A model generated the notes under the pieces. The model searched no databases. It saw only the letters and a list, made by a program, of their open reading frames with translations, and had not been told where the DNA came from. This document shows positions 1 through 64,000 of a stretch of 64,000 nt of DNA, piece by piece. The stretch is from Ramlibacter albus (GTDB lineage Bacteria > Pseudomonadota > Gammaproteobacteria > Burkholderiales > Burkholderiaceae_C). The position numbers and the translations under genes were made by a program. The first letter of the stretch is position 1. Every line of letters starts with the position of its first letter. Location of the stretch: NCBI RefSeq assembly GCF_014297445.1, contig NZ_JACORU010000006.1, forward strand, positions 62,001 through 126,000, read 5' to 3'.

Positions 1-1513
1 GTCTGGCACTTGGGGCAGCGCTCGTCCTCCTTGCCTTGCAGGTAGAGCGTGGGGGTCTTCGCGCGCTCGACGTACTGCATGGGTGACAGCTTGCGTGCCA
101 GCTCGCGGTCGAACTCTTGCTTGCCGCCCATGGAGCGGGGGTCCGCGTAGTAGCCGCCGTCGGACGTGCCGTAGTGCGTCTCGATGTTGCTCACCGGTGC
201 CATGACGACCGCCGCCTTGAAGAGGTCGGTGTGCCCGATCGCCCAGCCCCGTTGAGCAGCGGCATCGGGCCTTGCGCGCCCTCCTCGTGCAGCAGCCAGC
301 CCTGGATGGTTTCGGTGCCGCCCTTGCCGTCGGGTACCTGGAACTCGCGCGCCTTCATCTCCAGGCGCGGGCGGTCGTCCCACCACGGGTTGAGGTTGCT
401 CACTCGGCGCTCGCCGCTACCGTCGGCCTTGCAGCAATGCAGCTCGCTGGGCGCGACGGGCGTGTCCCCCGTGAAGGCGAAGTGGGTGCCGGTGAGGCCG
501 AGCGCGCCGAGCTGGCGGTCGGCGCGGTTCAGCACCGTGATCTCGCCGCCCGGCACGCTGATCTTCGCGATCTCGTGGCGGCCGCGGTGCACGCGACCGA
601 AGATGAGCGACTGCGAGTCCGCGGCCCAGTGCGCCGTGTCAGGCGCCGAGAGCAGCGCCGAATCGTCACCCAGCTGCGTGACCTCGCCGGTGGCGAACTC
701 CAGCAGCCACAGGTAGCTCAGGGCGTCGCCCTCGTCCTCGGAGCCCGAGAACAGGATCCAGCGGCCGTCCGGCGACCACAGCGGCTGCATGACCATCGAG
801 AACTCGCGCGTGAGCTGGCGCGCATTGCCGCCGCCCGCGTCGCAGACCCACAGGTCGGTGGCATGGGAGAAGCGGCCCTCGCGAGTGCGCACGAAGGCGA
901 TGTGCTTGCCGTTGGGTGAGGGGTCGAACGCGAGCACGTCGAACGGGCCGTCGGTGAGCTGCTTTGCCTGGCCGCTGGCGGCGTCCATGCAGAAGAGATG
1001 GATCTCGCGCGCGAGCATGTAGCCCAGGCCGTCGCTCTTGTACGGCAGCTTCCACGCGACTTCCGGTGCCTTGGGGCCACGCGGCTTCGGGTTCTGCCCG
1101 CGCTGCCCGCGCCAGTCCGGGTCCACGTGGCAGGGCTTGCCGAAGTAGAGGTGGCGGCCATCGGGGGACCAGCGGGGCGAAGCGGGCGCGCCATCGAGCT
1201 GGCCCACCTGGCGCGCCTCGCCGCCGGCTTCGTCCAGCACGTAGAGCTGCACGCTGCCGCCGCGGTCGGACGTGAATGCCAGGCGCTGGCCGTCCGGCGA
1301 CCAGCGCGGCATGTTGTCGGTGCCGGGGCCCTGGGTCAGCTGGCGCGGCGGCGAGCCGTCCAAGGGGAAGGCCCAGATACAGGAGGTGTACTTGTCGTTC
1401 TCGCGGTCGACCGAACGCACGGTGCAAGCGGCGACTTCCTTGCCGCGGACGGTGTGGAGCTCGGTGATGCGCTTGTGGAGGTAGAGGTCGTCGACGGAGA
1501 AGGCTTGGGGCAT
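1..1513 (-). pseudogene. S9-family peptidase, broken by an internal deletion; 3' end outside the window
   Basis: The first 421 codons encode the N-terminal beta-propeller of a prolyl-oligopeptidase/acylaminoacyl-peptidase-like S9 protein, with repeated R/HWSPDGR blades. The frame reads normally to GPMPLLN (N codon at 251-253), then shifts and stops at 191. In another frame from about base 248 to the left edge the protein resumes as the distal hydrolase part (WAIGHTDLFKAAVVMAPVSN, then a C-terminal YLQGKEDERCP stretch). Between the two parts the family normally has the HGGP oxyanion segment and the GxSxGG nucleophile; neither is present. So roughly 100 codons are missing and the frame is broken. 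The product cannot be an active peptidase. This is either a true pseudogene or an assembly collapse. No partner gene is visible upstream. Confidence 0.8.
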
Positions 1514-1594
1514 GGCACCATGCTGGCGCGGCGCGCACGCTCGGGCTTGTAGGCGCCCGGCGACTTGTTCCCGGCGCCTGCTCCTATGCCGCGC

Positions 1595-1921
1595 TCAACC
1601 GCGCGCGGCGACCCGGTCCCACGCCGCGCGAATGGCCGTGCGGGCTTCGTCCAGCGTCAGGCGCGAGTCGCCCTTGATGCGGCACCAGTTGGCCAGCAGC
1701 GACTTCTCCGCGTCCTCGAACGGGCAGCGGTATTGCGCATAGCCGATGTAGCCGACGCAGTACGCCGGCGCGTAGTCTTCGTAGGTGAGCTCGGGGCGGA
1801 AATACTGCTCGCGCTCGTGCGCCGTTTCCCAGTACAGGTCCTGCTCGCGCGGGTCTACGAAGGTCTCCACGGCGAAAGCGTCCTCTGCGTCGAGGTTCCA
1901 GGCGTCTTGTTCCTTGGCCAT
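1595..1921 (-). CDS. Conserved hypothetical protein, 108 aa
   Basis: An acidic small protein (MAKEQDAWNLDAEDAF...) rich in Tyr, Trp and Glu, with no signal peptide or membrane segment. The middle contains two close YEDYAP and VGYIGYAQYRCPFED segments and the C-terminus is a helix ending WDRVAARG. An upstream CTGGAG element sits at a reasonable spacing from the ATG. I do not recognise a functional family; similar small soluble proteins are common as unannotated genes in Comamonadaceae. It lies on the same strand as and upstream of the broken peptidase, about 80 bases away. Confidence 0.7.
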   Translation of the reverse strand: MAKEQDAWNLDAEDAFAVETFVDPREQDLYWETAHEREQYFRPELTYEDYAPAYCVGYIGYAQYRCPFEDAEKSLLANWCRIKGDSRLTLDEARTAIRAAWDRVAARG

Positions 1922-2095
1922 CTAGTTTTCTCCAGGCGATCTTGGTTGCTTGCTTGGGATGAATGGTCGCCTGCGGCCGTCTCCTCGACCGTAGGCAGCC
2001 GCTGGCAGGCGGTGTCGGAGGCGGCACGGGTGTCGCGTCGGCGGCTTCGGCTCTGCGGCTCTTTCGCCATACTTGCCCCGAACAGGAGCAGCGAC

Positions 2096-2890
2096 ATGGA
2101 AATCCGTGGAAAAGTGGCCATCGTCACCGGCGGCGCCAGCGGCATCGGCGCAGGGGCGGCTCGTCGGTTCGCGGCCGAAGGCGCCAAGGGCGTCGCGGTG
2201 GCGGACCTCAACCTCGAGCGGGCGCAGGAAGTGGCGAAGTCGATCGGCGCCAACGCCATCGCCGTGAAGTGCGACGTGAGCCGCGAGGCCGACATCCAGA
2301 ACCTCGTCGCCGAGACGCGCAAGCGCTTCGGGCAGGTCGACATATATTTCTCCAACGCGGGCATCCTCGGCCGCATGGGCGGCGTGGAGCTGGAAGACGC
2401 GCTGTGGCAGAAGATGTGGGAGGTGCACGGCATGGCCCACGTCTGGGCGGCGCGCGCCGTCATGCCCGAGATGGTGGAGCGCGGCGAAGGCTACTTCATC
2501 GTCACCGCTTCGGCGGCAGGCCTGCTGAACATCGTGGAGACCGCGCCCTACGGCGTGACCAAGCATGCGGCCGTGGCGATCGCCGAGTGGCTGCGCATCG
2601 CGTACGGCCGCCGCGGCGTGCGCGTGTCGTGCCTGTGCCCGCAGTCCGTGGCCACCGACATGACGAAGGACGGCACCGGCTCCGCGGGCCTGGACGGCGT
2701 GCTCACGCCCGAGCAGGTCGCCGAGGACATCGTGCGCGTGATGCGCGAGGAGAGCTTCCTCGTGCTGCCGCATCCGGAGGTGGCGCAATACCATCGCAAC
2801 AAGGGCCAGGACTACGACCGCTGGCTGGGTGGCATGCAGAAGCTGTATGCGCAGCACATGGGCGCGCCGAAGAAGCCGCTACCTCAGTAG
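2096..2890 (+). CDS. Short-chain dehydrogenase/reductase (SDR)
   Basis: A classical SDR of 264 residues. It starts MEIRGKVAIVTGGASGIGAG, so the TGxxxGxG NAD(P)-binding motif is near residue 12, followed by NAG near residue 90, the catalytic Ser in the TASAAG strand and the YxxxK pair as YGVTK. The start is the ATG preceded by CAGGAG; the frame stays open far upstream but without SDR character. Substrate cannot be told from sequence. It stands alone on its strand and converges on the tiny DUF3096-like gene, overlapping its 3' end by 12 bases. Confidence 0.9.
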   Translation: MEIRGKVAIVTGGASGIGAGAARRFAAEGAKGVAVADLNLERAQEVAKSIGANAIAVKCDVSREADIQNLVAETRKRFGQVDIYFSNAGILGRMGGVELEDALWQKMWEVHGMAHVWAARAVMPEMVERGEGYFIVTASAAGLLNIVETAPYGVTKHAAVAIAEWLRIAYGRRGVRVSCLCPQSVATDMTKDGTGSAGLDGVLTPEQVAEDIVRVMREESFLVLPHPEVAQYHRNKGQDYDRWLGGMQKLYAQHMGAPKKPLPQ

Positions 2891-3013
2891 GCGCGTCGCG
2901 CCGTCGAGGATCAGGTACAGCGCCACGATGTAGTTGAGCAGGCGCGGCATCACGAGGATGAGCACGCCGGCCACGATGGCGGCGATGGGGCCGATGTGGG
3001 CGAGGTAAGGCAT
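2879..3013 (-). CDS. DUF3096-like 44-residue membrane protein
   Basis: A 44-residue product, MPYLAHIGPIAAIVAGVLIL followed by a VMPRLLNYIVALYLI segment and a short basic tail. It is nearly all membrane-compatible: two hydrophobic stretches around a conserved MPRLLNYIVA turn, which matches my memory of the DUF3096 family (about 45-50 residues, function unknown). A GGGAG element precedes the ATG. Its 3' end overlaps that of the SDR gene on the other strand by 12 bases, so automated callers could drop it. No operon partner. Confidence 0.75.
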   Translation of the reverse strand: MPYLAHIGPIAAIVAGVLILVMPRLLNYIVALYLILDGATRLLR

Positions 3014-3179
3014 GGTGCGGGGCTCCCTGTGTTCTGTGCCGCCGCAGTGTCCGCGCACCGCGGGCTGCGCCGCGTCGGACGAAAGCTGATGCCGATCAGC
3101 GGCGGCTGGAAGGTCCGACTTCCTGCGTCCCGGCAATGAGGGACAATCGAGCCAAGCTTGAATTCTCCCGAGGATTTCA

Positions 3180-3437
3180 ATGACGTCCGTGCAAGTGAAA
3201 CTCGACCTGCCAGACCGCCTGGCGCGCGAAGCGCAGGCGGCGGGTTTGCTCACGCCCAAGGCACTGCGCGAGATGCTCAAGGAGGCCGTGCAACGCCGCG
3301 CAGCACAGGCCTTGCTGGCTGGAGCGAGCCGTGGCAGCGCCGCTGGTGGAAGGCCCCTGTCCCTGAAGGACATCCAGGCCGAAGTGAACGCAGTGCGCCG
3401 CGAACGGCGCTCCAAGAGCAGTTCCGCCGCTGAATGA
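3180..3437 (+). CDS. Putative antitoxin of a PIN-type toxin-antitoxin pair
   Basis: An 85-residue basic protein starting MTSVQVKLDLPDRLAREAQA, with a predicted strand-helix-helix N-terminus (residues 4-40) like ribbon-helix-helix or related antitoxins, and a charged flexible C-terminus (KDIQAEVNAVRRERRSK) of the kind that wraps the toxin. Its stop overlaps the start of the PIN-domain gene by four bases (ATGA), the usual translational coupling of such modules. The assignment rests on context as much as on sequence. Autoregulation is expected from the family, but I did not identify an operator. Confidence 0.75.
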   Translation: MTSVQVKLDLPDRLAREAQAAGLLTPKALREMLKEAVQRRAAQALLAGASRGSAAGGRPLSLKDIQAEVNAVRRERRSKSSSAAE

Positions 3438-3868
3438 CGCGCCCGCCGCGGTGGGTTGTCGATACCAACGTACTCGTCTCGGCGTTCCTGTGGCGCGGGA
3501 CGCCCGCACGGGTCATCGAGCTGGCTGCCGATAGCGCCATCGAACTGGTCACGAGCAGAGCGCTTCTCGACGAGTTGGCGGCAACGCTGGCGAAGGACAA
3601 GCTGGCGAAGTACGTTGCCGCTACCGGGTTGTCAGCGGCTCAAATGACTTCGAACTATCGGCGCATTGCCACAATCGTCACGGCTCGCAAGCTGGAACGA
3701 CAGGTATCCCGGGATGCCGATGACTATGCCGTCCTTGCTTGCGCTGCTGCGGGTCCCGTCGACCTCATCGTCACTGGAGACGAAGATCTCCTGTCCCTGC
3801 GGACCTTCAGCAACATCCCCATCAGCACCGTGGCGCACGCGGTCAGGCCGTTCAAGGACCACGCCTAG
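3434..3868 (+). CDS. PIN-domain ribonuclease toxin
   Basis: A 144-residue PIN protein of the COG1569-like toxin type. The first acidic residue is in VVDTNVLVSAFLW (residues 8-20), the middle acidic residue in SRALLDELAATL, and the C-terminal pair in SRDADDYAVLACA and VTGDEDLLSL, so the expected Mg2+-binding acidic cluster is complete. Such proteins cleave RNA in the cytoplasm. It is translationally coupled to the preceding antitoxin-like gene. Nothing suggests truncation. Confidence 0.85.
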   Translation: MTRPPRWVVDTNVLVSAFLWRGTPARVIELAADSAIELVTSRALLDELAATLAKDKLAKYVAATGLSAAQMTSNYRRIATIVTARKLERQVSRDADDYAVLACAAAGPVDLIVTGDEDLLSLRTFSNIPISTVAHAVRPFKDHA

Positions 3869-3878
3869 AATCCGCCCC

Positions 3879-4943
3879 GTGCGAAGACTGCTTGCCCTCG
3901 CCCTGCTCCTGCTCGCCGCCTGCGGCGACAGCATGAGCCCGCTGCACGTCGCCGTGCTCAATGGCGACACCGCCACCGTCCGCAAGTGGATCGCGGAGAA
4001 GCGCAACCTCGACGTCACCTACGACGAAAAGAGCCGCGGCCTGGAGGGCAACTACGCGCGGCGGGTGCGGATCACGCCGCTGATGGTGGCCGCCGGGATG
4101 GGCCAACTGGAGATGGTGAAGCTGCTCGCCGAGGGCGGCGCGAACATCTACGCCGAATCCAACACGCAGCTGCCGGGTGAGCCGCGCACCGCCTTCGACG
4201 ATGCCGTGGACGCCGGCCGCACCGACATCGCCCGCTACCTGTGGGAGCGCTCGGACCGCGCGCGGCTGGGCGCGCGGCTGGAGCGGCAAATCACCGCGGC
4301 GTGCCGCACGCACTGCAACACCGCGTCAGGAAGCGACGCCAATGCCAACCTCGTTCTCTTCCTGCTGTCGCTCGCCAACGAGACGCAGCGTGGGCGTGCG
4401 ATCGGCAACGCCCTGTGCACCGTCGACCCCGCTTCGCCGCAGGCGCGCTTCGTCGCGGAGCACGTGAAGCCCTTCCCGAAGGGCACGCTGCAGTGCGTGG
4501 CGTTCGACGGCACCGCCCGCGCGGTGCGCACGCAGGCGCAGCGCGAGGCGATGATCGAATGGCAGATCGCGCAAGGGGCCGACCTGGACCACGTCGGCAT
4601 CGGCTACACGCCGCTCATGGGCGCGGCGAGCACGCAGGACCTGCCGATGCTGCGGTACCTGCTCTCGCGCGGTGCCAAGCCGAACCAGCCCAACGAGCAT
4701 GGCCTCACCGCCATCGGCGCGGCGGTCGGCAGCTGCGTGATGGGCGGGCCCGACGCCGAGACCGAGAAGCGCATGCAGCCGCAGGTGGACGTCGTCGAGG
4801 AACTGCTGCGCGCGGGTGCCGACACGCGCATCTACACGCCGGAGCTGGTGCGCAAGAACATCCCGCTGCTGCCGCAATGCTGCAACCGCCAGCCGCGCCC
4901 GCGGGCGCAGGACCGCATCTGCGAGGTGTTCGGGATGCGATGA
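3879..4943 (+). CDS. Ankyrin-repeat lipoprotein
   Basis: From a GTG start the product begins VRRLLALALLLLAACGDSM: a short basic n-region, a Leu/Ala core and a LAAC lipobox, so it should be exported and lipidated. The next ATG would lose the signal, hence the GTG choice. Ankyrin-like repeats follow: MSPLHVAVLNGDTATVRKWI right after the lipobox, TPLMVAAGMGQLEMVKLLAEGGAN near residue 65, and another near residue 240 (YTPLMGAASTQDLPMLRYLLSRGA), ending with VDVVEELLRAGAD. Several Cys in the middle (CRTHC, CTVD, QCVAF) could form disulfides. It begins 10 bases after the PIN toxin; function unknown, likely protein binding at the envelope. Confidence 0.85.
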   Translation: MRRLLALALLLLAACGDSMSPLHVAVLNGDTATVRKWIAEKRNLDVTYDEKSRGLEGNYARRVRITPLMVAAGMGQLEMVKLLAEGGANIYAESNTQLPGEPRTAFDDAVDAGRTDIARYLWERSDRARLGARLERQITAACRTHCNTASGSDANANLVLFLLSLANETQRGRAIGNALCTVDPASPQARFVAEHVKPFPKGTLQCVAFDGTARAVRTQAQREAMIEWQIAQGADLDHVGIGYTPLMGAASTQDLPMLRYLLSRGAKPNQPNEHGLTAIGAAVGSCVMGGPDAETEKRMQPQVDVVEELLRAGADTRIYTPELVRKNIPLLPQCCNRQPRPRAQDRICEVFGMR

Positions 4944-4950
4944 TCCGGGG

Positions 4951-5472
4951 ATGGACCCGAAGTACCTCGCACCCCGCGTGCTCGAGACCGATCGGCTCGT
5001 GCTGCGCCCGTTCACCCTCGCCGACCACGCCGACTACGCACGCATCACCTCCGACCCGGACGTCATGCGCTACATGGGCACCGGCATCGCCTATACGCCG
5101 GACATCGCCTGGCGCGCAATCGCGTCGGTGCTGGGCCACTGGGAGCTGCTCGGTTACGGCCTCTGGGCGGTGACACTCAAGGAGACCGGCGCCCTGATCG
5201 GCCATGCCGGGTTCCTCGACCCGTACGGCTGGCCGGGCTTCGAGCTTGCCTACATGATCGACAAGCCGTACTGGGGCCAAGGCTACGCGCAGGAAGCCAC
5301 GCGGGCCGCGCTGAAGGTGGCGCGCGAGACGCTGCGCAAGGAACGCATCATCAGCCTGGTGCGGCCCGCCAACGAGCCATCGAGGAAGCTCGCCCTGCGG
5401 CTGGGGGCCGTGCAGGAAGGCACCGTCTCGCTCATGGGCAGCGACGCGGACCTGTTCGTCCATCGCGTATAA
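4951..5472 (+). CDS. GNAT-family N-acetyltransferase (RimJ/RimL-like)
   Basis: 173 residues beginning MDPKYLAPRVLETDRLVLRP, the typical opening of RimJ/RimL-type GNAT enzymes (LETDRLxLRPF), followed by the FELAYMIDKPYWGQGYAQEA segment that forms the acetyl-CoA-binding beta-bulge and pyrophosphate loop, and NEPSRKLALRLGAVQEG, the usual C-terminal motif. The substrate is not predictable. The start is 7 bases after the ankyrin gene stop and the stop is 7 bases before the Bug gene, so it may share their transcript. Confidence 0.88.
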   Translation: MDPKYLAPRVLETDRLVLRPFTLADHADYARITSDPDVMRYMGTGIAYTPDIAWRAIASVLGHWELLGYGLWAVTLKETGALIGHAGFLDPYGWPGFELAYMIDKPYWGQGYAQEATRAALKVARETLRKERIISLVRPANEPSRKLALRLGAVQEGTVSLMGSDADLFVHRV

Positions 5473-5479
5473 ACCTCGC

Positions 5480-6433
5480 ATGAAGAAACATCTCCTGGGA
5501 CTCGCGCTGGCGACGGCCGCCGCCGTGTCGGCCCACGCCCAAACCACCACCCGCATCGTCGTGCCCTTCGCCCCCGGCGGCGCGCAGGACGTGATCGGCC
5601 GCTTCCTCGCCGAGAAGCTGGCGCCCAAACTGGGCAACACGGTCATCGTCGAGAACAAGGCCGGCGCCGGCGGCGTGATCGCCGCGGACGCGGTTGCCAA
5701 GGCCGCGCCGGACGGCCACACGATCCTGCTGGCCACCGGCGGCGCGATCTCCATCGCCCCGCACCTGAACGCCAAGCTGCCCTACGACGCCCGCAAGGAC
5801 TTCGCCTCGGTGGCGATGGTGGCCGACACGCCGATGACGCTGGGCGTGCGCACGCAAAGCCCGTTCAAGACGGTGGCGGACGTGCTGAAGGAAGCCAAGG
5901 CCAACCCCGGCAAGGTGAGCTATGCCTCGACCGGCAATGGCACCATCTCGCACCTCACGGGCGAGCTGCTCGCGCAGACGGCGGGCGTGCAGCTGCTGCA
6001 CGTGCCGTATCGGGGCGCAGCGCCCGCGGTGACGGACTTGCTTGGCGGCCAAGTCGCGATGATCGTGACGAGCTCCGCCTCCATCGACCCGATGGTGGAA
6101 GACGGCCGCGCGCGCGTGCTCGCCACTTTCACCAAGGGCAAGCTCGCCAACCTGAAGAACCCGCCGACGATGGCCGAGGCCACCGGCTTCAAGGGCCTGG
6201 AAGTGCCGGTGTGGGTCGGCCTGCTCGTGCCGTCGAAGACGCCGGCCGCCATGGTGGAGAAGCTCTCCGCCGCGATCAACGAGGTGTGCAAGTCGCCCGA
6301 GACGGCGCAGCGCTTCGCGGGGCTTGGCGCCACGGTGTCGTGCGGCAACAGCAAGGAGCTGGACCGCGTGATCGCGGAGGACTACGACCGGTGGGGCAAG
6401 GTGATCAAGCAAGGCGGGATCAAGGGCGAATGA
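5480..6433 (+). CDS. Bug/TctC-family periplasmic substrate-binding protein
   Basis: 317 residues with a clear Sec signal peptide (MKKHLLGLALATAAAVSAHA) followed by the Bug family landmarks: RIVVPFAPGGAQDVIGR, VENKAGAGGVIAADAVAKA, YASTGNG, LLHVPYRGAAPAVTDLLGG. These are extracytoplasmic solute receptors, usually for carboxylates. No TctA/TctB membrane subunits are nearby, which is common for Bug proteins in Comamonadaceae. Its stop overlaps the next gene's start (ATGA), so it is coupled to an opine-dehydrogenase-like enzyme, suggesting that ligand and enzyme substrate are related. Confidence 0.92.
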   Translation: MKKHLLGLALATAAAVSAHAQTTTRIVVPFAPGGAQDVIGRFLAEKLAPKLGNTVIVENKAGAGGVIAADAVAKAAPDGHTILLATGGAISIAPHLNAKLPYDARKDFASVAMVADTPMTLGVRTQSPFKTVADVLKEAKANPGKVSYASTGNGTISHLTGELLAQTAGVQLLHVPYRGAAPAVTDLLGGQVAMIVTSSASIDPMVEDGRARVLATFTKGKLANLKNPPTMAEATGFKGLEVPVWVGLLVPSKTPAAMVEKLSAAINEVCKSPETAQRFAGLGATVSCGNSKELDRVIAEDYDRWGKVIKQGGIKGE

Positions 6434-7494
6434 AGATCGGCATCGCAGGAAGCGGCGGCATCGGCTACGCGTCGGCCGCGTGGCTCGCGCACGGCGGGCA
6501 CGAAGTCCGGATCTGGTCGCCTCGCAACGACAGCGCGGCGGCGTTGCGCGACGCGCCGCTGCAGTGCGAAGGCGTGCTGCAGGCACAGGTGACGGTGCGC
6601 GTGGCGCCGACCGCGGCTGCGCTCGTGGACGGCGCCGACGTGCTGATCGTCGCCGTGCCGGTGAACGGCCACAAGGCGGTGATGGACGCGCTGCTGCCGC
6701 ACCTTGCGAGCGGGCAGACGGTGATCGTGAGCTCTGTGGCGTCGCTGTCGGCGCTGTACCTGTTCGAGCAGGCGCGTGCACGCGGCGTCGACATCACCGT
6801 GGCGGGGATGGGCACGACCGCACTCACGGCGCGCCGCAGCGGCCCGGCGCAGGTGAAGGTCATGACGCGGCGCACCGAGCTGGGCGTCTCCACATTGCCG
6901 CTTTCGCGCGCGGACGCGGCGATGGAAACCGTGCGTTCGCTGTTCGGCGACGTGTTCGTGCCGGAGGCCAACTGCCTCGCGAGCACGCTGGTCAACATCA
7001 ACCCCGTGGCGCATGGCCCGCTGGCCCTCTTCAACTGGACGCGCATCGAGCGCGCCGAGAACTGGCCGCAGTACCACTACATGACGCCGACGGTCGCCCG
7101 CGTCATCGAGCAGCTCGACGCGGAACGCAAGGCGCTCGCGGCCGCGTTCGGCCTGCAGGTGCGCAGCATCGAGGCGCATTTCGCGAAGTCGTTCGGCACC
7201 ACGTCGGCAACGCTGGCCGACATCGCGGCCGAGCTGCACGCGAAACGGGGCGGCCCGCCCGGGCCCACCGACACCGGTACGCGCTTCCTTGCGGAAGACG
7301 TGCCCTTCGGCCTCGTCTTCAACCTGGCGCTCGGCGCATGCGCCGGCGTGGCGATGCCGGCGACGCGCAGCATCGTGGAGATGGCGTGCCTCGTCACCGG
7401 CCGCGACTACGCCGCAGAGAACGACCTCGTCGCGCCGCTGCGCATCGACGGCGCGACGCCGCAGGCCCTGCTCGCGCGCGTCAACGCGCGCTGA
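6430..7494 (+). CDS. NAD/NADP octopine/nopaline dehydrogenase-like protein
   Basis: 354 residues. The N-terminus MKIGIAGSGGIGYASAAWLA is a Rossmann GxGxxG motif like that of ketopantoate reductase and opine dehydrogenases; VLIVAVPVNGHKAVMDALLP and VIVSSVASLSALYLFEQA continue the fold. The C-terminal half, with NINPVAHGPLALFNWTRIE and the following HYMTP, looks like the opine dehydrogenase domain. In this family the enzyme reductively couples, or oxidatively splits, an amino acid and a 2-oxo acid; the real substrate is unknown. It overlaps the Bug gene by four bases, so the two are co-translated. Confidence 0.85.
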   Translation: MKIGIAGSGGIGYASAAWLAHGGHEVRIWSPRNDSAAALRDAPLQCEGVLQAQVTVRVAPTAAALVDGADVLIVAVPVNGHKAVMDALLPHLASGQTVIVSSVASLSALYLFEQARARGVDITVAGMGTTALTARRSGPAQVKVMTRRTELGVSTLPLSRADAAMETVRSLFGDVFVPEANCLASTLVNINPVAHGPLALFNWTRIERAENWPQYHYMTPTVARVIEQLDAERKALAAAFGLQVRSIEAHFAKSFGTTSATLADIAAELHAKRGGPPGPTDTGTRFLAEDVPFGLVFNLALGACAGVAMPATRSIVEMACLVTGRDYAAENDLVAPLRIDGATPQALLARVNAR

Positions 7495-7497
7495 GCG

Positions 7498-7881
7498 TCA
7501 CTTGTGCTGGTTGCCCGCCACCTTGTGGCCGGGCTCCACCCAGTCGCCGCCGGTGAGCTGCCACTTGCCGTCGGCGCGCTGCGTCCACTGGTGCTGGCGG
7601 TACTCCTTGCCTTCCTGCTTGAGCACCCATTCGCCGCCCTTCCACTGGTAGCGGCCGTCCTTCCAGGCGTAGTAGCCCTGCGACCACACGTAGCCTTCGG
7701 CCGGCGGCGGCTTGGCTTCCCAGCTGCCCGAGGGCGGTGGAACATCGGTCACCACCTCGGCGGCCGGTTTCGGGGCAGCGGTTTTCGCCGCCACCTTCTT
7801 GTCCTTGGTGGCGGCGTACGCGCCGGGGGCCAGCAGTGCCGCGCAGACGCCCAGCAGCACGGCCACAGCCGTCTTCTTCAT
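7498..7881 (-). CDS. Secreted YXWXXG-repeat protein
   Basis: 127 residues from the ATG at 7881, chosen because AAGGAG lies upstream and because it gives a clean signal peptide (MKKTAVAVLLGVCAALLAPG, cleaved after AYA). A further in-frame ATG eight codons earlier is less likely. After a Lys/Ala/Pro-rich linker come Trp/Tyr repeats: YVWSQGYYAWKDGRYQWKGG, then WVLKQEGKEYR, WTQRADGKWQLTGGDW. This is the periplasmic YXWXXGXW-repeat type of small protein, function unknown. It converges on the opine dehydrogenase-like gene with a 3-base gap. Confidence 0.82.
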   Translation of the reverse strand: MKKTAVAVLLGVCAALLAPGAYAATKDKKVAAKTAAPKPAAEVVTDVPPPSGSWEAKPPPAEGYVWSQGYYAWKDGRYQWKGGEWVLKQEGKEYRQHQWTQRADGKWQLTGGDWVEPGHKVAGNQHK

Positions 7882-7924
7882 CGAAGGCTCCTTGATCTCG
7901 TCCATGAGCCAAGGGTCGCCAAGC

Positions 7925-8203
7925 TCACCCGCGGTTGTGCATCGGACGTTGCGCGGTGGTGGTGTCGGACTTCTCCTGCAAGCTTTCCGTCTTCTTGAGC
8001 CCGCGGATGTTCATCAGCGCCAGCACCACCTGCAGAACCACAAGTGCGTACGCGTGCTGAGGCCAGCCCCATGCCACCCAGAGCACGTTGCTGGCAAGGA
8101 AGACCCAGAAGCCGATGTTGCGCTTGTGCGCGTTGTTGGAAGCCACGAGCCAGGCAGCGAGCACGCTCGCGAGCATCGCGGGCCATTGGAGAAGGTCGAG
8201 CAT
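7925..8203 (-). CDS. Small inner-membrane protein, PnuC/YgjV-like fold possible
   Basis: 92 residues with about three transmembrane helices: MLDLLQWPAMLASVLAAWLV, NIGFWVFLASNVLWVAWGW and AYALVVLQVVLALMNIRGL, then a short charged tail. The pattern of a helix, a KRNIGFW turn and a Trp-rich helix recalls the repeat unit of PnuC/SWEET-like small transporters, but a single unit cannot be assigned a substrate. It lies 43 bases upstream of the YXWXXG-repeat gene on the same strand. Confidence 0.75.
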   Translation of the reverse strand: MLDLLQWPAMLASVLAAWLVASNNAHKRNIGFWVFLASNVLWVAWGWPQHAYALVVLQVVLALMNIRGLKKTESLQEKSDTTTAQRPMHNRG

Positions 8204-8254
8204 CGGCGCAGCATCGCCCGCGCTGGGCGGCTGCGAGGCAGGAATGCGCCGCCG

Positions 8255-8728
8255 TCAGTAGTAGGGCGTCGTCGGCACGTAGTCGGGCACGCCCACCACG
8301 CCGATGTCCGACGCCAGCGTCGCGTTGAACGCCCGCGCGGCGTTGCCGAACACGCCGTCGCCCTCGAGGTTGGGCAGGATGCGCGCGACGTTGACGATCA
8401 CCTGCGCGCGGTCGTTGGGGAAAGCCGAGAAGAACACGCCGAGCGCCGTTTCCAGCAGCGAGTAACTCACCGACGGCGTCGAGCCGCCGAGCGTGCCGGC
8501 ACTCACGCCGATGTTCGCCAGCACGGTGCGCGCGAGCGTGGCCCCGTCGATGGCGGCCACGCCGCCCGCGATGAGGCCGCTGACGCCGCCCATGCCGGTG
8601 CCATCCAGCAGCGACGTCGCGCCGCTGTAGGTACCGGTGGTTGGCCGCGTGCCGTACACCGCGCGGTAGACGCCCAGGTACGTCAGCGAGTCGGGCCGGG
8701 ACAACGCGAAGAAATCGGTATCCGCCAT
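8255..8728 (-). CDS. Hypothetical Gly/Ala/Thr-rich protein, 157 aa
   Basis: The start MADTDFFALSRPDSLTYLGV is preceded by AAGGAGG at good spacing. There is no classical signal peptide. The N-terminal LGVYRAVYGTRPTTG segment loosely recalls DUF4214-type modules seen in proteins secreted by type I systems or in S-layer proteins. The rest is Gly/Ala/Val/Thr-rich with repeats of 'SGLIAGGVAAIDGATL' character, then a globular NDRAQVIVNVARILPNLEG section and the C-terminus PDYVPTTPYY. I do not recognise the family with confidence. It stands between a membrane protein and TPR genes on the same strand. Confidence 0.7.
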   Translation of the reverse strand: MADTDFFALSRPDSLTYLGVYRAVYGTRPTTGTYSGATSLLDGTGMGGVSGLIAGGVAAIDGATLARTVLANIGVSAGTLGGSTPSVSYSLLETALGVFFSAFPNDRAQVIVNVARILPNLEGDGVFGNAARAFNATLASDIGVVGVPDYVPTTPYY

Positions 8729-8804
8729 GACCGCACCTCCTTGATGACAGGCCAAGCCGCAAGATAGACCTCGCGGCACGCCCCTGCCAAGCCCAGGGTT
8801 ACGA

Positions 8805-9287
8805 CTAGGGTTTCTTGCGCGCCTTGTACGCGGCGACGGACTTCTCCAGGTCGCGCAGTTCCTCGCAAGGCAGCAGGCAGATCTGCTTGAGGGCCGCCAC
8901 GTGTTTTTCGGCCGAGGCAAGGTCGTCGACAAGCAGGTACGCCTCGCCGATGTACTCGTGGGCGCCGCGGTGGCGCGGGTCGTTCGCCAGCGCGGTCTTG
9001 TAGTGCTTGAACGCGGCGTCGAACTGCCTGAGCTGCCGGTACGCGTAGCCCAGCGAGTTGTGCAGGTCCGCGTTGTCCGGGAAGCGGCGCTCGGCGCGGT
9101 GCAGGCGCGCCACGGCCTCTTTCCAGTCGCGCCGGTCGTGCGCGGCGCGCGCGGCGACGTAGTCGACGTCGGTCCCGAGCGCCTGCGACGGCTCGCTGTC
9201 GACGGCGAGCGCCGGCCACGGCGCCGCGGCGACGAGCAAGGCGACGGCGAGCCGCCTTGCCTGCGATACGACGTCCGGCAGCCTCAC
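8805..9287 (-). CDS. Secreted TPR protein
   Basis: 160 residues from a GTG start whose last two bases are part of the upstream gene's TGA (GTGA overlap), giving tight coupling. The N-terminus RLPDVVSQARRLAVALLVAA and PWPALA is a plausible signal peptide. Three tetratricopeptide units follow (DWKEAVARLHRAERRFPDNA, FDAAFKHYKTALANDPRHRG and a last one with LVDDLASAEKHVAALKQ), with a Cys pair ICLLPCEEL near the C-terminus. Probably a periplasmic scaffold; partner unknown. Confidence 0.85.
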   Translation of the reverse strand: MRLPDVVSQARRLAVALLVAAAPWPALAVDSEPSQALGTDVDYVAARAAHDRRDWKEAVARLHRAERRFPDNADLHNSLGYAYRQLRQFDAAFKHYKTALANDPRHRGAHEYIGEAYLLVDDLASAEKHVAALKQICLLPCEELRDLEKSVAAYKARKKP

Positions 9288-10873
9288 TTGCGCGCGACGA
9301 ACTGGCGCGCCTCCGCCAGCTCCGGACGCGGTGCGCCGCCGTCGCCGGCCAGCGCGACCATCTTCGCGTAGTAGTCCGCCGCCTTGGCGGTGTTGCCGGC
9401 CGCCGTCGCAGCGCGTGCAGCGCCCAGGTAGCCGCGGAAGCGGTTGGGCTCGCGCACGTGCGAGGCTTCGAACGCGGCCAGCGCGTCGGCCGGGCGGTTC
9501 ACCAGCATGAGCATCTCGCCGAGCAGCTCGCGCGCGGGCACCACGCGCCCGGGCGTGACGATGTGCTTCTCGTTCCTGTCCTCGAGGTCGGCGGCGGCGC
9601 GCATGAACTTGAGTGCATCGTCCGTGTTGCCCTTGGCATGGGCGATCCAGCCCGCCGCCGCGAGCCGCTGGATCTCCACCTCGGTGGCCCAGTAGTTGTT
9701 CTTCGCGTCCTGCAGCTGCTTGTGGAGCACCGCGAGGTTCTCGGCATCGATCTCCGCCTGCGCGACCGCGCCGCTGCGCGCGGCGCCAAGCGCCCGCGCG
9801 AACACGGTGATGGCATCGGCGAACGGGAAGCGCGACTTCTCCACCGGCAGCTTCGCGGCGGCCGCCCAGTCGCCGCGCTCCAGCGCCATGCGAGCCGGCA
9901 TCGCGGCGGCGGCGTAAGGCGCCGTGGGCCGCTGCGGAGTGAAGTTCTTCACCTTGAACGCGGCATCCACCGCCGCCTCGGCCTGCGCGTCGCGCGCCTG
10001 CTGCAGGTAGGCGTACACCATGTAGTCCGCGGCGTGCCAGGCGTCGTCGAAGTCGTTGCTCACGAGCGCCGTGTCGAACGAGCGCTTGTTGGTGGCGGCC
10101 GACTCCGCCCAGTAGCCCACGCGCGTGAAGATGTGCGAGGGCATGTGCAGCGCATGCGGCGCGGCCGGCGCGATGGCCGAGTAGCGCTTCGCCGCGTCCA
10201 GGCCCTTCATGGCGATCGGCGGCGCGTCGTAGCTGTGGATCAGGTAGTGCGCCACGCCCGGGTGCTGCGGGTGGCGCGGGAACAGCTTCTCGAGCGAGCC
10301 GGCCGCCTTGAGGTAGGACCCGTACGTCTGGTCGGACTGCTGCTGCGTGCCGGCCATGTACAGCGCGGCGAAGATCTGCGCCTCGTCGTCCTTCGGGTAC
10401 TTCGCAGCGAGCGCCTGGTACGCGTCCGAACGGCTTTGCTGCCGCGACGACTCGGGGCGGTCGCCGAAGTCCTTGTAGTAGGCGGCCACCGCCTCGAGGT
10501 ATTCGCGCTCGCGGCTCGTGCTGCGCTTGCTCTTGCGGCCCTGCTCGATGATCGCCATGGCCTCTTCGGCCGCCTTGGGCGTGGCGCCGGCGCCCGCGAG
10601 CGGGTTGTTCATCAGCAGCGAGGCGGCGCCCCACGCTGCGGGCACGCAGTTCGGGTCTTTCTGCAGGACGGCCTTGAAGGTGTCCAGCCCTTCGCCGTAC
10701 CAGAACGAATGCAGCATGGCCACGCCGCGCTGCAGGTCCTTCTGCACCTGCTTGCTGCAGGAGTTGGAAAACTTCACCTTGCCGAGGACGCCCTTGCCGT
10801 CGTCGTCGTGGGCGTAGGTGATGGAGGAACTCGCGGCCGCGGCCGCGATGAGAACAACGGCTACACGATGCAT
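9284..10873 (-). CDS. Secreted TPR-repeat protein, 529 aa
   Basis: Signal peptide MHRVAVVLIAAAAASSSITYA then a long alpha-helical repeat protein. Recognisable segments: GVAMLHSFWYGEGLDTFKAV near residue 50, HPGVAHYLIHSYDAP and HALHMPSHIFTRVGYW near residues 215-250, and C-terminal TPR units (RPADALAAFEASHVREPNRF and one with NTAKAADYYAKMVALAG). The His-rich YLIHSYD...MPSHIF core is conserved in a family of exported TPR proteins of unknown role. It overlaps the next TPR gene. The start codon is preceded by an SD buried in a strong hairpin (see separate entry). Confidence 0.88.
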   Translation of the reverse strand: MHRVAVVLIAAAAASSSITYAHDDDGKGVLGKVKFSNSCSKQVQKDLQRGVAMLHSFWYGEGLDTFKAVLQKDPNCVPAAWGAASLLMNNPLAGAGATPKAAEEAMAIIEQGRKSKRSTSREREYLEAVAAYYKDFGDRPESSRQQSRSDAYQALAAKYPKDDEAQIFAALYMAGTQQQSDQTYGSYLKAAGSLEKLFPRHPQHPGVAHYLIHSYDAPPIAMKGLDAAKRYSAIAPAAPHALHMPSHIFTRVGYWAESAATNKRSFDTALVSNDFDDAWHAADYMVYAYLQQARDAQAEAAVDAAFKVKNFTPQRPTAPYAAAAMPARMALERGDWAAAAKLPVEKSRFPFADAITVFARALGAARSGAVAQAEIDAENLAVLHKQLQDAKNNYWATEVEIQRLAAAGWIAHAKGNTDDALKFMRAAADLEDRNEKHIVTPGRVVPARELLGEMLMLVNRPADALAAFEASHVREPNRFRGYLGAARAATAAGNTAKAADYYAKMVALAGDGGAPRPELAEARQFVARK

Positions 10874-10874
10874 G

Positions 10875-10916
10875 GATCACCCCTTGCCGGCCGTTCGAGG
10901 GGCCGGGGGGGTGATC
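10875..10916 (-). promoter_or_regulatory. Hairpin occluding the Shine-Dalgarno of the 529-aa TPR gene
   Basis: Reading the minus strand, GATCACCCC (10916-10908) pairs perfectly with GGGGTGATC (10883-10875), and inside it CCGGCC (10906-10901) pairs with GGCCGG (10892-10887) around an 8-base loop. The SD-like AAGGGG is largely in the 3' arm and the arm ends one base before the ATG. There is no T run, so it is not a classical terminator, though it also lies between clpB and this gene on the same strand. It may couple TPR translation to a signal, or act as intercistronic insulation. Confidence 0.6.
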
Positions 10917-10958
10917 GTAGGCCTGCCGCCCCGGGGGATGCAAGCCCGGGGCGAACCC

Positions 10959-13583
<2,625 letters not shown>

Positions 13584-13653
13584 TGGAATGGCTCCGTTGC
13601 AGCCGATTTGGGCATTTCCCTCGTCAATTCAAGGGGCAATCTAGAATCCGCGC

Positions 13654-14235
13654 ATGCACATCCATCAGCTTTCCGTGACCTACCTGCCCGAGCAGGACCG
13701 GATCCTGATGCGCATCAACACCACCGACGGCGAGGAGATGCGCATCTGGCTCACCCGCCGGCTGATGGTCGGGCTGTGGCCGCTGCTCTCGCGCATGCTC
13801 ACGGATCATCTCCTCAAACTGGACTCCGCGGGGGCCGCGATCGACACGGCCGACGAGGAGCTCAAGAAGATGCTCGCCGATTTCCGCAAGGAAGAGTTCC
13901 TGCGGCAGGCCGATTTCGACACGCCCTACAAGGAAGCGCAGGAGACGCGCCTGCCGCTCGGCGAGGAGCCGCTACTGGTGACGGACGTGGACGCCACGCC
14001 CCTGCCCGCCGGGCCGCTGCGGCTGGCCTTCAACGAGCGGCCGGCCAGCGGGTCGGCGCCGCGCAGCTTCCAGATGGAGATGGAGCCCAAGCTCATGCAG
14101 GGGTTGATGCACCTGCTGGAGCAGGCGCTCACGCAATCGGGCTGGCGCGACCCGTTCATGGCCGCCCCGGTGCACGAGGAAGCTGCGGCCGACGAGGACG
14201 CCAGCGGCTCGCGCAGGCCCCGCTACCTCAATTAG
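13654..14235 (+). CDS. Conserved hypothetical protein, 193 aa
   Basis: Starts MHIHQLSVTYLPEQDRILMR and reads as a beta-rich N-terminal segment (LMRINTTDGEEMRIWLTRRL), a helical middle (LWPLLSRMLTDHLLKL), then a linker and a second beta section ending near residue 160 in a helix (MQGLMHLLEQALTQSGW). No signal peptide or known catalytic motif. The gene is divergent from clpB with a 70-base spacer and its 3' end overlaps the flavin monooxygenase gene by four bases. Function not recognised. Confidence 0.82.
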   Translation: MHIHQLSVTYLPEQDRILMRINTTDGEEMRIWLTRRLMVGLWPLLSRMLTDHLLKLDSAGAAIDTADEELKKMLADFRKEEFLRQADFDTPYKEAQETRLPLGEEPLLVTDVDATPLPAGPLRLAFNERPASGSAPRSFQMEMEPKLMQGLMHLLEQALTQSGWRDPFMAAPVHEEAAADEDASGSRRPRYLN

Positions 14236-15449
14236 CCCTTGAGCGTTTCGAGCGAAAAGCCGGCGATCCGCTTGTACTCGTCGGAGATGCGGCGCAGTTC
14301 GTCGGCACTGACGAGGTCGTCGATCGTGCCCGGGAAGGGCCGGCCGCCGGAGAGCTCGTCGGCCTTCATGATGATGAAGTCCGGCGGCACGGTGCGATTC
14401 GTCTCGACCACCTTGGCGGTGGGCGCAAGCCGCTTGGCCTCGTAGCGCGCCAGCGCCTCGCGCGCGTCGCCCTCGGACGCGAGCTCCTCGGCCAGCACGC
14501 GCGCATCGATCAGGGCCTGCGCCGAGCCGTTGGAGCCGCGCGGGTACATCGGGTGAGCCGCATCGCCGAGCAGCGTGACGCGGCCGAAGGTCCAGCGCGC
14601 CACCGGGTCCTTGTCGACCATGGGGTATTCGAAGACCTGCGTCGCGCTGCGGATCAGCTGCGGCACGTCCAGCCAGCCGAACTTCCAGGCCTCGAAGATG
14701 CCGATGAAGTCCTCCAGGCGGCCCGGGCGGTTCCAGTCGTTGCGCTCGTGCACTTCCTGGCGGATCTCGGCCACCCAGTTCACGAGCTGGTTGCCCTTGC
14801 CGTCCACGTTGTCGACGATGGGGTAGATCACCATCTTGCCCGTGTCGATGGAGCCCACGCGCATGTAGCTCTTGCCCGTGAGGATGGGCGCATGCACGCT
14901 CACGCCGCGCCAGGTGTTGATGCCGGTGAAGGCCAGCTCCTCGTCCGGGTAGAACTGGCGGCGCAGCGCGGAGTTGACGCCGTCGCAGGCGACGACGATG
15001 TCGGTGCGCACCGCCTCGCGCCCTTCGAAGCGCAAGGTGGCGCCGGCCTCGCCCTGCTCCACGCCCGTGCAGCGGTGGTCGAGGTGGATGGCCGCGTCGC
15101 CCAGGCGCTCGCGCGCGGCGTCGAACAGCACGCGGTGCAGCTTGCCGCGGTGGATGCCGATCTCCGGCAGCGCATAACCCGCGTGGCGGCCGCGCGGCTC
15201 GCGGTAGATGAACTGGCCCCAGCGGTTGAAGAACACGCTCTCCAGGTTCTCGATGCCCACGGCTTCGAGCTGCGGCTGCACGCCGAGGGCCGCCAGCTCG
15301 CGCATGGCGTGCGGCAGCAGCGTGATGCCCACGCCGATCTCGCGGATCTCGCTGGCTGCCTCGTACACGTCGCACGCGATGCCGCGCTGGTGCAGCGAGA
15401 GCGCAAGCGCCAGGCCGCCGATGCCGCCGCCGACGATGGCTATGTTCAT
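14232..15449 (-). CDS. FAD-dependent aromatic-ring-type monooxygenase
   Basis: 405 residues of the PHBH/salicylate-hydroxylase-like class. Landmarks: GxGxxG dinucleotide motif at the N-terminus (MNIAIVGGGIGGLALALSLH), the DG motif as VVACDGVNSALRRQF near residue 160, and the GD motif GDAAHPMYPRGSNGSAQALI near residue 290. These enzymes use NAD(P)H and O2 to hydroxylate aromatic or similar substrates. The ATG overlaps the stop of the upstream Bug gene (ATGA at 15446-15449), so uptake protein and enzyme are co-translated; a MarR-type gene faces the pair, a layout typical of an aromatic-compound catabolic unit. Confidence 0.9.
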   Translation of the reverse strand: MNIAIVGGGIGGLALALSLHQRGIACDVYEAASEIREIGVGITLLPHAMRELAALGVQPQLEAVGIENLESVFFNRWGQFIYREPRGRHAGYALPEIGIHRGKLHRVLFDAARERLGDAAIHLDHRCTGVEQGEAGATLRFEGREAVRTDIVVACDGVNSALRRQFYPDEELAFTGINTWRGVSVHAPILTGKSYMRVGSIDTGKMVIYPIVDNVDGKGNQLVNWVAEIRQEVHERNDWNRPGRLEDFIGIFEAWKFGWLDVPQLIRSATQVFEYPMVDKDPVARWTFGRVTLLGDAAHPMYPRGSNGSAQALIDARVLAEELASEGDAREALARYEAKRLAPTAKVVETNRTVPPDFIIMKADELSGGRPFPGTIDDLVSADELRRISDEYKRIAGFSLETLKG

Positions 15450-16411
15450 TCGCCCTTGATGCCCTGTGCGGTGATCAGCTGCGACCAGCGCCGCGAATCC
15501 ATCTCGACGAGATGCTTGAACTCGGCCGGCGTGCTCGTCGCCGGGTCCATGCCCTGGGTCTGGAACGCCGTGCGCACGTCGGGCGCGGCGAGGATGTCAC
15601 GCAGCTCGCGGTTGAGGCGGCTCACGAGGTCGGGCGATGTGCCGGGCGGCGCGAAGATGCCGTACCACATGTCGACGTTGACCTTGCCCGCATGCGCCTC
15701 CTCCAGCGTCGGCACGGTGGGCAGCAGCGGGTGGCGCTTGTCGCTGCCGATGCCCAGCGCGACGAGCTTGCCCGCGCGGATCTGCGGCAGCGCGACGTGG
15801 ATCGGCAGGAACATCGCATCGACCTGCCCACCCAGCAAATCCGTCACCGCGGGCGCCGTGCCGCGGTACGGAATGTGCGTGAGGTAGACGCGCGCCGTCT
15901 GCTTGAACAGCTCCATCGACAGGTGGTGCGGCGTGCCCACGCCGGGGCTCGCGTAATTGAGCTTGCCGGGGCTGCGCTGCGCAGCCTTCACGAGGTCCTG
16001 CGCGGTCTTGTAGCCGCTGGAAGGCGGCGTCACCAGCAGCAGCTGGCCCCAGCTGGTGAGCGACACCGGCACGAGGTCGCGCACGGGGTCGAAGGGCATC
16101 TGCGGGTAGAGGCTGCGGTTCATGACGAGCGTGTTGACGCTCACGAGCAGCGTGTTGCCGTCGCCGGGGGCGCGCACCACGGCCTCGGTGCCGATGTTGC
16201 CCGACGCGCCGGGCCGGTTGTCCACGACGACCGCGCGCCCGAGCCGTTCACCCAGCTTGGGCCCGACCGTGCGCGCGATGAGGTCGATGCCGGTGCCCGG
16301 CGTGAAGGGCACGATCAGCCTCAAGGGCGGCTGCCCGCCGGCCGGCTGCGCGCTTGCGAAGGCGGCGTGCGCGGCGACCAGTGCCACCCCGAGGTACCTG
16401 AGCAGCTTCAT
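15446..16411 (-). CDS. Bug/TctC-family periplasmic substrate-binding protein
   Basis: 321 residues from the ATG at 16411, which gives a proper signal peptide (MKLLRYLGVALVAAHAAFAS) and has AGGGAAG upstream. An in-frame codon 20 positions earlier would bury the signal. Family landmarks: LRLIVPFTPGTGIDLIARTV, VVDNRPGASGNIGTEAVV, YASPGVGTPHHLSMELFKQT, HIPYRGTAPAVTDLLGGQVD. It is first in a two-gene operon with the flavin monooxygenase and has a promoter and a palindromic operator-like site directly upstream, next to a divergent MarR gene. Confidence 0.92.
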   Translation of the reverse strand: MKLLRYLGVALVAAHAAFASAQPAGGQPPLRLIVPFTPGTGIDLIARTVGPKLGERLGRAVVVDNRPGASGNIGTEAVVRAPGDGNTLLVSVNTLVMNRSLYPQMPFDPVRDLVPVSLTSWGQLLLVTPPSSGYKTAQDLVKAAQRSPGKLNYASPGVGTPHHLSMELFKQTARVYLTHIPYRGTAPAVTDLLGGQVDAMFLPIHVALPQIRAGKLVALGIGSDKRHPLLPTVPTLEEAHAGKVNVDMWYGIFAPPGTSPDLVSRLNRELRDILAAPDVRTAFQTQGMDPATSTPAEFKHLVEMDSRRWSQLITAQGIKGE

Positions 16412-16427
16412 GGGGAACTTCCCTTTG

Positions 16428-16441
16428 GTTGGCATGCTAAC
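16428..16441. promoter_or_regulatory. Palindromic operator-like site, possibly for the MarR regulator
   Basis: GTTGGCATGCTAAC matches its own reverse complement at 12 of 14 positions. It lies just downstream of the -10 element of the leftward promoter and just upstream of the Bug ribosome-binding site, a position where bound regulator would block transcription. Assignment to the adjacent MarR protein is inference. Confidence 0.45.
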
Positions 16442-16442
16442 T

Positions 16443-16471
16443 ATTATGGAGGGGGCCGCTGCCGTGCACAA
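16443..16471 (-). promoter_or_regulatory. Sigma-70-like promoter of the Bug-monooxygenase operon
   Basis: On the minus strand TTGTGC (16471-16466) is followed after exactly 17 bases by CATAAT (16448-16443), 4/6 and 5/6 matches to -35 and -10. It lies about 30 bases before the Bug start codon. Confidence 0.55.
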
Positions 16472-16507
16472 TGCGTGGTTGCGCTATCAGTGTTTCGTCT
16501 GATCACC

Positions 16508-16996
16508 GTGCCGTCCAGGAAGAACAACGAACCCCTCTCCCGACTGTACGCCCGCCCCGGCTTCCTGCTGCGGCGCGCGCACCAGATTTCCGCCGCCGTG
16601 TTCGAGGACGCCTGCCGCGAACTCCAGCTCACGCCGGCCCAGTTCGGTGCGCTGACGGTGCTGGAGGCCCACCCGGGGCTTGGCCAGTCGAGCCTGGCGC
16701 GCGCGCTCGGCTTCGACAAGGTGACCGTGCTGCGCGTGCTGCGCGGCCTGCAGGGGCGCGGCCTGGTGCAGCGGGCGCCCGCCGAGGGCAACAAGCGCAA
16801 CATCTCCGTGGTGCTCACGCCGGCCGGCGAGCGCATCCTGAAGGAGGCGCAGAAGCCCGCCGAGGCCGCGTACAAGCGCCTGATGGCCCCGCTGTCGCGC
16901 CCGCAGCAAAAGCAGCTGCTGGACCTGCTGCAGCTGCTGACCGGCGAGCTCGAGGACGAGGCGCGCGCCGCGTTCATCCCGCCGCATTCCGCTTGA
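16508..16996 (+). CDS. MarR-family transcriptional regulator
   Basis: 162 residues from GTG 16508 (a second in-frame GTG lies six codons upstream and cannot be excluded). Winged-helix core: FLLRRAHQISAAVFEDACRE, LQLTPAQFGALTVLEAHPGL, GQSSLARALGFDKVTVLRVL as the recognition helix region, and the wing KRNISVVLTPAGERIL. These dimeric regulators usually sense small aromatic acids. It is divergent from the Bug-monooxygenase operon, with a palindrome in the shared intergenic region, so it very probably controls that operon. Confidence 0.88.
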   Translation: MPSRKNNEPLSRLYARPGFLLRRAHQISAAVFEDACRELQLTPAQFGALTVLEAHPGLGQSSLARALGFDKVTVLRVLRGLQGRGLVQRAPAEGNKRNISVVLTPAGERILKEAQKPAEAAYKRLMAPLSRPQQKQLLDLLQLLTGELEDEARAAFIPPHSA

Positions 16997-17041
16997 TCCA
17001 GCGTAACCCGAGCGTCAGCCGCGCAAGGCTATGCTCGGCGG

Positions 17042-18013
17042 ATGACTTCGCAACTCACCCGTAGAACCTTCACTGCCGCCGTCGCCGCGGCACCCCTGCT
17101 GCTGCGCGCGCAGGGCACCTCGTCGCAACCCGTCAAGCTGCTCGTCGGCTTCCCGCCCGGCGGCGGCACCGACGCCATCGCGCGCACCTTCGCCGACCGC
17201 CTGAAGGACATCCTCGGCATGCCCGTCGTGGTGGACAACAAGGCCGGCGCCGGCGGCCAGATCGCCGCGCAAGCGCTGAAAGCCGCTGCGCCCGACGGCC
17301 ACACCTTCTTCCTGAGCCACGATCACTCGATCTCGATCCTGCCGCTGGTGACGAAGAACGCGGGCTTCGAGCCCGCCACGGACTTCATCCCGGCGAGCGG
17401 CTTCGCGACGTTCGCGAACGCGCTGGCGCTGTCGGGCGGCACGCCCGCCAAGACGCTGCAGGACTACATCGCGCTGGTGCAGGGCGCGAATGGCAAGGAC
17501 ACGATCGGCGTTCCCGCTCCGGCTTCCATCCCCGAATTCCTCGTCGGCATGCTGGCGTCGAAGTACAAGCTCGACCTGCAGGCCGCGCCGTACCGCGGCA
17601 GCGCGCCGATGATGGCCGACATGCTGGGCAACCAGATCCGCGCCGGAGTCGCATCGATCCCCGACTTCATCGAGAACCACCGCGCGGGCAAGCTACGCGT
17701 GGTGGCGGTGATCGGCGACAAGCGCCAGCCCATCCTGCCGGACGTGCCCACGTTCGCGGAGCTGGGTCTCGCCGGGCTCGAGGACCTGCCCTACTACGGT
17801 TTCTTCGCGCCCGCCGGCACGCCCGCCGCGGTGCTGGACCGCTTCAACCAGGCGGTTGCAAAAGCGGTTGCGATGCCGGACGTGCGCGAGCGCCTCACGA
17901 ACATGGGCCTGGCCGTCGGCTACCAGCCGCAGCCGCAGTTCGCGGCGCGCGTGAAGGGCTACACGCAGAACTGGGAAAAAATCATCAAGGCGAGCGGCTT
18001 CGTGGCCAAGTGA
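17042..18013 (+). CDS. Bug/TctC-family periplasmic substrate-binding protein, probable Tat substrate
   Basis: 323 residues. The N-terminus MTSQLTRRTFTAAVAAAPLL has a twin-arginine RRTFT motif before the hydrophobic core, unlike the two Sec-type Bug proteins in the window. Body landmarks: KLLVGFPPGGGTDAIARTFA, VVDNKAGAGGQIAAQALKAA, APYRGSAPMMADMLGNQ. It lies 45 bases after the MarR gene, so it may be read from the same transcript. It ends directly beside the convergent oligopeptidase gene (18013/18014). Confidence 0.9.
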   Translation: MTSQLTRRTFTAAVAAAPLLLRAQGTSSQPVKLLVGFPPGGGTDAIARTFADRLKDILGMPVVVDNKAGAGGQIAAQALKAAAPDGHTFFLSHDHSISILPLVTKNAGFEPATDFIPASGFATFANALALSGGTPAKTLQDYIALVQGANGKDTIGVPAPASIPEFLVGMLASKYKLDLQAAPYRGSAPMMADMLGNQIRAGVASIPDFIENHRAGKLRVVAVIGDKRQPILPDVPTFAELGLAGLEDLPYYGFFAPAGTPAAVLDRFNQAVAKAVAMPDVRERLTNMGLAVGYQPQPQFAARVKGYTQNWEKIIKASGFVAK

Positions 18014-20200
18014 TCACTTCTCGATCAGGCCGCGCTTGCCCATCTGCCACAGCATGAAGCTGTAGGCATCGGCGTTCACCGAGCGCGCCTGCGCGGGCGT
18101 GCGGCCGATGCCGTGGCCGTCGTTCGCGTCGACGCGCAGCAGCACGGGCTTGCCGCTTGACGTGGCGGCCTGCATGCGGGCTGCGGCCTTCGCGCTGTTC
18201 CACGCGTCGACGCGCGGGTCGTTCAGCCCGTGCACGAACATCACCGCCGGGTACGCGACGCCGTCGCGCACCTGGTGGTAGGTGCTCATTTCCAGCAGCG
18301 CGCGGAAGCCGTCGGGGTCCTTCACCGAACCGAACTCGGAGATGTTGGTGATGCCGTTGGCCGTGTCCTCCGCGCGCAGCGCGTCCAGCAGGCCGACGTG
18401 GATGACGGCGGCCGCGAAGAGCTGCGGCGCCGCCGTGATCGCACGTCCCGCGAAGATGCCGCCGGCGCTGCCGCCGGTGACGGCCAGCGTCTTCGGTGAG
18501 GCATAACCCTGCTCCACGAGATACTGGCCGACGGCAATGCCGTCCTTCCACGTATTGGGCTTGTTCTGCCGCGTGCCGGCCATGCGCCACGGGTCGCCGT
18601 AGACGCCGCTGCCGCGCACGTTGGCGATGGCGACCACGCCGCCCTGCTCGGCCCACACCAGGTTATTGGGGTTGAAGACAGCGGTGTACGAGGTGCCGTA
18701 GGAGCCGTAGCCCACGACGAGCGCGGGGTTGCTGCCGTCGCGAGCGAGGCCCTTGCGATGCAGCAGCGTCACCGGGATCATCACCCCGTCGTAGCTGCGG
18801 ACCATGACGTCCTTCACTTCGATCTCCGGCAGGCCCGCGGGCGCGGCGGTTTCGAAGCCGCGCACCGGCCGCGAAAGGGCGCCCTGGAGCACGTAGGTCT
18901 GCGAAGGCCGCGTCCAGCCTGCCAGCGAGTACAGCGTGTCGGCGCGCAGCGGGCCCAGCTCGTGGGCGAGACGCGCGGCGCCGAGGATCGGCGTCTTCAG
19001 CGGCTGGCCCGAGGTATCGCCGGGTGCGTAACTGCGCAGCGCGATGGTGGCGCCGTGGCGCACCTCGGCGAGCAGGCGGCCACGCACGAGCGCGAACGAC
19101 TCGATCAAGCCGTCCTGCGGCGGCTGCGCGACGAGCTGCGCGCGGCCGAGCTGCGCCTCGCGCAGGTCCAGCTTCATCACGCGGAAGCGCGGCGCATCGA
19201 CCTTGGTGCGGTAGTAGAGGTCGTTGCCGTGCAGTTCCATGCTGAGGAGGTGGTCGTCGAAGCTGGCGATGCGCCGCCACGGGACCGGGCCGCCTGCCGC
19301 AAGCTCCTTCAGCGAGGCGACGAACACCGAGCCTTCCTTCTGCGTGGTGTCGTTGGTCGCAGCGACCACCCACGGACTGTCGTGGGCGAAGAGCAGGCGG
19401 CCGTTGTCGAGGCGGCGCAGGCCGAGCTCGCGGTTCACGGTCGGACCGAACACGGCGCGGGCCTTGTCGGCGGGCTCGCCGATCTTCAGCAGCTTCACCG
19501 ACGAGTCGAGGTAGTACTCGGTGGCGGCGTCTTCCGCCGTCAGCGGGCGCAGCTGGTTGAACGCGACCGTGCGGTTATCGGGCAGCCAGCTCACGCCGCC
19601 GTGCGGCACGCGCGGCACGGGCTCGCCCACGGCGTGGCCGGTGCTCGTCTCGACGATGTGCATCGACGCGTCTTCGGACCCGCCGGCGGAGATGCCGAAG
19701 GCCACGTGCTTGCCGTCCCACGACGGCACGAACCAGTTCACCGCGTGCGGCACGCCGGTGCGCTGAGCATGCGTGTCCGGGTCGACGAGGATGCGCTCCG
19801 GGCCGTCGATGCGCTCGCGCATGGCGAGCTTCACCTGCCGCGCATTGCGCTGGCGCAGCATGTAGAACACCGAACCGTCGCCCGTGCGCACGATGTTCGT
19901 GCGGCGGTCGCCCAGGCCCGCGTCGAGCTCGGCGAAGCGCTTTTCCATCGCGGCACGGCCTTCGATGCGGTCCAGCACGGCGCGCGTGTAGCCGCCCTGC
20001 GCCTGCAGCCACGACTTCACCTGCGGGTCGGCCAGGTTCTCCATGTAGCGGTACGGGTCGCGCACGGTGGTGCCGTGCATCGTCTCCGTTTGTTCGCGCA
20101 CGGGTGCCGCGGGTGGTGCGGGTGGTGCGACCTGCGCGAATGCGGGCAGGGCCAGAAACAAAAATGCGCCGGCAAGGCGCATGGGGATCGGGAGCTTCAT
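18014..20200 (-). CDS. Secreted prolyl oligopeptidase family serine peptidase (S9A)
   Basis: 728 residues with a signal peptide (MKLPIPMRLAGAFLFLALPA, cleaved after FA). N-terminal propeller begins at the DPYRYMENLADPQVKSWLQA segment typical of S9A enzymes. Catalytic triad visible: Ser in TGGSAGGIFAGR, Asp near HGLNDPRVDAWNSAK, His in ANDGHGIGRT. Unlike the S9 copy at the left edge this one is intact. It should cleave proline-containing or acyl peptides in the periplasm. It stands 14 bases upstream-side of moaE on the same strand but is probably not part of the cofactor operon. Confidence 0.92.
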   Translation of the reverse strand: MKLPIPMRLAGAFLFLALPAFAQVAPPAPPAAPVREQTETMHGTTVRDPYRYMENLADPQVKSWLQAQGGYTRAVLDRIEGRAAMEKRFAELDAGLGDRRTNIVRTGDGSVFYMLRQRNARQVKLAMRERIDGPERILVDPDTHAQRTGVPHAVNWFVPSWDGKHVAFGISAGGSEDASMHIVETSTGHAVGEPVPRVPHGGVSWLPDNRTVAFNQLRPLTAEDAATEYYLDSSVKLLKIGEPADKARAVFGPTVNRELGLRRLDNGRLLFAHDSPWVVAATNDTTQKEGSVFVASLKELAAGGPVPWRRIASFDDHLLSMELHGNDLYYRTKVDAPRFRVMKLDLREAQLGRAQLVAQPPQDGLIESFALVRGRLLAEVRHGATIALRSYAPGDTSGQPLKTPILGAARLAHELGPLRADTLYSLAGWTRPSQTYVLQGALSRPVRGFETAAPAGLPEIEVKDVMVRSYDGVMIPVTLLHRKGLARDGSNPALVVGYGSYGTSYTAVFNPNNLVWAEQGGVVAIANVRGSGVYGDPWRMAGTRQNKPNTWKDGIAVGQYLVEQGYASPKTLAVTGGSAGGIFAGRAITAAPQLFAAAVIHVGLLDALRAEDTANGITNISEFGSVKDPDGFRALLEMSTYHQVRDGVAYPAVMFVHGLNDPRVDAWNSAKAAARMQAATSSGKPVLLRVDANDGHGIGRTPAQARSVNADAYSFMLWQMGKRGLIEK

Positions 20201-20214
20201 CGGACGGGCGGGTG

Positions 20215-20688
20215 TCAGGTGTTGGCCGATGGTAGGCCCCAGCGCGCGAGCGCCGCATCATCGCTAACCCGGGCGTCCACCCAGCGCTCCCCCTCGGGCG
20301 TTTTCTCCTTCTTCCAGAAGGGCGCCTGCGTCTTGAGGTAGTCCATCAGGAATTCGCAGGCCTGGAAGCTGTCGCCGCGGTGCGGCGAGGTGACGGCCAC
20401 CAGCACGATCTGGTCGCCGGGGTTCAGCAGCCCCACGCGATGGATCACGCGCGCGGCGTTGATGCGAAAGCGCCTGTGCGCCTCGTCGATCATCGCCTCG
20501 ATGGCCTTCTCGGTCATGCCGGGGTAGTGCTCCAGCTCCATCGTGCTGACGGAAGTGCCGTCGTTGCGGTCGCGCACGGTGCCGATGAAGCTGCAGACGG
20601 CGCCGACGCCGTGGTCCTGCGCGCGCAGCGCCGCGACCTCCTTCGACAGGTCGAAGTCCTCGGTCTGGATGGAAACGCGTGCAGGCAT
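20215..20688 (-). CDS. moaE: Molybdopterin synthase catalytic subunit MoaE
   Basis: 157 residues. Landmarks of MoaE: VCSFIGTVRDRNDGTSVSTM, LEHYPGMTEKAIEAMIDEA, IHRVGLLNPGDQIVLVAVTS, HRGDSFQACEFLMDYLKTQA and the catalytic-lysine region FWKKEKTPEGERWVDA. With MoaD it inserts two sulfurs into cyclic pyranopterin monophosphate to make molybdopterin. The ATG overlaps the moaD stop (ATGA), as expected for 1:1 synthesis. Last gene of the chain. Confidence 0.97.
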   Translation of the reverse strand: MPARVSIQTEDFDLSKEVAALRAQDHGVGAVCSFIGTVRDRNDGTSVSTMELEHYPGMTEKAIEAMIDEAHRRFRINAARVIHRVGLLNPGDQIVLVAVTSPHRGDSFQACEFLMDYLKTQAPFWKKEKTPEGERWVDARVSDDAALARWGLPSANT

Positions 20689-20939
20689 CAGCCACCCGTC
20701 ACAGGTGGAAAAAACGCCACCTCTGCGCCTTCGCGCAAGGGCAGGTTTTCATCGGCCATGGCCTGGTCCAGCGCCATGCGCACCGATTTGCCGCGTGCCA
20801 GCGATGCAGCGTAGACACCGCCGCGTGCGATGAGTTCGTCGCGCAAGGCCGCGAGCGTCGCAGCCGATGTCTCGACCGCTTCGCTGCCCTTGCCGACGGC
20901 CTCGCGGATCGAAGCGAAATAGCGCACGGTGACCTTCAC
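20688..20939 (-). CDS. moaD: Molybdopterin synthase sulfur carrier subunit MoaD
   Basis: 83 residues from a GTG that overlaps the moeA stop (GTGA). Ubiquitin-like fold, beginning VKVTVRYFASIREAVGKGSE and ending PPVTGG: the C-terminal Gly-Gly is the thiocarboxylate-bearing tail that enters MoaE. Short and overlapped at both ends, so it is easily missed. Confidence 0.95.
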   Translation of the reverse strand: MKVTVRYFASIREAVGKGSEAVETSAATLAALRDELIARGGVYAASLARGKSVRMALDQAMADENLPLREGAEVAFFPPVTGG

Positions 20940-22162
20940 GCCAGCAGCTCCGCCAGCGGGATGAAGCGCACGGTGTCGCCGACAGCGATGGCTTGCCCCG
21001 GCGGGTTGTCGACGAGCCCGTCGGCCCAGGTGACCGACGTGAGCACGCCCGAACTCTGGTTGGGGAACAGCTCCAGCCCGCCGTTGCCGTTGCGGCGCAC
21101 GCGCAGGAACTCGCGGCGCTTGTCGGGGCGCGGCCACGCGAAATGCGCGGGCATCTCCACGGCCTTCGGCGCGAGCTCGGCCGCGCCCTGCAGCTTGAGC
21201 AGGAAGGGCCGCACCAGCAGCACGAAGGTGACGAAGCTGGACACCGGGTTGCCCGGCAGCCCGATGAAATGCGCCTGCTCCACGCGGCCGTACGCGAAAG
21301 GCTTGCCGGGCTTGATCGCGATCTGCCACAGATCGAGCGAGCCTAGCTGCTGCACGGCGGGCTTGATGTGGTCCTCTTCGCCGACCGAGACGCCGCCGCT
21401 CGTGAGGATGAGGTCGTGGCCTTGCGAGGCCTCGACCAGCGCGCGCACGGTGACGTGGCGCTGGTCCGGCACGATGCCGAAGTCCGTCACCTCGCAGCCC
21501 AGGCCCTGGAGCAATGCGCGCAGGAAGAAACGATTGGAGTTGTAGATGGCGCCGGGCCGCATGCGCTCGGGCGGCACTTCGCCGGGCATGACGAGCTCGT
21601 CGCCCGTGGAGAACAGCGCGACGCGCGGGCGGCGTGCCACTTCGAGCTGCGCACGGCCGATGCTGGCCGCGAGCCCCAGCGATGCCGCCGACAGCCGCTC
21701 GCCGCGCGCGAGCACCACGGCGCCGCGTTTGACGTCCTCGCCGCTGCGGCGGATCCACTCGCCGCGCTTGGGCTGCGACTTGAACCGCACGACGTGCTCG
21801 CCCGCCGGCTCGGTCTCTTCCTGCATCACGATGGCGTCGGCGCCCTCGGGCACCGGCGCCCCGGTGAAGATGCGTGCGACGGAACCCTTCTCCAGCGGCT
21901 CGGGCGCGGCGCCTGCGGGGATGCGCTGGCTCACGCGCATCACGGCGCCGGGCGCGATCTCGCTGCAACGCACCGCGTAGCCGTCCATCGAGCTGTTGTC
22001 CTGCGGCGGCACCTGCAAGGGGGAGACGAGGTCCTGCAGCAGCACGCGGCCTGCTGCATCGAACGTGGAGACCTGCTCGCTGCCTGCGAGCGGCTGCGCA
22101 TGCCGCAGCAACTCGGCGAGCGCGTCGTCAAGGGGCCGCAGCGGGGCGCGAGGGGCGTTCAT
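20936..22162 (-). CDS. moeA: Molybdopterin molybdenumtransferase MoeA
   Basis: 408 residues, normal length. Recognisable: PPQDNSSMDGYAVR near residue 55, the ARIFTGAPVPEGADAIVMQE segment, and the MPT-binding domain with LTSGGVSVGEEDHIKPA and LPGNPVSSFVTF. It inserts molybdate into adenylated molybdopterin. Overlaps mobB upstream and moaD downstream by four bases each, so the four cofactor genes form one translationally coupled block. Confidence 0.96.
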   Translation of the reverse strand: MNAPRAPLRPLDDALAELLRHAQPLAGSEQVSTFDAAGRVLLQDLVSPLQVPPQDNSSMDGYAVRCSEIAPGAVMRVSQRIPAGAAPEPLEKGSVARIFTGAPVPEGADAIVMQEETEPAGEHVVRFKSQPKRGEWIRRSGEDVKRGAVVLARGERLSAASLGLAASIGRAQLEVARRPRVALFSTGDELVMPGEVPPERMRPGAIYNSNRFFLRALLQGLGCEVTDFGIVPDQRHVTVRALVEASQGHDLILTSGGVSVGEEDHIKPAVQQLGSLDLWQIAIKPGKPFAYGRVEQAHFIGLPGNPVSSFVTFVLLVRPFLLKLQGAAELAPKAVEMPAHFAWPRPDKRREFLRVRRNGNGGLELFPNQSSGVLTSVTWADGLVDNPPGQAIAVGDTVRFIPLAELLA

Positions 22163-22692
22163 TGGTAACGGTCAGGGTCGTACTCGAAACGCTCGCCATT
22201 GTCGACCAGCCACTGGGCGATGGCATCGGGGTCGTTCAAATCCAGCACGGGCCGCAGGGTGGGCTCGGGCAGCTGCGCGGGCGTGTCGGTGGCGATGGCG
22301 GCGATGAAGTCGTCGTCGGGGTAGCGCGCCGGCTTTTTCGCGGCCGCGCGCCACACCTCGATCTTCAGCAGGTTGCTCTGCTTGAAGCCTTCCACCAGCA
22401 CCCAGTCCACGCCCTCCCAGAGCTCGGCGATGAGCTGGTGCACCGAGAGCTCGGCGGCCTGTTCGAATTCACGCATGAGGGCGAGGCGCTTGTCGGAGGC
22501 GACGACGACCTCGAAGGCCCCCGCCTCGCGGTGGCGGTACGTGTCCTTGCCCGGGTGGTCGATGTCGAACTTGTGGTGCGCGTGCTTCACCACGGACACG
22601 CGCAGTCCGCGCAACTTCAGCGCGGGAATCAATGTTTCGACGAGCGTGGTCTTCCCGGAGCCCGAGAAGCCGGCGAACCCTACTGCTTTCAT
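22159..22692 (-). CDS. mobB: Molybdopterin-guanine dinucleotide biosynthesis protein MobB
   Basis: 177 residues. P-loop GFAGFSGSGKTTLVETLIPA at the N-terminus, then VKHAHHKFDIDHPGKDTYRH, which is the signature of MobB GTP-binding adapters of MobA. It assists the attachment of GMP to molybdopterin for bis-MGD enzymes. No mobA is in the window. It follows thrC by 21 bases on the same strand. Confidence 0.94.
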   Translation of the reverse strand: MKAVGFAGFSGSGKTTLVETLIPALKLRGLRVSVVKHAHHKFDIDHPGKDTYRHREAGAFEVVVASDKRLALMREFEQAAELSVHQLIAELWEGVDWVLVEGFKQSNLLKIEVWRAAAKKPARYPDDDFIAAIATDTPAQLPEPTLRPVLDLNDPDAIAQWLVDNGERFEYDPDRYQ

Positions 22693-22713
22693 GCCGGCGT
22701 TTGTACCAGTTGT

Positions 22714-24129
22714 TCAGGCGCAGTGCGCCGCGATGAACGCTTTGACCTTCGCCGTGTCGGCGGGAAGTACCGTGACGCGCTTGGGCAGTTGCTCGATGCC
22801 TTCGAACTTCGCGGGCCGGTCCGGCTCGCGGCCCAGCGCCTCGACGATGGTTTCGGCGAACTTGATCGGCAGCGCCGTCTCCAGCACCAGCATCGGCACG
22901 CCGGGCTGCACGTGCGCGCGAGCCACCTTCAGGCCGTCGGCCGTGTGGGTGTCGATCATCACGCCGAAGCGCTCGAACGTGTCGCGGATGGTGGCCAGCC
23001 GGTCGGCATGCGTACTCTTGCCGGAGATGAAGCCGAAGCGCGTGCGCGCCTGTTCGAAGGCGGTGTCGCCGCTCAGGTCGAAGAGACCCTGCTTGGAGAG
23101 CGTCTCGCCGAAGAGCTGCTTCACCTTCGAAGCATCGCGCCCCAGCAGGTCGAACACGAAACGCTCGAAGTTGCTGGCCTTGCTGATGTCCATCGACGGG
23201 CTGGACGTCTCATGCGTGTCCGCGGCACCGCGCACGCGGTAGACGCCCGTGCGGAAGAACTCGTCGAGCACGTCGTTCTCGTTGGTGGCGAGCACGAGCT
23301 TGTCGATGGGCAGGCCCATCATGCGCGCCACGTGGCCGGCGCAGATGTTGCCGAAGTTGCCCGACGGGACCGTGAAGCTCACTCGCTCCGAGTTGGACTT
23401 CGTCGCCTGGAAGTAACCCGCGAAGTAGTAGACGACCTGCGCGACCAGGCGCGCCCAGTTGATCGAGTTGACCGTGCCGATGCGGTACTTGCGCTTGAAG
23501 TCGAGATCGTTCGACACGGCCTTGACGATGTCCTGGCAGTCGTCGAACACGCCCTGGATGGCGAGGTTGTGGATGTTGGCGTCCTGCAGGCTGAACATCT
23601 GCGCCTGCTGGAAGGGGCTCATGCGGCCGTGCGGCGACGTCATGAAGACGCGCACGCCCTTCTTGCCCTTCATCGCGTACTCGGCGGCGCTGCCGGTGTC
23701 GCCGGAAGTCGCGCCGAGGATATTGAGCTCCTCGCCGCGCCGCGCGAGCTCGTACTCGAAGAGGTTGCCCAGCAGCTGCATCGCCATGTCCTTGAAGGCC
23801 AGCGTGGGGCCGTTGGACAGGGCTTCGAGGTACACGCCCTCTTCCAGCTTCTTGAGCGGCACGATCTCCTTCGTGCCGAACACTTCCGCCGTGTAGGTCT
23901 TCGCGCAGATCGCCTTCAGGTCGGCGGCGGGGATGTCGTCGATGTAGAGCGACAGCACCTCGAAAGCGAGGTTGGGGTACGACAGGCCGCGCCACTTGGC
24001 GAGCGTGGCTTCGCTCACCTGCGGGTACGACTCGGGCAGGTAGAGCCCGCCATCGGGCGCGAGGCCTTCGAGCAGGATCTCGCAGAAGCGCTGGCGGTCC
24101 GGGTGGCCGCGCGTGGAGAGGTACTGCAT
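22714..24129 (-). CDS. thrC: Threonine synthase
   Basis: 471 residues, the longer (E. coli/yeast-like, fold type II) form starting MQYLSTRGHPDRQRFCEILL. PLP-lysine region LAFKDMAMQLLGNLFEYEL near residue 110; ATSGDTGSAAEYAMKGKKGV binds the phosphate; the C-terminus has AALPIKFAETIVEAL. Converts O-phosphohomoserine to threonine. The start lies 3 bases after the hom stop, so the two are co-translated. No thrB is in the window. Confidence 0.97.
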   Translation of the reverse strand: MQYLSTRGHPDRQRFCEILLEGLAPDGGLYLPESYPQVSEATLAKWRGLSYPNLAFEVLSLYIDDIPAADLKAICAKTYTAEVFGTKEIVPLKKLEEGVYLEALSNGPTLAFKDMAMQLLGNLFEYELARRGEELNILGATSGDTGSAAEYAMKGKKGVRVFMTSPHGRMSPFQQAQMFSLQDANIHNLAIQGVFDDCQDIVKAVSNDLDFKRKYRIGTVNSINWARLVAQVVYYFAGYFQATKSNSERVSFTVPSGNFGNICAGHVARMMGLPIDKLVLATNENDVLDEFFRTGVYRVRGAADTHETSSPSMDISKASNFERFVFDLLGRDASKVKQLFGETLSKQGLFDLSGDTAFEQARTRFGFISGKSTHADRLATIRDTFERFGVMIDTHTADGLKVARAHVQPGVPMLVLETALPIKFAETIVEALGREPDRPAKFEGIEQLPKRVTVLPADTAKVKAFIAAHCA

Positions 24130-24132
24130 CGC

Positions 24133-25443
24133 TTAGGCCAGTTCTTCCTTGCGGATGCGCGTGATCGGCGCGAGCACGGTGGGCAGGCCCTGCATCTGCG
24201 CGATGGCTTCGTTCATCGTGCCTTCGCGCACGCTGTGCGTCAGCAGGATCAGGTCGGTCTGCTTCTCGCCCTCGCCCGCTTCGCGCTGAAGCATCGCGTC
24301 GATGCTGATGCCGGCCGCAGCGAGGATGCCGGTGACCTTCGCCAGCACGCCCGCCTCGTCCGCCACGCGCATGCGCAGGTAGTAGCTGGTCACCACGTCG
24401 CTCATCGGCAGCACCTTCTCGCTCGACATCTGGTCGGGCTGGAAGGCCAGGTGCGGCACGCGGTGCGCGGCGTCGGCCGTGTGCAATCGCGTGATGTCCA
24501 CGAGGTCGGCGATCACGGCGCTGGCCGTGGGCTCGCTGCCCGCGCCCTTGCCGTAGTACAGCGTCGTGCCAACGGCGTCGCCTTGCACCACCACGGCGTT
24601 CATCGCGCCTTCCACGTTGGCGATCAGGCGCTTGGCCGGCACCAGCGACGGGTGCACGCGCAGCTCGATGCCCGTGGGCGTGCGCTTGGTGATGCCCAGC
24701 AGCTTGATGCGGTAGCCCAGCTGCTCGGCGTACTTGATGTCCTGCGCGGCCAGCTTCGTGATGCCCTCGACATAGGCCTTGTCGAACTGCACGGGGATGC
24801 CGAACGCGATGGCCGACATGATCGTTGCCTTGTGCGCGGCGTCCACGCCTTCGATGTCGAACGTGGGGTCCGCTTCGGCGTAGCCCAGGCGCTGCGCGTC
24901 CTTCAGGGCGACGTCGAAGTCGAGCCCCTTGTCGCGCATCTCGGAGAGGATGAAGTTGGTGGTGCCGTTGATGATGCCGGCGATCCACTGGATGCTGTTG
25001 GCGGTGAGGCCTTCGCGCAGCGCCTTGATGATCGGGATGCCGCCGGCGACCGCGGCTTCGAAAGCGACCATCACGCCCTTCTTGTGCGCGGCTTCGAAGA
25101 TCTCGGTGCCATGCACCGCCAGCAGCGCCTTGTTCGCGGTGACGACGTGCTTGCCCGCGGCGATGGCGGACATGACCATCTCGCGCGCGATGCCGTAGCC
25201 GCCGATCAGCTCGATGACGATGTCGATGTCCGGGTTGGCGATGACTTCACGCCCATCCTTGACGACCTTGGCCTTGCCGCCGGTGATCGCTTCGGCGCGT
25301 GCCGTATCGAGGTCCGCCACCATGGTGATCTCGATGCCGCGGCCGGCGCGGCGCTTGATCTCCTCCTGGTTGCGCTGGAGAACCTTGAACACACCGCTGC
25401 CGACGGTGCCGATGCCGAGGAGGCCGACCTGGATGGCTTTCAT
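24133..25443 (-). CDS. hom: Homoserine dehydrogenase
   Basis: 436 residues from the ATG at 25443, where MKAIQVGLLGIGTVGSGVFK gives the NAD(P) motif directly. Central catalytic part: AAVAGGIPIIKALREGLTAN, INGTTNFILSEM, and YAEADPTFDIEGVDAAHKA. A C-terminal ACT domain (near residues 350-430; YYLRMRVADEAGVLAKVTGI) is the usual threonine-feedback module. It overlaps alaA by four bases (ATGA), placing it in the aminotransferase-hom-thrC operon. Confidence 0.97.
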   Translation of the reverse strand: MKAIQVGLLGIGTVGSGVFKVLQRNQEEIKRRAGRGIEITMVADLDTARAEAITGGKAKVVKDGREVIANPDIDIVIELIGGYGIAREMVMSAIAAGKHVVTANKALLAVHGTEIFEAAHKKGVMVAFEAAVAGGIPIIKALREGLTANSIQWIAGIINGTTNFILSEMRDKGLDFDVALKDAQRLGYAEADPTFDIEGVDAAHKATIMSAIAFGIPVQFDKAYVEGITKLAAQDIKYAEQLGYRIKLLGITKRTPTGIELRVHPSLVPAKRLIANVEGAMNAVVVQGDAVGTTLYYGKGAGSEPTASAVIADLVDITRLHTADAAHRVPHLAFQPDQMSSEKVLPMSDVVTSYYLRMRVADEAGVLAKVTGILAAAGISIDAMLQREAGEGEKQTDLILLTHSVREGTMNEAIAQMQGLPTVLAPITRIRKEELA

Positions 25444-26666
25444 TTGGAGTGACGCTTGCGATAGGACTCGAGGAAACGCGCGATGCGGTTGATCGCTTCG
25501 CGCAGGTCGTCCTCGTGCGGGAGGAAGACGATGCGGAAATGCTGGTTGTCGGGGTAGTTGAAGCCCGAGCCCTGCACCAGCATGACGCGGGTTTCCTGCA
25601 GCAGCTCGAGGAAGAACTGGCGGTCGTCGGCGATCGGGTAGACCTTGGGGTCGAGCTTCGGGAACATGTACAGCGCGGCCTGCGGCTTCACGCAGGTGAC
25701 CCCCGGGATCGCCGTGATCATCTCGTACGCGAGGTCGCGCTGGCGGCGCAGGCGCCCGCCCGGGTTGATCAGCTCGTTGATGCTCTGGTAGCCGCCCAGT
25801 GCCGTCTGGATGGCGTACTGGCCCGGCACGTTGGCGCACAAGCGCATGTTCGAGAGCATCGTGAGGCCCTCGATGTAGTCGGCGGCGGCCTTCTTGTCGC
25901 CCGAAACGACGAGCCAGCCGGCGCGGTAGCCGCAGGAGCGGTAGCTCTTCGACAGCGAATTGAAGGTGAGCGTGAGGACGTCCTCGGACAGGCTGCCGAT
26001 CGCGGTGTGCTTCACGCCGTCGTACAGCACCTTGTCGTAGACCTCGTCGGCGAGGATCACGAGGCCGTGCTGGCGCGCGATCGCCACGATTTCCTTCAGC
26101 ACCTCGTCGGGGTACAGCGCGCCGGTCGGGTTGTTCGGGTTGATGACCACGATGCCCTTGGTGGCCGGCGTGATCTTTCGGCGGATGTCGTCGAGGTCGG
26201 GCAGCCAGCCGTTGGCTTCGTCGCACATGTAGTGCACCGCCGTGCCGCCTGACAGCGTGGTGGCCGCGGTCCACAGCGGGTAGTCGGGCGAAGGCAGCAG
26301 CAGCTCGTCGCCTTCGTTGAGCAGCGCGTTGGTGGACATGACGATCAGCTCACTGGCGCCGTTGCCGAGGTAGATGTCGTCGAGCGTGACGCCCTTGATG
26401 CCCTGCTGCTGGGTGTAGTGCACCACGGCGCGGCGCGCCGGGAAGATCCCCTTGCTGTCGGAGTAGCCGGCGGAGTTGGCCAGGTTGTGGGCCATGTCCT
26501 GCTGGATCTCCTCGGGCGCGTCGAAGCCGAACACGGCGAGGTTGCCGATGTTCAGGCGGATGATCTTGTGGCCCTCTTCCTCCATCTGCCGGGCCGCGTC
26601 CATGATGGGACCGCGGATGTCGTACAGGACGTTGGCGAGCTTGGTCGATTTCTGGACGGTCTTCAA
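25440..26666 (-). CDS. alaA: Pyridoxal-phosphate-dependent aminotransferase, AlaA type
   Basis: 408 residues from a TTG start, with GGAGG immediately before it; the N-terminus (KTVQKSTKLANVLYDIRGPI) matches AlaA and no better ATG exists before the conserved block. Fold type I landmarks: YLGNGASELIVMSTNALL, PSPDYPLWTAATTLSGG, INPNNPTGALYP, the PLP lysine in FNSLSKSYRSCGYRAGW, and the arginine region FRIVFLPHEDDL. Makes alanine from pyruvate and glutamate. First gene of the alaA-hom-thrC chain. Confidence 0.93.
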   Translation of the reverse strand: MKTVQKSTKLANVLYDIRGPIMDAARQMEEEGHKIIRLNIGNLAVFGFDAPEEIQQDMAHNLANSAGYSDSKGIFPARRAVVHYTQQQGIKGVTLDDIYLGNGASELIVMSTNALLNEGDELLLPSPDYPLWTAATTLSGGTAVHYMCDEANGWLPDLDDIRRKITPATKGIVVINPNNPTGALYPDEVLKEIVAIARQHGLVILADEVYDKVLYDGVKHTAIGSLSEDVLTLTFNSLSKSYRSCGYRAGWLVVSGDKKAAADYIEGLTMLSNMRLCANVPGQYAIQTALGGYQSINELINPGGRLRRQRDLAYEMITAIPGVTCVKPQAALYMFPKLDPKVYPIADDRQFFLELLQETRVMLVQGSGFNYPDNQHFRIVFLPHEDDLREAINRIARFLESYRKRHSK

Positions 26667-26701
26667 AGCCCCTCCGAAGGCTGCGATACGAGGCGGAAAC
26701 T

Positions 26702-26707
26702 TATAAT
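26702..26707 (+). promoter_or_regulatory. Perfect -10 hexamer in the alaA/Mth938 divergent region
   Basis: TATAAT on the plus strand 49 bases before the Mth938-like gene. No good -35 is visible at 16-18 bases, so this is a weak call. The intergenic region (26667-26755) must also hold the leftward alaA promoter. Confidence 0.35.
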
Positions 26708-26755
26708 TTGACCATAGTTCCGCCGTGCTCTTCCGCAGCGCAGCAATAAAACACG

Positions 26756-27118
26756 ATGAAGCTGCAGCCCGACCAATCCGACGTCCAGACCATCCGCGCG
26801 CACGGCCCCGGCTGGGTGGCCGTGGGCAGTGAAAAGATCACGCACAACGTCATCATCGGCTCGCGCGGGCAGCAGCTCGCATGGGCCGGCGGCTTCGACG
26901 ACCTCGGGCCGGAGCACTTCGCGCAGCTGGCGGACATGAAGGTCGAAGTGGTGATCTTCGGCAGCGGCAGCCGCATCCGTTTCCCCAAGCCCGCGTGGGT
27001 GGCGCCGCTGATGGCCGCGCGCATCGGCATCGAGACGATGGACACCGCGGCGGCCTGCCGCACCTACAACATCCTGGCCCAGGAAGGCCGCGATGTCGCA
27101 GTGGCGCTCCTCCTCTGA
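26756..27118 (+). CDS. Mth938-like domain (DUF498) protein
   Basis: 120 residues beginning MKLQPDQSDVQTIRAHGPGW. The pattern ITHNVIIGSRGQQLAWAGGF, then VVIFGSGSRIRFPKPAWVAP and IGIETMDTAAACRTYNILAQ followed by EGRDVAVALLL, is that of Mth938/NDUFAF3-type proteins, small soluble alpha/beta domains. The mitochondrial relative helps assemble complex I; the bacterial role is unclear. Divergent from alaA, 122 bases before the peroxiredoxin. Confidence 0.9.
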   Translation: MKLQPDQSDVQTIRAHGPGWVAVGSEKITHNVIIGSRGQQLAWAGGFDDLGPEHFAQLADMKVEVVIFGSGSRIRFPKPAWVAPLMAARIGIETMDTAAACRTYNILAQEGRDVAVALLL

Positions 27119-27240
27119 ATGGGGTAACCCTGCGTGAGCACGGATTGTGCTTTCAAGGTAAAATCTCGGATTGCGTCGGGGGCCGCACAGCCCCCGGTAC
27201 ACCGAGCCTAAGCACCTCACCGAAGAAGCATCAGAGACCC

Positions 27241-27717
27241 ATGGCGATCGTTGTCAACAAGCCCCTCCCCGAATTTGAAGCGAACGCCACCGGCGGCATC
27301 AAAGTCACCAACGGCTCCCACCTCGGCCAGATCGTGGTGCTGTACTTCTACCCGAAGGACAACACGCCCGGCTGCACCACCGAGGCCATGCAGTTCCGCG
27401 ACAAGTACAAGGACTTCGTGAAGGCCGGCGCCGTGGTGTTCGGCGTGTCGCGCGACAACATGAAGTCGCACGACGAGTTCAAGGCCAAGCTGGAGCTGCC
27501 CTTCGAGCTCATCGCCGACACCGAAGAGAAGATGTGCCACATGTTCGGCGTGGTCAAGAACAAGATCATGTACGGCAAGAAGGTCAAGGGCATCGAGCGC
27601 AGCACCTTCCTGGTGGGCGCCGACGGCGTGCTCAAGCAGGAATGGCGCGGCCTGAAGGTCCCCGGCCACGTGGACGAAGTCCTCAAGGCCGTCAAGCTGC
27701 TGAAGAAGGCGGCCTGA
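27241..27717 (+). CDS. bcp: Peroxiredoxin, PrxQ/Bcp type
   Basis: 158 residues; the start MAIVVNKPLPEFEANATGGI is chosen by homology to Bcp. Peroxidatic Cys in NTPGCTTEAMQFRD; the usual resolving Cys five residues later is replaced by Met, leaving one other Cys (EKMCHMFGV), so the resolving step may be atypical or intermolecular. Reduces hydroperoxides with thioredoxin. The leader contains TAAAAT (27159-27164) as a possible -10 and a CG-rich hairpin (27177-27196) of 7 base pairs. A strong terminator follows the gene by about 110 bases. Confidence 0.93.
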   Translation: MAIVVNKPLPEFEANATGGIKVTNGSHLGQIVVLYFYPKDNTPGCTTEAMQFRDKYKDFVKAGAVVFGVSRDNMKSHDEFKAKLELPFELIADTEEKMCHMFGVVKNKIMYGKKVKGIERSTFLVGADGVLKQEWRGLKVPGHVDEVLKAVKLLKKAA

Positions 27718-27747
27718 CGCCTACACGCAACAGGGCGAGCGCCGACA

Positions 27748-27775
27748 TTGTTGTGGCGCAACCGTTGTGCATAAT
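27748..27775 (+). promoter_or_regulatory. Possible promoter between bcp and phoH
   Basis: TTGTTG, 16 bases, then CATAAT. The -35 is poor (3/6), the -10 is 5/6. It lies before the terminator hairpin, so transcripts started here would have to read through it to reach phoH. Confidence 0.3.
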
Positions 27776-27825
27776 GGGTTCATGCCGTTGATCGAGACGC
27801 GACGCGTCATCACCGTCAGACCCGC

Positions 27826-27857
27826 AAAAGCCGCCAGGCCCGCCCGGCGGCTTTTTT
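27826..27857 (+). terminator. Rho-independent terminator between bcp and phoH
   Basis: AAAAGCCGCC pairs with GGCGGCTTTT around a 10-base C/G-rich loop, followed by more T (six T in all). It ends 33 bases before the phoH start codon. Confidence 0.85.
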
Positions 27858-27890
27858 GTTTCCTGAACCGCTTCGGAGCTTCAGCCGTCC

Positions 27891-29582
27891 ATGCCCCTGC
27901 CCCCTGCCCCCAACAAGCGCGCCGCCATGCTCCCGCCGGAGGCGTACGACGCCCCGGCCCGCACTTCGCACAAGACGGCGCGAAAAACGGCGGCCCTGCT
28001 GGCGGCGAGCGACAGCCCGCTGCCTGAGCGCCCGCAGGCGCTGGACGAGTTCGACCCCCGTACCGGCGGCGGCGACGCCCATCCTTCTGCCTATGCGGGC
28101 GACCTCGAAACCTACGTCGAGGCCGAGTCGCCGCAGCCCAGGAAGCGGCTGCCCACGCAGGTGGCCGCCAAGCCCAAGAAAGCCAAGCCAACCGGCCCCT
28201 CCAAGCTGTTCGTGCTGGACACCAACGTGCTGATGCACGACCCGATGAGCCTGTTCCGCTTCGAGGAGCACGACATCTTCCTGCCGATGATCGTGCTGGA
28301 GGAGCTGGACGGGCACAAGAAGGGCACGACCGAAGTGGCCCGCAACGCGCGCCAGGTCAGCCGTTCGCTCGATGCGCTGGCCGGCCACCACGGCAGCGAC
28401 ATCAGCCAGGGCCTGAAGCTCGACACCACCGGCCACCGCGAGGCGGGCGGGTGCCTGTTCTTCCAGACGAACCCGCTCGACTCCAAGCTGCCTGCCAGCC
28501 TGCCCCCGGGCAAGGCCGACAACCAGATCCTCGGCGTGGTCGCCGCGCTGCGTGAAAAATTCGCGCCGCGCGAGGTGGTGCTGGTGTCCAAGGACATCAA
28601 CATGCGCGTCAAGGCGCGTGCGCTGGGCCTGGACACCGAGGACTACCGCAACGACAAGACGCTGGACGACCTGGACCTGATGTATTCCGGCGCGCTCGCG
28701 CTGCCGCCGGACTTCTGGGCCAAGCACGGCAAGACGGTGGAGAGCTGGCAGAGCGGGCAGCACACCTTCTACCGGATCACCGGCCCGATCGTGCCCAGCC
28801 TGCTGATCAACCAGTTCGTGTACTTCGAGGCACCGGGCGAGCCCAGCCTCTACGCGCGCGTGACGGAGATCCGCGGCAAGACGGCCGTGCTCAAGACGCT
28901 GAAGGACTACGGCCACCTGAAAAACGCCGTGTGGGGCGTGACCACGCGCAACCGCGAGCAGAACTTCGCGATGAACCTGCTGATGGACCCGGAGATCGAC
29001 TTCGTGACGCTCAGCGGCACGGCCGGCACCGGCAAGACGCTGCTGGCGCTGGCCGCGGGGTTGACGCAGGTGCTGGACGACCGGCGCTACACCGAGATCA
29101 TCATGACCCGCGCAACGGTGAGCGTCGGCGAGGACATCGGTTTCCTGCCCGGCACCGAGGAAGAGAAGATGGGTCCCTGGATGGGCGCCCTCGACGACAA
29201 CCTCGAAGTACTGGGCAAGACCGACAGCGGCGCCGGCGAGTGGGGCCGCGCGGCCACCAACGAGCTGATCCGCAGCCGCATCAAGATCAAGAGCATGAAC
29301 TTCATGCGCGGGCGCACGTTCCTCAACAAGTACGTGATCATCGACGAGGCGCAGAACCTCACGCCCAAGCAGATGAAGACGCTGATCACCCGCGCTGGGC
29401 CGGGCACGAAGATCATCTGCATGGGCAACCTCGCGCAGATCGACACGCCGTACCTGACAGAGGGCTCGTCGGGCCTGACGTTCGCCGTGGACAAGTTCAA
29501 GGGGTGGCCGCACAGCGGGCACATCACCCTGGCGCGCGGCGAGCGCTCGCGGCTGGCGGACTTCGCGAGCGACGTGCTCTAG
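27891..29582 (+). CDS. PhoH family protein with N-terminal PIN domain (PhoH2-like)
   Basis: 563 residues. After a basic disordered N-terminus (1-100) comes a PIN ribonuclease domain (about 104-250) with acidic residues in LFVLDTNVLMHD, VLEELDGHKK and VSKDINMR. A PhoH ATPase follows: Walker A GTAGTGKT at 376-383, Walker B YVIIDEAQN, then LITRAGPGTKIICMGNLAQI. PIN-PhoH fusions are reported to be coupled RNA helicase/RNases, which is known for the family and not tested here. It may be read from its own promoter. Stands alone, 33 bases after a terminator. Confidence 0.93.
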   Translation: MPLPPAPNKRAAMLPPEAYDAPARTSHKTARKTAALLAASDSPLPERPQALDEFDPRTGGGDAHPSAYAGDLETYVEAESPQPRKRLPTQVAAKPKKAKPTGPSKLFVLDTNVLMHDPMSLFRFEEHDIFLPMIVLEELDGHKKGTTEVARNARQVSRSLDALAGHHGSDISQGLKLDTTGHREAGGCLFFQTNPLDSKLPASLPPGKADNQILGVVAALREKFAPREVVLVSKDINMRVKARALGLDTEDYRNDKTLDDLDLMYSGALALPPDFWAKHGKTVESWQSGQHTFYRITGPIVPSLLINQFVYFEAPGEPSLYARVTEIRGKTAVLKTLKDYGHLKNAVWGVTTRNREQNFAMNLLMDPEIDFVTLSGTAGTGKTLLALAAGLTQVLDDRRYTEIIMTRATVSVGEDIGFLPGTEEEKMGPWMGALDDNLEVLGKTDSGAGEWGRAATNELIRSRIKIKSMNFMRGRTFLNKYVIIDEAQNLTPKQMKTLITRAGPGTKIICMGNLAQIDTPYLTEGSSGLTFAVDKFKGWPHSGHITLARGERSRLADFASDVL

Positions 29583-29617
29583 ACACGGCGCCGCGGCGGG
29601 CGGAAACTGCGGCCACG

Positions 29618-30667
29618 ATGCGCCGCGCCGCCCTGCCCTTGCTGCTGCTTCTTGCGTGCAATGCCCACGCGGTGCAGGACTGCGACATCGGCGGCGTGGG
29701 CGTCAACCCCGCCAACGGTGCCACCACGGAAGGCAAGACCGGGATCATGCGCTGCGTGGACCGCGACACGCGCGTCGTGCAGCGCGAGCAGGAGCTGCGG
29801 GGCGGCCGCTTCATCGGTTTGGTGCGTTTCTACGACAACGGCAAGCTCGCCAAGGAACACTCGGTCAACGAGCGGGGCAACCTGCAGGGTCGCGGGCGCG
29901 AGTTCGGGCCGCAGGGTCAGGTGCTGTTCGAGGGTGAGTACGACAACGGCGACCTCAAGGGCATCTCGCGGCGCTTCCATGCGAACGGGCAGCTGCGGGG
30001 CATCACCGTGCACGCGCCGCGGGGCGAGCCTGCGGCGGCGGCTTCGTTCAATGCGCAGGGGCAGCTCACCGAATTGCGTTGCGGCGCGCGGCCGCAGCTC
30101 GCGCCGGCGGTAGACGATGCAAGGCTGTGCGGCTTCGGCTCGCCCTCTTCCGTCGACCTTTACAACGAGCGAGGTGTCCTGCAGTTCAAGGTGAACCTGC
30201 AGGACGGCTTGCGCACGCGCGTTGCGCGCCTCGACGAGCAGGGGCGCGTGCGGCAGCAGGAAGACATCGACCCCGCAAAGCAGTCGCGCCGGCTGCAGCA
30301 GTTCGCCGACAGCGGCACGCTGGTGCGCGACCAGCGCTGGGAGGCCGGGCTTCCGGTGCTCGACGTTCAGCACTACCTGAACGGCCAGCCGCGCACGAAG
30401 ACCGAGTGGAAGGGGTCGCAGATCGTCGAGACCGGCTATGGCGACGATGGGCGCGTGACGACCACCGGGACCTGGGTGAGCGCGCGCGGCGGGCGCCAGC
30501 CTACTGGCACGCACCAGCGCTTCAACGCCGCAGGTCGGCTGGTGGGCGAGTCGACCTACGACGAGCGAGGACGCATCACTCGCGAGAAGGCTTGGGACGA
30601 CGGCGGCACTTTGCTTCGCGACGATGCCGTGTTCGAGGACGGCTCGCGCAAGGCGTTCTCGCGCTAG
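29618..30667 (+). CDS. Secreted MORN-variant (YwqK-like) repeat protein
   Basis: 349 residues with signal peptide MRRAALPLLLLLACNAHA. The mature part is a series of MORN/YwqK-like repeats of the kind VRFYDNGKLAKEHSVNERGN, EFGPQGQVLFEGEYDNGDLK, RRFHANGQLRGITV, TGTWVSARGGRQPTGTHQRF, AAGRLVGESTYDERGRITRE. Four Cys suggest disulfides in the periplasm. Such proteins are loosely labelled 'toxin-antitoxin YwqK antitoxin', a name I would not rely on. Its 3' end overlaps dnaB by four bases, convergent. Confidence 0.85.
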   Translation: MRRAALPLLLLLACNAHAVQDCDIGGVGVNPANGATTEGKTGIMRCVDRDTRVVQREQELRGGRFIGLVRFYDNGKLAKEHSVNERGNLQGRGREFGPQGQVLFEGEYDNGDLKGISRRFHANGQLRGITVHAPRGEPAAAASFNAQGQLTELRCGARPQLAPAVDDARLCGFGSPSSVDLYNERGVLQFKVNLQDGLRTRVARLDEQGRVRQQEDIDPAKQSRRLQQFADSGTLVRDQRWEAGLPVLDVQHYLNGQPRTKTEWKGSQIVETGYGDDGRVTTTGTWVSARGGRQPTGTHQRFNAAGRLVGESTYDERGRITREKAWDDGGTLLRDDAVFEDGSRKAFSR

Positions 30668-33123
30668 AACGCGTCCGTGCCGCTCGCGAGGTTCTCGAAC
30701 TTCGTCAGCTGCTTGATGAACGCCATCTTCACCGTGCCGGTGGGGCCGTTACGCTGCTTGCTGATGATCAGCTCCGAGACGCCGGGCTCCTTGGAGTCCT
30801 TGTTGTAGTAGTCGTCGCGGTAGATGAACATGATCACGTCCGCGTCTTGCTCGATGGCGCCGGATTCGCGCAGGTCGCTCATCATGGGGCGCTTGTCGGT
30901 GCGCGATTCCACGCCACGGGACAGCTGCGACAGCGCGATCACCGGGCAGCCCAGCTCCTTCGCCAGCATCTTCAGGCCCCGCGAGATTTCACCGATGGCC
31001 GTGGCGCGGTTCTCGTCGCTCATGCCCGAGGACACGCTCATGAGCTGCAGGTAGTCGACCACGATCAGCCCCAGCTTGCCGCCGCACTGGCGTGCCAAGC
31101 GACGCGCGTTGGCGCGCAACTCGCTCACCGTGAGGCCCGGCGTTTCGTCGATATGCAGCGAGATGTTGCGCAGCTTCTCGATCGCCTCCGTCAGCCGCGG
31201 CCACTCGTCGTCCGTCAGCTTGCCGGTGCGAAGGTGGCCCTGGTCGATGCGGCCGATCGAGCCTACGATACGGACTGCCAGCTGGCTCGCGCCCATTTCC
31301 ATCGAGAACACCGCAACCGGCAGGCCTTCGTTGAGGGCGACGTGTTCGGCGATGTTGATGGCAAGGGACGTGTTGTGCGTGACGACGTCGCCGTCGGTGA
31401 TGTACAGCTTCGATGGATGGCTGACGGAGATGCACTGGCACTCGGCCTGGCGAGTCGGCTGCACCGACATCACGTTCAAGCGCTTCTGCCGCTGCCACGT
31501 TGCAGGCGCCCGCGCCTGTTTGGCTGCGAGCAGGAAAAGTGAACGTGGCTCGGGATGGCTGATATGGCAGACGTACGCCGGCAGGCCCGGCACCTTGATA
31601 CCGGCCACATTCGTGAATCGAGGCTGCTTGGCCGTGATCGAGCACCACCCACCCAGGGAGCGGACAAGCTCGGCGACATCCTGGGCCATTTGCGCGCTGG
31701 CTGTCGAGAGCCGCACGGTGCCCCACTTCTCCACCCAACCATCGGTGTCCAGCAGTCCGCGCAGGACGTCGAGGCGCGCTTCCTTGCCAGCCTCGAGATA
31801 AAGGCGCGGGATGAACTTGCGATCGCTCGGCAGCCCGGACAGCTGCAATGCATCCAGCGCCACGCGCAGCGGATTCGGTTGCGTGCCCTGCAAGCCCTTC
31901 ACGCGGGCGCGGTCGCGGCGAACGATGCGCCAGTCGTAGGCCTGCGAGTGGACGAGCTCCATGTCGTCGTCGATGCGCGCGGACATCTGCTCCAACGTCT
32001 CGTCCGAAGCCGAAGAGAACAACACGCTCCCGCTGCCTGTCAGGCAGCCGTCCCCGAGCAAAGCGCCGAGCACCCACGGGTCGATGGGCAATGGCTCCTG
32101 GTGCCCGAAGTCTCCGCTCGCACGTTCGATCCACAACCGATTCTGGTATCGCTTGCGCGAGAGAAGGCGAGTGAGTTCAGTCGTATCGACCGTCCGCGGT
32201 GAGTCCCAGTGGCGGCAATTCACTTGCCATAGATGCTCGGCGCAGCACTCCGCCGAGCGGCCATCCGAGAACGTGACCCGATAGACCTGCTTGACCCCTT
32301 GGGGGAACACGCCGGTCACCATGGAAGGGCGGCCGTCGACCGATGCCAACGCGTCGCCGACTTCCAGCTCTCCCATCTGCTTCCAGCCGGTGAGCGTGCG
32401 CACCTTCGCATCGAGCGGCTGCGCCTTGCCCATCGAGGGCCGCGCCGCCAGGATGATCAGGTCCCCCGCCTGCAAACCGCTCGTCATGCGATCGAGGTCA
32501 TAGAACCCGGTCGGCACCCCCGTGATGTCGTTGGGGTTGTCCGCCATCTCCTGCACGCGATCGAGCAGCTGCACCACCAGGCTGTCCATGCCCTGGAAGC
32601 CTTGCTTCATCCGCGAGCCTTCCTCGCCGATGTTGAAGATCTTCTGCTCGGCCTCGTCGAGGATCTTGTCGACGGCCTTGCCTTGCGGGTTGAAGGATGC
32701 GGTGGCGATCTCGTCGGCCGCGCTCACCAGCTTGCGCAGGATGGAGCGCTCGCGGACGATCTCCGCGTAGCGGCGGATGTTGCCCGCGCTGGGCACGTAC
32801 TGCGCCAGCGAGTTGAGGTACGCAAGCCCGCCGACCTCCTCGGCCTTGCCGAGGGATTGCAGCTGCTCGAAGACGGTGACCACGTCCGCCGGCTTCGTGG
32901 CGTTCACCAGGCCGCCGATCGCCGCGAAGATCAGCCGGTGCTCGTAGCGATAGAAGTCCGCATCGGTGAGCAGGTCGCCCATGCGGTCCCACGCGCCGTT
33001 ATCGAGCAGCAGGCCGCCCAGCACGCTCGACTCGGCCTCGATCGAGTGCGGCGGGATGCGCAGCTGCGCGACCTGCTTGTCGCGGGGGAAATCGTCGTCG
33101 GCGGGAGAAAGGACTGCGGACAT
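30664..33123 (-). CDS. dnaB: Replicative DNA helicase DnaB precursor with intein
   Basis: 819 codons from the ATG at 33123 (MSAVLSPADDDFPRDKQVAQ, matching related DnaB N-termini; an in-frame GTG 15 codons upstream adds non-homologous residues). The extein parts are normal: N-terminal DnaB domain (IEAESSVLGGLLLDNGAW), linker, and a RecA-like helicase domain ending TKFENLASGTDAF. Between the Lys and Thr of Walker A, which should read AARPSMGKT, sits a 351-residue insert (31372-32424). Without it the helicase is 468 residues, as in E. coli. Without splicing the ATP site is broken, so splicing must work. DnaB unwinds DNA ahead of the replication fork. Confidence 0.97.
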   Translation of the reverse strand: MSAVLSPADDDFPRDKQVAQLRIPPHSIEAESSVLGGLLLDNGAWDRMGDLLTDADFYRYEHRLIFAAIGGLVNATKPADVVTVFEQLQSLGKAEEVGGLAYLNSLAQYVPSAGNIRRYAEIVRERSILRKLVSAADEIATASFNPQGKAVDKILDEAEQKIFNIGEEGSRMKQGFQGMDSLVVQLLDRVQEMADNPNDITGVPTGFYDLDRMTSGLQAGDLIILAARPSMGKAQPLDAKVRTLTGWKQMGELEVGDALASVDGRPSMVTGVFPQGVKQVYRVTFSDGRSAECCAEHLWQVNCRHWDSPRTVDTTELTRLLSRKRYQNRLWIERASGDFGHQEPLPIDPWVLGALLGDGCLTGSGSVLFSSASDETLEQMSARIDDDMELVHSQAYDWRIVRRDRARVKGLQGTQPNPLRVALDALQLSGLPSDRKFIPRLYLEAGKEARLDVLRGLLDTDGWVEKWGTVRLSTASAQMAQDVAELVRSLGGWCSITAKQPRFTNVAGIKVPGLPAYVCHISHPEPRSLFLLAAKQARAPATWQRQKRLNVMSVQPTRQAECQCISVSHPSKLYITDGDVVTHNTSLAINIAEHVALNEGLPVAVFSMEMGASQLAVRIVGSIGRIDQGHLRTGKLTDDEWPRLTEAIEKLRNISLHIDETPGLTVSELRANARRLARQCGGKLGLIVVDYLQLMSVSSGMSDENRATAIGEISRGLKMLAKELGCPVIALSQLSRGVESRTDKRPMMSDLRESGAIEQDADVIMFIYRDDYYNKDSKEPGVSELIISKQRNGPTGTVKMAFIKQLTKFENLASGTDAF
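31372..32424 (-). mobile_element. Class 3-type intein with LAGLIDADG homing endonuclease in DnaB
   Basis: The insert begins AQPLDAKVRTLTGWKQMGEL and ends in VVTHN, followed by Thr as +1. Position 1 is Ala, not Cys or Ser, so the usual first nucleophile is missing. In its place the class 3 signature is present: a block B Trp (W66, in AEHLWQV), a block F Cys (C331, in ECQCISV) and a Thr before the terminal His-Asn (T349, H350, N351). Residues about 115-260 carry two dodecapeptide motifs, VLGALLGDG and LRGLLDTDG, with their acidic residues, so the endonuclease may be active. The insert looks slightly less GC-rich than its flanks by eye. Confidence 0.93.
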
Positions 33124-33208
33124 GGAGGAGGAAGAGCGGATGCTACGCGGCACGGTCGGGCCCGTCACGGGACAAGTATGTGGATAACGAGTGGGTTTGC
33201 GGTGGCTA

Positions 33209-33238
33209 CAAAAGGAAAAGCCGCCCGGAGGCGGCTTT
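33209..33238 (-). terminator. Rho-independent terminator after rplI
   Basis: AAAGCCGCC and GGCGGCTTT form a 9-base-pair stem with a CGGA loop (33217-33238); on the minus strand the stem runs into a T-rich stretch (TTTTCCTTTTG). It separates the rpsF-rplI operon from dnaB. Confidence 0.75.
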
Positions 33239-33250
33239 CGTCGCGTAGCG

Positions 33251-33273
33251 ACAAAACCACTATGTGGTTTTGT
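33251..33273. terminator. Second hairpin downstream of rplI
   Basis: ACAAAACCAC and GTGGTTTTGT pair perfectly over 10 bases with a 3-base loop, 21 bases after the rplI stop. A/T-rich ends on both sides allow a terminator in either direction, or an RNA 3'-end stabiliser. Confidence 0.5.
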
Positions 33274-33293
33274 TCATGACAACGTGGTGTCAG

Positions 33294-33746
33294 TTAGGCG
33301 GTTTCGCCGTACACCGTGACGTTGATCTCCACGACCACGTCGGTGTGCAGCGCCACGTTCACGTTGCTGTCGCCCACCATCTTGATCGGGCCGTTGGGCA
33401 TGCGCACCTGGGCCTTGACGACCTTGTAGCCTTGCTTGTTCAGCTCTTCGGCGATGTCGAAGTTGGTGACGGAGCCGAACAGGCGGCCGTCCACGCCGGC
33501 CTTCTGGGTCAGCTTGATGGTCGTGCCGGCGAGCTTCTCGCCTTGGGCTTGCGCGTCGGCCAGCTTGGCGGCGGCGGCCTTTTCCAGTTCGGCGCGCTTG
33601 GCTTCGAATTCGGCCTTGTTGGCTTCCGTCGCGCGGCGTGCACGGCCCGTCGGGATCAGGAAGTTGCGGGCATAACCGTCCTTGACCTTGGCGATCTCGC
33701 CGAGCTCACCGACGTTGGGGACTTTCTCGAGCAGGATGACTTGCAT
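33294..33746 (-). CDS. rplI: 50S ribosomal protein L9
   Basis: 150 residues, standard length, beginning [20 protein letters not shown] with the [20 protein letters not shown] segment typical of bacterial L9. Binds 23S rRNA near the L1 stalk base. Last gene of the rpsF-priB-rpsR-rplI group, 10 bases after rpsR. A hairpin and a terminator follow. Confidence 0.99.
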
Positions 33747-33756
33747 TGCGTGCTCC

Positions 33757-34038
33757 TCAGATCTTGTGCTGGTCGCTGTAGGGCAGCAGGGCCAGGAAGC
33801 GCGCGCGCTTGATGGCGGTGTTCAGCTGCCGCTGGTAGATCGCGCGCGTGCCGGTCAGGCGCGCGGGGATGATCTTGCCGTTCTCGCTGATGAAATCGCG
33901 CAGCGTGTCGACGTCCTTGTAGTCGATCTCCTCGACGCCGGCGACGGTGAAGCGGCAGAAGCGCTTGCGCTTGAACAGCAGGGACTGCGTGTTGCGCTTG
34001 GGGCGCTTGTCCTTGTTGAACTTCTTGAAGGTGGCCAT
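33757..34038 (-). CDS. rpsR: 30S ribosomal protein S18
   Basis: 93 residues beginning [20 protein letters not shown], with the conserved [20 protein letters not shown] and [20 protein letters not shown]. Binds together with S6 on the 30S platform, which fits its place in the rpsF operon. Separated from priB by 21 bases. Confidence 0.99.
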
Positions 34039-34059
34039 GTGGGACCTCTTTCGATGAAT

Positions 34060-34347
34060 CTAATCTTGCTGGAATGACTGGATATGCAGAACCGGGTGCT
34101 TGCCGTTGCGCGGGGCCGCCAGGAAACCGTGGAACCGGAAGCCTGAACCGACTGCCTGCCGCGCGAGCGTTTCGGCCAACGTGCCGAACGCCACGGCCCT
34201 GAGCTCCACTTTCACCTGCCGCCTGCCGCCTGCCTCTTCGACTTCGGACTCGTGTTCGAGCCTCAAATCGACGGCGGGCAGCCCGGCCGGGGTGTGCCGC
34301 AGGGCCGAAACCTCCGCGACGCGGGCGCCCAGGACAACCTGGTTTAC
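34060..34347 (-). CDS. priB: Primosomal replication protein N (PriB), start codon unclear
   Basis: The reading frame between rpsF and rpsR encodes a 95-residue OB-fold protein: [20 protein letters not shown], then [13 protein letters not shown] and a C-terminus [20 protein letters not shown]. This is the Burkholderiales PriB pattern. The homologous first codon, which I expect to be GTG, reads GTA here (34347-34345) and overlaps the rpsF TAA. No ATG, GTG or TTG occurs in frame until TTG at 34266, which would remove the first beta strands. CTG at 34332 is another option. Boundaries are given for the homologous start. PriB binds single-stranded DNA and helps restart forks. Confidence 0.8.
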
Positions 34348-34709
34348 GACTGGAACTCCGCCTGCTGGGCCTTGCGGGCTTCCTCGCGCTCGACGGTCTT
34401 CATCATCGAGGACGGGCCCGTGTCGGCCTTCTTGCGCACCACGGTGAGGTGGCGCAGCACGGCGTCGTTGAAGCGGAAGGCATGCTCCAGCTCACCCATC
34501 ACGGCCTGGTCGGCCTCGATGTTGATGCACAGGAAGTGGGCCTTGGCCAGCTTGTTGATCTGGTAGGCGAGCTGGCGGCGACCCCAGTCCTCGACGCGGT
34601 GGACCTTGCCGCCGCCGGTGGTGATCATGCCCTTGTAACGCTCCAGCATGGCCGGAACCTGCTCGCTTTGATCCGGGTGGATCAGCAAGACGATCTCGTA
34701 GTGACGCAT
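34344..34709 (-). CDS. rpsF: 30S ribosomal protein S6
   Basis: 121 residues starting [20 protein letters not shown]; the conserved [20 protein letters not shown] and [20 protein letters not shown] follow. The C-terminal tail is short and lacks the long Glu run of E. coli S6. First gene of the ribosomal-primosomal operon with its own promoter upstream. Confidence 0.99.
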
Positions 34710-34774
34710 AAGACTCCTTGTGGGTTGGATCCACCCCCAGCGTCTTTTTGGGGTGTGGAAAGGGAAAGCCCGCG

Positions 34775-34804
34775 ATTATAGCGCGAAGGCTTCTAGTCGT
34801 TCAG
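34775..34804 (-). promoter_or_regulatory. Promoter of the rpsF operon
   Basis: A perfect TATAAT on the minus strand (34780-34775), 65 bases before the rpsF ATG. The best -35 is CTGAAC 18 bases further up (34804-34799), only 3/6. The -35 falls inside the last codons of the upstream unknown gene. Confidence 0.5.
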
Positions 34805-35251
34805 GAGCCGGTCCAGCATCTCGAACCGCTCCGGCCCGACCGCCTCACGGATCTTGGGCGCGAGGGCCAGCAGGTCCATGTAGGTCGTGGCGTTCTCGAC
34901 CGCATTGTTGAGCCGGTAGCCCATCAGTCCGAGGCTGGAAGTCAGCATGGACGCGTACGGCCACGCCTCCTCGAAGCGCTGCTCCGGCGTGCGCCCGCTG
35001 CGCTTGGCCTGCAGCTTCTGTTCCATGGCCAGGTGCATGGCCGCCGATTTCGAGAGCTCCTCGACCAGGCCCAGCTCCACCAGCTTGTCGATGTCGGCCT
35101 GCGTGACGCCGCCCGCCTTGGTCGCTGCCAGGATCTCGTCGGTGGTCTTCTTGCCGTCCACGAGGATGAAGGCCGAACGCTGGCGCGGGGTCAGCGGCAC
35201 CGACCGGTCTTTCAGAACCCGGTGCCCCTGGAGCGTCTTGATGATGACCAT
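34793..35251 (-). CDS. Unrecognised protein, 152 aa, paralogue of its upstream neighbour
   Basis: Begins MVIIKTLQGHRVLKDRSVPL and continues TPRQRSAFILVDGKKTTDEI. Residues 1-65 look like a small winged-helix or similar domain ('LTPRQRSAxILxDGK'), then a helical linker with KRSGRTPEQRFEEAW, and a C-terminal helical domain (YASMLTSSLGLMGYRLNNAV, TYMDLLALAPKIREAVG). No signal peptide, membrane segment or catalytic motif. The adjacent gene is clearly homologous along the whole length. I do not know the family; regulatory or adapter roles are possible. Confidence 0.8.
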   Translation of the reverse strand: MVIIKTLQGHRVLKDRSVPLTPRQRSAFILVDGKKTTDEILAATKAGGVTQADIDKLVELGLVEELSKSAAMHLAMEQKLQAKRSGRTPEQRFEEAWPYASMLTSSLGLMGYRLNNAVENATTYMDLLALAPKIREAVGPERFEMLDRLLND

Positions 35252-35281
35252 TCACCCCTCCAATGCCACGAACCGCAATTC

Positions 35282-35755
35282 TCAATGGTCGTTCAGGGCG
35301 TTGTCCAGCGGCCGGAATTTCTCGTCGCCGACGGCGTCGCGGATCTTCGGCGCCACGGCCAGCAGGTCCTCGTAGCTGGTCGCCGCTTCCACGGCGAGGT
35401 TCAGGCGGAAGCCGCGCAGGCCGAGGCCGGCCGTCAGGGCCGTGGCGATCGGGTACGCCTCGGCGTAGCGCTCCTGCGGCGTGCGGTGCTTGTGGCGCTC
35501 GACCGCCTCCTGCTGCGCCACGGCGGCGGCCGCCTCGGCGCGGGTGCGGTCCGGCGCGACGTCGGCGATGAGGCCCAGCTCGAGCAGCTTGTCGGTGTCC
35601 TCGCGGGTCACCCCGGCCGCCGCCGTGGCGGCCAGGACGTCCTCGACGGTCCGCTTGCCATCGAACAGGATCAGCGCGGAGCGCTGGCGGGGGGTGAGCG
35701 CGACGGAGCGGTCCTTCAGGACGCGCTGGCCGGCTTCTGTCTTGGCGACGAGCAT
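35282..35755 (-). CDS. Unrecognised protein, 157 aa, paralogue of its downstream neighbour
   Basis: Begins MLVAKTEAGQRVLKDRSVAL and shares with the next gene the TPRQRSAL-ILFDGKR block, a charged linker and the C-terminal AYPIATALTAGLGLRGFRLN and EDLLAVAPKIRDAVGDEKFR blocks. The linker here is Ala/Gln-rich (AEAAAAVAQQEAVERHKHRT). The pair clearly arose by tandem duplication and has diverged. Separated from the second copy by 30 bases on the same strand; a terminator region lies upstream toward the MHS transporter. Confidence 0.8.
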   Translation of the reverse strand: MLVAKTEAGQRVLKDRSVALTPRQRSALILFDGKRTVEDVLAATAAAGVTREDTDKLLELGLIADVAPDRTRAEAAAAVAQQEAVERHKHRTPQERYAEAYPIATALTAGLGLRGFRLNLAVEAATSYEDLLAVAPKIRDAVGDEKFRPLDNALNDH

Positions 35756-35844
35756 GGTTTTGGCCTTACTGCTGGCTTACCAGACTGTGCACCCATGCAG
35801 TGCGTTTTGAATTGGGGTTTGCGCGATATGGATTGCGCAGGCGC

Positions 35845-35870
35845 AAAAAAGCCCGCCGAAGCGGGCTTTT
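35845..35870 (-). terminator. Rho-independent terminator after the MHS transporter
   Basis: AAAAGCCCGC and GCGGGCTTTT form a 10-base-pair stem with a CGAA loop; on the minus strand six T follow the stem. It is 20 bases past the transporter stop. Confidence 0.88.
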
Positions 35871-35890
35871 CGTTGCACGGAGGCAGCGCG

Positions 35891-37582
35891 TCAATCGTGC
35901 GCGTAGATGTCCACGTCCTTGGTTTCCTTCACGAACAGCATGCCGATCACGAAGGTGCCGGCGGCCACGATCACCGGGTACCACAGGCCGTAGAAGATGT
36001 CGCCCGTTGCGGCCACCATCGCGAAGGCGGTGGTGGGCAGCAGGCCGCCGAACCAGCCGTTGCCGATGTGGTACGGCAGGCTCATCGACGTGTAGCGGAT
36101 GCGCGTCGGGAACAGCTCGACCAGCATCGCCGCGATCGGGCCGTACACCATCGTCACCAGGATGACCAGGTAGACCAGGATGGCCAGCACCATCGGCTTG
36201 TTCATCTTGTCGGCGGTGGCCGGCTGCGACAGCCCGGCGGCCTTCACGCCATCGGCCACGGCCTTGCGGAACTCGGCCAGCGCCTTCGCGCTATCGGCCG
36301 AGAAACCGTGACCGGCTTCGTTCAGCGTCGCGGCGGGCGCCGTGAACGTCTTGTCGCCGATCTGGATCGTGGCCGGGCCGGTGCCGGCCTTGTTCTCATA
36401 CGGGACGTAGGCGGTCGACAGCGCGCGCTTGGCGATGTCGCACGAAGTGCGGAAGTCGATCTCGCGCGCGATCGGGCTGCCCTGGAACGAGCACTCCGCC
36501 GGGTTCGCCGTGACGACCACCTTGCTCTTCTGCTGCGCTTCCACGATCGCCGGGTTGGCGAACTTCAGCAGCATCGGGAACACCGTGAAGTAGGTCACCG
36601 CGGCCAGCAGGCAACCCGCCATGATGATCGGCTTGCGGCCGATGCGGTCGGACAGCGAACCGAACACGATGAAGAACGGCGTGCCGATGATCAGCGACGC
36701 GGCGATCAGCAGGTTGGCCGTGGTCACGTCCACCTTCGCGATCGTCGTCATGAAGAACAGCGCGTAGAACTGGCCCGAGTACCACACCACCGCCTGGCCG
36801 GCCGTGAGGCCGAGCAGCGCGAGGATCACGATCTTCAGGTTCTTCCACTGGCCGAAGGACTCGGTCAGCGGCGCCTTGGACGTGCGGCCCTGCGACTTCA
36901 TGCGCTGGAAGGCGGGCGACTCGTTCAGCGACAGCCGGATCCACACGGAGATGGCCAGCAGCAGGATCGAGACCAGGAAGGGGATGCGCCAGCCCCAGTC
37001 GGCGAAGTCCTTGGTGCCCAGCGACTCGCGCACGCCCAGGATCACCAGCAGCGACAGGAACAGGCCCAGCGTCGCGGTGGTCTGGATCCACGACGTGTAG
37101 GCGCCGCGCTTGCCGTGCGGTGCGTGCTCCGCGACGTACGTGGCCGCGCCGCCGTACTCGCCGCCGAGGGCCAGGCCCTGCAGCAGGCGCAGCACGATCA
37201 GGATGACCGGGGCCGCGATGCCGATGGACTTGTAGCCGGGCAGCAGGCCCACGATGAACGTCGACGCGCCCATGATCAGGATGGTGATCAGGAACGTGTA
37301 CTTGCGCCCGATCAGGTCGCCCAGGCGCCCGAACACGATGGCACCGAACGGCCGCACGAGGAAGCCGGCTGCGAAAGCGAGCAGCGCGAAGATGTAGGCC
37401 GACGTCGGGTCCAGGCCCGAGAAGAACTGCGCGCCGATGATCGCGGCGAGCGAGCCGTAGAGGTAGAAGTCGTACCACTCGAAGACCGTGCCGAGCGACG
37501 AGGCGAAGATGACCTTCTTCTCCTCGGCGGTCATCGGCGCGGACGCCGCGTTCGCGGCGGTTGCGCTGGATGCTGTTGCCAT
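35891..37582 (-). CDS. MHS-family MFS transporter (metabolite:H+ symporter)
   Basis: 563 residues from the ATG at 37582, which has GCAGGAG upstream; the open frame extends much further but without homology. Twelve-helix MFS of the MHS type: GTVFEWYDFYLYGSLAAIIG, RPFGAIVFGRLGDLIGRKYT, LRLLQGLALGGEYGGAATYV, then C-terminal SLSDRIGRKPIIMAG. A 120-residue hydrophilic insert (about 341-462), with two Cys and TIQIGDKTFTAPAATLNEAG, sits between helices of the second half. Transports an organic acid or osmolyte; ligand not predictable. Confidence 0.92.
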   Translation of the reverse strand: MATASSATAANAASAPMTAEEKKVIFASSLGTVFEWYDFYLYGSLAAIIGAQFFSGLDPTSAYIFALLAFAAGFLVRPFGAIVFGRLGDLIGRKYTFLITILIMGASTFIVGLLPGYKSIGIAAPVILIVLRLLQGLALGGEYGGAATYVAEHAPHGKRGAYTSWIQTTATLGLFLSLLVILGVRESLGTKDFADWGWRIPFLVSILLLAISVWIRLSLNESPAFQRMKSQGRTSKAPLTESFGQWKNLKIVILALLGLTAGQAVVWYSGQFYALFFMTTIAKVDVTTANLLIAASLIIGTPFFIVFGSLSDRIGRKPIIMAGCLLAAVTYFTVFPMLLKFANPAIVEAQQKSKVVVTANPAECSFQGSPIAREIDFRTSCDIAKRALSTAYVPYENKAGTGPATIQIGDKTFTAPAATLNEAGHGFSADSAKALAEFRKAVADGVKAAGLSQPATADKMNKPMVLAILVYLVILVTMVYGPIAAMLVELFPTRIRYTSMSLPYHIGNGWFGGLLPTTAFAMVAATGDIFYGLWYPVIVAAGTFVIGMLFVKETKDVDIYAHD

Positions 37583-37698
37583 GTGTGATGTCTCCTGCTT
37601 GGAATGAAGCAAGGGCAGTCTTGGAAGAGCGTCTGACGCAGAACTGACGCGCAGCGCCGATGAAACATCTTTCAGGGCAAGCCCTGATAGGGCTATCC

Positions 37699-39771
37699 CT
37701 AGGCTTGTGGCGCCACGGCCGGCTTCGGTGCCGTGACGAGGCTCACGAGCACCGTCACCGCGAAGCCCACAGGCACGCCGAACACGCCCGCCGAAAGCGG
37801 CTGGATGCCGAACCACAGCGACTGGCCCGGCGGCAAGCCGAGGTTCGCGCGCACGCCGGGCACGTTCACGAGCATGTAGTACACCGTGACGCCGAGCCCG
37901 GCGAGCATGCCGGCAACAGCCGCGCCGGCGCTCGTGCGCGCCCAGAAGATGCCCAGCACCATCGCCGGCACGAAGGCCGATGCCGCGAGCGAGAACGACG
38001 CGGACACGAGCGGCAGGATCTCCGCGGGCTTGAGCGAAGCCACCATCGCCGCGACCATGGCGACCGCGAGCAGCGCGAACTTCGACAGGATCACGCGCTG
38101 CTCCGGCGTGACGTGCGGGTTGATCTCGTGGCAGTACACGTCGCGCACGAGCGCGTTGCTGATCGTCAGCAGCAGGCCGTCGGCCGTGGAGAGCGCGGCC
38201 GCGAGTCCGCCCGCGGCGACGAGGCCCGAGATGACGTAAGGCAAGCCGCCGACCTCGGGCGTCGCCAGCATGATGATGTCCGCACCCAGCTTGATCTCGC
38301 CCCATTGGACGGTGCGGTCGCCGTTGATGTCGGAAACGGAGATCAGCGACGGGTCCACCTTGGCCCACTGCGCCATCCAGGCGGGCAGCGCGTCGAAGCT
38401 GCTGCCCACGAGGTTGTTCATTACCTCGAACTTCACGAGCGTGGCGAGCGCCGGCGCACTCACATAGACGACCGCGATGAAGAACAGCGACCAAGCAACC
38501 GAAGCGCGCGCGGTCGCGACGTTCGGGGTGGTGTAGTAGCGCGTGAGCAGGTGCGGCAGCCCCGCCGTGCCCACCATGAGGCAGAACATGAGCGCCAGGA
38601 AGTTCAGGCGCGTCGTGTTGAACGCGTCCTGCTCCTCGGGCGTGCCGTTCGGGTCGCCGGCATACGGGCGCACGTGGGCCGGCATGCCGCCCAGCGGCTT
38701 GGCGCGCTCGTAGCTCTCGTTCATCTGCCGCGTCCACAGGTCGCGCGCGGACTGCACGTCCTTCGGCAGCGCGGCGAGGTCGCGGTTGGCCTGCACGATC
38801 AGCGCCGAATCCGCACTGTTGGCCTTCAGGCGCCGGATGCGGTCCTGCGCCGCCGTGCGCTCGCGCTGCAGCGAACCTTCGATGTCGCGCAGCTTGGACT
38901 CGTACTCCTGTGCGCGCCTGAGGAACGCGGCGCGCACCTCCTGCTCGGCCGGGTCGTTCGCGAGCCGCTTTTCCAGCTCGGTGATCTTGTTCAGCTGTTC
39001 CCCGTAGACGAGCGGGGCGAGCGGGTTGCCCAGCTGCTTGTACGCCAGCCACGAGACGGGGATGAGGAAGGCGAGCAGCAGCACCACGTACTGCGCGACC
39101 TGCGTCCACGTGATCGCCCGCATGCCGCCGAGGAACGAGCAGAGCAGCACGCCGCCAAGGCCCAGCAGGATGCCGAGCTCGAACTGCACGCCTGTGAGGC
39201 GCGATGCGATCAGCCCGATGCCGTAGATCTGCGCCACGACATAGGTGAACGAGCACACCACCGCGGCGAACGCCGCGATCACGCGCGGCCAGCGGCCGCC
39301 GTAGCGCACGCTGAAGTAGTCCGGCACGGTGTAGAGATTGAGCTTGCGCAGGTGCGGCGCAACGAGCAGCGCCACGAGGCAGAAGCCGCCGGTCCACCCC
39401 AGCACGTACGCCAGCCCGCCCGATTGCCCTTCGCTGCCCGAGAAGCCCTGCAGGTACAGCCCGCCGGCCATGCTGATGAACGAAGCCGCGCTCATCCAGT
39501 CCGCCGCCGCCGCCATGCCGTTGTACATGGGCGGGATGCGGCGGCCCGCCACGTAGTACTCCTCCGGGTCGGTCGTGCGGCCGTAGATGCCGATCGCCGC
39601 GTACATCATCACCGTGGAGAACAGGAAGATCGGCCCCAGCCAGATGCGCGAGACGCCGCTGCGCTCGGCCCACGCGAGCAGGCCGAGGAACATGAGGAAG
39701 CCGATGACGAACGACGCGAAGATGCGATGCAGCCGCCGCTCGTAGACGACGTACTTCGGCAGCCTAGCCAT
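37699..39771 (-). CDS. Sodium/solute symporter large subunit (VC_2705-like, ActP-related)
   Basis: 690 residues from MARLPKYVVYERRLHRIFAS. SSS-family helices are recognisable (FSTVMMYAAIGIYGRTTDPE, ADWMSAASFISMAGGLYLQG, VSGLVAAGGLAAALSTADG). Between helices lies a hydrophilic, coiled-coil-like insert (about 257-365; KITELEKRLANDPAEQEVRA, then SKLRDIEGSLQRERTAAQDR) not found in E. coli ActP. It starts 8 bases before the end of the small-subunit gene, so the two are co-translated. Monocarboxylate such as acetate is the likely ligand type. Confidence 0.9.
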   Translation of the reverse strand: MARLPKYVVYERRLHRIFASFVIGFLMFLGLLAWAERSGVSRIWLGPIFLFSTVMMYAAIGIYGRTTDPEEYYVAGRRIPPMYNGMAAAADWMSAASFISMAGGLYLQGFSGSEGQSGGLAYVLGWTGGFCLVALLVAPHLRKLNLYTVPDYFSVRYGGRWPRVIAAFAAVVCSFTYVVAQIYGIGLIASRLTGVQFELGILLGLGGVLLCSFLGGMRAITWTQVAQYVVLLLAFLIPVSWLAYKQLGNPLAPLVYGEQLNKITELEKRLANDPAEQEVRAAFLRRAQEYESKLRDIEGSLQRERTAAQDRIRRLKANSADSALIVQANRDLAALPKDVQSARDLWTRQMNESYERAKPLGGMPAHVRPYAGDPNGTPEEQDAFNTTRLNFLALMFCLMVGTAGLPHLLTRYYTTPNVATARASVAWSLFFIAVVYVSAPALATLVKFEVMNNLVGSSFDALPAWMAQWAKVDPSLISVSDINGDRTVQWGEIKLGADIIMLATPEVGGLPYVISGLVAAGGLAAALSTADGLLLTISNALVRDVYCHEINPHVTPEQRVILSKFALLAVAMVAAMVASLKPAEILPLVSASFSLAASAFVPAMVLGIFWARTSAGAAVAGMLAGLGVTVYYMLVNVPGVRANLGLPPGQSLWFGIQPLSAGVFGVPVGFAVTVLVSLVTAPKPAVAPQA

Positions 39772-40042
39772 CGCCTTCTTCGTCCGCGATGGAGTCCTCG
39801 GGCGCGAGCCGCGCCATCGCCCATGCATAAATGGCGACGATGGCGATGAAGGCGATCAGCGCGCCCTGCGCCGCCACCCAATAGCCGAACTGCCAGGCAC
39901 CGACGGCGAACTGCAGGTCCCGCGCGAAGAACAGCGTGCCGAAGCTCACCAGCGCCCACACGGCCAGCAGCACGGCCTTCAGCCGCAACACGCGCGGGTC
40001 GTGCTTTTCCAGGACGTCGGGGGCCGCCATGGCACGGATCAT
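39764..40042 (-). CDS. Symporter small subunit, DUF4212
   Basis: 92 residues with two hydrophobic helices (VLLAVWALVSFGTLFFA and AAQGALIAFIAIVAIYAWAM) joined by a short FAVGAWQFGYW loop: the pattern of DUF4212 proteins, which partner VC_2705-type symporters. An alternative ATG four codons later (40030) is equally plausible. Coupled to the large subunit by an 8-base overlap. Confidence 0.9.
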   Translation of the reverse strand: MIRAMAAPDVLEKHDPRVLRLKAVLLAVWALVSFGTLFFARDLQFAVGAWQFGYWVAAQGALIAFIAIVAIYAWAMARLAPEDSIADEEGDG

Positions 40043-40072
40043 CTCATCCGTGCTGCATGGCGTCCATTGGGG

Positions 40073-42466
<2,394 letters not shown>

Positions 42467-42610
42467 GGGAAAGCTCCGGAAGTTGAAACCTGCTGCGCGC
42501 GCGCGTATGCCAGCGAGCTTTCTCGTTGTTCTTCTCGGCTGTGGCGTGGCATCGGGAGGGCGCGTGAATTCGGATAATTGGGGCGGATTGTACGAACTTC
42601 ACACTATTCC

Positions 42611-43432
42611 ATGCACACCCGAACGGTCTTCTTCATCTCCGACGGCACCGGCATCACGGCCGAGACTTTCGGCAACGCTATCCTCGCGCAGTTCGAGATC
42701 AAGCCGAGGCACGTGCGGCTGCCCTTCATCGACACCGTGGACAAGGCCCACCAGGTCGTGCGGCAGGTCAACCATGTGGCGGAGCTGGAGGGCCGGCGGC
42801 CGATCGTGTTCACCACGCTGGTGAACGTCGAAGTGCTGCAGGTCATCGAGACCGAGTGCCGTGCCATGGTGCTGGACACCTTCGGCACCTTCGTGCGCCC
42901 GCTGGAGATCGAGCTGGGCATGAAGTCGAGCCACCGCGTGGGCCGCTTCTCCGACGTGAGCAAGAGCAAGGAGTACCACGACCGCATCGAGGCCATCAAC
43001 TTCAGCCTGGCGCACGACGACGGGCAGAGCAACCGGGACCTCGAGGCCGCCGACGTCATCCTCGTGGGCGTCAGCCGCAGCGGCAAGACGCCGACGTCGC
43101 TCTACCTCGCCATGCAGCACGGCCTGAAGGCCGCGAACTACCCGCTCATCCCGGAAGACTTCGACCGCAAGCAGCTGCCCACCGCACTGGCCCCGCATCG
43201 CAAGAAGATCTTCGGGCTGACCATCCAGCCGGAGCGGCTGGCTGAAGTGCGCAACGAGCGGCGTCCGAACTCGCGCTATGCATCGCTGGAGAACTGCCGC
43301 GCCGAAGTGGCCGAGGCGGAAGCGATGATGCGTCGCGAAGGCATCCGGTGGCTGTCCACCACCACCAAATCGATCGAAGAGATCGCCACGACGATCCTGC
43401 AGGAGATCCGGCCCGAGCGGCTGGAGTACTGA
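42611..43432 (+). CDS. ppsR: PEP synthase regulatory protein (bifunctional Pi-dependent kinase/phosphatase)
   Basis: 273 residues from [20 protein letters not shown], the DUF299 signature. The P-loop is [19 protein letters not shown] near residue 155. It phosphorylates PpsA with ADP and reactivates it with Pi. Gene pairing with ppsA supports the substrate assignment over pyruvate phosphate dikinase. Confidence 0.96.
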
Positions 43433-43539
43433 CGCTCAACCAATCGCGGCCATTGGGCCAATCAATCGGCCGTGCCTCGCCACGCCCATAGAATAGAGCC
43501 TGTCAATCGACATCAACACAACCATAGAGGTACTCAACA

Positions 43540-44112
43540 ATGTCCCTGATCAACCAGCAAGTCCCCGAGTTCACCGCCACCGCGTACCACAAGGGCAAGT
43601 TCGTCCCGGTCACGCAGGACAACTTCAAGGGCAAGTGGTCGGTCGTGGTGTTCTACCCGGCGGACTTCACGTTCGTGTGCCCCACCGAGCTGGGCGACCT
43701 GGCCGACAACTACGCCGAGTTCCAGAAGCTGGGCGTGGAGATCTACGGCGTGTCCACCGACACCCACTTCACGCACAAGGCGTGGCACGACACGTCCGAC
43801 ACCATCAAGAAGGTGCAGTACCCGCTCGTGGGCGACCCGAGCCACCAGCTCGCGCGCTTCTTCCAGGTGCTGATCACCGAAGGCGAGGACACGGGCCTGG
43901 CGCTGCGCGGCACGTTCGTGATCGACCCCGAGGGCCGCATCAAGACGATCGAAGTGCACGACAACGGCATCGGCCGGGACGCGAAGGAAACGCTGCGCCG
44001 CGTTAGGGCCGCGCAGTACATCGCCGCGCACCCGGGTGAAGTCTGCCCGGCGAAGTGGGAGCAAGGCGCCGAGACGCTCAAGCCTTCGCTCGACCTGGTC
44101 GGCAAGATCTAA
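43540..44112 (+). CDS. ahpC: Alkyl hydroperoxide reductase subunit C
   Basis: 190 residues. Peroxidatic Cys in the [20 protein letters not shown] segment near residue 47 and resolving Cys in [18 protein letters not shown] near residue 167, as in typical 2-Cys peroxiredoxins. The start lies about 100 bases past ppsR; a weak -10 TAGAAT (43489-43494) is visible, but I could not confirm an OxyR site. Paired with ahpF, 24 bases downstream. Confidence 0.98.
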
Positions 44113-44136
44113 ACGTTCCAAAGGAGAAGTTGCTCG

Positions 44137-45681
44137 ATGCTCGACGCCAGCCTGAAGGCCCAACTGGCCAGCTACCTGGAACGCATCACGCAGCCGGTGG
44201 AACTGGCGGCGTCGCTCGACGACACGCCTGCTTCCGCCGAGATGCGGGCGCTCCTGAAGGACATCGCGGAGGCATCTCCGCGCATCACCGTCACCGAAAC
44301 GCAGGGCGGGCCGCACCGCACGCCCTCGTTCTCGGTGAACCGCCCGGGCGAGAACACCGGCGTTCGTTTCGCCGGCCTGCCGATGGGCCATGAATTCACT
44401 TCGCTCGTGCTGGCCTTGCTGCAAGTGGGCGGTTATCCGCCAAAGGTGGAGCAGGCGCTGCTGGAGCAGATCCGCGCGCTCGACACCGACCTCGAATTCG
44501 AGGTGTACGTCTCGCTCACCTGCCACAACTGCCCGGACGTCGTGCAGGCGCTGAACCTGATGGCGGTGCAGAACCCGCGCATCAAGGCGACGATGATCGA
44601 AGGCGGCCTGTTCCAGGACGAGATCGCCGAGCGGCAGGTCATGGGCGTGCCCACCGTGTTCCTCAACGGCACGATGTTCGGCTCCGGCCGCATGAGCCTG
44701 GAAGAGATCGTCGCGAAGGTGGACCAGGGCGCGGTCGCTCGCGAGGCCGCGAAGATCGGCGACAAGCCGCCCTTCGATGTGCTCATCGTCGGTGGCGGCC
44801 CCGCGGGCGCCGCAGCCGCCGTGTATGCCGCGCGCAAGGGCATCCGCACGGGCATCGCGTCCGAGCGTTTCGGCGGCCAGGTGCTGGACACGCTGGGCAT
44901 CGAGAACTTCGTCTCCATCAAGGAAACCGAAGGCCCGAAGTTCGCGCTGGCGCTGGAAGAACACGTACGCCACTACGACGTGGACATCATGAACCTGCAG
45001 CGCGCCAAGGCCCTGAAGGCCGGCGAGCTGATCGAGGTGGAATTGGAAAGCGGTGCGTCGCTCAAGGCGAAGAGCGTTGTCATCACAACCGGCGCGCGCT
45101 GGCGCAAGCTGGGCGTGCCAGGGGAGGAGCAGTACCGCAACAAGGGCGTGGCCTACTGCCCGCACTGCGACGGCCCGCTCTTCAAGGGCAAGCGCGTGGC
45201 GGTGGTCGGCGGCGGCAACTCCGGGGTGGAGGCGGCGATCGACCTCGCGGGGATCGTGGCGCATGTCACGCTGATCGAGTTCGGCGAGCAGCTGCGCGCG
45301 GACGCCGTGCTGCAGCAGAAACTCGCGACGCTGCCGAACGTGACGACGGTCCTCAACGCCCAGACGACCGAAGTCACCGGCGACGGCCAACGCGTGAACG
45401 GCCTCGTCTACAAGGACCGTGCGAGCGGCGAGGAACAGCGCGTCGAACTTGAAGGTGTGTTCGTGCAGATCGGCCTCGTGCCCAACACCGAATGGCTCAA
45501 GGGCTCGGTGGACCTATCGCGCCACGGCGAGATCGTGGTCGACGCGAAGGGCCAGACCTCGATCCCCGGCGTGTTTGCCGCGGGCGATGCGACGACGGTG
45601 CCGTTCAAGCAGATCATCATCGCCGCGGGCGAAGGTGCGAAGGCGGCGCTCGGGGCTTTCGACTACCTCATCCGCAGTTAG
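44137..45681 (+). CDS. ahpF: Alkyl hydroperoxide reductase subunit F
   Basis: 514 residues with AAGGAG before the start. N-terminal double-thioredoxin domain with the redox CHNC in [17 protein letters not shown] (near residue 129), then a thioredoxin-reductase module: FAD motif [20 protein letters not shown], second CxxC in [16 protein letters not shown] motif [19 protein letters not shown] and a C-terminal [19 protein letters not shown]. It passes electrons from NADH to AhpC. Confidence 0.98.
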
Positions 45682-45688
45682 TCGTTAC

Positions 45689-45723
45689 CATGGCCGGATA
45701 ACTCCAAAGGAGATCCGGCCATG
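45689..45723 (+). promoter_or_regulatory. Hairpin burying SD and start codon of bacterioferritin
   Basis: CATGGCCGGAT (45689-45699) is perfectly complementary to ATCCGGCCATG (45713-45723), whose last three bases are the bfr AUG. Inside it CTCC (45702-45705) pairs with GGAG (45709-45712), the Shine-Dalgarno, around an AAA loop, with a two-base bulge. So 15 base pairs cover both SD and AUG. No T run follows, so it is not a terminator. It could make bfr translation conditional on temperature, an sRNA or ribosome movement. The 5' arm also contains AUG GCC GGA UAA, a three-codon frame. Confidence 0.7.
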
Positions 45724-46203
45724 CAAGGCGATCCGCAAGTCATCCAGCACCTGCAGGCCCAGCTCAGGAACGAGCTCACGGCCACCAACCAGTACTTCCT
45801 GCACTACCGCATCCTCAAGCACTGGGGCTTCGAGAAGCTCGCGAAGAAGGAGTACGAGGAGTCGATCGGCGAGATGAAGCACGCCGACCGGCTGATGGAG
45901 CGCATCCTCATGCTCGATGGCCTGCCCAACCTGCAGGACCTGGGCAAGCTGATGGTGGGCGAGGACGTGCCGGAGATCCTCAACGCCGACCTGCAGAGCG
46001 AGCGCGGTGCACAGGCCACCATCAAGGCCGGCATCTCGCAATGCGAGGCGTCCGGCGACTACGTCTCCCGCGAGATCCTGCAGCACATCCTCGAGGACAC
46101 CGAGGAGCACATCGACTACCTCGAGACCCAGCTGGACCTGCTGGCCAAGGTCGGCCTGCAGAACTACCTGCAATCGGCCATGGGCGACGCCGGCGAAAGC
46201 TAA
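45721..46203 (+). CDS. bfr: Bacterioferritin
   Basis: 160 residues beginning MQGDPQVIQHLQAQLRNELT. Four-helix ferritin fold with ferroxidase Glu/His in NELTATNQYFLHYRILKHWG, EYEESIGEMKHADRLMERIL and HILEDTEEHIDYLETQLDLL, and the heme-ligating Met near residue 52 in RILMLDGLPNLQDLGKL. Stores iron. 40 bases after ahpF; its start is enclosed in a hairpin. Bfd, its reductant partner, is encoded 3 kb further on. Confidence 0.97.
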   Translation: MQGDPQVIQHLQAQLRNELTATNQYFLHYRILKHWGFEKLAKKEYEESIGEMKHADRLMERILMLDGLPNLQDLGKLMVGEDVPEILNADLQSERGAQATIKAGISQCEASGDYVSREILQHILEDTEEHIDYLETQLDLLAKVGLQNYLQSAMGDAGES

Positions 46204-46221
46204 ATGAGATAGATTCGCATT
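46203..46221. promoter_or_regulatory. Fur-box-like site upstream of the siderophore receptor
   Basis: AATGAGATAGATTCGCATT is an imperfect palindrome (AATGAGA/TCGCATT arms) matching the AATGAGAATnATTCTCATT pattern I know for beta-proteobacterial Fur sites. It starts on the last base of the bfr stop and lies 22-40 bases before the receptor start. Confidence 0.7.
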
Positions 46222-46242
46222 TGCAGCTAGAATCGGCTGCAA

Positions 46243-48459
46243 ATGCTGAACGACAAAGAAACTTCCGTCTTCCTCCCCCTTGGGGCCATGCTGCTGTCCG
46301 CCTCGTTCGGCAGCTGGGCGCAGACCACCCCCGCGCCCACCACCCTCAAGCCGGTCATCGTCAGGGACAAGGCCGAAGGCCGGGACTCGATCCGCGCCAC
46401 GGACACCCACATCGGCAAGGGCACGCAGGAGCTGCGCGACATCCCGCAGTCGATCACCGTCATCACCGAGAAGCTGATCGACGACCGCAACCTGGACACG
46501 ATGAAGGACGCGCTGAAGAACAGCGCCGGCATCACGTTCCAGGCGGCCGAGGGCGGCGAGGAGGACATCCGCCTGCGCGGGTTCTCGCTCGCGACCACCG
46601 GGGACATCTTCCTCGACGGCATGCGCGACCCGGCGTTCTACGACCGCGACACCTTCAACAACGACCGCATCGAGGTGCTGCGCGGCTCGGCGTCGATGCT
46701 GTTCGGCCGCGGCTCCACCGGCGGCGCCGTCAACCAGGTGAGCAAGCTGCCGCGCCTGCTGGACGGCCATGAGGTGACCACCACGCTCGGCAACCACCAG
46801 TACAAGCGCATCACGGGCGACTTCAACTGGGTGACCGGCGAGAACCAGGCGCTGCGCGTGAACGCGATGGCGACCAAGGCGGACGACAACGGCACCGGCG
46901 CGAGCATCGACAAGCGCGGCCTCGCCCTCGCCTACCGCTGGGGGATCGGGACGCGCAACGAGTTCCTCGTCAACGGCTACTACCTCGACAACGACAACGG
47001 CCTCAATTACGGCTTGCCTTGGATCCGCCCGACAGCGGCCTCCACTTCGGGCGGCAACACGCCGATTCCCGGCCTCGCGCCGACGACCAACTACGGGCTC
47101 AGCTCAGACCGCAACGACGGCGGGGCCCGCTTCCTCGCCTTCAGCCACGTCCACCGCTTCGACGGCGGCAGCGAGCTGAAGACGCAGGTGCGCAAGGGTG
47201 CGTTCGAGCGGGACCTGCGCGCAGGCGCCGTGCGGTTCGTCGACACGAACACAAGCCTCGCCAACCTCGGCGCAGCCACGCAACTGCGACGCGGCAACAA
47301 CTTCAAGATCCAGGACGTCGACACGCTGCATGCGCAGAGCGACCTGAGCGCGAAGTTCGAAGCGGCCGGGTTCAGGCACGAACTGCAGACCGGCATCGAC
47401 GCCGCTCGCGAAGAGAAAGTCGTGTACATCCCGCGCAGCGCGGCGCAAGGCGGCGTGGACCTCACCAAGCCGCTCACCACGATCGGCATGCCGGGCCCGA
47501 ACGGCTGGGTCGACGAGTCGCGGCGCCTCCTGCGCACGAACAACCAGTTCACCAACAAGGCCTGGGGCGTGTACGCACAGGACCTCGTGCAGGTGGCGCC
47601 GCACTGGAAGCTGCTGGGCGGCCTGCGCTACGACAGCATGGACGGCCGCTACGACCAGTTCAACATCCCCGCCAATGCGCCGGGCCCGCTCTCGACAGTG
47701 AGCTACGAGCAGAAGATTTCCGAGGTGAGCAAGCGTGCAGGCGTGCTGTACCAGCCCGACGACCACCGCTCCTTCCACTTCTCGTGGGGCACGTCGTTCA
47801 ACACGTCCGGCGACTCGTACTCGTACAACGCGCAAAGCGCGAACACGCCCCCCGAGCAGAGCGAGAACCTCGAGCTCGGCGCCAAGTTGGATTCGCAGGA
47901 CAAGCGCTTCTCCTACCGCTTCGCCCTCTTCCATTCGACCAAGAAGAACGAGCGCAACACCGATCCGGACACGGCCGCAACGCGATTGCTGCTCTCGGGC
48001 AAGCGCCACAGCGCCGGCTTCGAGTTCGACATCAGCGGCCGCATCACGCCCCAGTGGGAGGTCTACGGCTCGTACATGTGGATGCCAATCGCGCGTGTCG
48101 ATGAAGCGGCGTCGACGGCCACCACCGTCGGCAACCGCGTCGGCGACCGCCCGGGCCTGAGCCCGCGGCACAGCGGCACTTTCTGGACCACGTACCAGTT
48201 CACGCCGAAGTGGCGGGCCGGCGCGGGCGTCAACTTCCGCAGCCCGCAAGCCCCCGCCGACGTGACCGCTCCGGCGTGGGAAGCGCCCGGCTTCGCGACC
48301 GTGGACCTGATGGCGGAGTACAACATCAACGACACGTTCGCCGTGAAGGGCAACGTGAGCAACCTCGCGGACAAGTACTACGCCGATGCGCTCTACCGCG
48401 GGCACTACGTCCCCGGCGCGGGCCGCCTCGTGCAGGTTTCCCTCACCGCACGGTTCTGA
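46243..48459 (+). CDS. TonB-dependent siderophore receptor
   Basis: 738 residues; a signal-like N-terminus ([18 protein letters not shown]) follows a short MLNDKETSV. Plug domain from the [20 protein letters not shown] segment through [24 protein letters not shown] and [20 protein letters not shown], then a 22-strand-type barrel ending VSLTARF with the C-terminal Phe. The plug resembles catecholate or ferrichrome-type receptors (Fiu/FhuE-like); ligand not certain. Preceded by a Fur-box-like site and followed directly (2 bases) by piuC. Confidence 0.94.
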
Positions 48460-48461
48460 AG

Positions 48462-49127
48462 ATGATCGTCACCCTCTCTCTCTTCACCCCCGAAGAAGTG
48501 CGCGAAGCGCGCCGCGTGCTCGACGCGGCACCTTGGGCCGAGGGACGGGTGACGGCCGGCTCGCAGGCCGCTCAGGCCAAGAACAACGAGCAGCTGAGCG
48601 CCGACTGTGACGAGTCGCGCTACCTGCAGCAGATGGTCTTGCGCGCGCTCGACCGCGCGCCGCGCTTTCTCGCGGCGGCGCTGCCGCGCAAGGTGTTCCC
48701 GCCGCGCTTCAACCGCTACACCGGTGCGGCCAATGCGTTCGGGCCGCACGTCGACGGCGCGATCCGATTTGCCGAGCAGGGCGTGCGCGTGCGAAGCGAC
48801 CTCTCCTGCACGCTGTTCCTGAGCGAACCGGACGACTACGACGGCGGCGAGCTCGTGACGGGCGGGCAGCGCCTCAAGCTCGCGGCCGGACAGGCGGTGC
48901 TCTACCCCGCCACCACGATCCACGAGGTGACGCCGGTAACACGCGGCGCCCGCATCGCCAGCTTCTTCTGGATCGAGAGCATGGTGCGCAGCCACGAGCA
49001 GCGCGCCCTGCTGCTGGACCTGGACGACGCCCTTACCCGCCTGCGCTCGCGCCACGGCGACGACAGCGACACTGTCGCGCTGACGGGTACCTACCACAAC
49101 CTTCTTCGTATGTGGGCGGATACCTGA
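48462..49127 (+). CDS. piuC: Fe(II)/2-oxoglutarate-dependent dioxygenase, PiuC (PKHD-type)
   Basis: 221 residues beginning [20 protein letters not shown]. Iron ligands in FGPHVDGAI (His, Asp) and [15 protein letters not shown] (His), with the 2-oxoglutarate Arg; [15 protein letters not shown] is typical of PKHD hydroxylases. In Fur regulons it commonly accompanies a TonB-dependent receptor, as here, 2 bases after it. Substrate unknown. Confidence 0.93.
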
Positions 49128-49146
49128 CTTGACGTAGGTCAATACG

Positions 49147-49165
49147 AATGCGAGCAATTCTCATT
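49147..49165. promoter_or_regulatory. Fur-box-like site upstream of bfd-tonB-exbBD
   Basis: AATGCGAGCAATTCTCATT, the same palindromic pattern as the site before the receptor. TATACT, a 5/6 -10 match, follows directly at 49166-49171, and the bfd start is 16 bases past the box, so bound Fur would cover the promoter. Confidence 0.7.
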
Positions 49166-49181
49166 TATACTTGACCCCATC

Positions 49182-49406
49182 ATGATCGTTTGCGTCTGCC
49201 GCCGAGTGTCCGACCGCGAGATCGCCCGCCACGCCCGGGCGGGGATGTCGTTCGACGACATCCAGTTCGAGCTGGGCGTGGCCACGCAGTGCGGCCAGTG
49301 CGAAGGCTGCGCCCGAGAGATCGTCGACCAGTGCTGCTCGTCGCAGCCGGTGGCCGCCATCCGTGACGGCGTCGCCACGCGTACGGACGTTTCCCCCGCC
49401 GCCTGA
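49182..49406 (+). CDS. bfd: Bacterioferritin-associated ferredoxin
   Basis: 74 residues beginning [20 protein letters not shown]. [2Fe-2S] ligands fit C4, C6, C37 and C40 (CVC and QCGQC); more Cys follow (C43, C51, C52). Bfd reduces ferritin iron so that it can leave Bfr. First gene of a short operon with tonB-exbB-exbD, under the second Fur-box-like site. Confidence 0.93.
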
Positions 49407-49417
49407 CAATCGCTTCC

Positions 49418-50068
49418 GTGAACGCGTCGAACCGCAATCTGTGGATCGCGGGCGGTGTGCTCGTCTTCCATGCCGCGGCACTCTGGGCCTTGCAGAGCGG
49501 CCTGGTGCGGCGCGCCGTCGAAGTGATCGTGCCCGTGAGCGTGCTCGCGGAGATGGTCACGCCGCCCGCGCCGCAGCCCGAGCCACCGAAGCCGCCCACC
49601 CCCGTGCTGCGGCAGCCGCACCCCGCGAAGCCGTCCCTGCCCCCAGCACCCCAGCCCGTGGCTCGCATCGACGCCGCGCCCTCGCCCAACGCGCCCACCG
49701 GCGTCGCCGAGCCGCAGCCGCCCGCGCCGCCGATTGCCGCGCCTGTGGCCGCCGCGCCCGTGGCGGCTCCACCCGCGCCGCCACGCATCGAGCTGCCGTC
49801 GAGCGACGCCGACTACCTGCACAACCCCAAGCCCGCCTACCCCGCCATGAGCAAGCGCATGGGCGAGCAAGGCAAGGTGCTGGTGCGCGTGCTGATCGGC
49901 GCCGACGGTTCGCTGATCGAAGCCGCGATCACGCAGTCCAGCGGCTACGAGCGCCTCGACCAGGCCGCGCTGTCCGCGGTGCGCCAGTGGCGCTTCGTGC
50001 CCGGCAAGCGCAATGGCGTTGCCGTGCAGATGGCGCACCAGGTCCCCATCAATTTCGTTCTCGAGTAA
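49418..50068 (+). CDS. tonB: Energy transducer TonB
   Basis: 216 residues from a GTG start. A single N-terminal membrane helix ([18 protein letters not shown]), a long Pro/Ala/Lys linker (about 50-125, [18 protein letters not shown]) that spans the periplasm, and the C-terminal domain with [40 protein letters not shown] and an end at PINFVLE. Transmits the ExbBD-driven force to outer-membrane receptors. Confidence 0.95.
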
Positions 50069-50079
50069 GAGGCAAACCC

Positions 50080-50793
50080 ATGGAATCCGATTTCGGTCTC
50101 GTCCACCTGTGGTCGCAAGGCGACCTCGTCACCCGCGCGGTCGCGGTGCTGCTGCTCGGCATGTCCTTCGCGTCGTGGATGGTGATCATCGTGAAGGCGC
50201 TGGACCTGCGCCGCTACGCCGCGCAGGCCAGGCACATCGAGAGCTTCTGGCATGCGAGCGATTTCGCCGACGGCCTGAACAAGCTCGGCACCGACCCCTC
50301 CAACCCCTACCGCGCACTCGCACTCGAAGGCCGCGAGGCCGCCGCGCACCGCAACGCGCAGCCGCAGCTGCACGACTCCATCGACCCGAGCGACTGGCTC
50401 ACGCGCGCCCTGCGCAACGGCATCGACGAAGCGACGGCCCGCCTGCAATCGGGACTGGCCGTCCTCGCCTCGGTCGGCTCCACCGCGCCTTTCGTGGGCC
50501 TGTTCGGCACCGTGTGGGGCATCTATCACGCGCTGCTGTCCATCGGCACGGCCGGCCAGGCCACCATCGACAAGGTCGCCGGCCCGATCGGCGAGGCGCT
50601 GGTGATGACCGCACTGGGCCTTGCGGTCGCCATCCCCGCCGTGCTCGGCTACAACGCGCTCGTGCGCGGCAACAAGGCGGTCATCGCCAAGCTCAACCGC
50701 TTCGCCCACGACCTGCACGCCTACTTCGTCACCGGCGCCCGCATCTCGCCGGGCGCCGGCCGCAACGTCGTGCCCCTGAAGAAGGACGCCTGA
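50080..50793 (+). CDS. exbB: Biopolymer transport protein ExbB (MotA/TolQ/ExbB family)
   Basis: 237 residues from MESDFGLVHLWSQGDLVTRA. Three membrane helices: AVAVLLLGMSFASWMVIIVK, the APFVGLFGTVWGIYHALLSI segment and VMTALGLAVAIPAVLGYNAL. The GTVWGI motif is characteristic. Forms the pentameric channel with ExbD. The open frame continues upstream but without homology. 11 bases after tonB. Confidence 0.95.
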   Translation: MESDFGLVHLWSQGDLVTRAVAVLLLGMSFASWMVIIVKALDLRRYAAQARHIESFWHASDFADGLNKLGTDPSNPYRALALEGREAAAHRNAQPQLHDSIDPSDWLTRALRNGIDEATARLQSGLAVLASVGSTAPFVGLFGTVWGIYHALLSIGTAGQATIDKVAGPIGEALVMTALGLAVAIPAVLGYNALVRGNKAVIAKLNRFAHDLHAYFVTGARISPGAGRNVVPLKKDA

Positions 50794-50794
50794 C

Positions 50795-51205
<411 letters not shown>

Positions 51206-51208
51206 CCC

Positions 51209-51616
51209 TCAAAGCCCGATGGCGGCGATGCCCGCGCGCGCGATCTGCGCGTCCTCGGCCGACTTGACGCCGCTCACGCCCACGGCGCCGAGGCACTGGC
51301 CGTCCTTCAGGATCGGCACGCCGCCTTCGAGCAGCGCCTCCAGGCCCGGCGCGCTGAGGAACGACACGCGCCCGCCGTTGATCATTTCCTCGTAGAGCCG
51401 GCTCTCGCGCTTGCCCAGCGCGGCGGTGCGGGCCTTGCCGGGGGCGATCTGCGCCGAGATCGGCGCGGCGCCGTCCAGGCGCTGCAGCCACAGGAGGTGC
51501 CCGCCGTCGTCCACGATGGCGATGCTCACGGCCCACTGGTTCTTGGCGGCTTCCGCTTCGGCGGCGGCGGCGATCGCCTTGGCGTCGGCGAGTTCGAGGA
51601 AGGGTTTGGATTTCAT
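51209..51616 (-). CDS. GlcG/HbpS-like protein
   Basis: 135 residues from MKSKPFLELADAKAIAAAAE (an ATG four codons earlier is possible). The GlcG/HbpS pattern is visible: VSIAIVDDGGHLLWLQRLDG, APGKARTAALGKRESRLYEE, GGVPILKDGQCLGAVGVSGV. Some members bind heme. No signal peptide is visible. It lies convergent with exbD, 3 bases away, outside the Fur-linked operon, so a link to iron is only suggested by location. Confidence 0.9.
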   Translation of the reverse strand: MKSKPFLELADAKAIAAAAEAEAAKNQWAVSIAIVDDGGHLLWLQRLDGAAPISAQIAPGKARTAALGKRESRLYEEMINGGRVSFLSAPGLEALLEGGVPILKDGQCLGAVGVSGVKSAEDAQIARAGIAAIGL

Positions 51617-51708
51617 GGGCGCAAGCATACCGCCCGGCCATTGACGCGCCGCCCTTGAACCAACCTAGAATGCGCGCATCTAATGGCTCACAGCCCAGGA
51701 GACCCCCG

Positions 51709-52404
51709 ATGAACGACATCCAGACCGCCTACCCCGCTGGTTACGACGGTTCCGTCGTCACCACCGCCGAAGAGCGCAACCGCGTCCTTCGCAACACCTA
51801 CTGGCTGCTCGCCCTGAGCCTGCTGCCCACGGTCCTGGGCGCCTGGCTGGGCGTCGCCACCGGCATCACCCGCGGCTTGTCCGGCGGGCTCGGCCTCGTC
51901 GTGTTCCTGGGCGGCGCGTTCGCCTTCATGTTCGCGATCGAGAAGACCAAGAACTCCGCGGCCGGCGTCGCCGTGCTGCTGGCCTTCACCTTCTTCATGG
52001 GCCTGATGCTCTCGCGCCTGCTCGCGATGATCCTGTCGATGAAGACCGGCACCGGCATCGTCATGACGGCGTTCGGCGGCACCGCGGCGGTGTTCGCGGT
52101 CATGGCAACGCTGTCGACGGTGATCAAGCGCGACCTGTCCGGCATGGGCAAGTGGCTGTTCGCCGGCGCGCTGGTGATCATGGTCGGCTCGATCATCAAC
52201 GTGTTCGTCGGTTCGGGCACCGGCATGCTGGTGATCAGCACGCTGTGCATCGGCCTGTTCAGCATGTACATGCTGTACGACCTGAAGCAGATCATCGACG
52301 GCGGCGAGACCAACTACATCTCCGCCACGCTGGCGCTCTACCTGGACATCTTCAACGTGTTCCAGAGCCTGCTGGTGCTGCTGGGAATAGGCGGCGACGA
52401 TTGA
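51709..52404 (+). CDS. Bax inhibitor-1/YccA family membrane protein
   Basis: 231 residues with CAGGAG upstream. Seven hydrophobic helices (YWLLALSLLPTVLGAWLGVA, GLGLVVFLGGAFAFMFAIEK, a VLLAFTFFMGLML helix, and LYLDIFNVFQSLLVLLGI at the end) and the MLYDLKQIIDGG motif with its Asp. Related to E. coli YccA, a modulator of FtsH. A strong terminator follows directly. Confidence 0.95.
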   Translation: MNDIQTAYPAGYDGSVVTTAEERNRVLRNTYWLLALSLLPTVLGAWLGVATGITRGLSGGLGLVVFLGGAFAFMFAIEKTKNSAAGVAVLLAFTFFMGLMLSRLLAMILSMKTGTGIVMTAFGGTAAVFAVMATLSTVIKRDLSGMGKWLFAGALVIMVGSIINVFVGSGTGMLVISTLCIGLFSMYMLYDLKQIIDGGETNYISATLALYLDIFNVFQSLLVLLGIGGDD

Positions 52405-52407
52405 GAA

Positions 52408-52433
52408 CAAACGGGGCTTCGGCCCCGTTTTTC
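52408..52433 (+). terminator. Bidirectional terminator between the BI-1 and rlmD genes
   Basis: AAACGGGGC and GCCCCGTTT pair over 9 bases around TTCG, a stable UUCG tetraloop, followed by T on the plus strand and a GTTTG stretch on the minus strand. It lies in the 27-base gap between the two convergent stops. Confidence 0.9.
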
Positions 52434-53790
52434 ATGGGAGGTCGAAAACGGCCATCGACTCCACGTGCGCGGTGTGCGGGAACATGTTGACCACCCCGGC
52501 GGCCGTGCATTGGTAGCCGGCCTGGTGCACCAGCAGGCCCGCATCGCGCGCGAGGGTGGCCGGGTTGCAGCTGACATAGACGATCCGCTTCGGCGGCTTC
52601 CAGGCACCGCGCAAAGCGGGGTTCTGGTGAAGGTCCGCAAGCGCCTTCGACAACGCGAAGGCCCCTTCGCGCGGCGGGTCCACCAGCCAGCGCCGCGCCG
52701 TGCCGTCCTGCACGAGCTGCTCCGTCGTCATCTCGAACAGGTTCCGCGCGAGGAACTTGGTCGGCGCCAGCCGCGCATCGGTGTTGTTCAGCGCGTAGTT
52801 CTCGCGCGAACGCGCGACCAGCGCCTCGCTGCCCTCGATGCCCAGCACCTCGCCGGCGCGCGTTGCTAGCGGCAGCGTGAAATTCCCGAGGCCGCAGAAC
52901 CAGTCGATGATGCGTTCGCCGCGCTGCGGGTCGAGCAGGCGGATTGCCCGGCCGACGAGCACGCGGTTGATGTGCGGGTTGACCTGCGTGAAGTCGGTCG
53001 GGCGGAAAGGCATGGTGATGCCGAATTCCGGCAGCGCGTAGTCCAGCTGCGGGCCCACTTCGTCCAGCAACTTCACGGTGTCCGGCCCCTTGGGCTGCAG
53101 CCACCACTGCACGCCGGGATGGTCCGCCGCGAACTGCCGCAGCTTCGCGAGGTCGCCCGCCGACAGCGGCCCGAGGTGCCGCAGCACCAGCGCCGTCACC
53201 GTATCTCCCACCGCCAGCTCGATCTGCGGACAGGTTTCGATGGCCTCCATCGACTCGATCAAGGCGCGCAAGGGCATCAACAAGTCGCTCACGTGCGGCG
53301 GCACCACATGGCATTCGCGGATGTCGGCCACGTAGCGGCTCTTGCGCTCGTGGAACCCGACCAGCACCGTGCCCTTCTTGCGCACGTGGCGCACCGAGAA
53401 ACGCGCGCGCCAGCGGTAGCCCCAGGGCGGGCCTTCGATGGGCCGCAGGATCGTCTGCGGCTTCACCTTGGCGAGGTGCCAGAGGTCGTCCTCCAGCACG
53501 CGCTGCTTGACGGCCACCTGCGCGGCCGCATCGAGGTGCTGCATCTTGCAGCCGCCGCACGCGCCTTCGTGCAGCCCGAAGTGCGGGCACCGCGGCCGCA
53601 CGCGCAGCGAAGACTCGCGATGCACCTCGACGAGGTTGGCCTGCTCCCAGTTGTTCTTCCTGCGCTTCACTTCCGCGGAAACGATCTCGCCCGGCAGCGC
53701 GCCGTCGATGAACACGACCTTGCCGTCCTCGCGGCGCGCGACGCCCTGCGCCTCGATGTCGAGGGCATCGACTTTCAACCTGTCACTCAT
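52432..53790 (-). CDS. rlmD: 23S rRNA (uracil-5-)-methyltransferase RlmD
   Basis: 452 residues. TRAM domain at the N-terminus, iron-sulfur cysteines in [23 protein letters not shown] fold with [20 protein letters not shown], motif [18 protein letters not shown] and the catalytic Cys in [16 protein letters not shown]. Methylates U1939 of 23S rRNA (E. coli numbering, family knowledge). Terminal gene of the surE-rpoS chain, 13 bases after the exonuclease. Confidence 0.93.
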
Positions 53791-53803
53791 GGCGTGGATT
53801 GTG

Positions 53804-54589
53804 TCAGGCCCAGGCGGCCAGGTATTCGTGCCAGTGCGGCTCGGTGCCCGACAGGTCGCGCAGCGCCTGCTTCACGAACTCGACCTCCTGGTCGTACTCG
53901 GCCTCGGTGAAGCCGCCGCGCATCTTCTGGAAGCGGCAGTACACGAGGTAGGTGTTCATCACGTCCGTTTCGCAGTAGCGGCGGATGTCCTCCAGCTTGC
54001 CTTCGAGGAAAGCCGGCCACACCTGCGAGCCGTCCATGCCCAGCTTGCCCGGGAAGCCGCACAGCTTGGCCATCGCGTCCAGCGGCGCATTGGCGCGCGG
54101 CTGGTACATCGCCAGCAGGTCCATCAGGTCGAGGTGGCGGTTGTGGTAGCGGCTGATGTAGTTGTTGTACTTGTACTCGCGGTCGTCCTCGCCCATGTCC
54201 CAGTACTTGGACGCGACCACGCCGTGGCGCAGGCCCCGGTAGTGCAGCACCGGCAGGTCGAAGCCGCCGCCGTTCCAGCTCACGAGCTGCGGCGTCTTCT
54301 GCTCGATCGTCTTGAAGAAGTTCTGGACGATGCGGCCTTCGCTCAGGCCGTCGCGGTCCACGAAGGAGTGCACGCGCAGGCCCTCGGCATTGCGGAACAC
54401 GCAGCTGATCACCAGCACGCGCTGCAGGTAGTGCGGCAGGAAGTCGGACTGGCCCGCGTCCTTGCGCTCCTGCTGCCACGCGGCGAAGCATTCGTTGTCC
54501 GAAGTCTCGGGCGCCATGTTGCGCAACGCGCGCAGCCCCGCGATGTCCGGAATCGATTCGATATCGAAGACGAGAACCGGCCAGCTCAA
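53804..54589 (-). CDS. 3'-5' exonuclease, PolB-related (DNA_pol_B_exo2)
   Basis: 261 residues from a TTG start which overlaps the rpoS TGA (TTGA). Metal-binding Exo motifs are present: [27 protein letters not shown] and [14 protein letters not shown]. Predicted to be a stand-alone exonuclease of the PolB proofreading type. Placed between rpoS and rlmD. Confidence 0.9.
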
Positions 54590-55620
54590 AAGAGCGCTTC
54601 TTTCGAGATGCCGCTGCGCACCATGTGCCGCTTGAGTTTCAGCAAGGCCTCGTTCTGGATCTGGCGCACGCGCTCGCGCGTCAGGCCGAGGCGGTCGCTC
54701 AGCACCTCAAGGGTCTCCGGCTCCCGGTCGTGCAGGCCGAAACGGCCTTCCAGCACTTCCTTCTCGCGCGTCGACAGCGCGTCGATCCAGCTGTTCAGCA
54801 GGCGCTCCACTTCGTGGTTCTGCGTGACGCCGGTGGGGTCGACGGCCAGTTCGTCGGCCATCATGTCGCCCAGCGTGTGGTCGTCGTCCGAACGCTCGAT
54901 CGCCGCATCCAGCGACTTGGGCGTCTCGGCCATCGCGAGCAACTGCGCGACTTCGTGCACGTCGCGGCCCAGCAGCGCGGCGACGTCTTCCACGCGCACG
55001 CCCTCGCCTTCGCGGTTGCCGCGCGCGGCCATGAAGACGGGGTCGTTCTCCAGCGTGCGGCGTGCGCGCAGCACCTGCTGCAGCTCGCGCACCACGTGCA
55101 CCGGCAGGCGGATCACGCGGCCCTGGTTCATCACGGCGCGCTCGACAGCCTGGCGGATCCACCACGTCGCATAGGTCGAGAAGCGGAAGCCGCGCTCGGG
55201 CTCGAACTTGTCGATCGCGTGCATCAGCCCGAGGTTGCCTTCTTCGATGAGGTCCGACAACGGCACGCCTCGCCCGAGGTAGCCCTTCGCGATGCTCACC
55301 ACGAGGCGCAGGTTGTGCTCGATCATCGACTGGCGCGCGGCGAAGTCGCCCGCGCGCGCGCGCGTCGCCGTTTCGAATTCCTCTTCGGCGGTGAACAGCT
55401 CGGTGCGCCGCACCTCGCGCAGGTAGAGCGTGAGCGTGTCGCTCGACTCGCCGGCGATCTCCTGCGGGATCTCGCGCAGCTGCTTCTCGGGCACTTCCTC
55501 CCCGGCGGGCTCGGCGGATTCGGCGGACCCGGCGGATTCGACGGTCTCGATCGGCGGCACGAGCGCGTCGTCGCCGGCGCCAGCAGGCGTCGGCAAGCCG
55601 TGCCCGTTGCGGCGCTTCAT
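54586..55620 (-). CDS. rpoS: RNA polymerase sigma factor RpoS
   Basis: 344 residues from [20 protein letters not shown]. Region 1.2 ([20 protein letters not shown]), region 2 ([20 protein letters not shown], then [20 protein letters not shown]), region 3 and region 4 ([20 protein letters not shown]). The N-terminal 60 residues are Pro/Glu/Ala-rich, longer than in E. coli. Stationary-phase and stress sigma factor. The start is 2 bases after the nlpD stop. Confidence 0.97.
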
Positions 55621-55622
55621 GG

Positions 55623-56507
55623 CTACCTCGGCGGCAGGAACTTGGCGGGGTCGACCGGCTTGCCTTGCCGGCGGATCTCGAAATGCAGCTTCACGCGGTC
55701 GGCATCGGAATTGCCCATCTCCGCGATCTTCTGCCCCTTGCGAACGCTCTGGTCCTCCTTCACCAGCAGCGCCTGGTTGTGCGCGTAGGCGGTGAGGTAA
55801 GTGTTGTTGTGCTTCAGGATGATCAGGTTGCCGTAGCCGCGCAGGCCCGCGCCGGCATAGACCACACGCCCATCGGCGGCGGCGAAGATGGGGTCGCCCG
55901 CCTTGCCACCGATGTCGAGGCCCTTGTTCTTCTCTTCGTCGAAGCCCGCGATGACGTGATCGTTGGCGCCGGTGGGCCACATCCACGACACGCTTTCGTC
56001 GCCGGGCGCGACCGGCGGCGTGTTCACGGGCGGCAGCGTCGGCGAGGAAGCGGCTCGCGGCGCGCTGGCCGATGCGACAGCGGACGATGCAGCCGGCGCA
56101 GGCGGCGTGACAGGGCGCACGCCCGCATCGAGCGGCTGCTGCCCCGGCGGTGCAACGCGGATCACCTGCCCCACCTCGATGACGTTGGGGTTGTCCAGGT
56201 TGTTCCAGCGCGCGACGTCGCGCCAGTTCTGGCCGTTGTCCAGCGCGATGCGGATGAGCGTGTCGCCGGGCTTCACCGTGTAGTAACCGGCCTTGCCTGC
56301 GTTCTCGGCGCCGGGCAGTACCTTCGGTGCTTCGGGCGCCGGCGCAGGTGCGACAACAGTGGCGCGCGCAGTGGGGCTGCGGTCCACCACCGGCGCGGGT
56401 GCGCGCTGCGGCGACGAGCACGCCGCGAGCAGCACAGCTGCGGCCACTGCGACAGAACCCTTCGTTGCGTCCACGAGCAACGCGTGCATCTTGTTCGTTT
56501 GCGTCAT
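55623..56507 (-). CDS. nlpD: NlpD-type LysM/M23 lipoprotein, predicted inactive activator
   Basis: 294 residues; lipobox LLAAC after VAVAAAV, LysM near residues 73-120 ([20 protein letters not shown]), a Pro/Ala-rich linker, and an M23 domain (about 170-294). The first zinc-binding position reads NKGLDIGG, where active M23 enzymes have H-x-x-x-D; later YAHN and [20 protein letters not shown] remain. As in E. coli NlpD the domain should activate an amidase and not cut peptidoglycan itself. Overlaps pcm by four bases. Confidence 0.93.
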
Positions 56508-57268
56508 GCGATGCCCGATTTTAGGGGGACAAAGTGAACCGTCTCAAGAACAGTTTGTTTCACGCGCCCATTTGTTTTTTCGAGCACGACCAGCGACTGC
56601 CGCCCGTCCGCCAGCGCCATCGGTGCGACGATGCGCGCGCCTTCCGCAAGCTGATCAATCCACGTGCCCGGCACAGCCTCGCCGCCGGCCGCCGCGATGA
56701 TGCCCGCATACGGCGCGCCTTTCGGATAACCGGCCATCCCATCGCCGAAAAGAAGGTGCACATTGGCAAGGCGCAGCGGCCGCAGGTTGTCACGCGCCTT
56801 GTCGTGCAGGCCGCGCAAGCGCTCGACGCTGTACACCTCGTTCGCGACACACGCCAGTACCGCGGCCTGGTAGCCGCAGCCCGTGCCGACTTCCAGCACG
56901 CGGCCGAGCCGCCCGTTCGCGTCGCGGCGGCCGCCCAGCAGCAATTCGATCATGCGCGCGACCACGCTCGGCTTGGAGATCGTCTGGCCGAGCCCGATCG
57001 GCAGGCTCGTGTCCTCATAGGCCTGGTTCACGAGCGCGGTGTCGACGAAACGATGGCGTTCCACCGTGCCCATCGCGGCGAGCACTGCGGGGTCCGCGAT
57101 GCCTTCCTGCGCGAGCTTGCGCACCATTCGAGCGCGCACCGCGCTCGAATCCATGCCAAGACCCTGGGGCGCAACCGGTGGCGTGGGTCCGCGCTTGGCC
57201 GCAGCCTTGGCAGCAGGTGCTGCCGGCGACAGGTCGAGCCGCGCCGGAAAGCCGGGCCTGCGCGTCAC
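56504..57268 (-). CDS. pcm: Protein-L-isoaspartate O-methyltransferase
   Basis: 254 residues from a GTG that overlaps the surE stop (GTGA). A basic, Pro/Ala-rich N-terminus ([20 protein letters not shown]) precedes the core, which has [20 protein letters not shown], the SAM motif [34 protein letters not shown]. Repairs isoaspartyl damage in ageing proteins, in keeping with its stationary-phase neighbours. A later ATG ([10 protein letters not shown]) is possible. Confidence 0.93.
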
Positions 57269-58029
57269 TTCGCCCCCGGCACTTGCGCCGCTGCCTGCGA
57301 CCAGTAGCGCAGCGCGTCGTGATCCGTGAGGTCCACCTTCAGCGGCGTGATGGTCGGGTGGCCCTGCAGCGCTGCATGGAAGTCCGTGCCCTCCGCATCG
57401 TCCTTCGCGGGCCCCGCGCCGCCGATCCAGTACATCACGTCGCCGCGCGGGCTCGTCTGCGAAATGACTTTCTCCGCCGCATGGCGGCGCCCGAGGCGGC
57501 ACACCTTGAAGGCCTTCAGCTCCTCGTGCGGCAGGTTGGGGATGTTCACGTTCAGCAGCCACGGCGCCTCGCCCGTGCGCTGGTGCTCCAGCACGTAGGT
57601 GACGAGCTCGCGCGCCTTGAGGGCGGCCGCGTCGAGGTGCGACCAGCCCTTCTGCACCTGCGAGAACGCGATGGCGGGCACGCCGAAGAGGTAGCCCTCC
57701 ATCGCCGCGCCGACGGTGCCGGAGTAAATGGTGTCGTCGCCCATGTTGGCGCCGTTGTTGATGCCGCTGACCACGAGGTCGGGCGTGTAGCCGAGCAGGC
57801 CCGTCAGCGCGATGTGCACGCAGTCGGCCGGCGTGCCGTTGACGTAGCGGAAGCCGTTGGCCGCGGTGTTGACGTACAGCGGCGCGTGCAGCGTGAGCGC
57901 GTTGGACTTGGCGCTGTTGTTGTGCTCGGGCGCCACCACCTCGACCTCGGCGAGGTCCTTCAGCGCCTCGTGGAGCGCGACGATGCCGGGTGCCTGGTAG
58001 CCGTCGTCGTTGGAAAGCAGGATCTTCAT
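57265..58029 (-). CDS. surE: 5'/3'-nucleotidase SurE
   Basis: 254 residues beginning [20 protein letters not shown], the metal-binding DD motif, followed by [15 protein letters not shown], the [12 protein letters not shown] region and [20 protein letters not shown]. Removes phosphate from nucleoside monophosphates. First gene of the chain surE-pcm-nlpD-rpoS-exonuclease-rlmD, nearly all overlapping. Confidence 0.97.
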
Positions 58030-58129
58030 GCCTGCGCCGATTGTAGGGGCGGGGTCGCGGCTGGGACATCGCAGCCCGGCCGCACCTGCCTATCATCGCG
58101 GTGCGAAATTTTTCCCGGAGCGAACGAAC

Positions 58130-59122
58130 ATGCAAGCCTGGCTATGCGAGAACCCGACCGGCGTGGACGCGCTGGTGTGGAAGGACCTGCCGACGCCGCA
58201 GCCCAAGGCCGGCGAGGTGCTGGTGGAGATCAAGGCCGCGAGCCTGAACTTCCCCGACCTGCTTATCGTGCAGAACAAGTACCAGATCAAGCCGCCGCTG
58301 CCCTTCGTGCCCGGCTCGGAGTACGCGGGCGTGGTCGCTGCCGTCGGCGAAGGCGTGACGAACCTCAAGGTGGGCCAGCACGTCGCGTGCCTCTCGGGCA
58401 CAGGCGGTTTCGCGACGCACACCATCGCGCCCGCGGCGCTGTGCATGCCACTGCCCGACGCGTTCCCCTTCGTCGATGCCGCGGCGTTCATCATGATCTA
58501 CGCGACCTCGCACCATGCGCTGATCGACCGCGCGCAGCTCAAGGCGGGCGAGACCGTGCTCGTGCTGGGCGCGGCCGGGGGCGTGGGCACATCGGCGATC
58601 CAGATCGCGAAGGCAGCCGGCGCGCGCGTGATCGCCGCCGCTTCGACCGACGAGAAATGCGAGCTGTGCAAGTCGATCGGCGCGGACGCGACGATCAACT
58701 ACACGACGCATCCGGCGCCCAACGCCTTCCGTGAGGCCATCAAGGAAGCCACCAGCGGCAAGGGCCCCGACGTCATCTACGACCCCGTCGGCGGCGACTT
58801 CGCCGAGCCCGCGTTCCGCTCGATCGCGTGGCGCGGCCGCTACCTCGTCATCGGCTTCACGGCCGGGCCCATCCCGAGCCTGCCCATGAACCTGCCGCTG
58901 CTCAAGGGCGCGTCGCTGGTGGGTGTGTTCTGGGGCGCGTTCGCTCGCAACGAGCCGAAGGCGAATGCGGCCATGATGAACGAGCTGGCGCAGTGGTATG
59001 CGCAGGGCAAGGTCAAGCCGGTGATCGACCGCACGATGCCGATGGCCGAGCTCAAGGCCGCCTACGCGCACATGGGGTCGCGCGGGGTGAAGGGCAAACT
59101 CGTGATGGTCAACCCGGTATAA
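58130..59122 (+). CDS. NADPH:quinone oxidoreductase-like zinc-free MDR protein
   Basis: 330 residues from MQAWLCENPTGVDALVWKDL, GGAG before it. GroES-like part with PFVPGSEYAGVVAAVGEGVT, Rossmann motif VLVLGAAGGVGTSAIQIAKA, then DPVGGDFAEPAFRSIAWRGR. There is no Zn-Cys cluster. Quinone reductase or acrylyl-CoA-reductase-like activity; substrate uncertain. Divergent from surE by 100 bases; the tRNA-His gene starts 14 bases past the stop. Confidence 0.93.
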   Translation: MQAWLCENPTGVDALVWKDLPTPQPKAGEVLVEIKAASLNFPDLLIVQNKYQIKPPLPFVPGSEYAGVVAAVGEGVTNLKVGQHVACLSGTGGFATHTIAPAALCMPLPDAFPFVDAAAFIMIYATSHHALIDRAQLKAGETVLVLGAAGGVGTSAIQIAKAAGARVIAAASTDEKCELCKSIGADATINYTTHPAPNAFREAIKEATSGKGPDVIYDPVGGDFAEPAFRSIAWRGRYLVIGFTAGPIPSLPMNLPLLKGASLVGVFWGAFARNEPKANAAMMNELAQWYAQGKVKPVIDRTMPMAELKAAYAHMGSRGVKGKLVMVNPV

Positions 59123-59123
59123 T
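59118..59123 (+). promoter_or_regulatory. Possible -10 of tRNA-His
   Basis: TATAAT overlapping the oxidoreductase stop codon, 12 bases before the tRNA 5' end. No clear -35 hexamer accompanies it. Confidence 0.4.
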
Positions 59124-59135
59124 CACCCGCTCTAC

Positions 59136-59212
59136 GGTGGCTGTAGCTCAGTTGGTAGAGTCCCAGATTGTGATTCTGGTCGTCGTGGGTTCGAGTCCCA
59201 TCAGCCACCCCA
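59136..59212 (+). tRNA. tRNA-His (GTG)
   Basis: 77 bases, with the extra 5' G (G-1, at 59136) pairing C73, acceptor stem GTGGCTG/CAGCCAC and encoded CCA. Anticodon GTG at 59170-59172 in a CCAGA/TCTGG stem; T-loop TTCGAGT. A strong terminator follows. Confidence 0.97.
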
Positions 59213-59219
59213 TCTAGCC

Positions 59220-59253
59220 AAAAACAAAGCCCGCATGCGCGGGCTTTGTTTTT
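59220..59253 (+). terminator. Rho-independent terminator after tRNA-His
   Basis: AAAACAAAGCCCGC and GCGGGCTTTGTTTT pair perfectly over 14 bases around ATGC, with further T after the stem. Symmetric, so it may also serve the minus strand (ppiD side). Confidence 0.93.
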
Positions 59254-59287
59254 GGCTGTGGGGTGGACCCACCCAGGATGGGGAACC

Positions 59288-59323
59288 CCCTCACCCCGGC
59301 CCTCTCCCCCGAGGGGGAGAGGG
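59288..59323. repeat. REP-like intergenic palindrome
   Basis: CCCTCACCCCGGCCCTCTCCC-type sequence in which CCCTCTCCCCC (59300-59310) and GGGGGAGAGGG (59313-59323) form an 11-base-pair palindrome. The 'CTCACCCCGGCCCTCTCCC' text is one I recognise as a widespread dispersed intergenic element in Proteobacteria. Only one copy is in this window. Confidence 0.55.
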
Positions 59324-59329
59324 AGGAAG

Positions 59330-61237
59330 TCACTGCGTAGCGGGCTTGGTCACCTTGTACTGCACCTTGAAGCGCTCCTTGAGCAGGTTGTAGTAAGCGA
59401 GCGTCTCGGCGCCGGCGAACGCCTTTGCGTACTGCTGGCGCTCCGACATCGCCTGGTCCGCCGGCGGGGCTTCGCGCGGCAGCACACGATTGATCTTCAC
59501 GACGGCGTAGCCGAGGTTGCCGAGGTCCACACCGACCAGCGCGGGCAGCTTGGACGGGTCGGCACGCATCGCGCCGTCGACCAGCGCGGGCGGAAACTTG
59601 TCGGCGCTATTGCGGGAGAGCACCACCGCAGGCGGCATATCGGCAGTGGCGGGCGCAGCCTTCCATGCAGCCAGCTTCTGCTCGCCTTCCTTCTTCGCCA
59701 TCTCGGCCGAGCGCTGCGCCACCACGCGGGCACGCACCTCGTCCTTCACTTCCGCAAACGGCTTCGCGCGTGCGGGCGTGTACTGCACGATGCGGCCGGA
59801 CACCATCTGCTGCGGCGCCACTTCCAGCGCCTCGGTGTTGCGCTTCTTCTCCACCGCGTCGGGGCCGAAGATCGCTGCCAGGAACTTCGGGTTCGCGAGC
59901 GGCCCGGGCTGCCCCGCCTGCGGCTGCCGCGTGACGTTCTCGGCCTTGCGCACTTCGAGCTTGAGCTTGTCGGCCACGGGCTTGAGGCTGTCGGACTGCT
60001 CGTAGACGGTGTTGGTGAACGTCTCGGCGGCTTCGGCGTACTTGCGCGCGGCCTGCTGCTTCTGCAGCTCGGCCTCCAGCTCGGGCTTCACCTGCTCGAA
60101 GGTCTTGGCCTGCTGCGACTTGATGTCGGTGACCATGATGACGTGGTAGCCGAACTCGGTCTCCACCGGGCCGACGATGTCGCCCTTCTTCGCCGCGAAC
60201 ACGGCTTCCTCGAAGGGCTTGGTCATCGCGCCGCGCTGGAAGAAGTCGAGGTCGCCGCCCTGCGCCGCGGAGCCGGGGTCCTGCGAGTTCTTCTTCGCGA
60301 GCTCGGCGAAGCTCGCCGGGTTCTTGCGCGCCTGGGCGGCGAGCTCCTCGGCCTTCGCCTTGGCCTTGGCCTTCACGTCGGCGGCCGCGCCCTTGTCGGC
60401 GGTGATGAGGATGTGGCTCGCGCGCCGTTCCTCCTTGCCCGCCAGGCGCTGCGCGTTCTGCTCGTAGTAGGTCTTGAGGTCGGCCTCGTTGATCGTGATG
60501 CCCTTCTTCACGGCATCGACGTCGAGCACCACGTACTCGATGGTGGCGCGCTCGGGCGCCATGAACTGCTGCGGGTTGGCCTTGTAGTAGGCCTCGAGTT
60601 CGGCGTCCGTGGGCGACACGCGCGCCGCGAAGTCGGTGGCATTGAAGCGCGCCACCTGGATCTCGCGCTTCTGGTGGAAGGCGCCGAGCGCCACGTCGGC
60701 GGGCGCCGTGGCCGGCATCGCGCTCGCGTCGATCGGGTTGAGCACCTGGCGGGCCGAGAGGTCCGCGCGCAGCTGCTCCTCGTACGCACGCGGCGACATG
60801 CCCTGGCCGCTGAGCACCTGCTGCAGCTTGGCCTTGTCCACCTTGCCATCGGGCCCGATCACCAGCTTGCCCAGCTCGCTGGAGAAGAAGTTGCGCTCCA
60901 GCCGCTGGTCGCTCGTCACCAGGTGCGAGTCGTTCGCCGCGGCGAGGATGACGCGCTCGCGCACGATGTTCTCCAGCGAGCCCCACTTCGCCTCGGGCGT
61001 GTCGAGGAACTTGACTTCGAGGTTGGGGATCTGGCGGTGGATGCGGTCGACCTCCACCTTGTGCTGGTTGTCCCACTCGGACTGCGTGATCTCGCGCCCG
61101 TCGACGCGCGCCACCTCGCTGCCTTTCTCGCGCATGCGGTCGTAGCCGCTGATGCCGAAGAACACGAACGAGGGCACGACCAGCAGGAACAGCATGAACT
61201 GCATGATCTTGTTGTGCTTGCGGACGAAATCAAACAT
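59330..61237 (-). CDS. ppiD: Periplasmic folding chaperone PpiD (SurA_N/PpiC domains)
   Basis: 635 residues. N-terminal cytoplasmic MFDFVRKHNKIMQFMLFLLV runs into one membrane anchor (to VFFGISGY), then a SurA_N-like part, a parvulin domain near residues 260-370 (ASHILITADKGAA, GGDLDFFQRGAMTKPFEEAV, then DIVGPVETEFGYHVIMV), and a C-terminal helical half. Helps outer-membrane proteins leave the Sec translocon. It follows hupB and tRNA-Val on the same strand, an order common in this group. Confidence 0.95.
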   Translation of the reverse strand: MFDFVRKHNKIMQFMLFLLVVPSFVFFGISGYDRMREKGSEVARVDGREITQSEWDNQHKVEVDRIHRQIPNLEVKFLDTPEAKWGSLENIVRERVILAAANDSHLVTSDQRLERNFFSSELGKLVIGPDGKVDKAKLQQVLSGQGMSPRAYEEQLRADLSARQVLNPIDASAMPATAPADVALGAFHQKREIQVARFNATDFAARVSPTDAELEAYYKANPQQFMAPERATIEYVVLDVDAVKKGITINEADLKTYYEQNAQRLAGKEERRASHILITADKGAAADVKAKAKAKAEELAAQARKNPASFAELAKKNSQDPGSAAQGGDLDFFQRGAMTKPFEEAVFAAKKGDIVGPVETEFGYHVIMVTDIKSQQAKTFEQVKPELEAELQKQQAARKYAEAAETFTNTVYEQSDSLKPVADKLKLEVRKAENVTRQPQAGQPGPLANPKFLAAIFGPDAVEKKRNTEALEVAPQQMVSGRIVQYTPARAKPFAEVKDEVRARVVAQRSAEMAKKEGEQKLAAWKAAPATADMPPAVVLSRNSADKFPPALVDGAMRADPSKLPALVGVDLGNLGYAVVKINRVLPREAPPADQAMSERQQYAKAFAGAETLAYYNLLKERFKVQYKVTKPATQ

Positions 61238-61315
61238 GGGCTACTCGCGTTCGGGGCAAAAGCAATGCAAAAAGCAAAAGCAAAAAGGCGAACCTCGGTT
61301 CGCCTTCTCCTGGGT

Positions 61316-61391
61316 TGGTGGGTGCTGACGGGATCGAACCGCCGACCTACGCCTTGTAAGGGCGCCGCTCTACCAGCTGAGCTAAGCACCC
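61316..61391 (-). tRNA. tRNA-Val (TAC)
   Basis: 76 bases on the minus strand: acceptor GGGTGCT/AGCACCC, D-arm GCTCAGCTGGTAGAGC, anticodon loop CTTACAA with TAC, T-arm GGCGGTTCGATCCCGTC, and encoded CCA. Lies 18 bases after hupB and 78 before ppiD. Confidence 0.97.
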
Positions 61392-61409
61392 CACCGGGCG
61401 TCCCGCCTG

Positions 61410-61682
61410 TCAGTTCAGCGCGTCTTTCAGCGCCTTGCCGGGGCGGAACTTGGGTACCTTGGCAGCCTTGATTTTAATCTGTGCCCCGGTGCGGGGATTG
61501 CGGCCGCTGCGCGCCGCGCGTTTGCCCACGGCAAAAGTGCCGAAACCCACCAGGGAGACCGACCCGCCTTTCTTCAGCGTCGTCTTGACGGCGCCGATCA
61601 TCGACTCCAGCGCGCGCGTGGCGGCGGCCTTGGAGATGTCGGCATGCTTGGCGATGTGCTCGATCAATTCGGTTTTGTTCAC
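61410..61682 (-). CDS. hupB: DNA-binding protein HU
   Basis: 90 residues from a GTG start with GAGGGG upstream: [20 protein letters not shown], then [20 protein letters not shown], the beta-arm [20 protein letters not shown]. Dimeric nucleoid protein. A longer open frame upstream is not HU-like. A near-consensus promoter lies 77-105 bases ahead. Confidence 0.96.
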
Positions 61683-61758
61683 AGGCCCCTCGTAGGAAGG
61701 ATTAGGAGTTGCAGAGGTGTCTTCTCGAAGAATTTTTTTGTCCGCCGGATCGCGACCG

Positions 61759-61787
61759 ATTAGAGCCACGGCCGCAAAGCGTGTCAA
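61759..61787 (-). promoter_or_regulatory. Promoter of hupB
   Basis: On the minus strand TTGACA (61787-61782, consensus) is followed after exactly 17 bases by TCTAAT (61764-61759, 5/6). The leader to the GTG start is about 70 bases and A/T-rich in part. Confidence 0.8.
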
Positions 61788-61832
61788 TACGACGAAGCGG
61801 CGATGCAGGCAGCGGAGGCGGATTCTAGTGGC

Positions 61833-61868
61833 AAAAAGCGCGCAGCGGGACGTGAACCCGCTGCGCGC
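61833..61868 (-). terminator. Rho-independent terminator after the tartrate-dehydrogenase-like gene
   Basis: GCGCGCAGCGGG (61838-61849) and CCCGCTGCGCGC (61857-61868) pair perfectly over 12 bases with a 7-base loop; on the minus strand five T follow. It ends the operon reading from the hydrolase, 38 bases past the dehydrogenase stop. Confidence 0.9.
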
Positions 61869-61905
61869 CGTCGTGACGCACTGCGCAAAAAAATCCGGCG
61901 GAGGA

Positions 61906-63003
61906 TTACAACGCCTGCGCGATCGCGCGGCCGAGGTCCTCGGTGGTCGCCTTGCCGCCGATGTCCGGCGTGCGCGGCGCGCCGCTCTTCGGGTCGAGCA
62001 CCTGCTCGATGGCGCGCAGGATCGCGTCGTGCGCGTCCTTGTGGCCGAGGAACTCGAGCATCATCGCCCCGCACCAGATCTGGCCGATGGGGTTGGCGAT
62101 CTTCTTGCCAAAAATGTCGGGCGCACTGCCGTGAACCGGCTCGAAGAGTGACGGAAAGCGTCGGTCCGGGTTGAGGTTGGCGCTCGGCGCGATGCCGATC
62201 GTGCCCGTGCATGCGGGGCCCAGGTCGGACAGGATGTCGCCGAAGAGATTGCTCGCGACCACCACGTCGAAGAAGTCCGGCCGCTGCACGAAGTGCGCGG
62301 TGAGGATGTCGATGTGGAACTTGTCGACCTTCACGCCCGGGTACTTGCCGGCCATCTCGGCCACGCGCTCGTCCCAGTACGGCATGGTGATCGCGATGCC
62401 GTTGGACTTGGTCGCGCTGGTCAGGTGCTTCTTCGGGCGGCTCTGCGCGAGCTCGAAGGCGAACTTGAGCACGCGGTCCACACCCACGCGCGACATGATG
62501 GTCTCCTGCATCACGATCTCGCGGTCGGTGCCCGGGTACATGCGGCCGCCCACGGCGGAGTACTCGCCCTCGGTGTTCTCGCGCACGATGTACATGTCGA
62601 TCTCGCCCGGCTCGCGCTTGCTGCCGTCCTTGCGCACGACCGGCGCGATGATGCCGGGCATCAGGCGCGCGGGACGCAGGTTGACGTACTGGTCGAACTC
62701 GCGGCGGAACAGCAGCAGGCTCTGCCACAGCGACACGTGGTCGGGGATCTTCTCCGGCCAGCCCACCGCGCCGAAGAAGATGGCGTCGTGGCCGCCCACC
62801 TTGTCCTTCCAGTCGTCGGGCAGGTACTTGCCGTGCTTCTCGCAGTACTCCCAGCTGCCGAACTCGAACTCGTCGAATGCGATGTCGATGCCGAACTTGC
62901 GCGCGGCGGCGTCGACCACGCGCACGCCCTCGGGCATGACTTCCTTGCCGATGCCGTCGCCGGCGATGACCGCGATCCGCTTCTTGCCTGTGACTTTGCT
63001 CAT
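61906..63003 (-). CDS. Tartrate dehydrogenase/D-malate dehydrogenase family protein
   Basis: 365 residues from the second of two adjacent ATG codons, which is 6 bases from AGGAG; the first would also give an ATGA overlap with the upstream gene. Isocitrate/isopropylmalate-dehydrogenase fold: [77 protein letters not shown] and [20 protein letters not shown]. The [14 protein letters not shown] segment fits TtuC/DmlA rather than LeuB. NAD-dependent oxidation of tartrate or D-malate. Confidence 0.92.
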
Positions 63004-63884
63004 CATGTGCTCCTGAAGAATGAGGTTGCTTCGGCGAGGAGCGCATCGGGCGCCTCCTCGGCGATGTAGTGGCCGCAGGCGATGCTGCGGCCGGTGACTT
63101 GTTCCGCGCGTTCGCGCCACAGCGCCAGCACGTCGAAGCATTTGCCGACGACGCCATGCTCGCCCCACAGCACGCGCAGCGGCTGCGCGAGCCGGCGGCC
63201 GGCGTCGACGTCTTCCTGGTCATGGCGCAGGTCGATGCCGGCGCTCGCGCGGTAGTCGGCGCAGATGGCCTGCGCCGTGCCGGGGATCGCGATGCAGCGC
63301 TCGTACGCCGCCAGCGCTTCCGGCGCGAAAGCGGCAAGGCCGGCGAACCGCGCGCCCATCACGCTGCGGACGAAGCGCACCGGGTCCGATTCGATCAGCG
63401 CCTGCGGCAGCGCGGTGGGCTGGATCAGGAAAAACCAGTGCCAGTAGGCGCGCGCGAAAGCCTCGCTGGTGTTGCGGTACATCGCAAGCGTCGGCGCGAT
63501 GTCCAGCAGCAGCATGCGCTCGACGGCTTGCGGGTGGTCGGCCGCGAGGCGGTGGGCCACGCGGGCGCCGCGGTCGTGCGCGAGCACCTGGAAACGCGTG
63601 TGGCCGAGCGACTGCATGACCGCGATCGCATCCAGCGCCATCTCGCGCTTCGAATACGCGATGTCGTCGGTGCCGGGTTCGGGCCGGCCCGAGTCGCCGT
63701 AGCCGCGCAGGTCCAACAGCACCACGCGGAACTGCCGCGCCAAGGTGGGCGCGACGCGATGCCACATCGCATGCGTCTGCGGGTGGCCGTGCAGCAGCAG
63801 CAGGGGTTCGCCACGGCCGGCCACGCGCGCGTGGAGGCTCACACCGCCGCGCTGCACCGCTACCGTATCGAAACCTTCGAGCAT
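63003..63884 (-). CDS. Alpha/beta hydrolase, fluoroacetate/haloacetate dehalogenase-like
   Basis: 293 residues from MLEGFDTVAVQRGGVSLHAR (an upstream ATG at 63899 is possible). Motifs: oxyanion HGHPQTHAMWHRVAP, the aspartate nucleophile in LAHDRGARVAHRL where esterases have Ser, FLIQPTALPQALIESDP with Trp in YWHWFF, and the C-terminal His in ACGHYIAEEAPD. The DRGAR signature is that of haloacetate dehalogenases. Its stop overlaps the dehydrogenase start, so the two are co-translated; a LysR-like gene diverges from it. Confidence 0.88.
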   Translation of the reverse strand: MLEGFDTVAVQRGGVSLHARVAGRGEPLLLLHGHPQTHAMWHRVAPTLARQFRVVLLDLRGYGDSGRPEPGTDDIAYSKREMALDAIAVMQSLGHTRFQVLAHDRGARVAHRLAADHPQAVERMLLLDIAPTLAMYRNTSEAFARAYWHWFFLIQPTALPQALIESDPVRFVRSVMGARFAGLAAFAPEALAAYERCIAIPGTAQAICADYRASAGIDLRHDQEDVDAGRRLAQPLRVLWGEHGVVGKCFDVLALWRERAEQVTGRSIACGHYIAEEAPDALLAEATSFFRST

Positions 63885-63950
63885 GCCCGCATCTTGCATT
63901 GCGCGCGGCCGGCCCACAAGCAATAATCCGGCAAGCGATTCTTTCCTCCC

Positions 63951-64000
63951 GTGCAACAATCCGACGCGCGCCTCGACCGTGCCGACCTCGAGCTGCTGCT
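63951..64000 (+). CDS. Start of a LysR-type regulator gene (partial)
   Basis: From GTG 63951 the frame reads VQQSDARLDRADLELLL and is cut by the window edge. The DRADLELLLA-type opening is common for LysR regulators (helix before the HTH). It diverges from the dehalogenase-dehydrogenase pair, the typical layout of a LysR gene and its target. Too short for certainty. Confidence 0.45.
   Translation, partial: MQQSDARLDRADLELL

Follow-up and report, generated by a model that had tools for sequence, protein, structure and literature searches.

We read the insertion in the dnaB gene of Ramlibacter albus as a mobile class 3 intein of full length that occupies site b of DnaB, the chromosomal replicative helicase; this reading is based on sequence comparison and is assigned a probability of roughly 0.94. 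The window, i.e., the whole stretch of 64,000 nucleotides that was analyzed, contains on its minus strand the reading frame of a DnaB precursor (30664..33168; TIGR00665 DnaB, 561 bits), which comprises 834 amino acids when translated from GTG and 819 amino acids when translated from the ATG at 33121-33123. Pfam reports the DnaB N domain, the DnaB C domain and LAGLIDADG_3 in the precursor, with DnaB_C being interrupted by the insertion. The intein spans 351 amino acids from A1 to N351 (31372..32424, minus strand; precursor residues 249-599), begins with AQPLDA and ends with VVTHN. Its limits follow from the in-frame reading, from alleles with an empty site and from comparison within the family, and they coincide exactly and in frame with those of the original prediction. 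The N-extein (32425..33168, minus strand) ends with RPSMGK, i.e., with Walker A as far as the Lys, and the C-extein (30667..31371, minus strand) starts with the Walker A Thr as residue +1, both as read from the sequence, so that the junction RPSMGK/TSLA separates the Lys of Walker A from its Thr. The spliced DnaB would have 468 amino acids with the start at the ATG of codon 16, as had been proposed, but 483 amino acids with the first GTG. In the whole R. albus assembly (6.15 Mb, 99.68% complete) a single DnaB match was found. The genes rplI, rpsR, priB and rpsF are located upstream of dnaB (33294..34709, minus strand), a chromosomal housekeeping context, and a PIN-PhoH gene on the plus strand flanks dnaB on the opposite side.

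Class 3 inteins are defined by the WCT signature, i.e., Trp at position B:12, Cys at F:4 and Thr at G:5 (PMC5222942; PMC3196547). These three residues, together with A1, H350, N351 and Thr+1, are each present in the R. albus intein at the position claimed beforehand. Block B (DGRSAECCAEHLWQ; 32224..32265, minus strand) contains Cys61 (B:7), His64 (B:10) and Trp66 (B:12), Cys331 (F:4; 31432..31434, minus strand) is the predicted initiating nucleophile, and Thr349-His350-Asn351 (G:5-G:7; 31372..31380, minus strand) form the end of the intein. H64, H350 and N351 thereby represent the His at B:10, the His at G:6 and the Asn at G:7 of class 3 inteins. The +1 residue of this class, Ser or Thr and rarely Cys, is here a Thr (G:8; 31369..31371, minus strand), which from the sequence reading is predicted to become the Walker A hydroxyl residue once the protein is spliced. 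Residue 1 is Ala (32422..32424, minus strand), so that the N-terminus of the intein has no nucleophile; the absence of Cys, Ser and Thr at this position is characteristic for class 3, whereas a class 1 intein carries its nucleophile there. The split of the P-loop directly ahead of the hydroxyl residue (RPSMGK/T) corresponds to DnaB site b as described for mycobacteria (PMC6195587).

Conservation of these residues was analyzed in 103 intein rows, 82 at the DnaB site, including the R. albus row, and 21 elsewhere. The rows represent 91 distinct sequences and originate from 117 matching loci after removal of four duplicates (L001, L115-L117) and of ten loci with a partial match or without an adjoining GK junction (L028, L064, L066, L068, L069, L073, L111-L114). 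Trp66, Cys331, Thr349, His64, His350 and Asn351 are present in 103/103 rows and Ala1 in 101/103, with the reservation that the rows lack independence and that W66 or C331 is part of two of the six patterns used to search for them. A pattern-free search of the host family yielded 18 full-length inteins, all inserted at ARPSMGK/T and all with A1, H64, W66, C331, T349, H350 and N351. Fifteen of them are identical to scored rows and three are new, suggesting that the pattern search missed few inteins. The W, C and T residues are furthermore found in 9/9 additional pattern-free loci, i.e., L144-L151, which tblastn retrieved from phages and plasmids, and the locus L111 of genome G006, the intein of which has Pro as first residue. 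A lack of WCT conservation, which had been named in advance as an argument against class 3, was thus looked for and not observed in the 103 rows.

A search with phmmer against solved structures revealed the class 3 DnaB inteins 6rix (E 1e-7) and 6bs8 (E 3e-7); ranked above both is a form of gp41-1 with an engineered WCT (7e-9), and gp41-1 itself, which belongs to class 1, is also matched in its wild-type form (6e-7), so that the class is fixed by the signature and not by similarity alone. The match to gp41-1, among the closest solved structures, and the Ala at residue 1 could also be explained by recent loss of the first nucleophile from a class 1 intein, which would then be either inactive or rely on the class 2 splicing route. 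This is highly improbable, given that Ala1 is present in nearly all and W/C/T in all of the rows and that the signature matches the published class 3 definition (PMC5222942); moreover, the intein should splice, as it interrupts an otherwise intact gene of which no second copy was found. The class 3 assignment, the insertion between Lys and Thr of GKT and, by inference, the dependence of the helicase on splicing, all put forward in the original prediction, are supported by the conservation of the signature, by the alleles with an empty site and by the occurrence of dnaB as a single copy.

Within the genus, the search for empty sites in close relatives, suggested beforehand as a check, revealed an uninterrupted dnaB in 48 of 60 Ramlibacter genomes (R. 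albus included), whereby uninterrupted means that two DnaB parts abut with the break at query residues 249 and 599/600. Four genomes are occupied (G000, G007, G022, G028), and eight were left uncalled as they show no match, partial or frame-broken matches or only distant ones (G030, G031, G034, G040, G041, G043, G048, G059). At the base level, all 26 empty Ramlibacter loci that were fetched join RPSMGK straight to T. The insertion is therefore exact with all host codons retained, and, as the same junction is occupied in many other bacteria, its presence in R. albus dnaB is not due to chance. Among 299 genomes drawn from the host family, 26 show an intein match, namely R. albus, 20 genomes with close copies and five with weak matches only (G109, G191, G241, G244, G269). 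Of the 20 close copies (at least 60% identical), 18 are full length, one is cut by the contig end (L169) and one is broken (G229).

From what is known of characterized class 3 inteins, a splicing route can be proposed. In the precursor the Lys and the Thr of Walker A would be 351 residues apart, which should prevent normal ATP binding. Cys331 would attack the Lys-Ala1 bond directly to form a first branched intermediate, the acyl group would move to Thr+1 resulting in a second branched intermediate, cyclization of Asn351 would release the intein, and an acyl shift would finally generate a seamless GKT. As Thr+1 turns into the Walker A Thr, the helicase should be inactive until spliced, and splicing should be indispensable. 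For homing, the LAGLIDADG domain is predicted to cleave dnaB alleles that lack the intein at their Walker A codons, and repair would copy the intein into the cut allele.

LAGLIDADG homing endonucleases possess two LAGLIDADG motifs with an acidic residue at the end of each. In the R. albus intein both motifs and their terminal acidic residues are found, as foreseen, in a complete domain that covers approximately residues 108-305 (31510..32103, minus strand; approximate limits) and that was assigned by LAGLIDADG_3 (1e-7) and by Foldseek matches to PI-SceI and I-DmoI. The first motif (WVLGALLGDGCL; 32041..32076, minus strand) contains Asp125, which is Asp in 71/82 DnaB-site rows and is kept in 17/18 of the pattern-free family inteins. 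The second motif, LRGLLDTDGWV (31732..31764, minus strand), contains Asp226 and Asp228, with the Asp228 column being Asp in 82/82 DnaB-site rows. The cores LLGDG (D125) and LLDTDG (D226, D228) are both intact. An AlphaFold model, calculated from a 79-row alignment with five extein residues on either side of the intein, shows two domains with a mean pLDDT of 93.6. Foldseek aligns it with PI-SceI structures along the full length (best E 3e-16, 15-18% identity), with the class 3 inteins 6riy (2e-5) and 6bs8 (3e-5) and with I-DmoI (5e-5).

In the congener G028 (L110) the intein is shortened to 320 aa and shows LLGSG and LLGSDE where the two motifs would be, while W, C and T are intact, and a shortened endonuclease also occurs in a few other DnaB inteins such as L057 (299 aa). 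Ramlibacter thus harbors three kinds of dnaB allele side by side: empty (48 uninterrupted genomes), occupied (four genomes) and, in one of the latter, with a decayed endonuclease. Over 17 chosen pairs, dN/dS amounts to 0.05-0.26 in the endonuclease part (17/17) and to 0.03-0.19 in the splicing part, with the limitation that pairs share members and several are near saturation at silent sites; ungapped extein values were not used for the pairs L009/L014, L010/L014, L006/L057, L107/L109, L107/L110 and L108/L109. These ratios suggest purifying selection on the endonuclease domain in the relatives and would tell of the past of the family, yet they say little on present activity in R. albus, because dN/dS is low (0.26) even when the decayed copy L110 is one of the two sequences compared. 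An endonuclease that is dead in R. albus, with the same class 3 intein now being kept by vertical inheritance only, is a possibility to be considered but clearly the less likely one: the decay in G028 with its loss of the acidic motif residues and the lack of the first Asp in 11/82 DnaB-site rows illustrate that such copies arise, whereas the R. albus copy is of full length, retains Asp125, Asp226 and Asp228, folds confidently into two domains and, for what the ratios are worth, belongs to relatives with low dN/dS.

Mobility of the intein at DnaB site b is indicated by the scattered occupied alleles, by the decayed endonuclease in one of them and by a comparison with a Nitrosomonadales MAG (L004), to which the R. 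albus intein is 74% identical but the exteins only 58%. Likewise, intein and exteins are 70% and 57% identical to those of a Lysobacteraceae MAG (L011). The exteins of L004 and L011 fall away from Ramlibacter and its relatives on the extein tree, although MAG contigs may be misbinned, as indicated by L014, which is titled Chitinophaga and is placed beside Malikia on both the intein and the extein tree. Between R. albus and the three other occupied congeners the exteins are 90-92% identical and the inteins 67-75%. G007 and R. cellulosilyticus (L005) have identical inteins. On a tree of 70 intein rows, from which L005 and six long viral rows were excluded, a single clade of the two Lysobacterales inteins was rejected (p-AU 6e-10), as was a single clade of L002, L027, L030 and L033, which group by their exteins (p-AU 3e-7). 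On a DNA tree of dnaB with 30 Ramlibacter rows, the 26 empty ones being the best-scoring and not a random selection, and three outgroup rows, each of the four occupied alleles stands in a different place, and a single clade of them was rejected (p-AU 2e-8). For all of these tests the clades were named after inspection of trees or identities.

Homing gains are the simplest reading of this scattered occupancy; losses may also have contributed. Repeated arrival of the intein from outside Ramlibacter was considered and is unsupported, since the four Ramlibacter inteins are compatible with one clade on the intein tree (p-AU 0.54), and movement within the genus or losses may account for the pattern. 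The synonymous divergence from G007 is 1.12 for the splicing part and 0.87 for the endonuclease part of the intein compared to 0.48 for the exteins (the latter from a gapped alignment). This gap was set aside as proof of a separate arrival because the codon bias of the intein is weaker (GC3 0.82 vs. 0.92 in the exteins).

The closest relatives of the R. albus intein are bacterial dnaB inteins with up to 76% identity (L003). The best relative on a viral contig is 54% identical (L076). Of 569 matching phage records the best one listed is 41% identical, and of 36 matching plasmid records the best is 38% identical. A plasmid donor was rejected in view of this distance, and recent transfer from a phage into R. 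albus dnaB was dropped, since the searches of viral contigs and listed phage records yielded distant relatives only. A phage origin of class 3 inteins as such has been proposed (PMC3196547; PMC5050341). On the midpoint-rooted tree the 24 viral rows require four changes and are located mostly outside the bacterial DnaB inteins, with the viral L076 grouping with two betaproteobacterial inteins; these positions are consistent with the published proposal without constituting a test of it, and the phage origin that the original prediction ascribed to class 3 inteins has published work and this tree as its basis. Relatives split GK/T or GK/S in phage genes that carry the annotation replicative helicase or DNA helicase, in unannotated genes and in a megaplasmid gene, and many viral relatives have the junction GHGIGK/S; a P-loop split between its Lys and Thr was termed classic (PMC5050341). 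Such split P-loops in phage and viral-contig genes, the few changes required by the viral rows and the published proposal of a phage origin of the class would all be in line with a direct arrival of the intein from a phage in dnaB. Such an arrival is nevertheless quite improbable, as viral contigs and listed phage records are considerably more distant than the best bacterial contig, the nearest rows on the tree are bacterial, and phage families are absent among the matches of the 14 scanned frames neighboring dnaB (two of the 14 are without any match). The insertion is thus a genuine record of transfer, as had been suggested, but one that points to movement among bacterial chromosomes, with no close phage relative found among the viral contigs and listed phage records.

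Another question is whether the intein is kept as a conditional switch, in which oxidation or zinc binding at Cys331, with Cys61 nearby, would pause helicase maturation under stress. The precedent is the DnaBi1 intein of Mycobacterium smegmatis, which shares site and class; H2O2 inhibits it by way of a disulfide between Cys48 and Cys118 (PMC6195587), and zinc does so by binding Cys118 (PMC7360933). Cys61 at B:7 (CxxH) is conserved in 79/82 DnaB-site rows and in 18/18 pattern-free inteins, the two sets being overlapping, and this conservation may well be structural. Position 47, which aligns to Cys48 of DnaBi1, is occupied by V, F, I, T, L or A and is non-Cys in 103/103 rows, so that a disulfide of the DnaBi1 type is ruled out here. 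As in addition 48 of the 60 Ramlibacter genomes manage with an intein-free dnaB, retention as a conditional switch appears unlikely. More speculative still is the idea that Cys61 of the CxxH motif and the initiating Cys form a reversible disulfide or zinc clamp pausing helicase maturation throughout a widespread bacterial branch of class 3 DnaB inteins. If true, it would constitute a redox checkpoint independent of the mycobacterial Cys48 switch and kept by otherwise selfish inteins.

The R. albus intein is a further example of the known class 3 type and not a new kind of system. In fold, its closest full-length relative is PI-SceI, the yeast VMA intein, which likewise consists of a splicing domain with an inserted LAGLIDADG endonuclease but resides in another host protein and shares 15-18% identity; PI-SceI is a class 1 intein. 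In site and signature it corresponds to bacterial chromosomal DnaB inteins, e.g., from Ramlibacter, Thiobacillus, Malikia, Giesbergeria, Rhizobacter, Burkholderia, Paraburkholderia and Trinickia, which are 45-76% identical to it and mostly of the same length with an endonuclease. In the open-access titles and abstract openings that were searched, no paper on this bacterial intein family was found, which is no claim of its absence from print, and none on a Ramlibacter intein. A betaproteobacterial class 3 intein in print is that of Burkholderia vietnamiensis IcmO, which was shown to splice; in contrast to the R. albus intein it is a plasmid-borne mini-intein in another host gene with Cys at +1 (PMC5222942). 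Class 3 inteins also occur among the mycobacteriophage inteins, and the terminase P-loop inteins (TerL1-a, between Lys and Thr) share the junction type of R. albus in a different host protein (PMC5050341), while the listed phage relatives do not exceed 41% identity. The DnaB inteins of M. smegmatis (DnaBi1) and M. leprae share with R. albus the DnaB P-loop site b, the WCT signature and a +1 residue that is the P-loop hydroxyl residue, and DnaBi1 also shares Ala1 (PMC6195587; PMC5222942). A double role in splicing and in the P-loop was described for Ser+1 of DnaBi1 (PMC6195587). In contrast, the mycobacterial proteins are mini-inteins with Ser+1 and without an endonuclease (PMC6195587; PMC5222942), while the R. 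albus intein has Thr+1 and a full endonuclease. The block B motif of DnaBi1 is DxxH, and this intein contains Cys48 (PMC6195587); R. albus has CxxH and, at the position aligned to Cys48, Val. In the parts of the literature compared here, the chromosomal class 3 DnaB inteins are these mycobacterial mini-inteins lacking an endonuclease; the R. albus type represents the endonuclease-bearing form at the same DnaB site across many Proteobacteria, with a single genus, Ramlibacter, offering dnaB alleles in the empty, the occupied and the endonuclease-decayed state.

Two shortened inteins occupy the DnaB site, one of 299 aa in a Giesbergeria MAG (L057) and one of 320 aa in the Ramlibacter genome G028 (L110), the latter having lost acidic motif residues; both resemble intermediate stages on the way to mini-inteins of the kind known from mycobacteria. 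In G229, a genome of the same family, the dnaB intein is broken, with the match to residues 1-113 lying in one frame and that to residues 144-351 in another (L171 / L177). The break falls in the endonuclease region and reflects either an assembly error or a decaying endonuclease. The locus L069 has a similar appearance.

In the congener G006 dnaB is uninterrupted, although the same genome carries a class 3-like intein at two sites on one contig (L111-L114). This intein, which comprises 363 aa in L111, starts with Pro; the motifs are QHRW, RCI and PTHN, and the insertion point lies between AAQLGA and TEMGSN of the host gene. A distant branch of the intein family (28-33%; L074, L075, L089-L106), found in enterobacterial genomes and viral contigs, splits GHGIGK|S in a host protein that we take to resemble large terminases.

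Between phoH and dnaB in the window, a frame with a MORN_2-type repeat match (28931-30667, + strand) was read inside a longer mechanical ORF. In mycobacteria PhoH, too, hosts a class 3 intein (PMC6195587), whereas the Walker A motif of the window's PIN-PhoH ATPase (27891-29582, + strand), GTAGTGKT, is uninterrupted.
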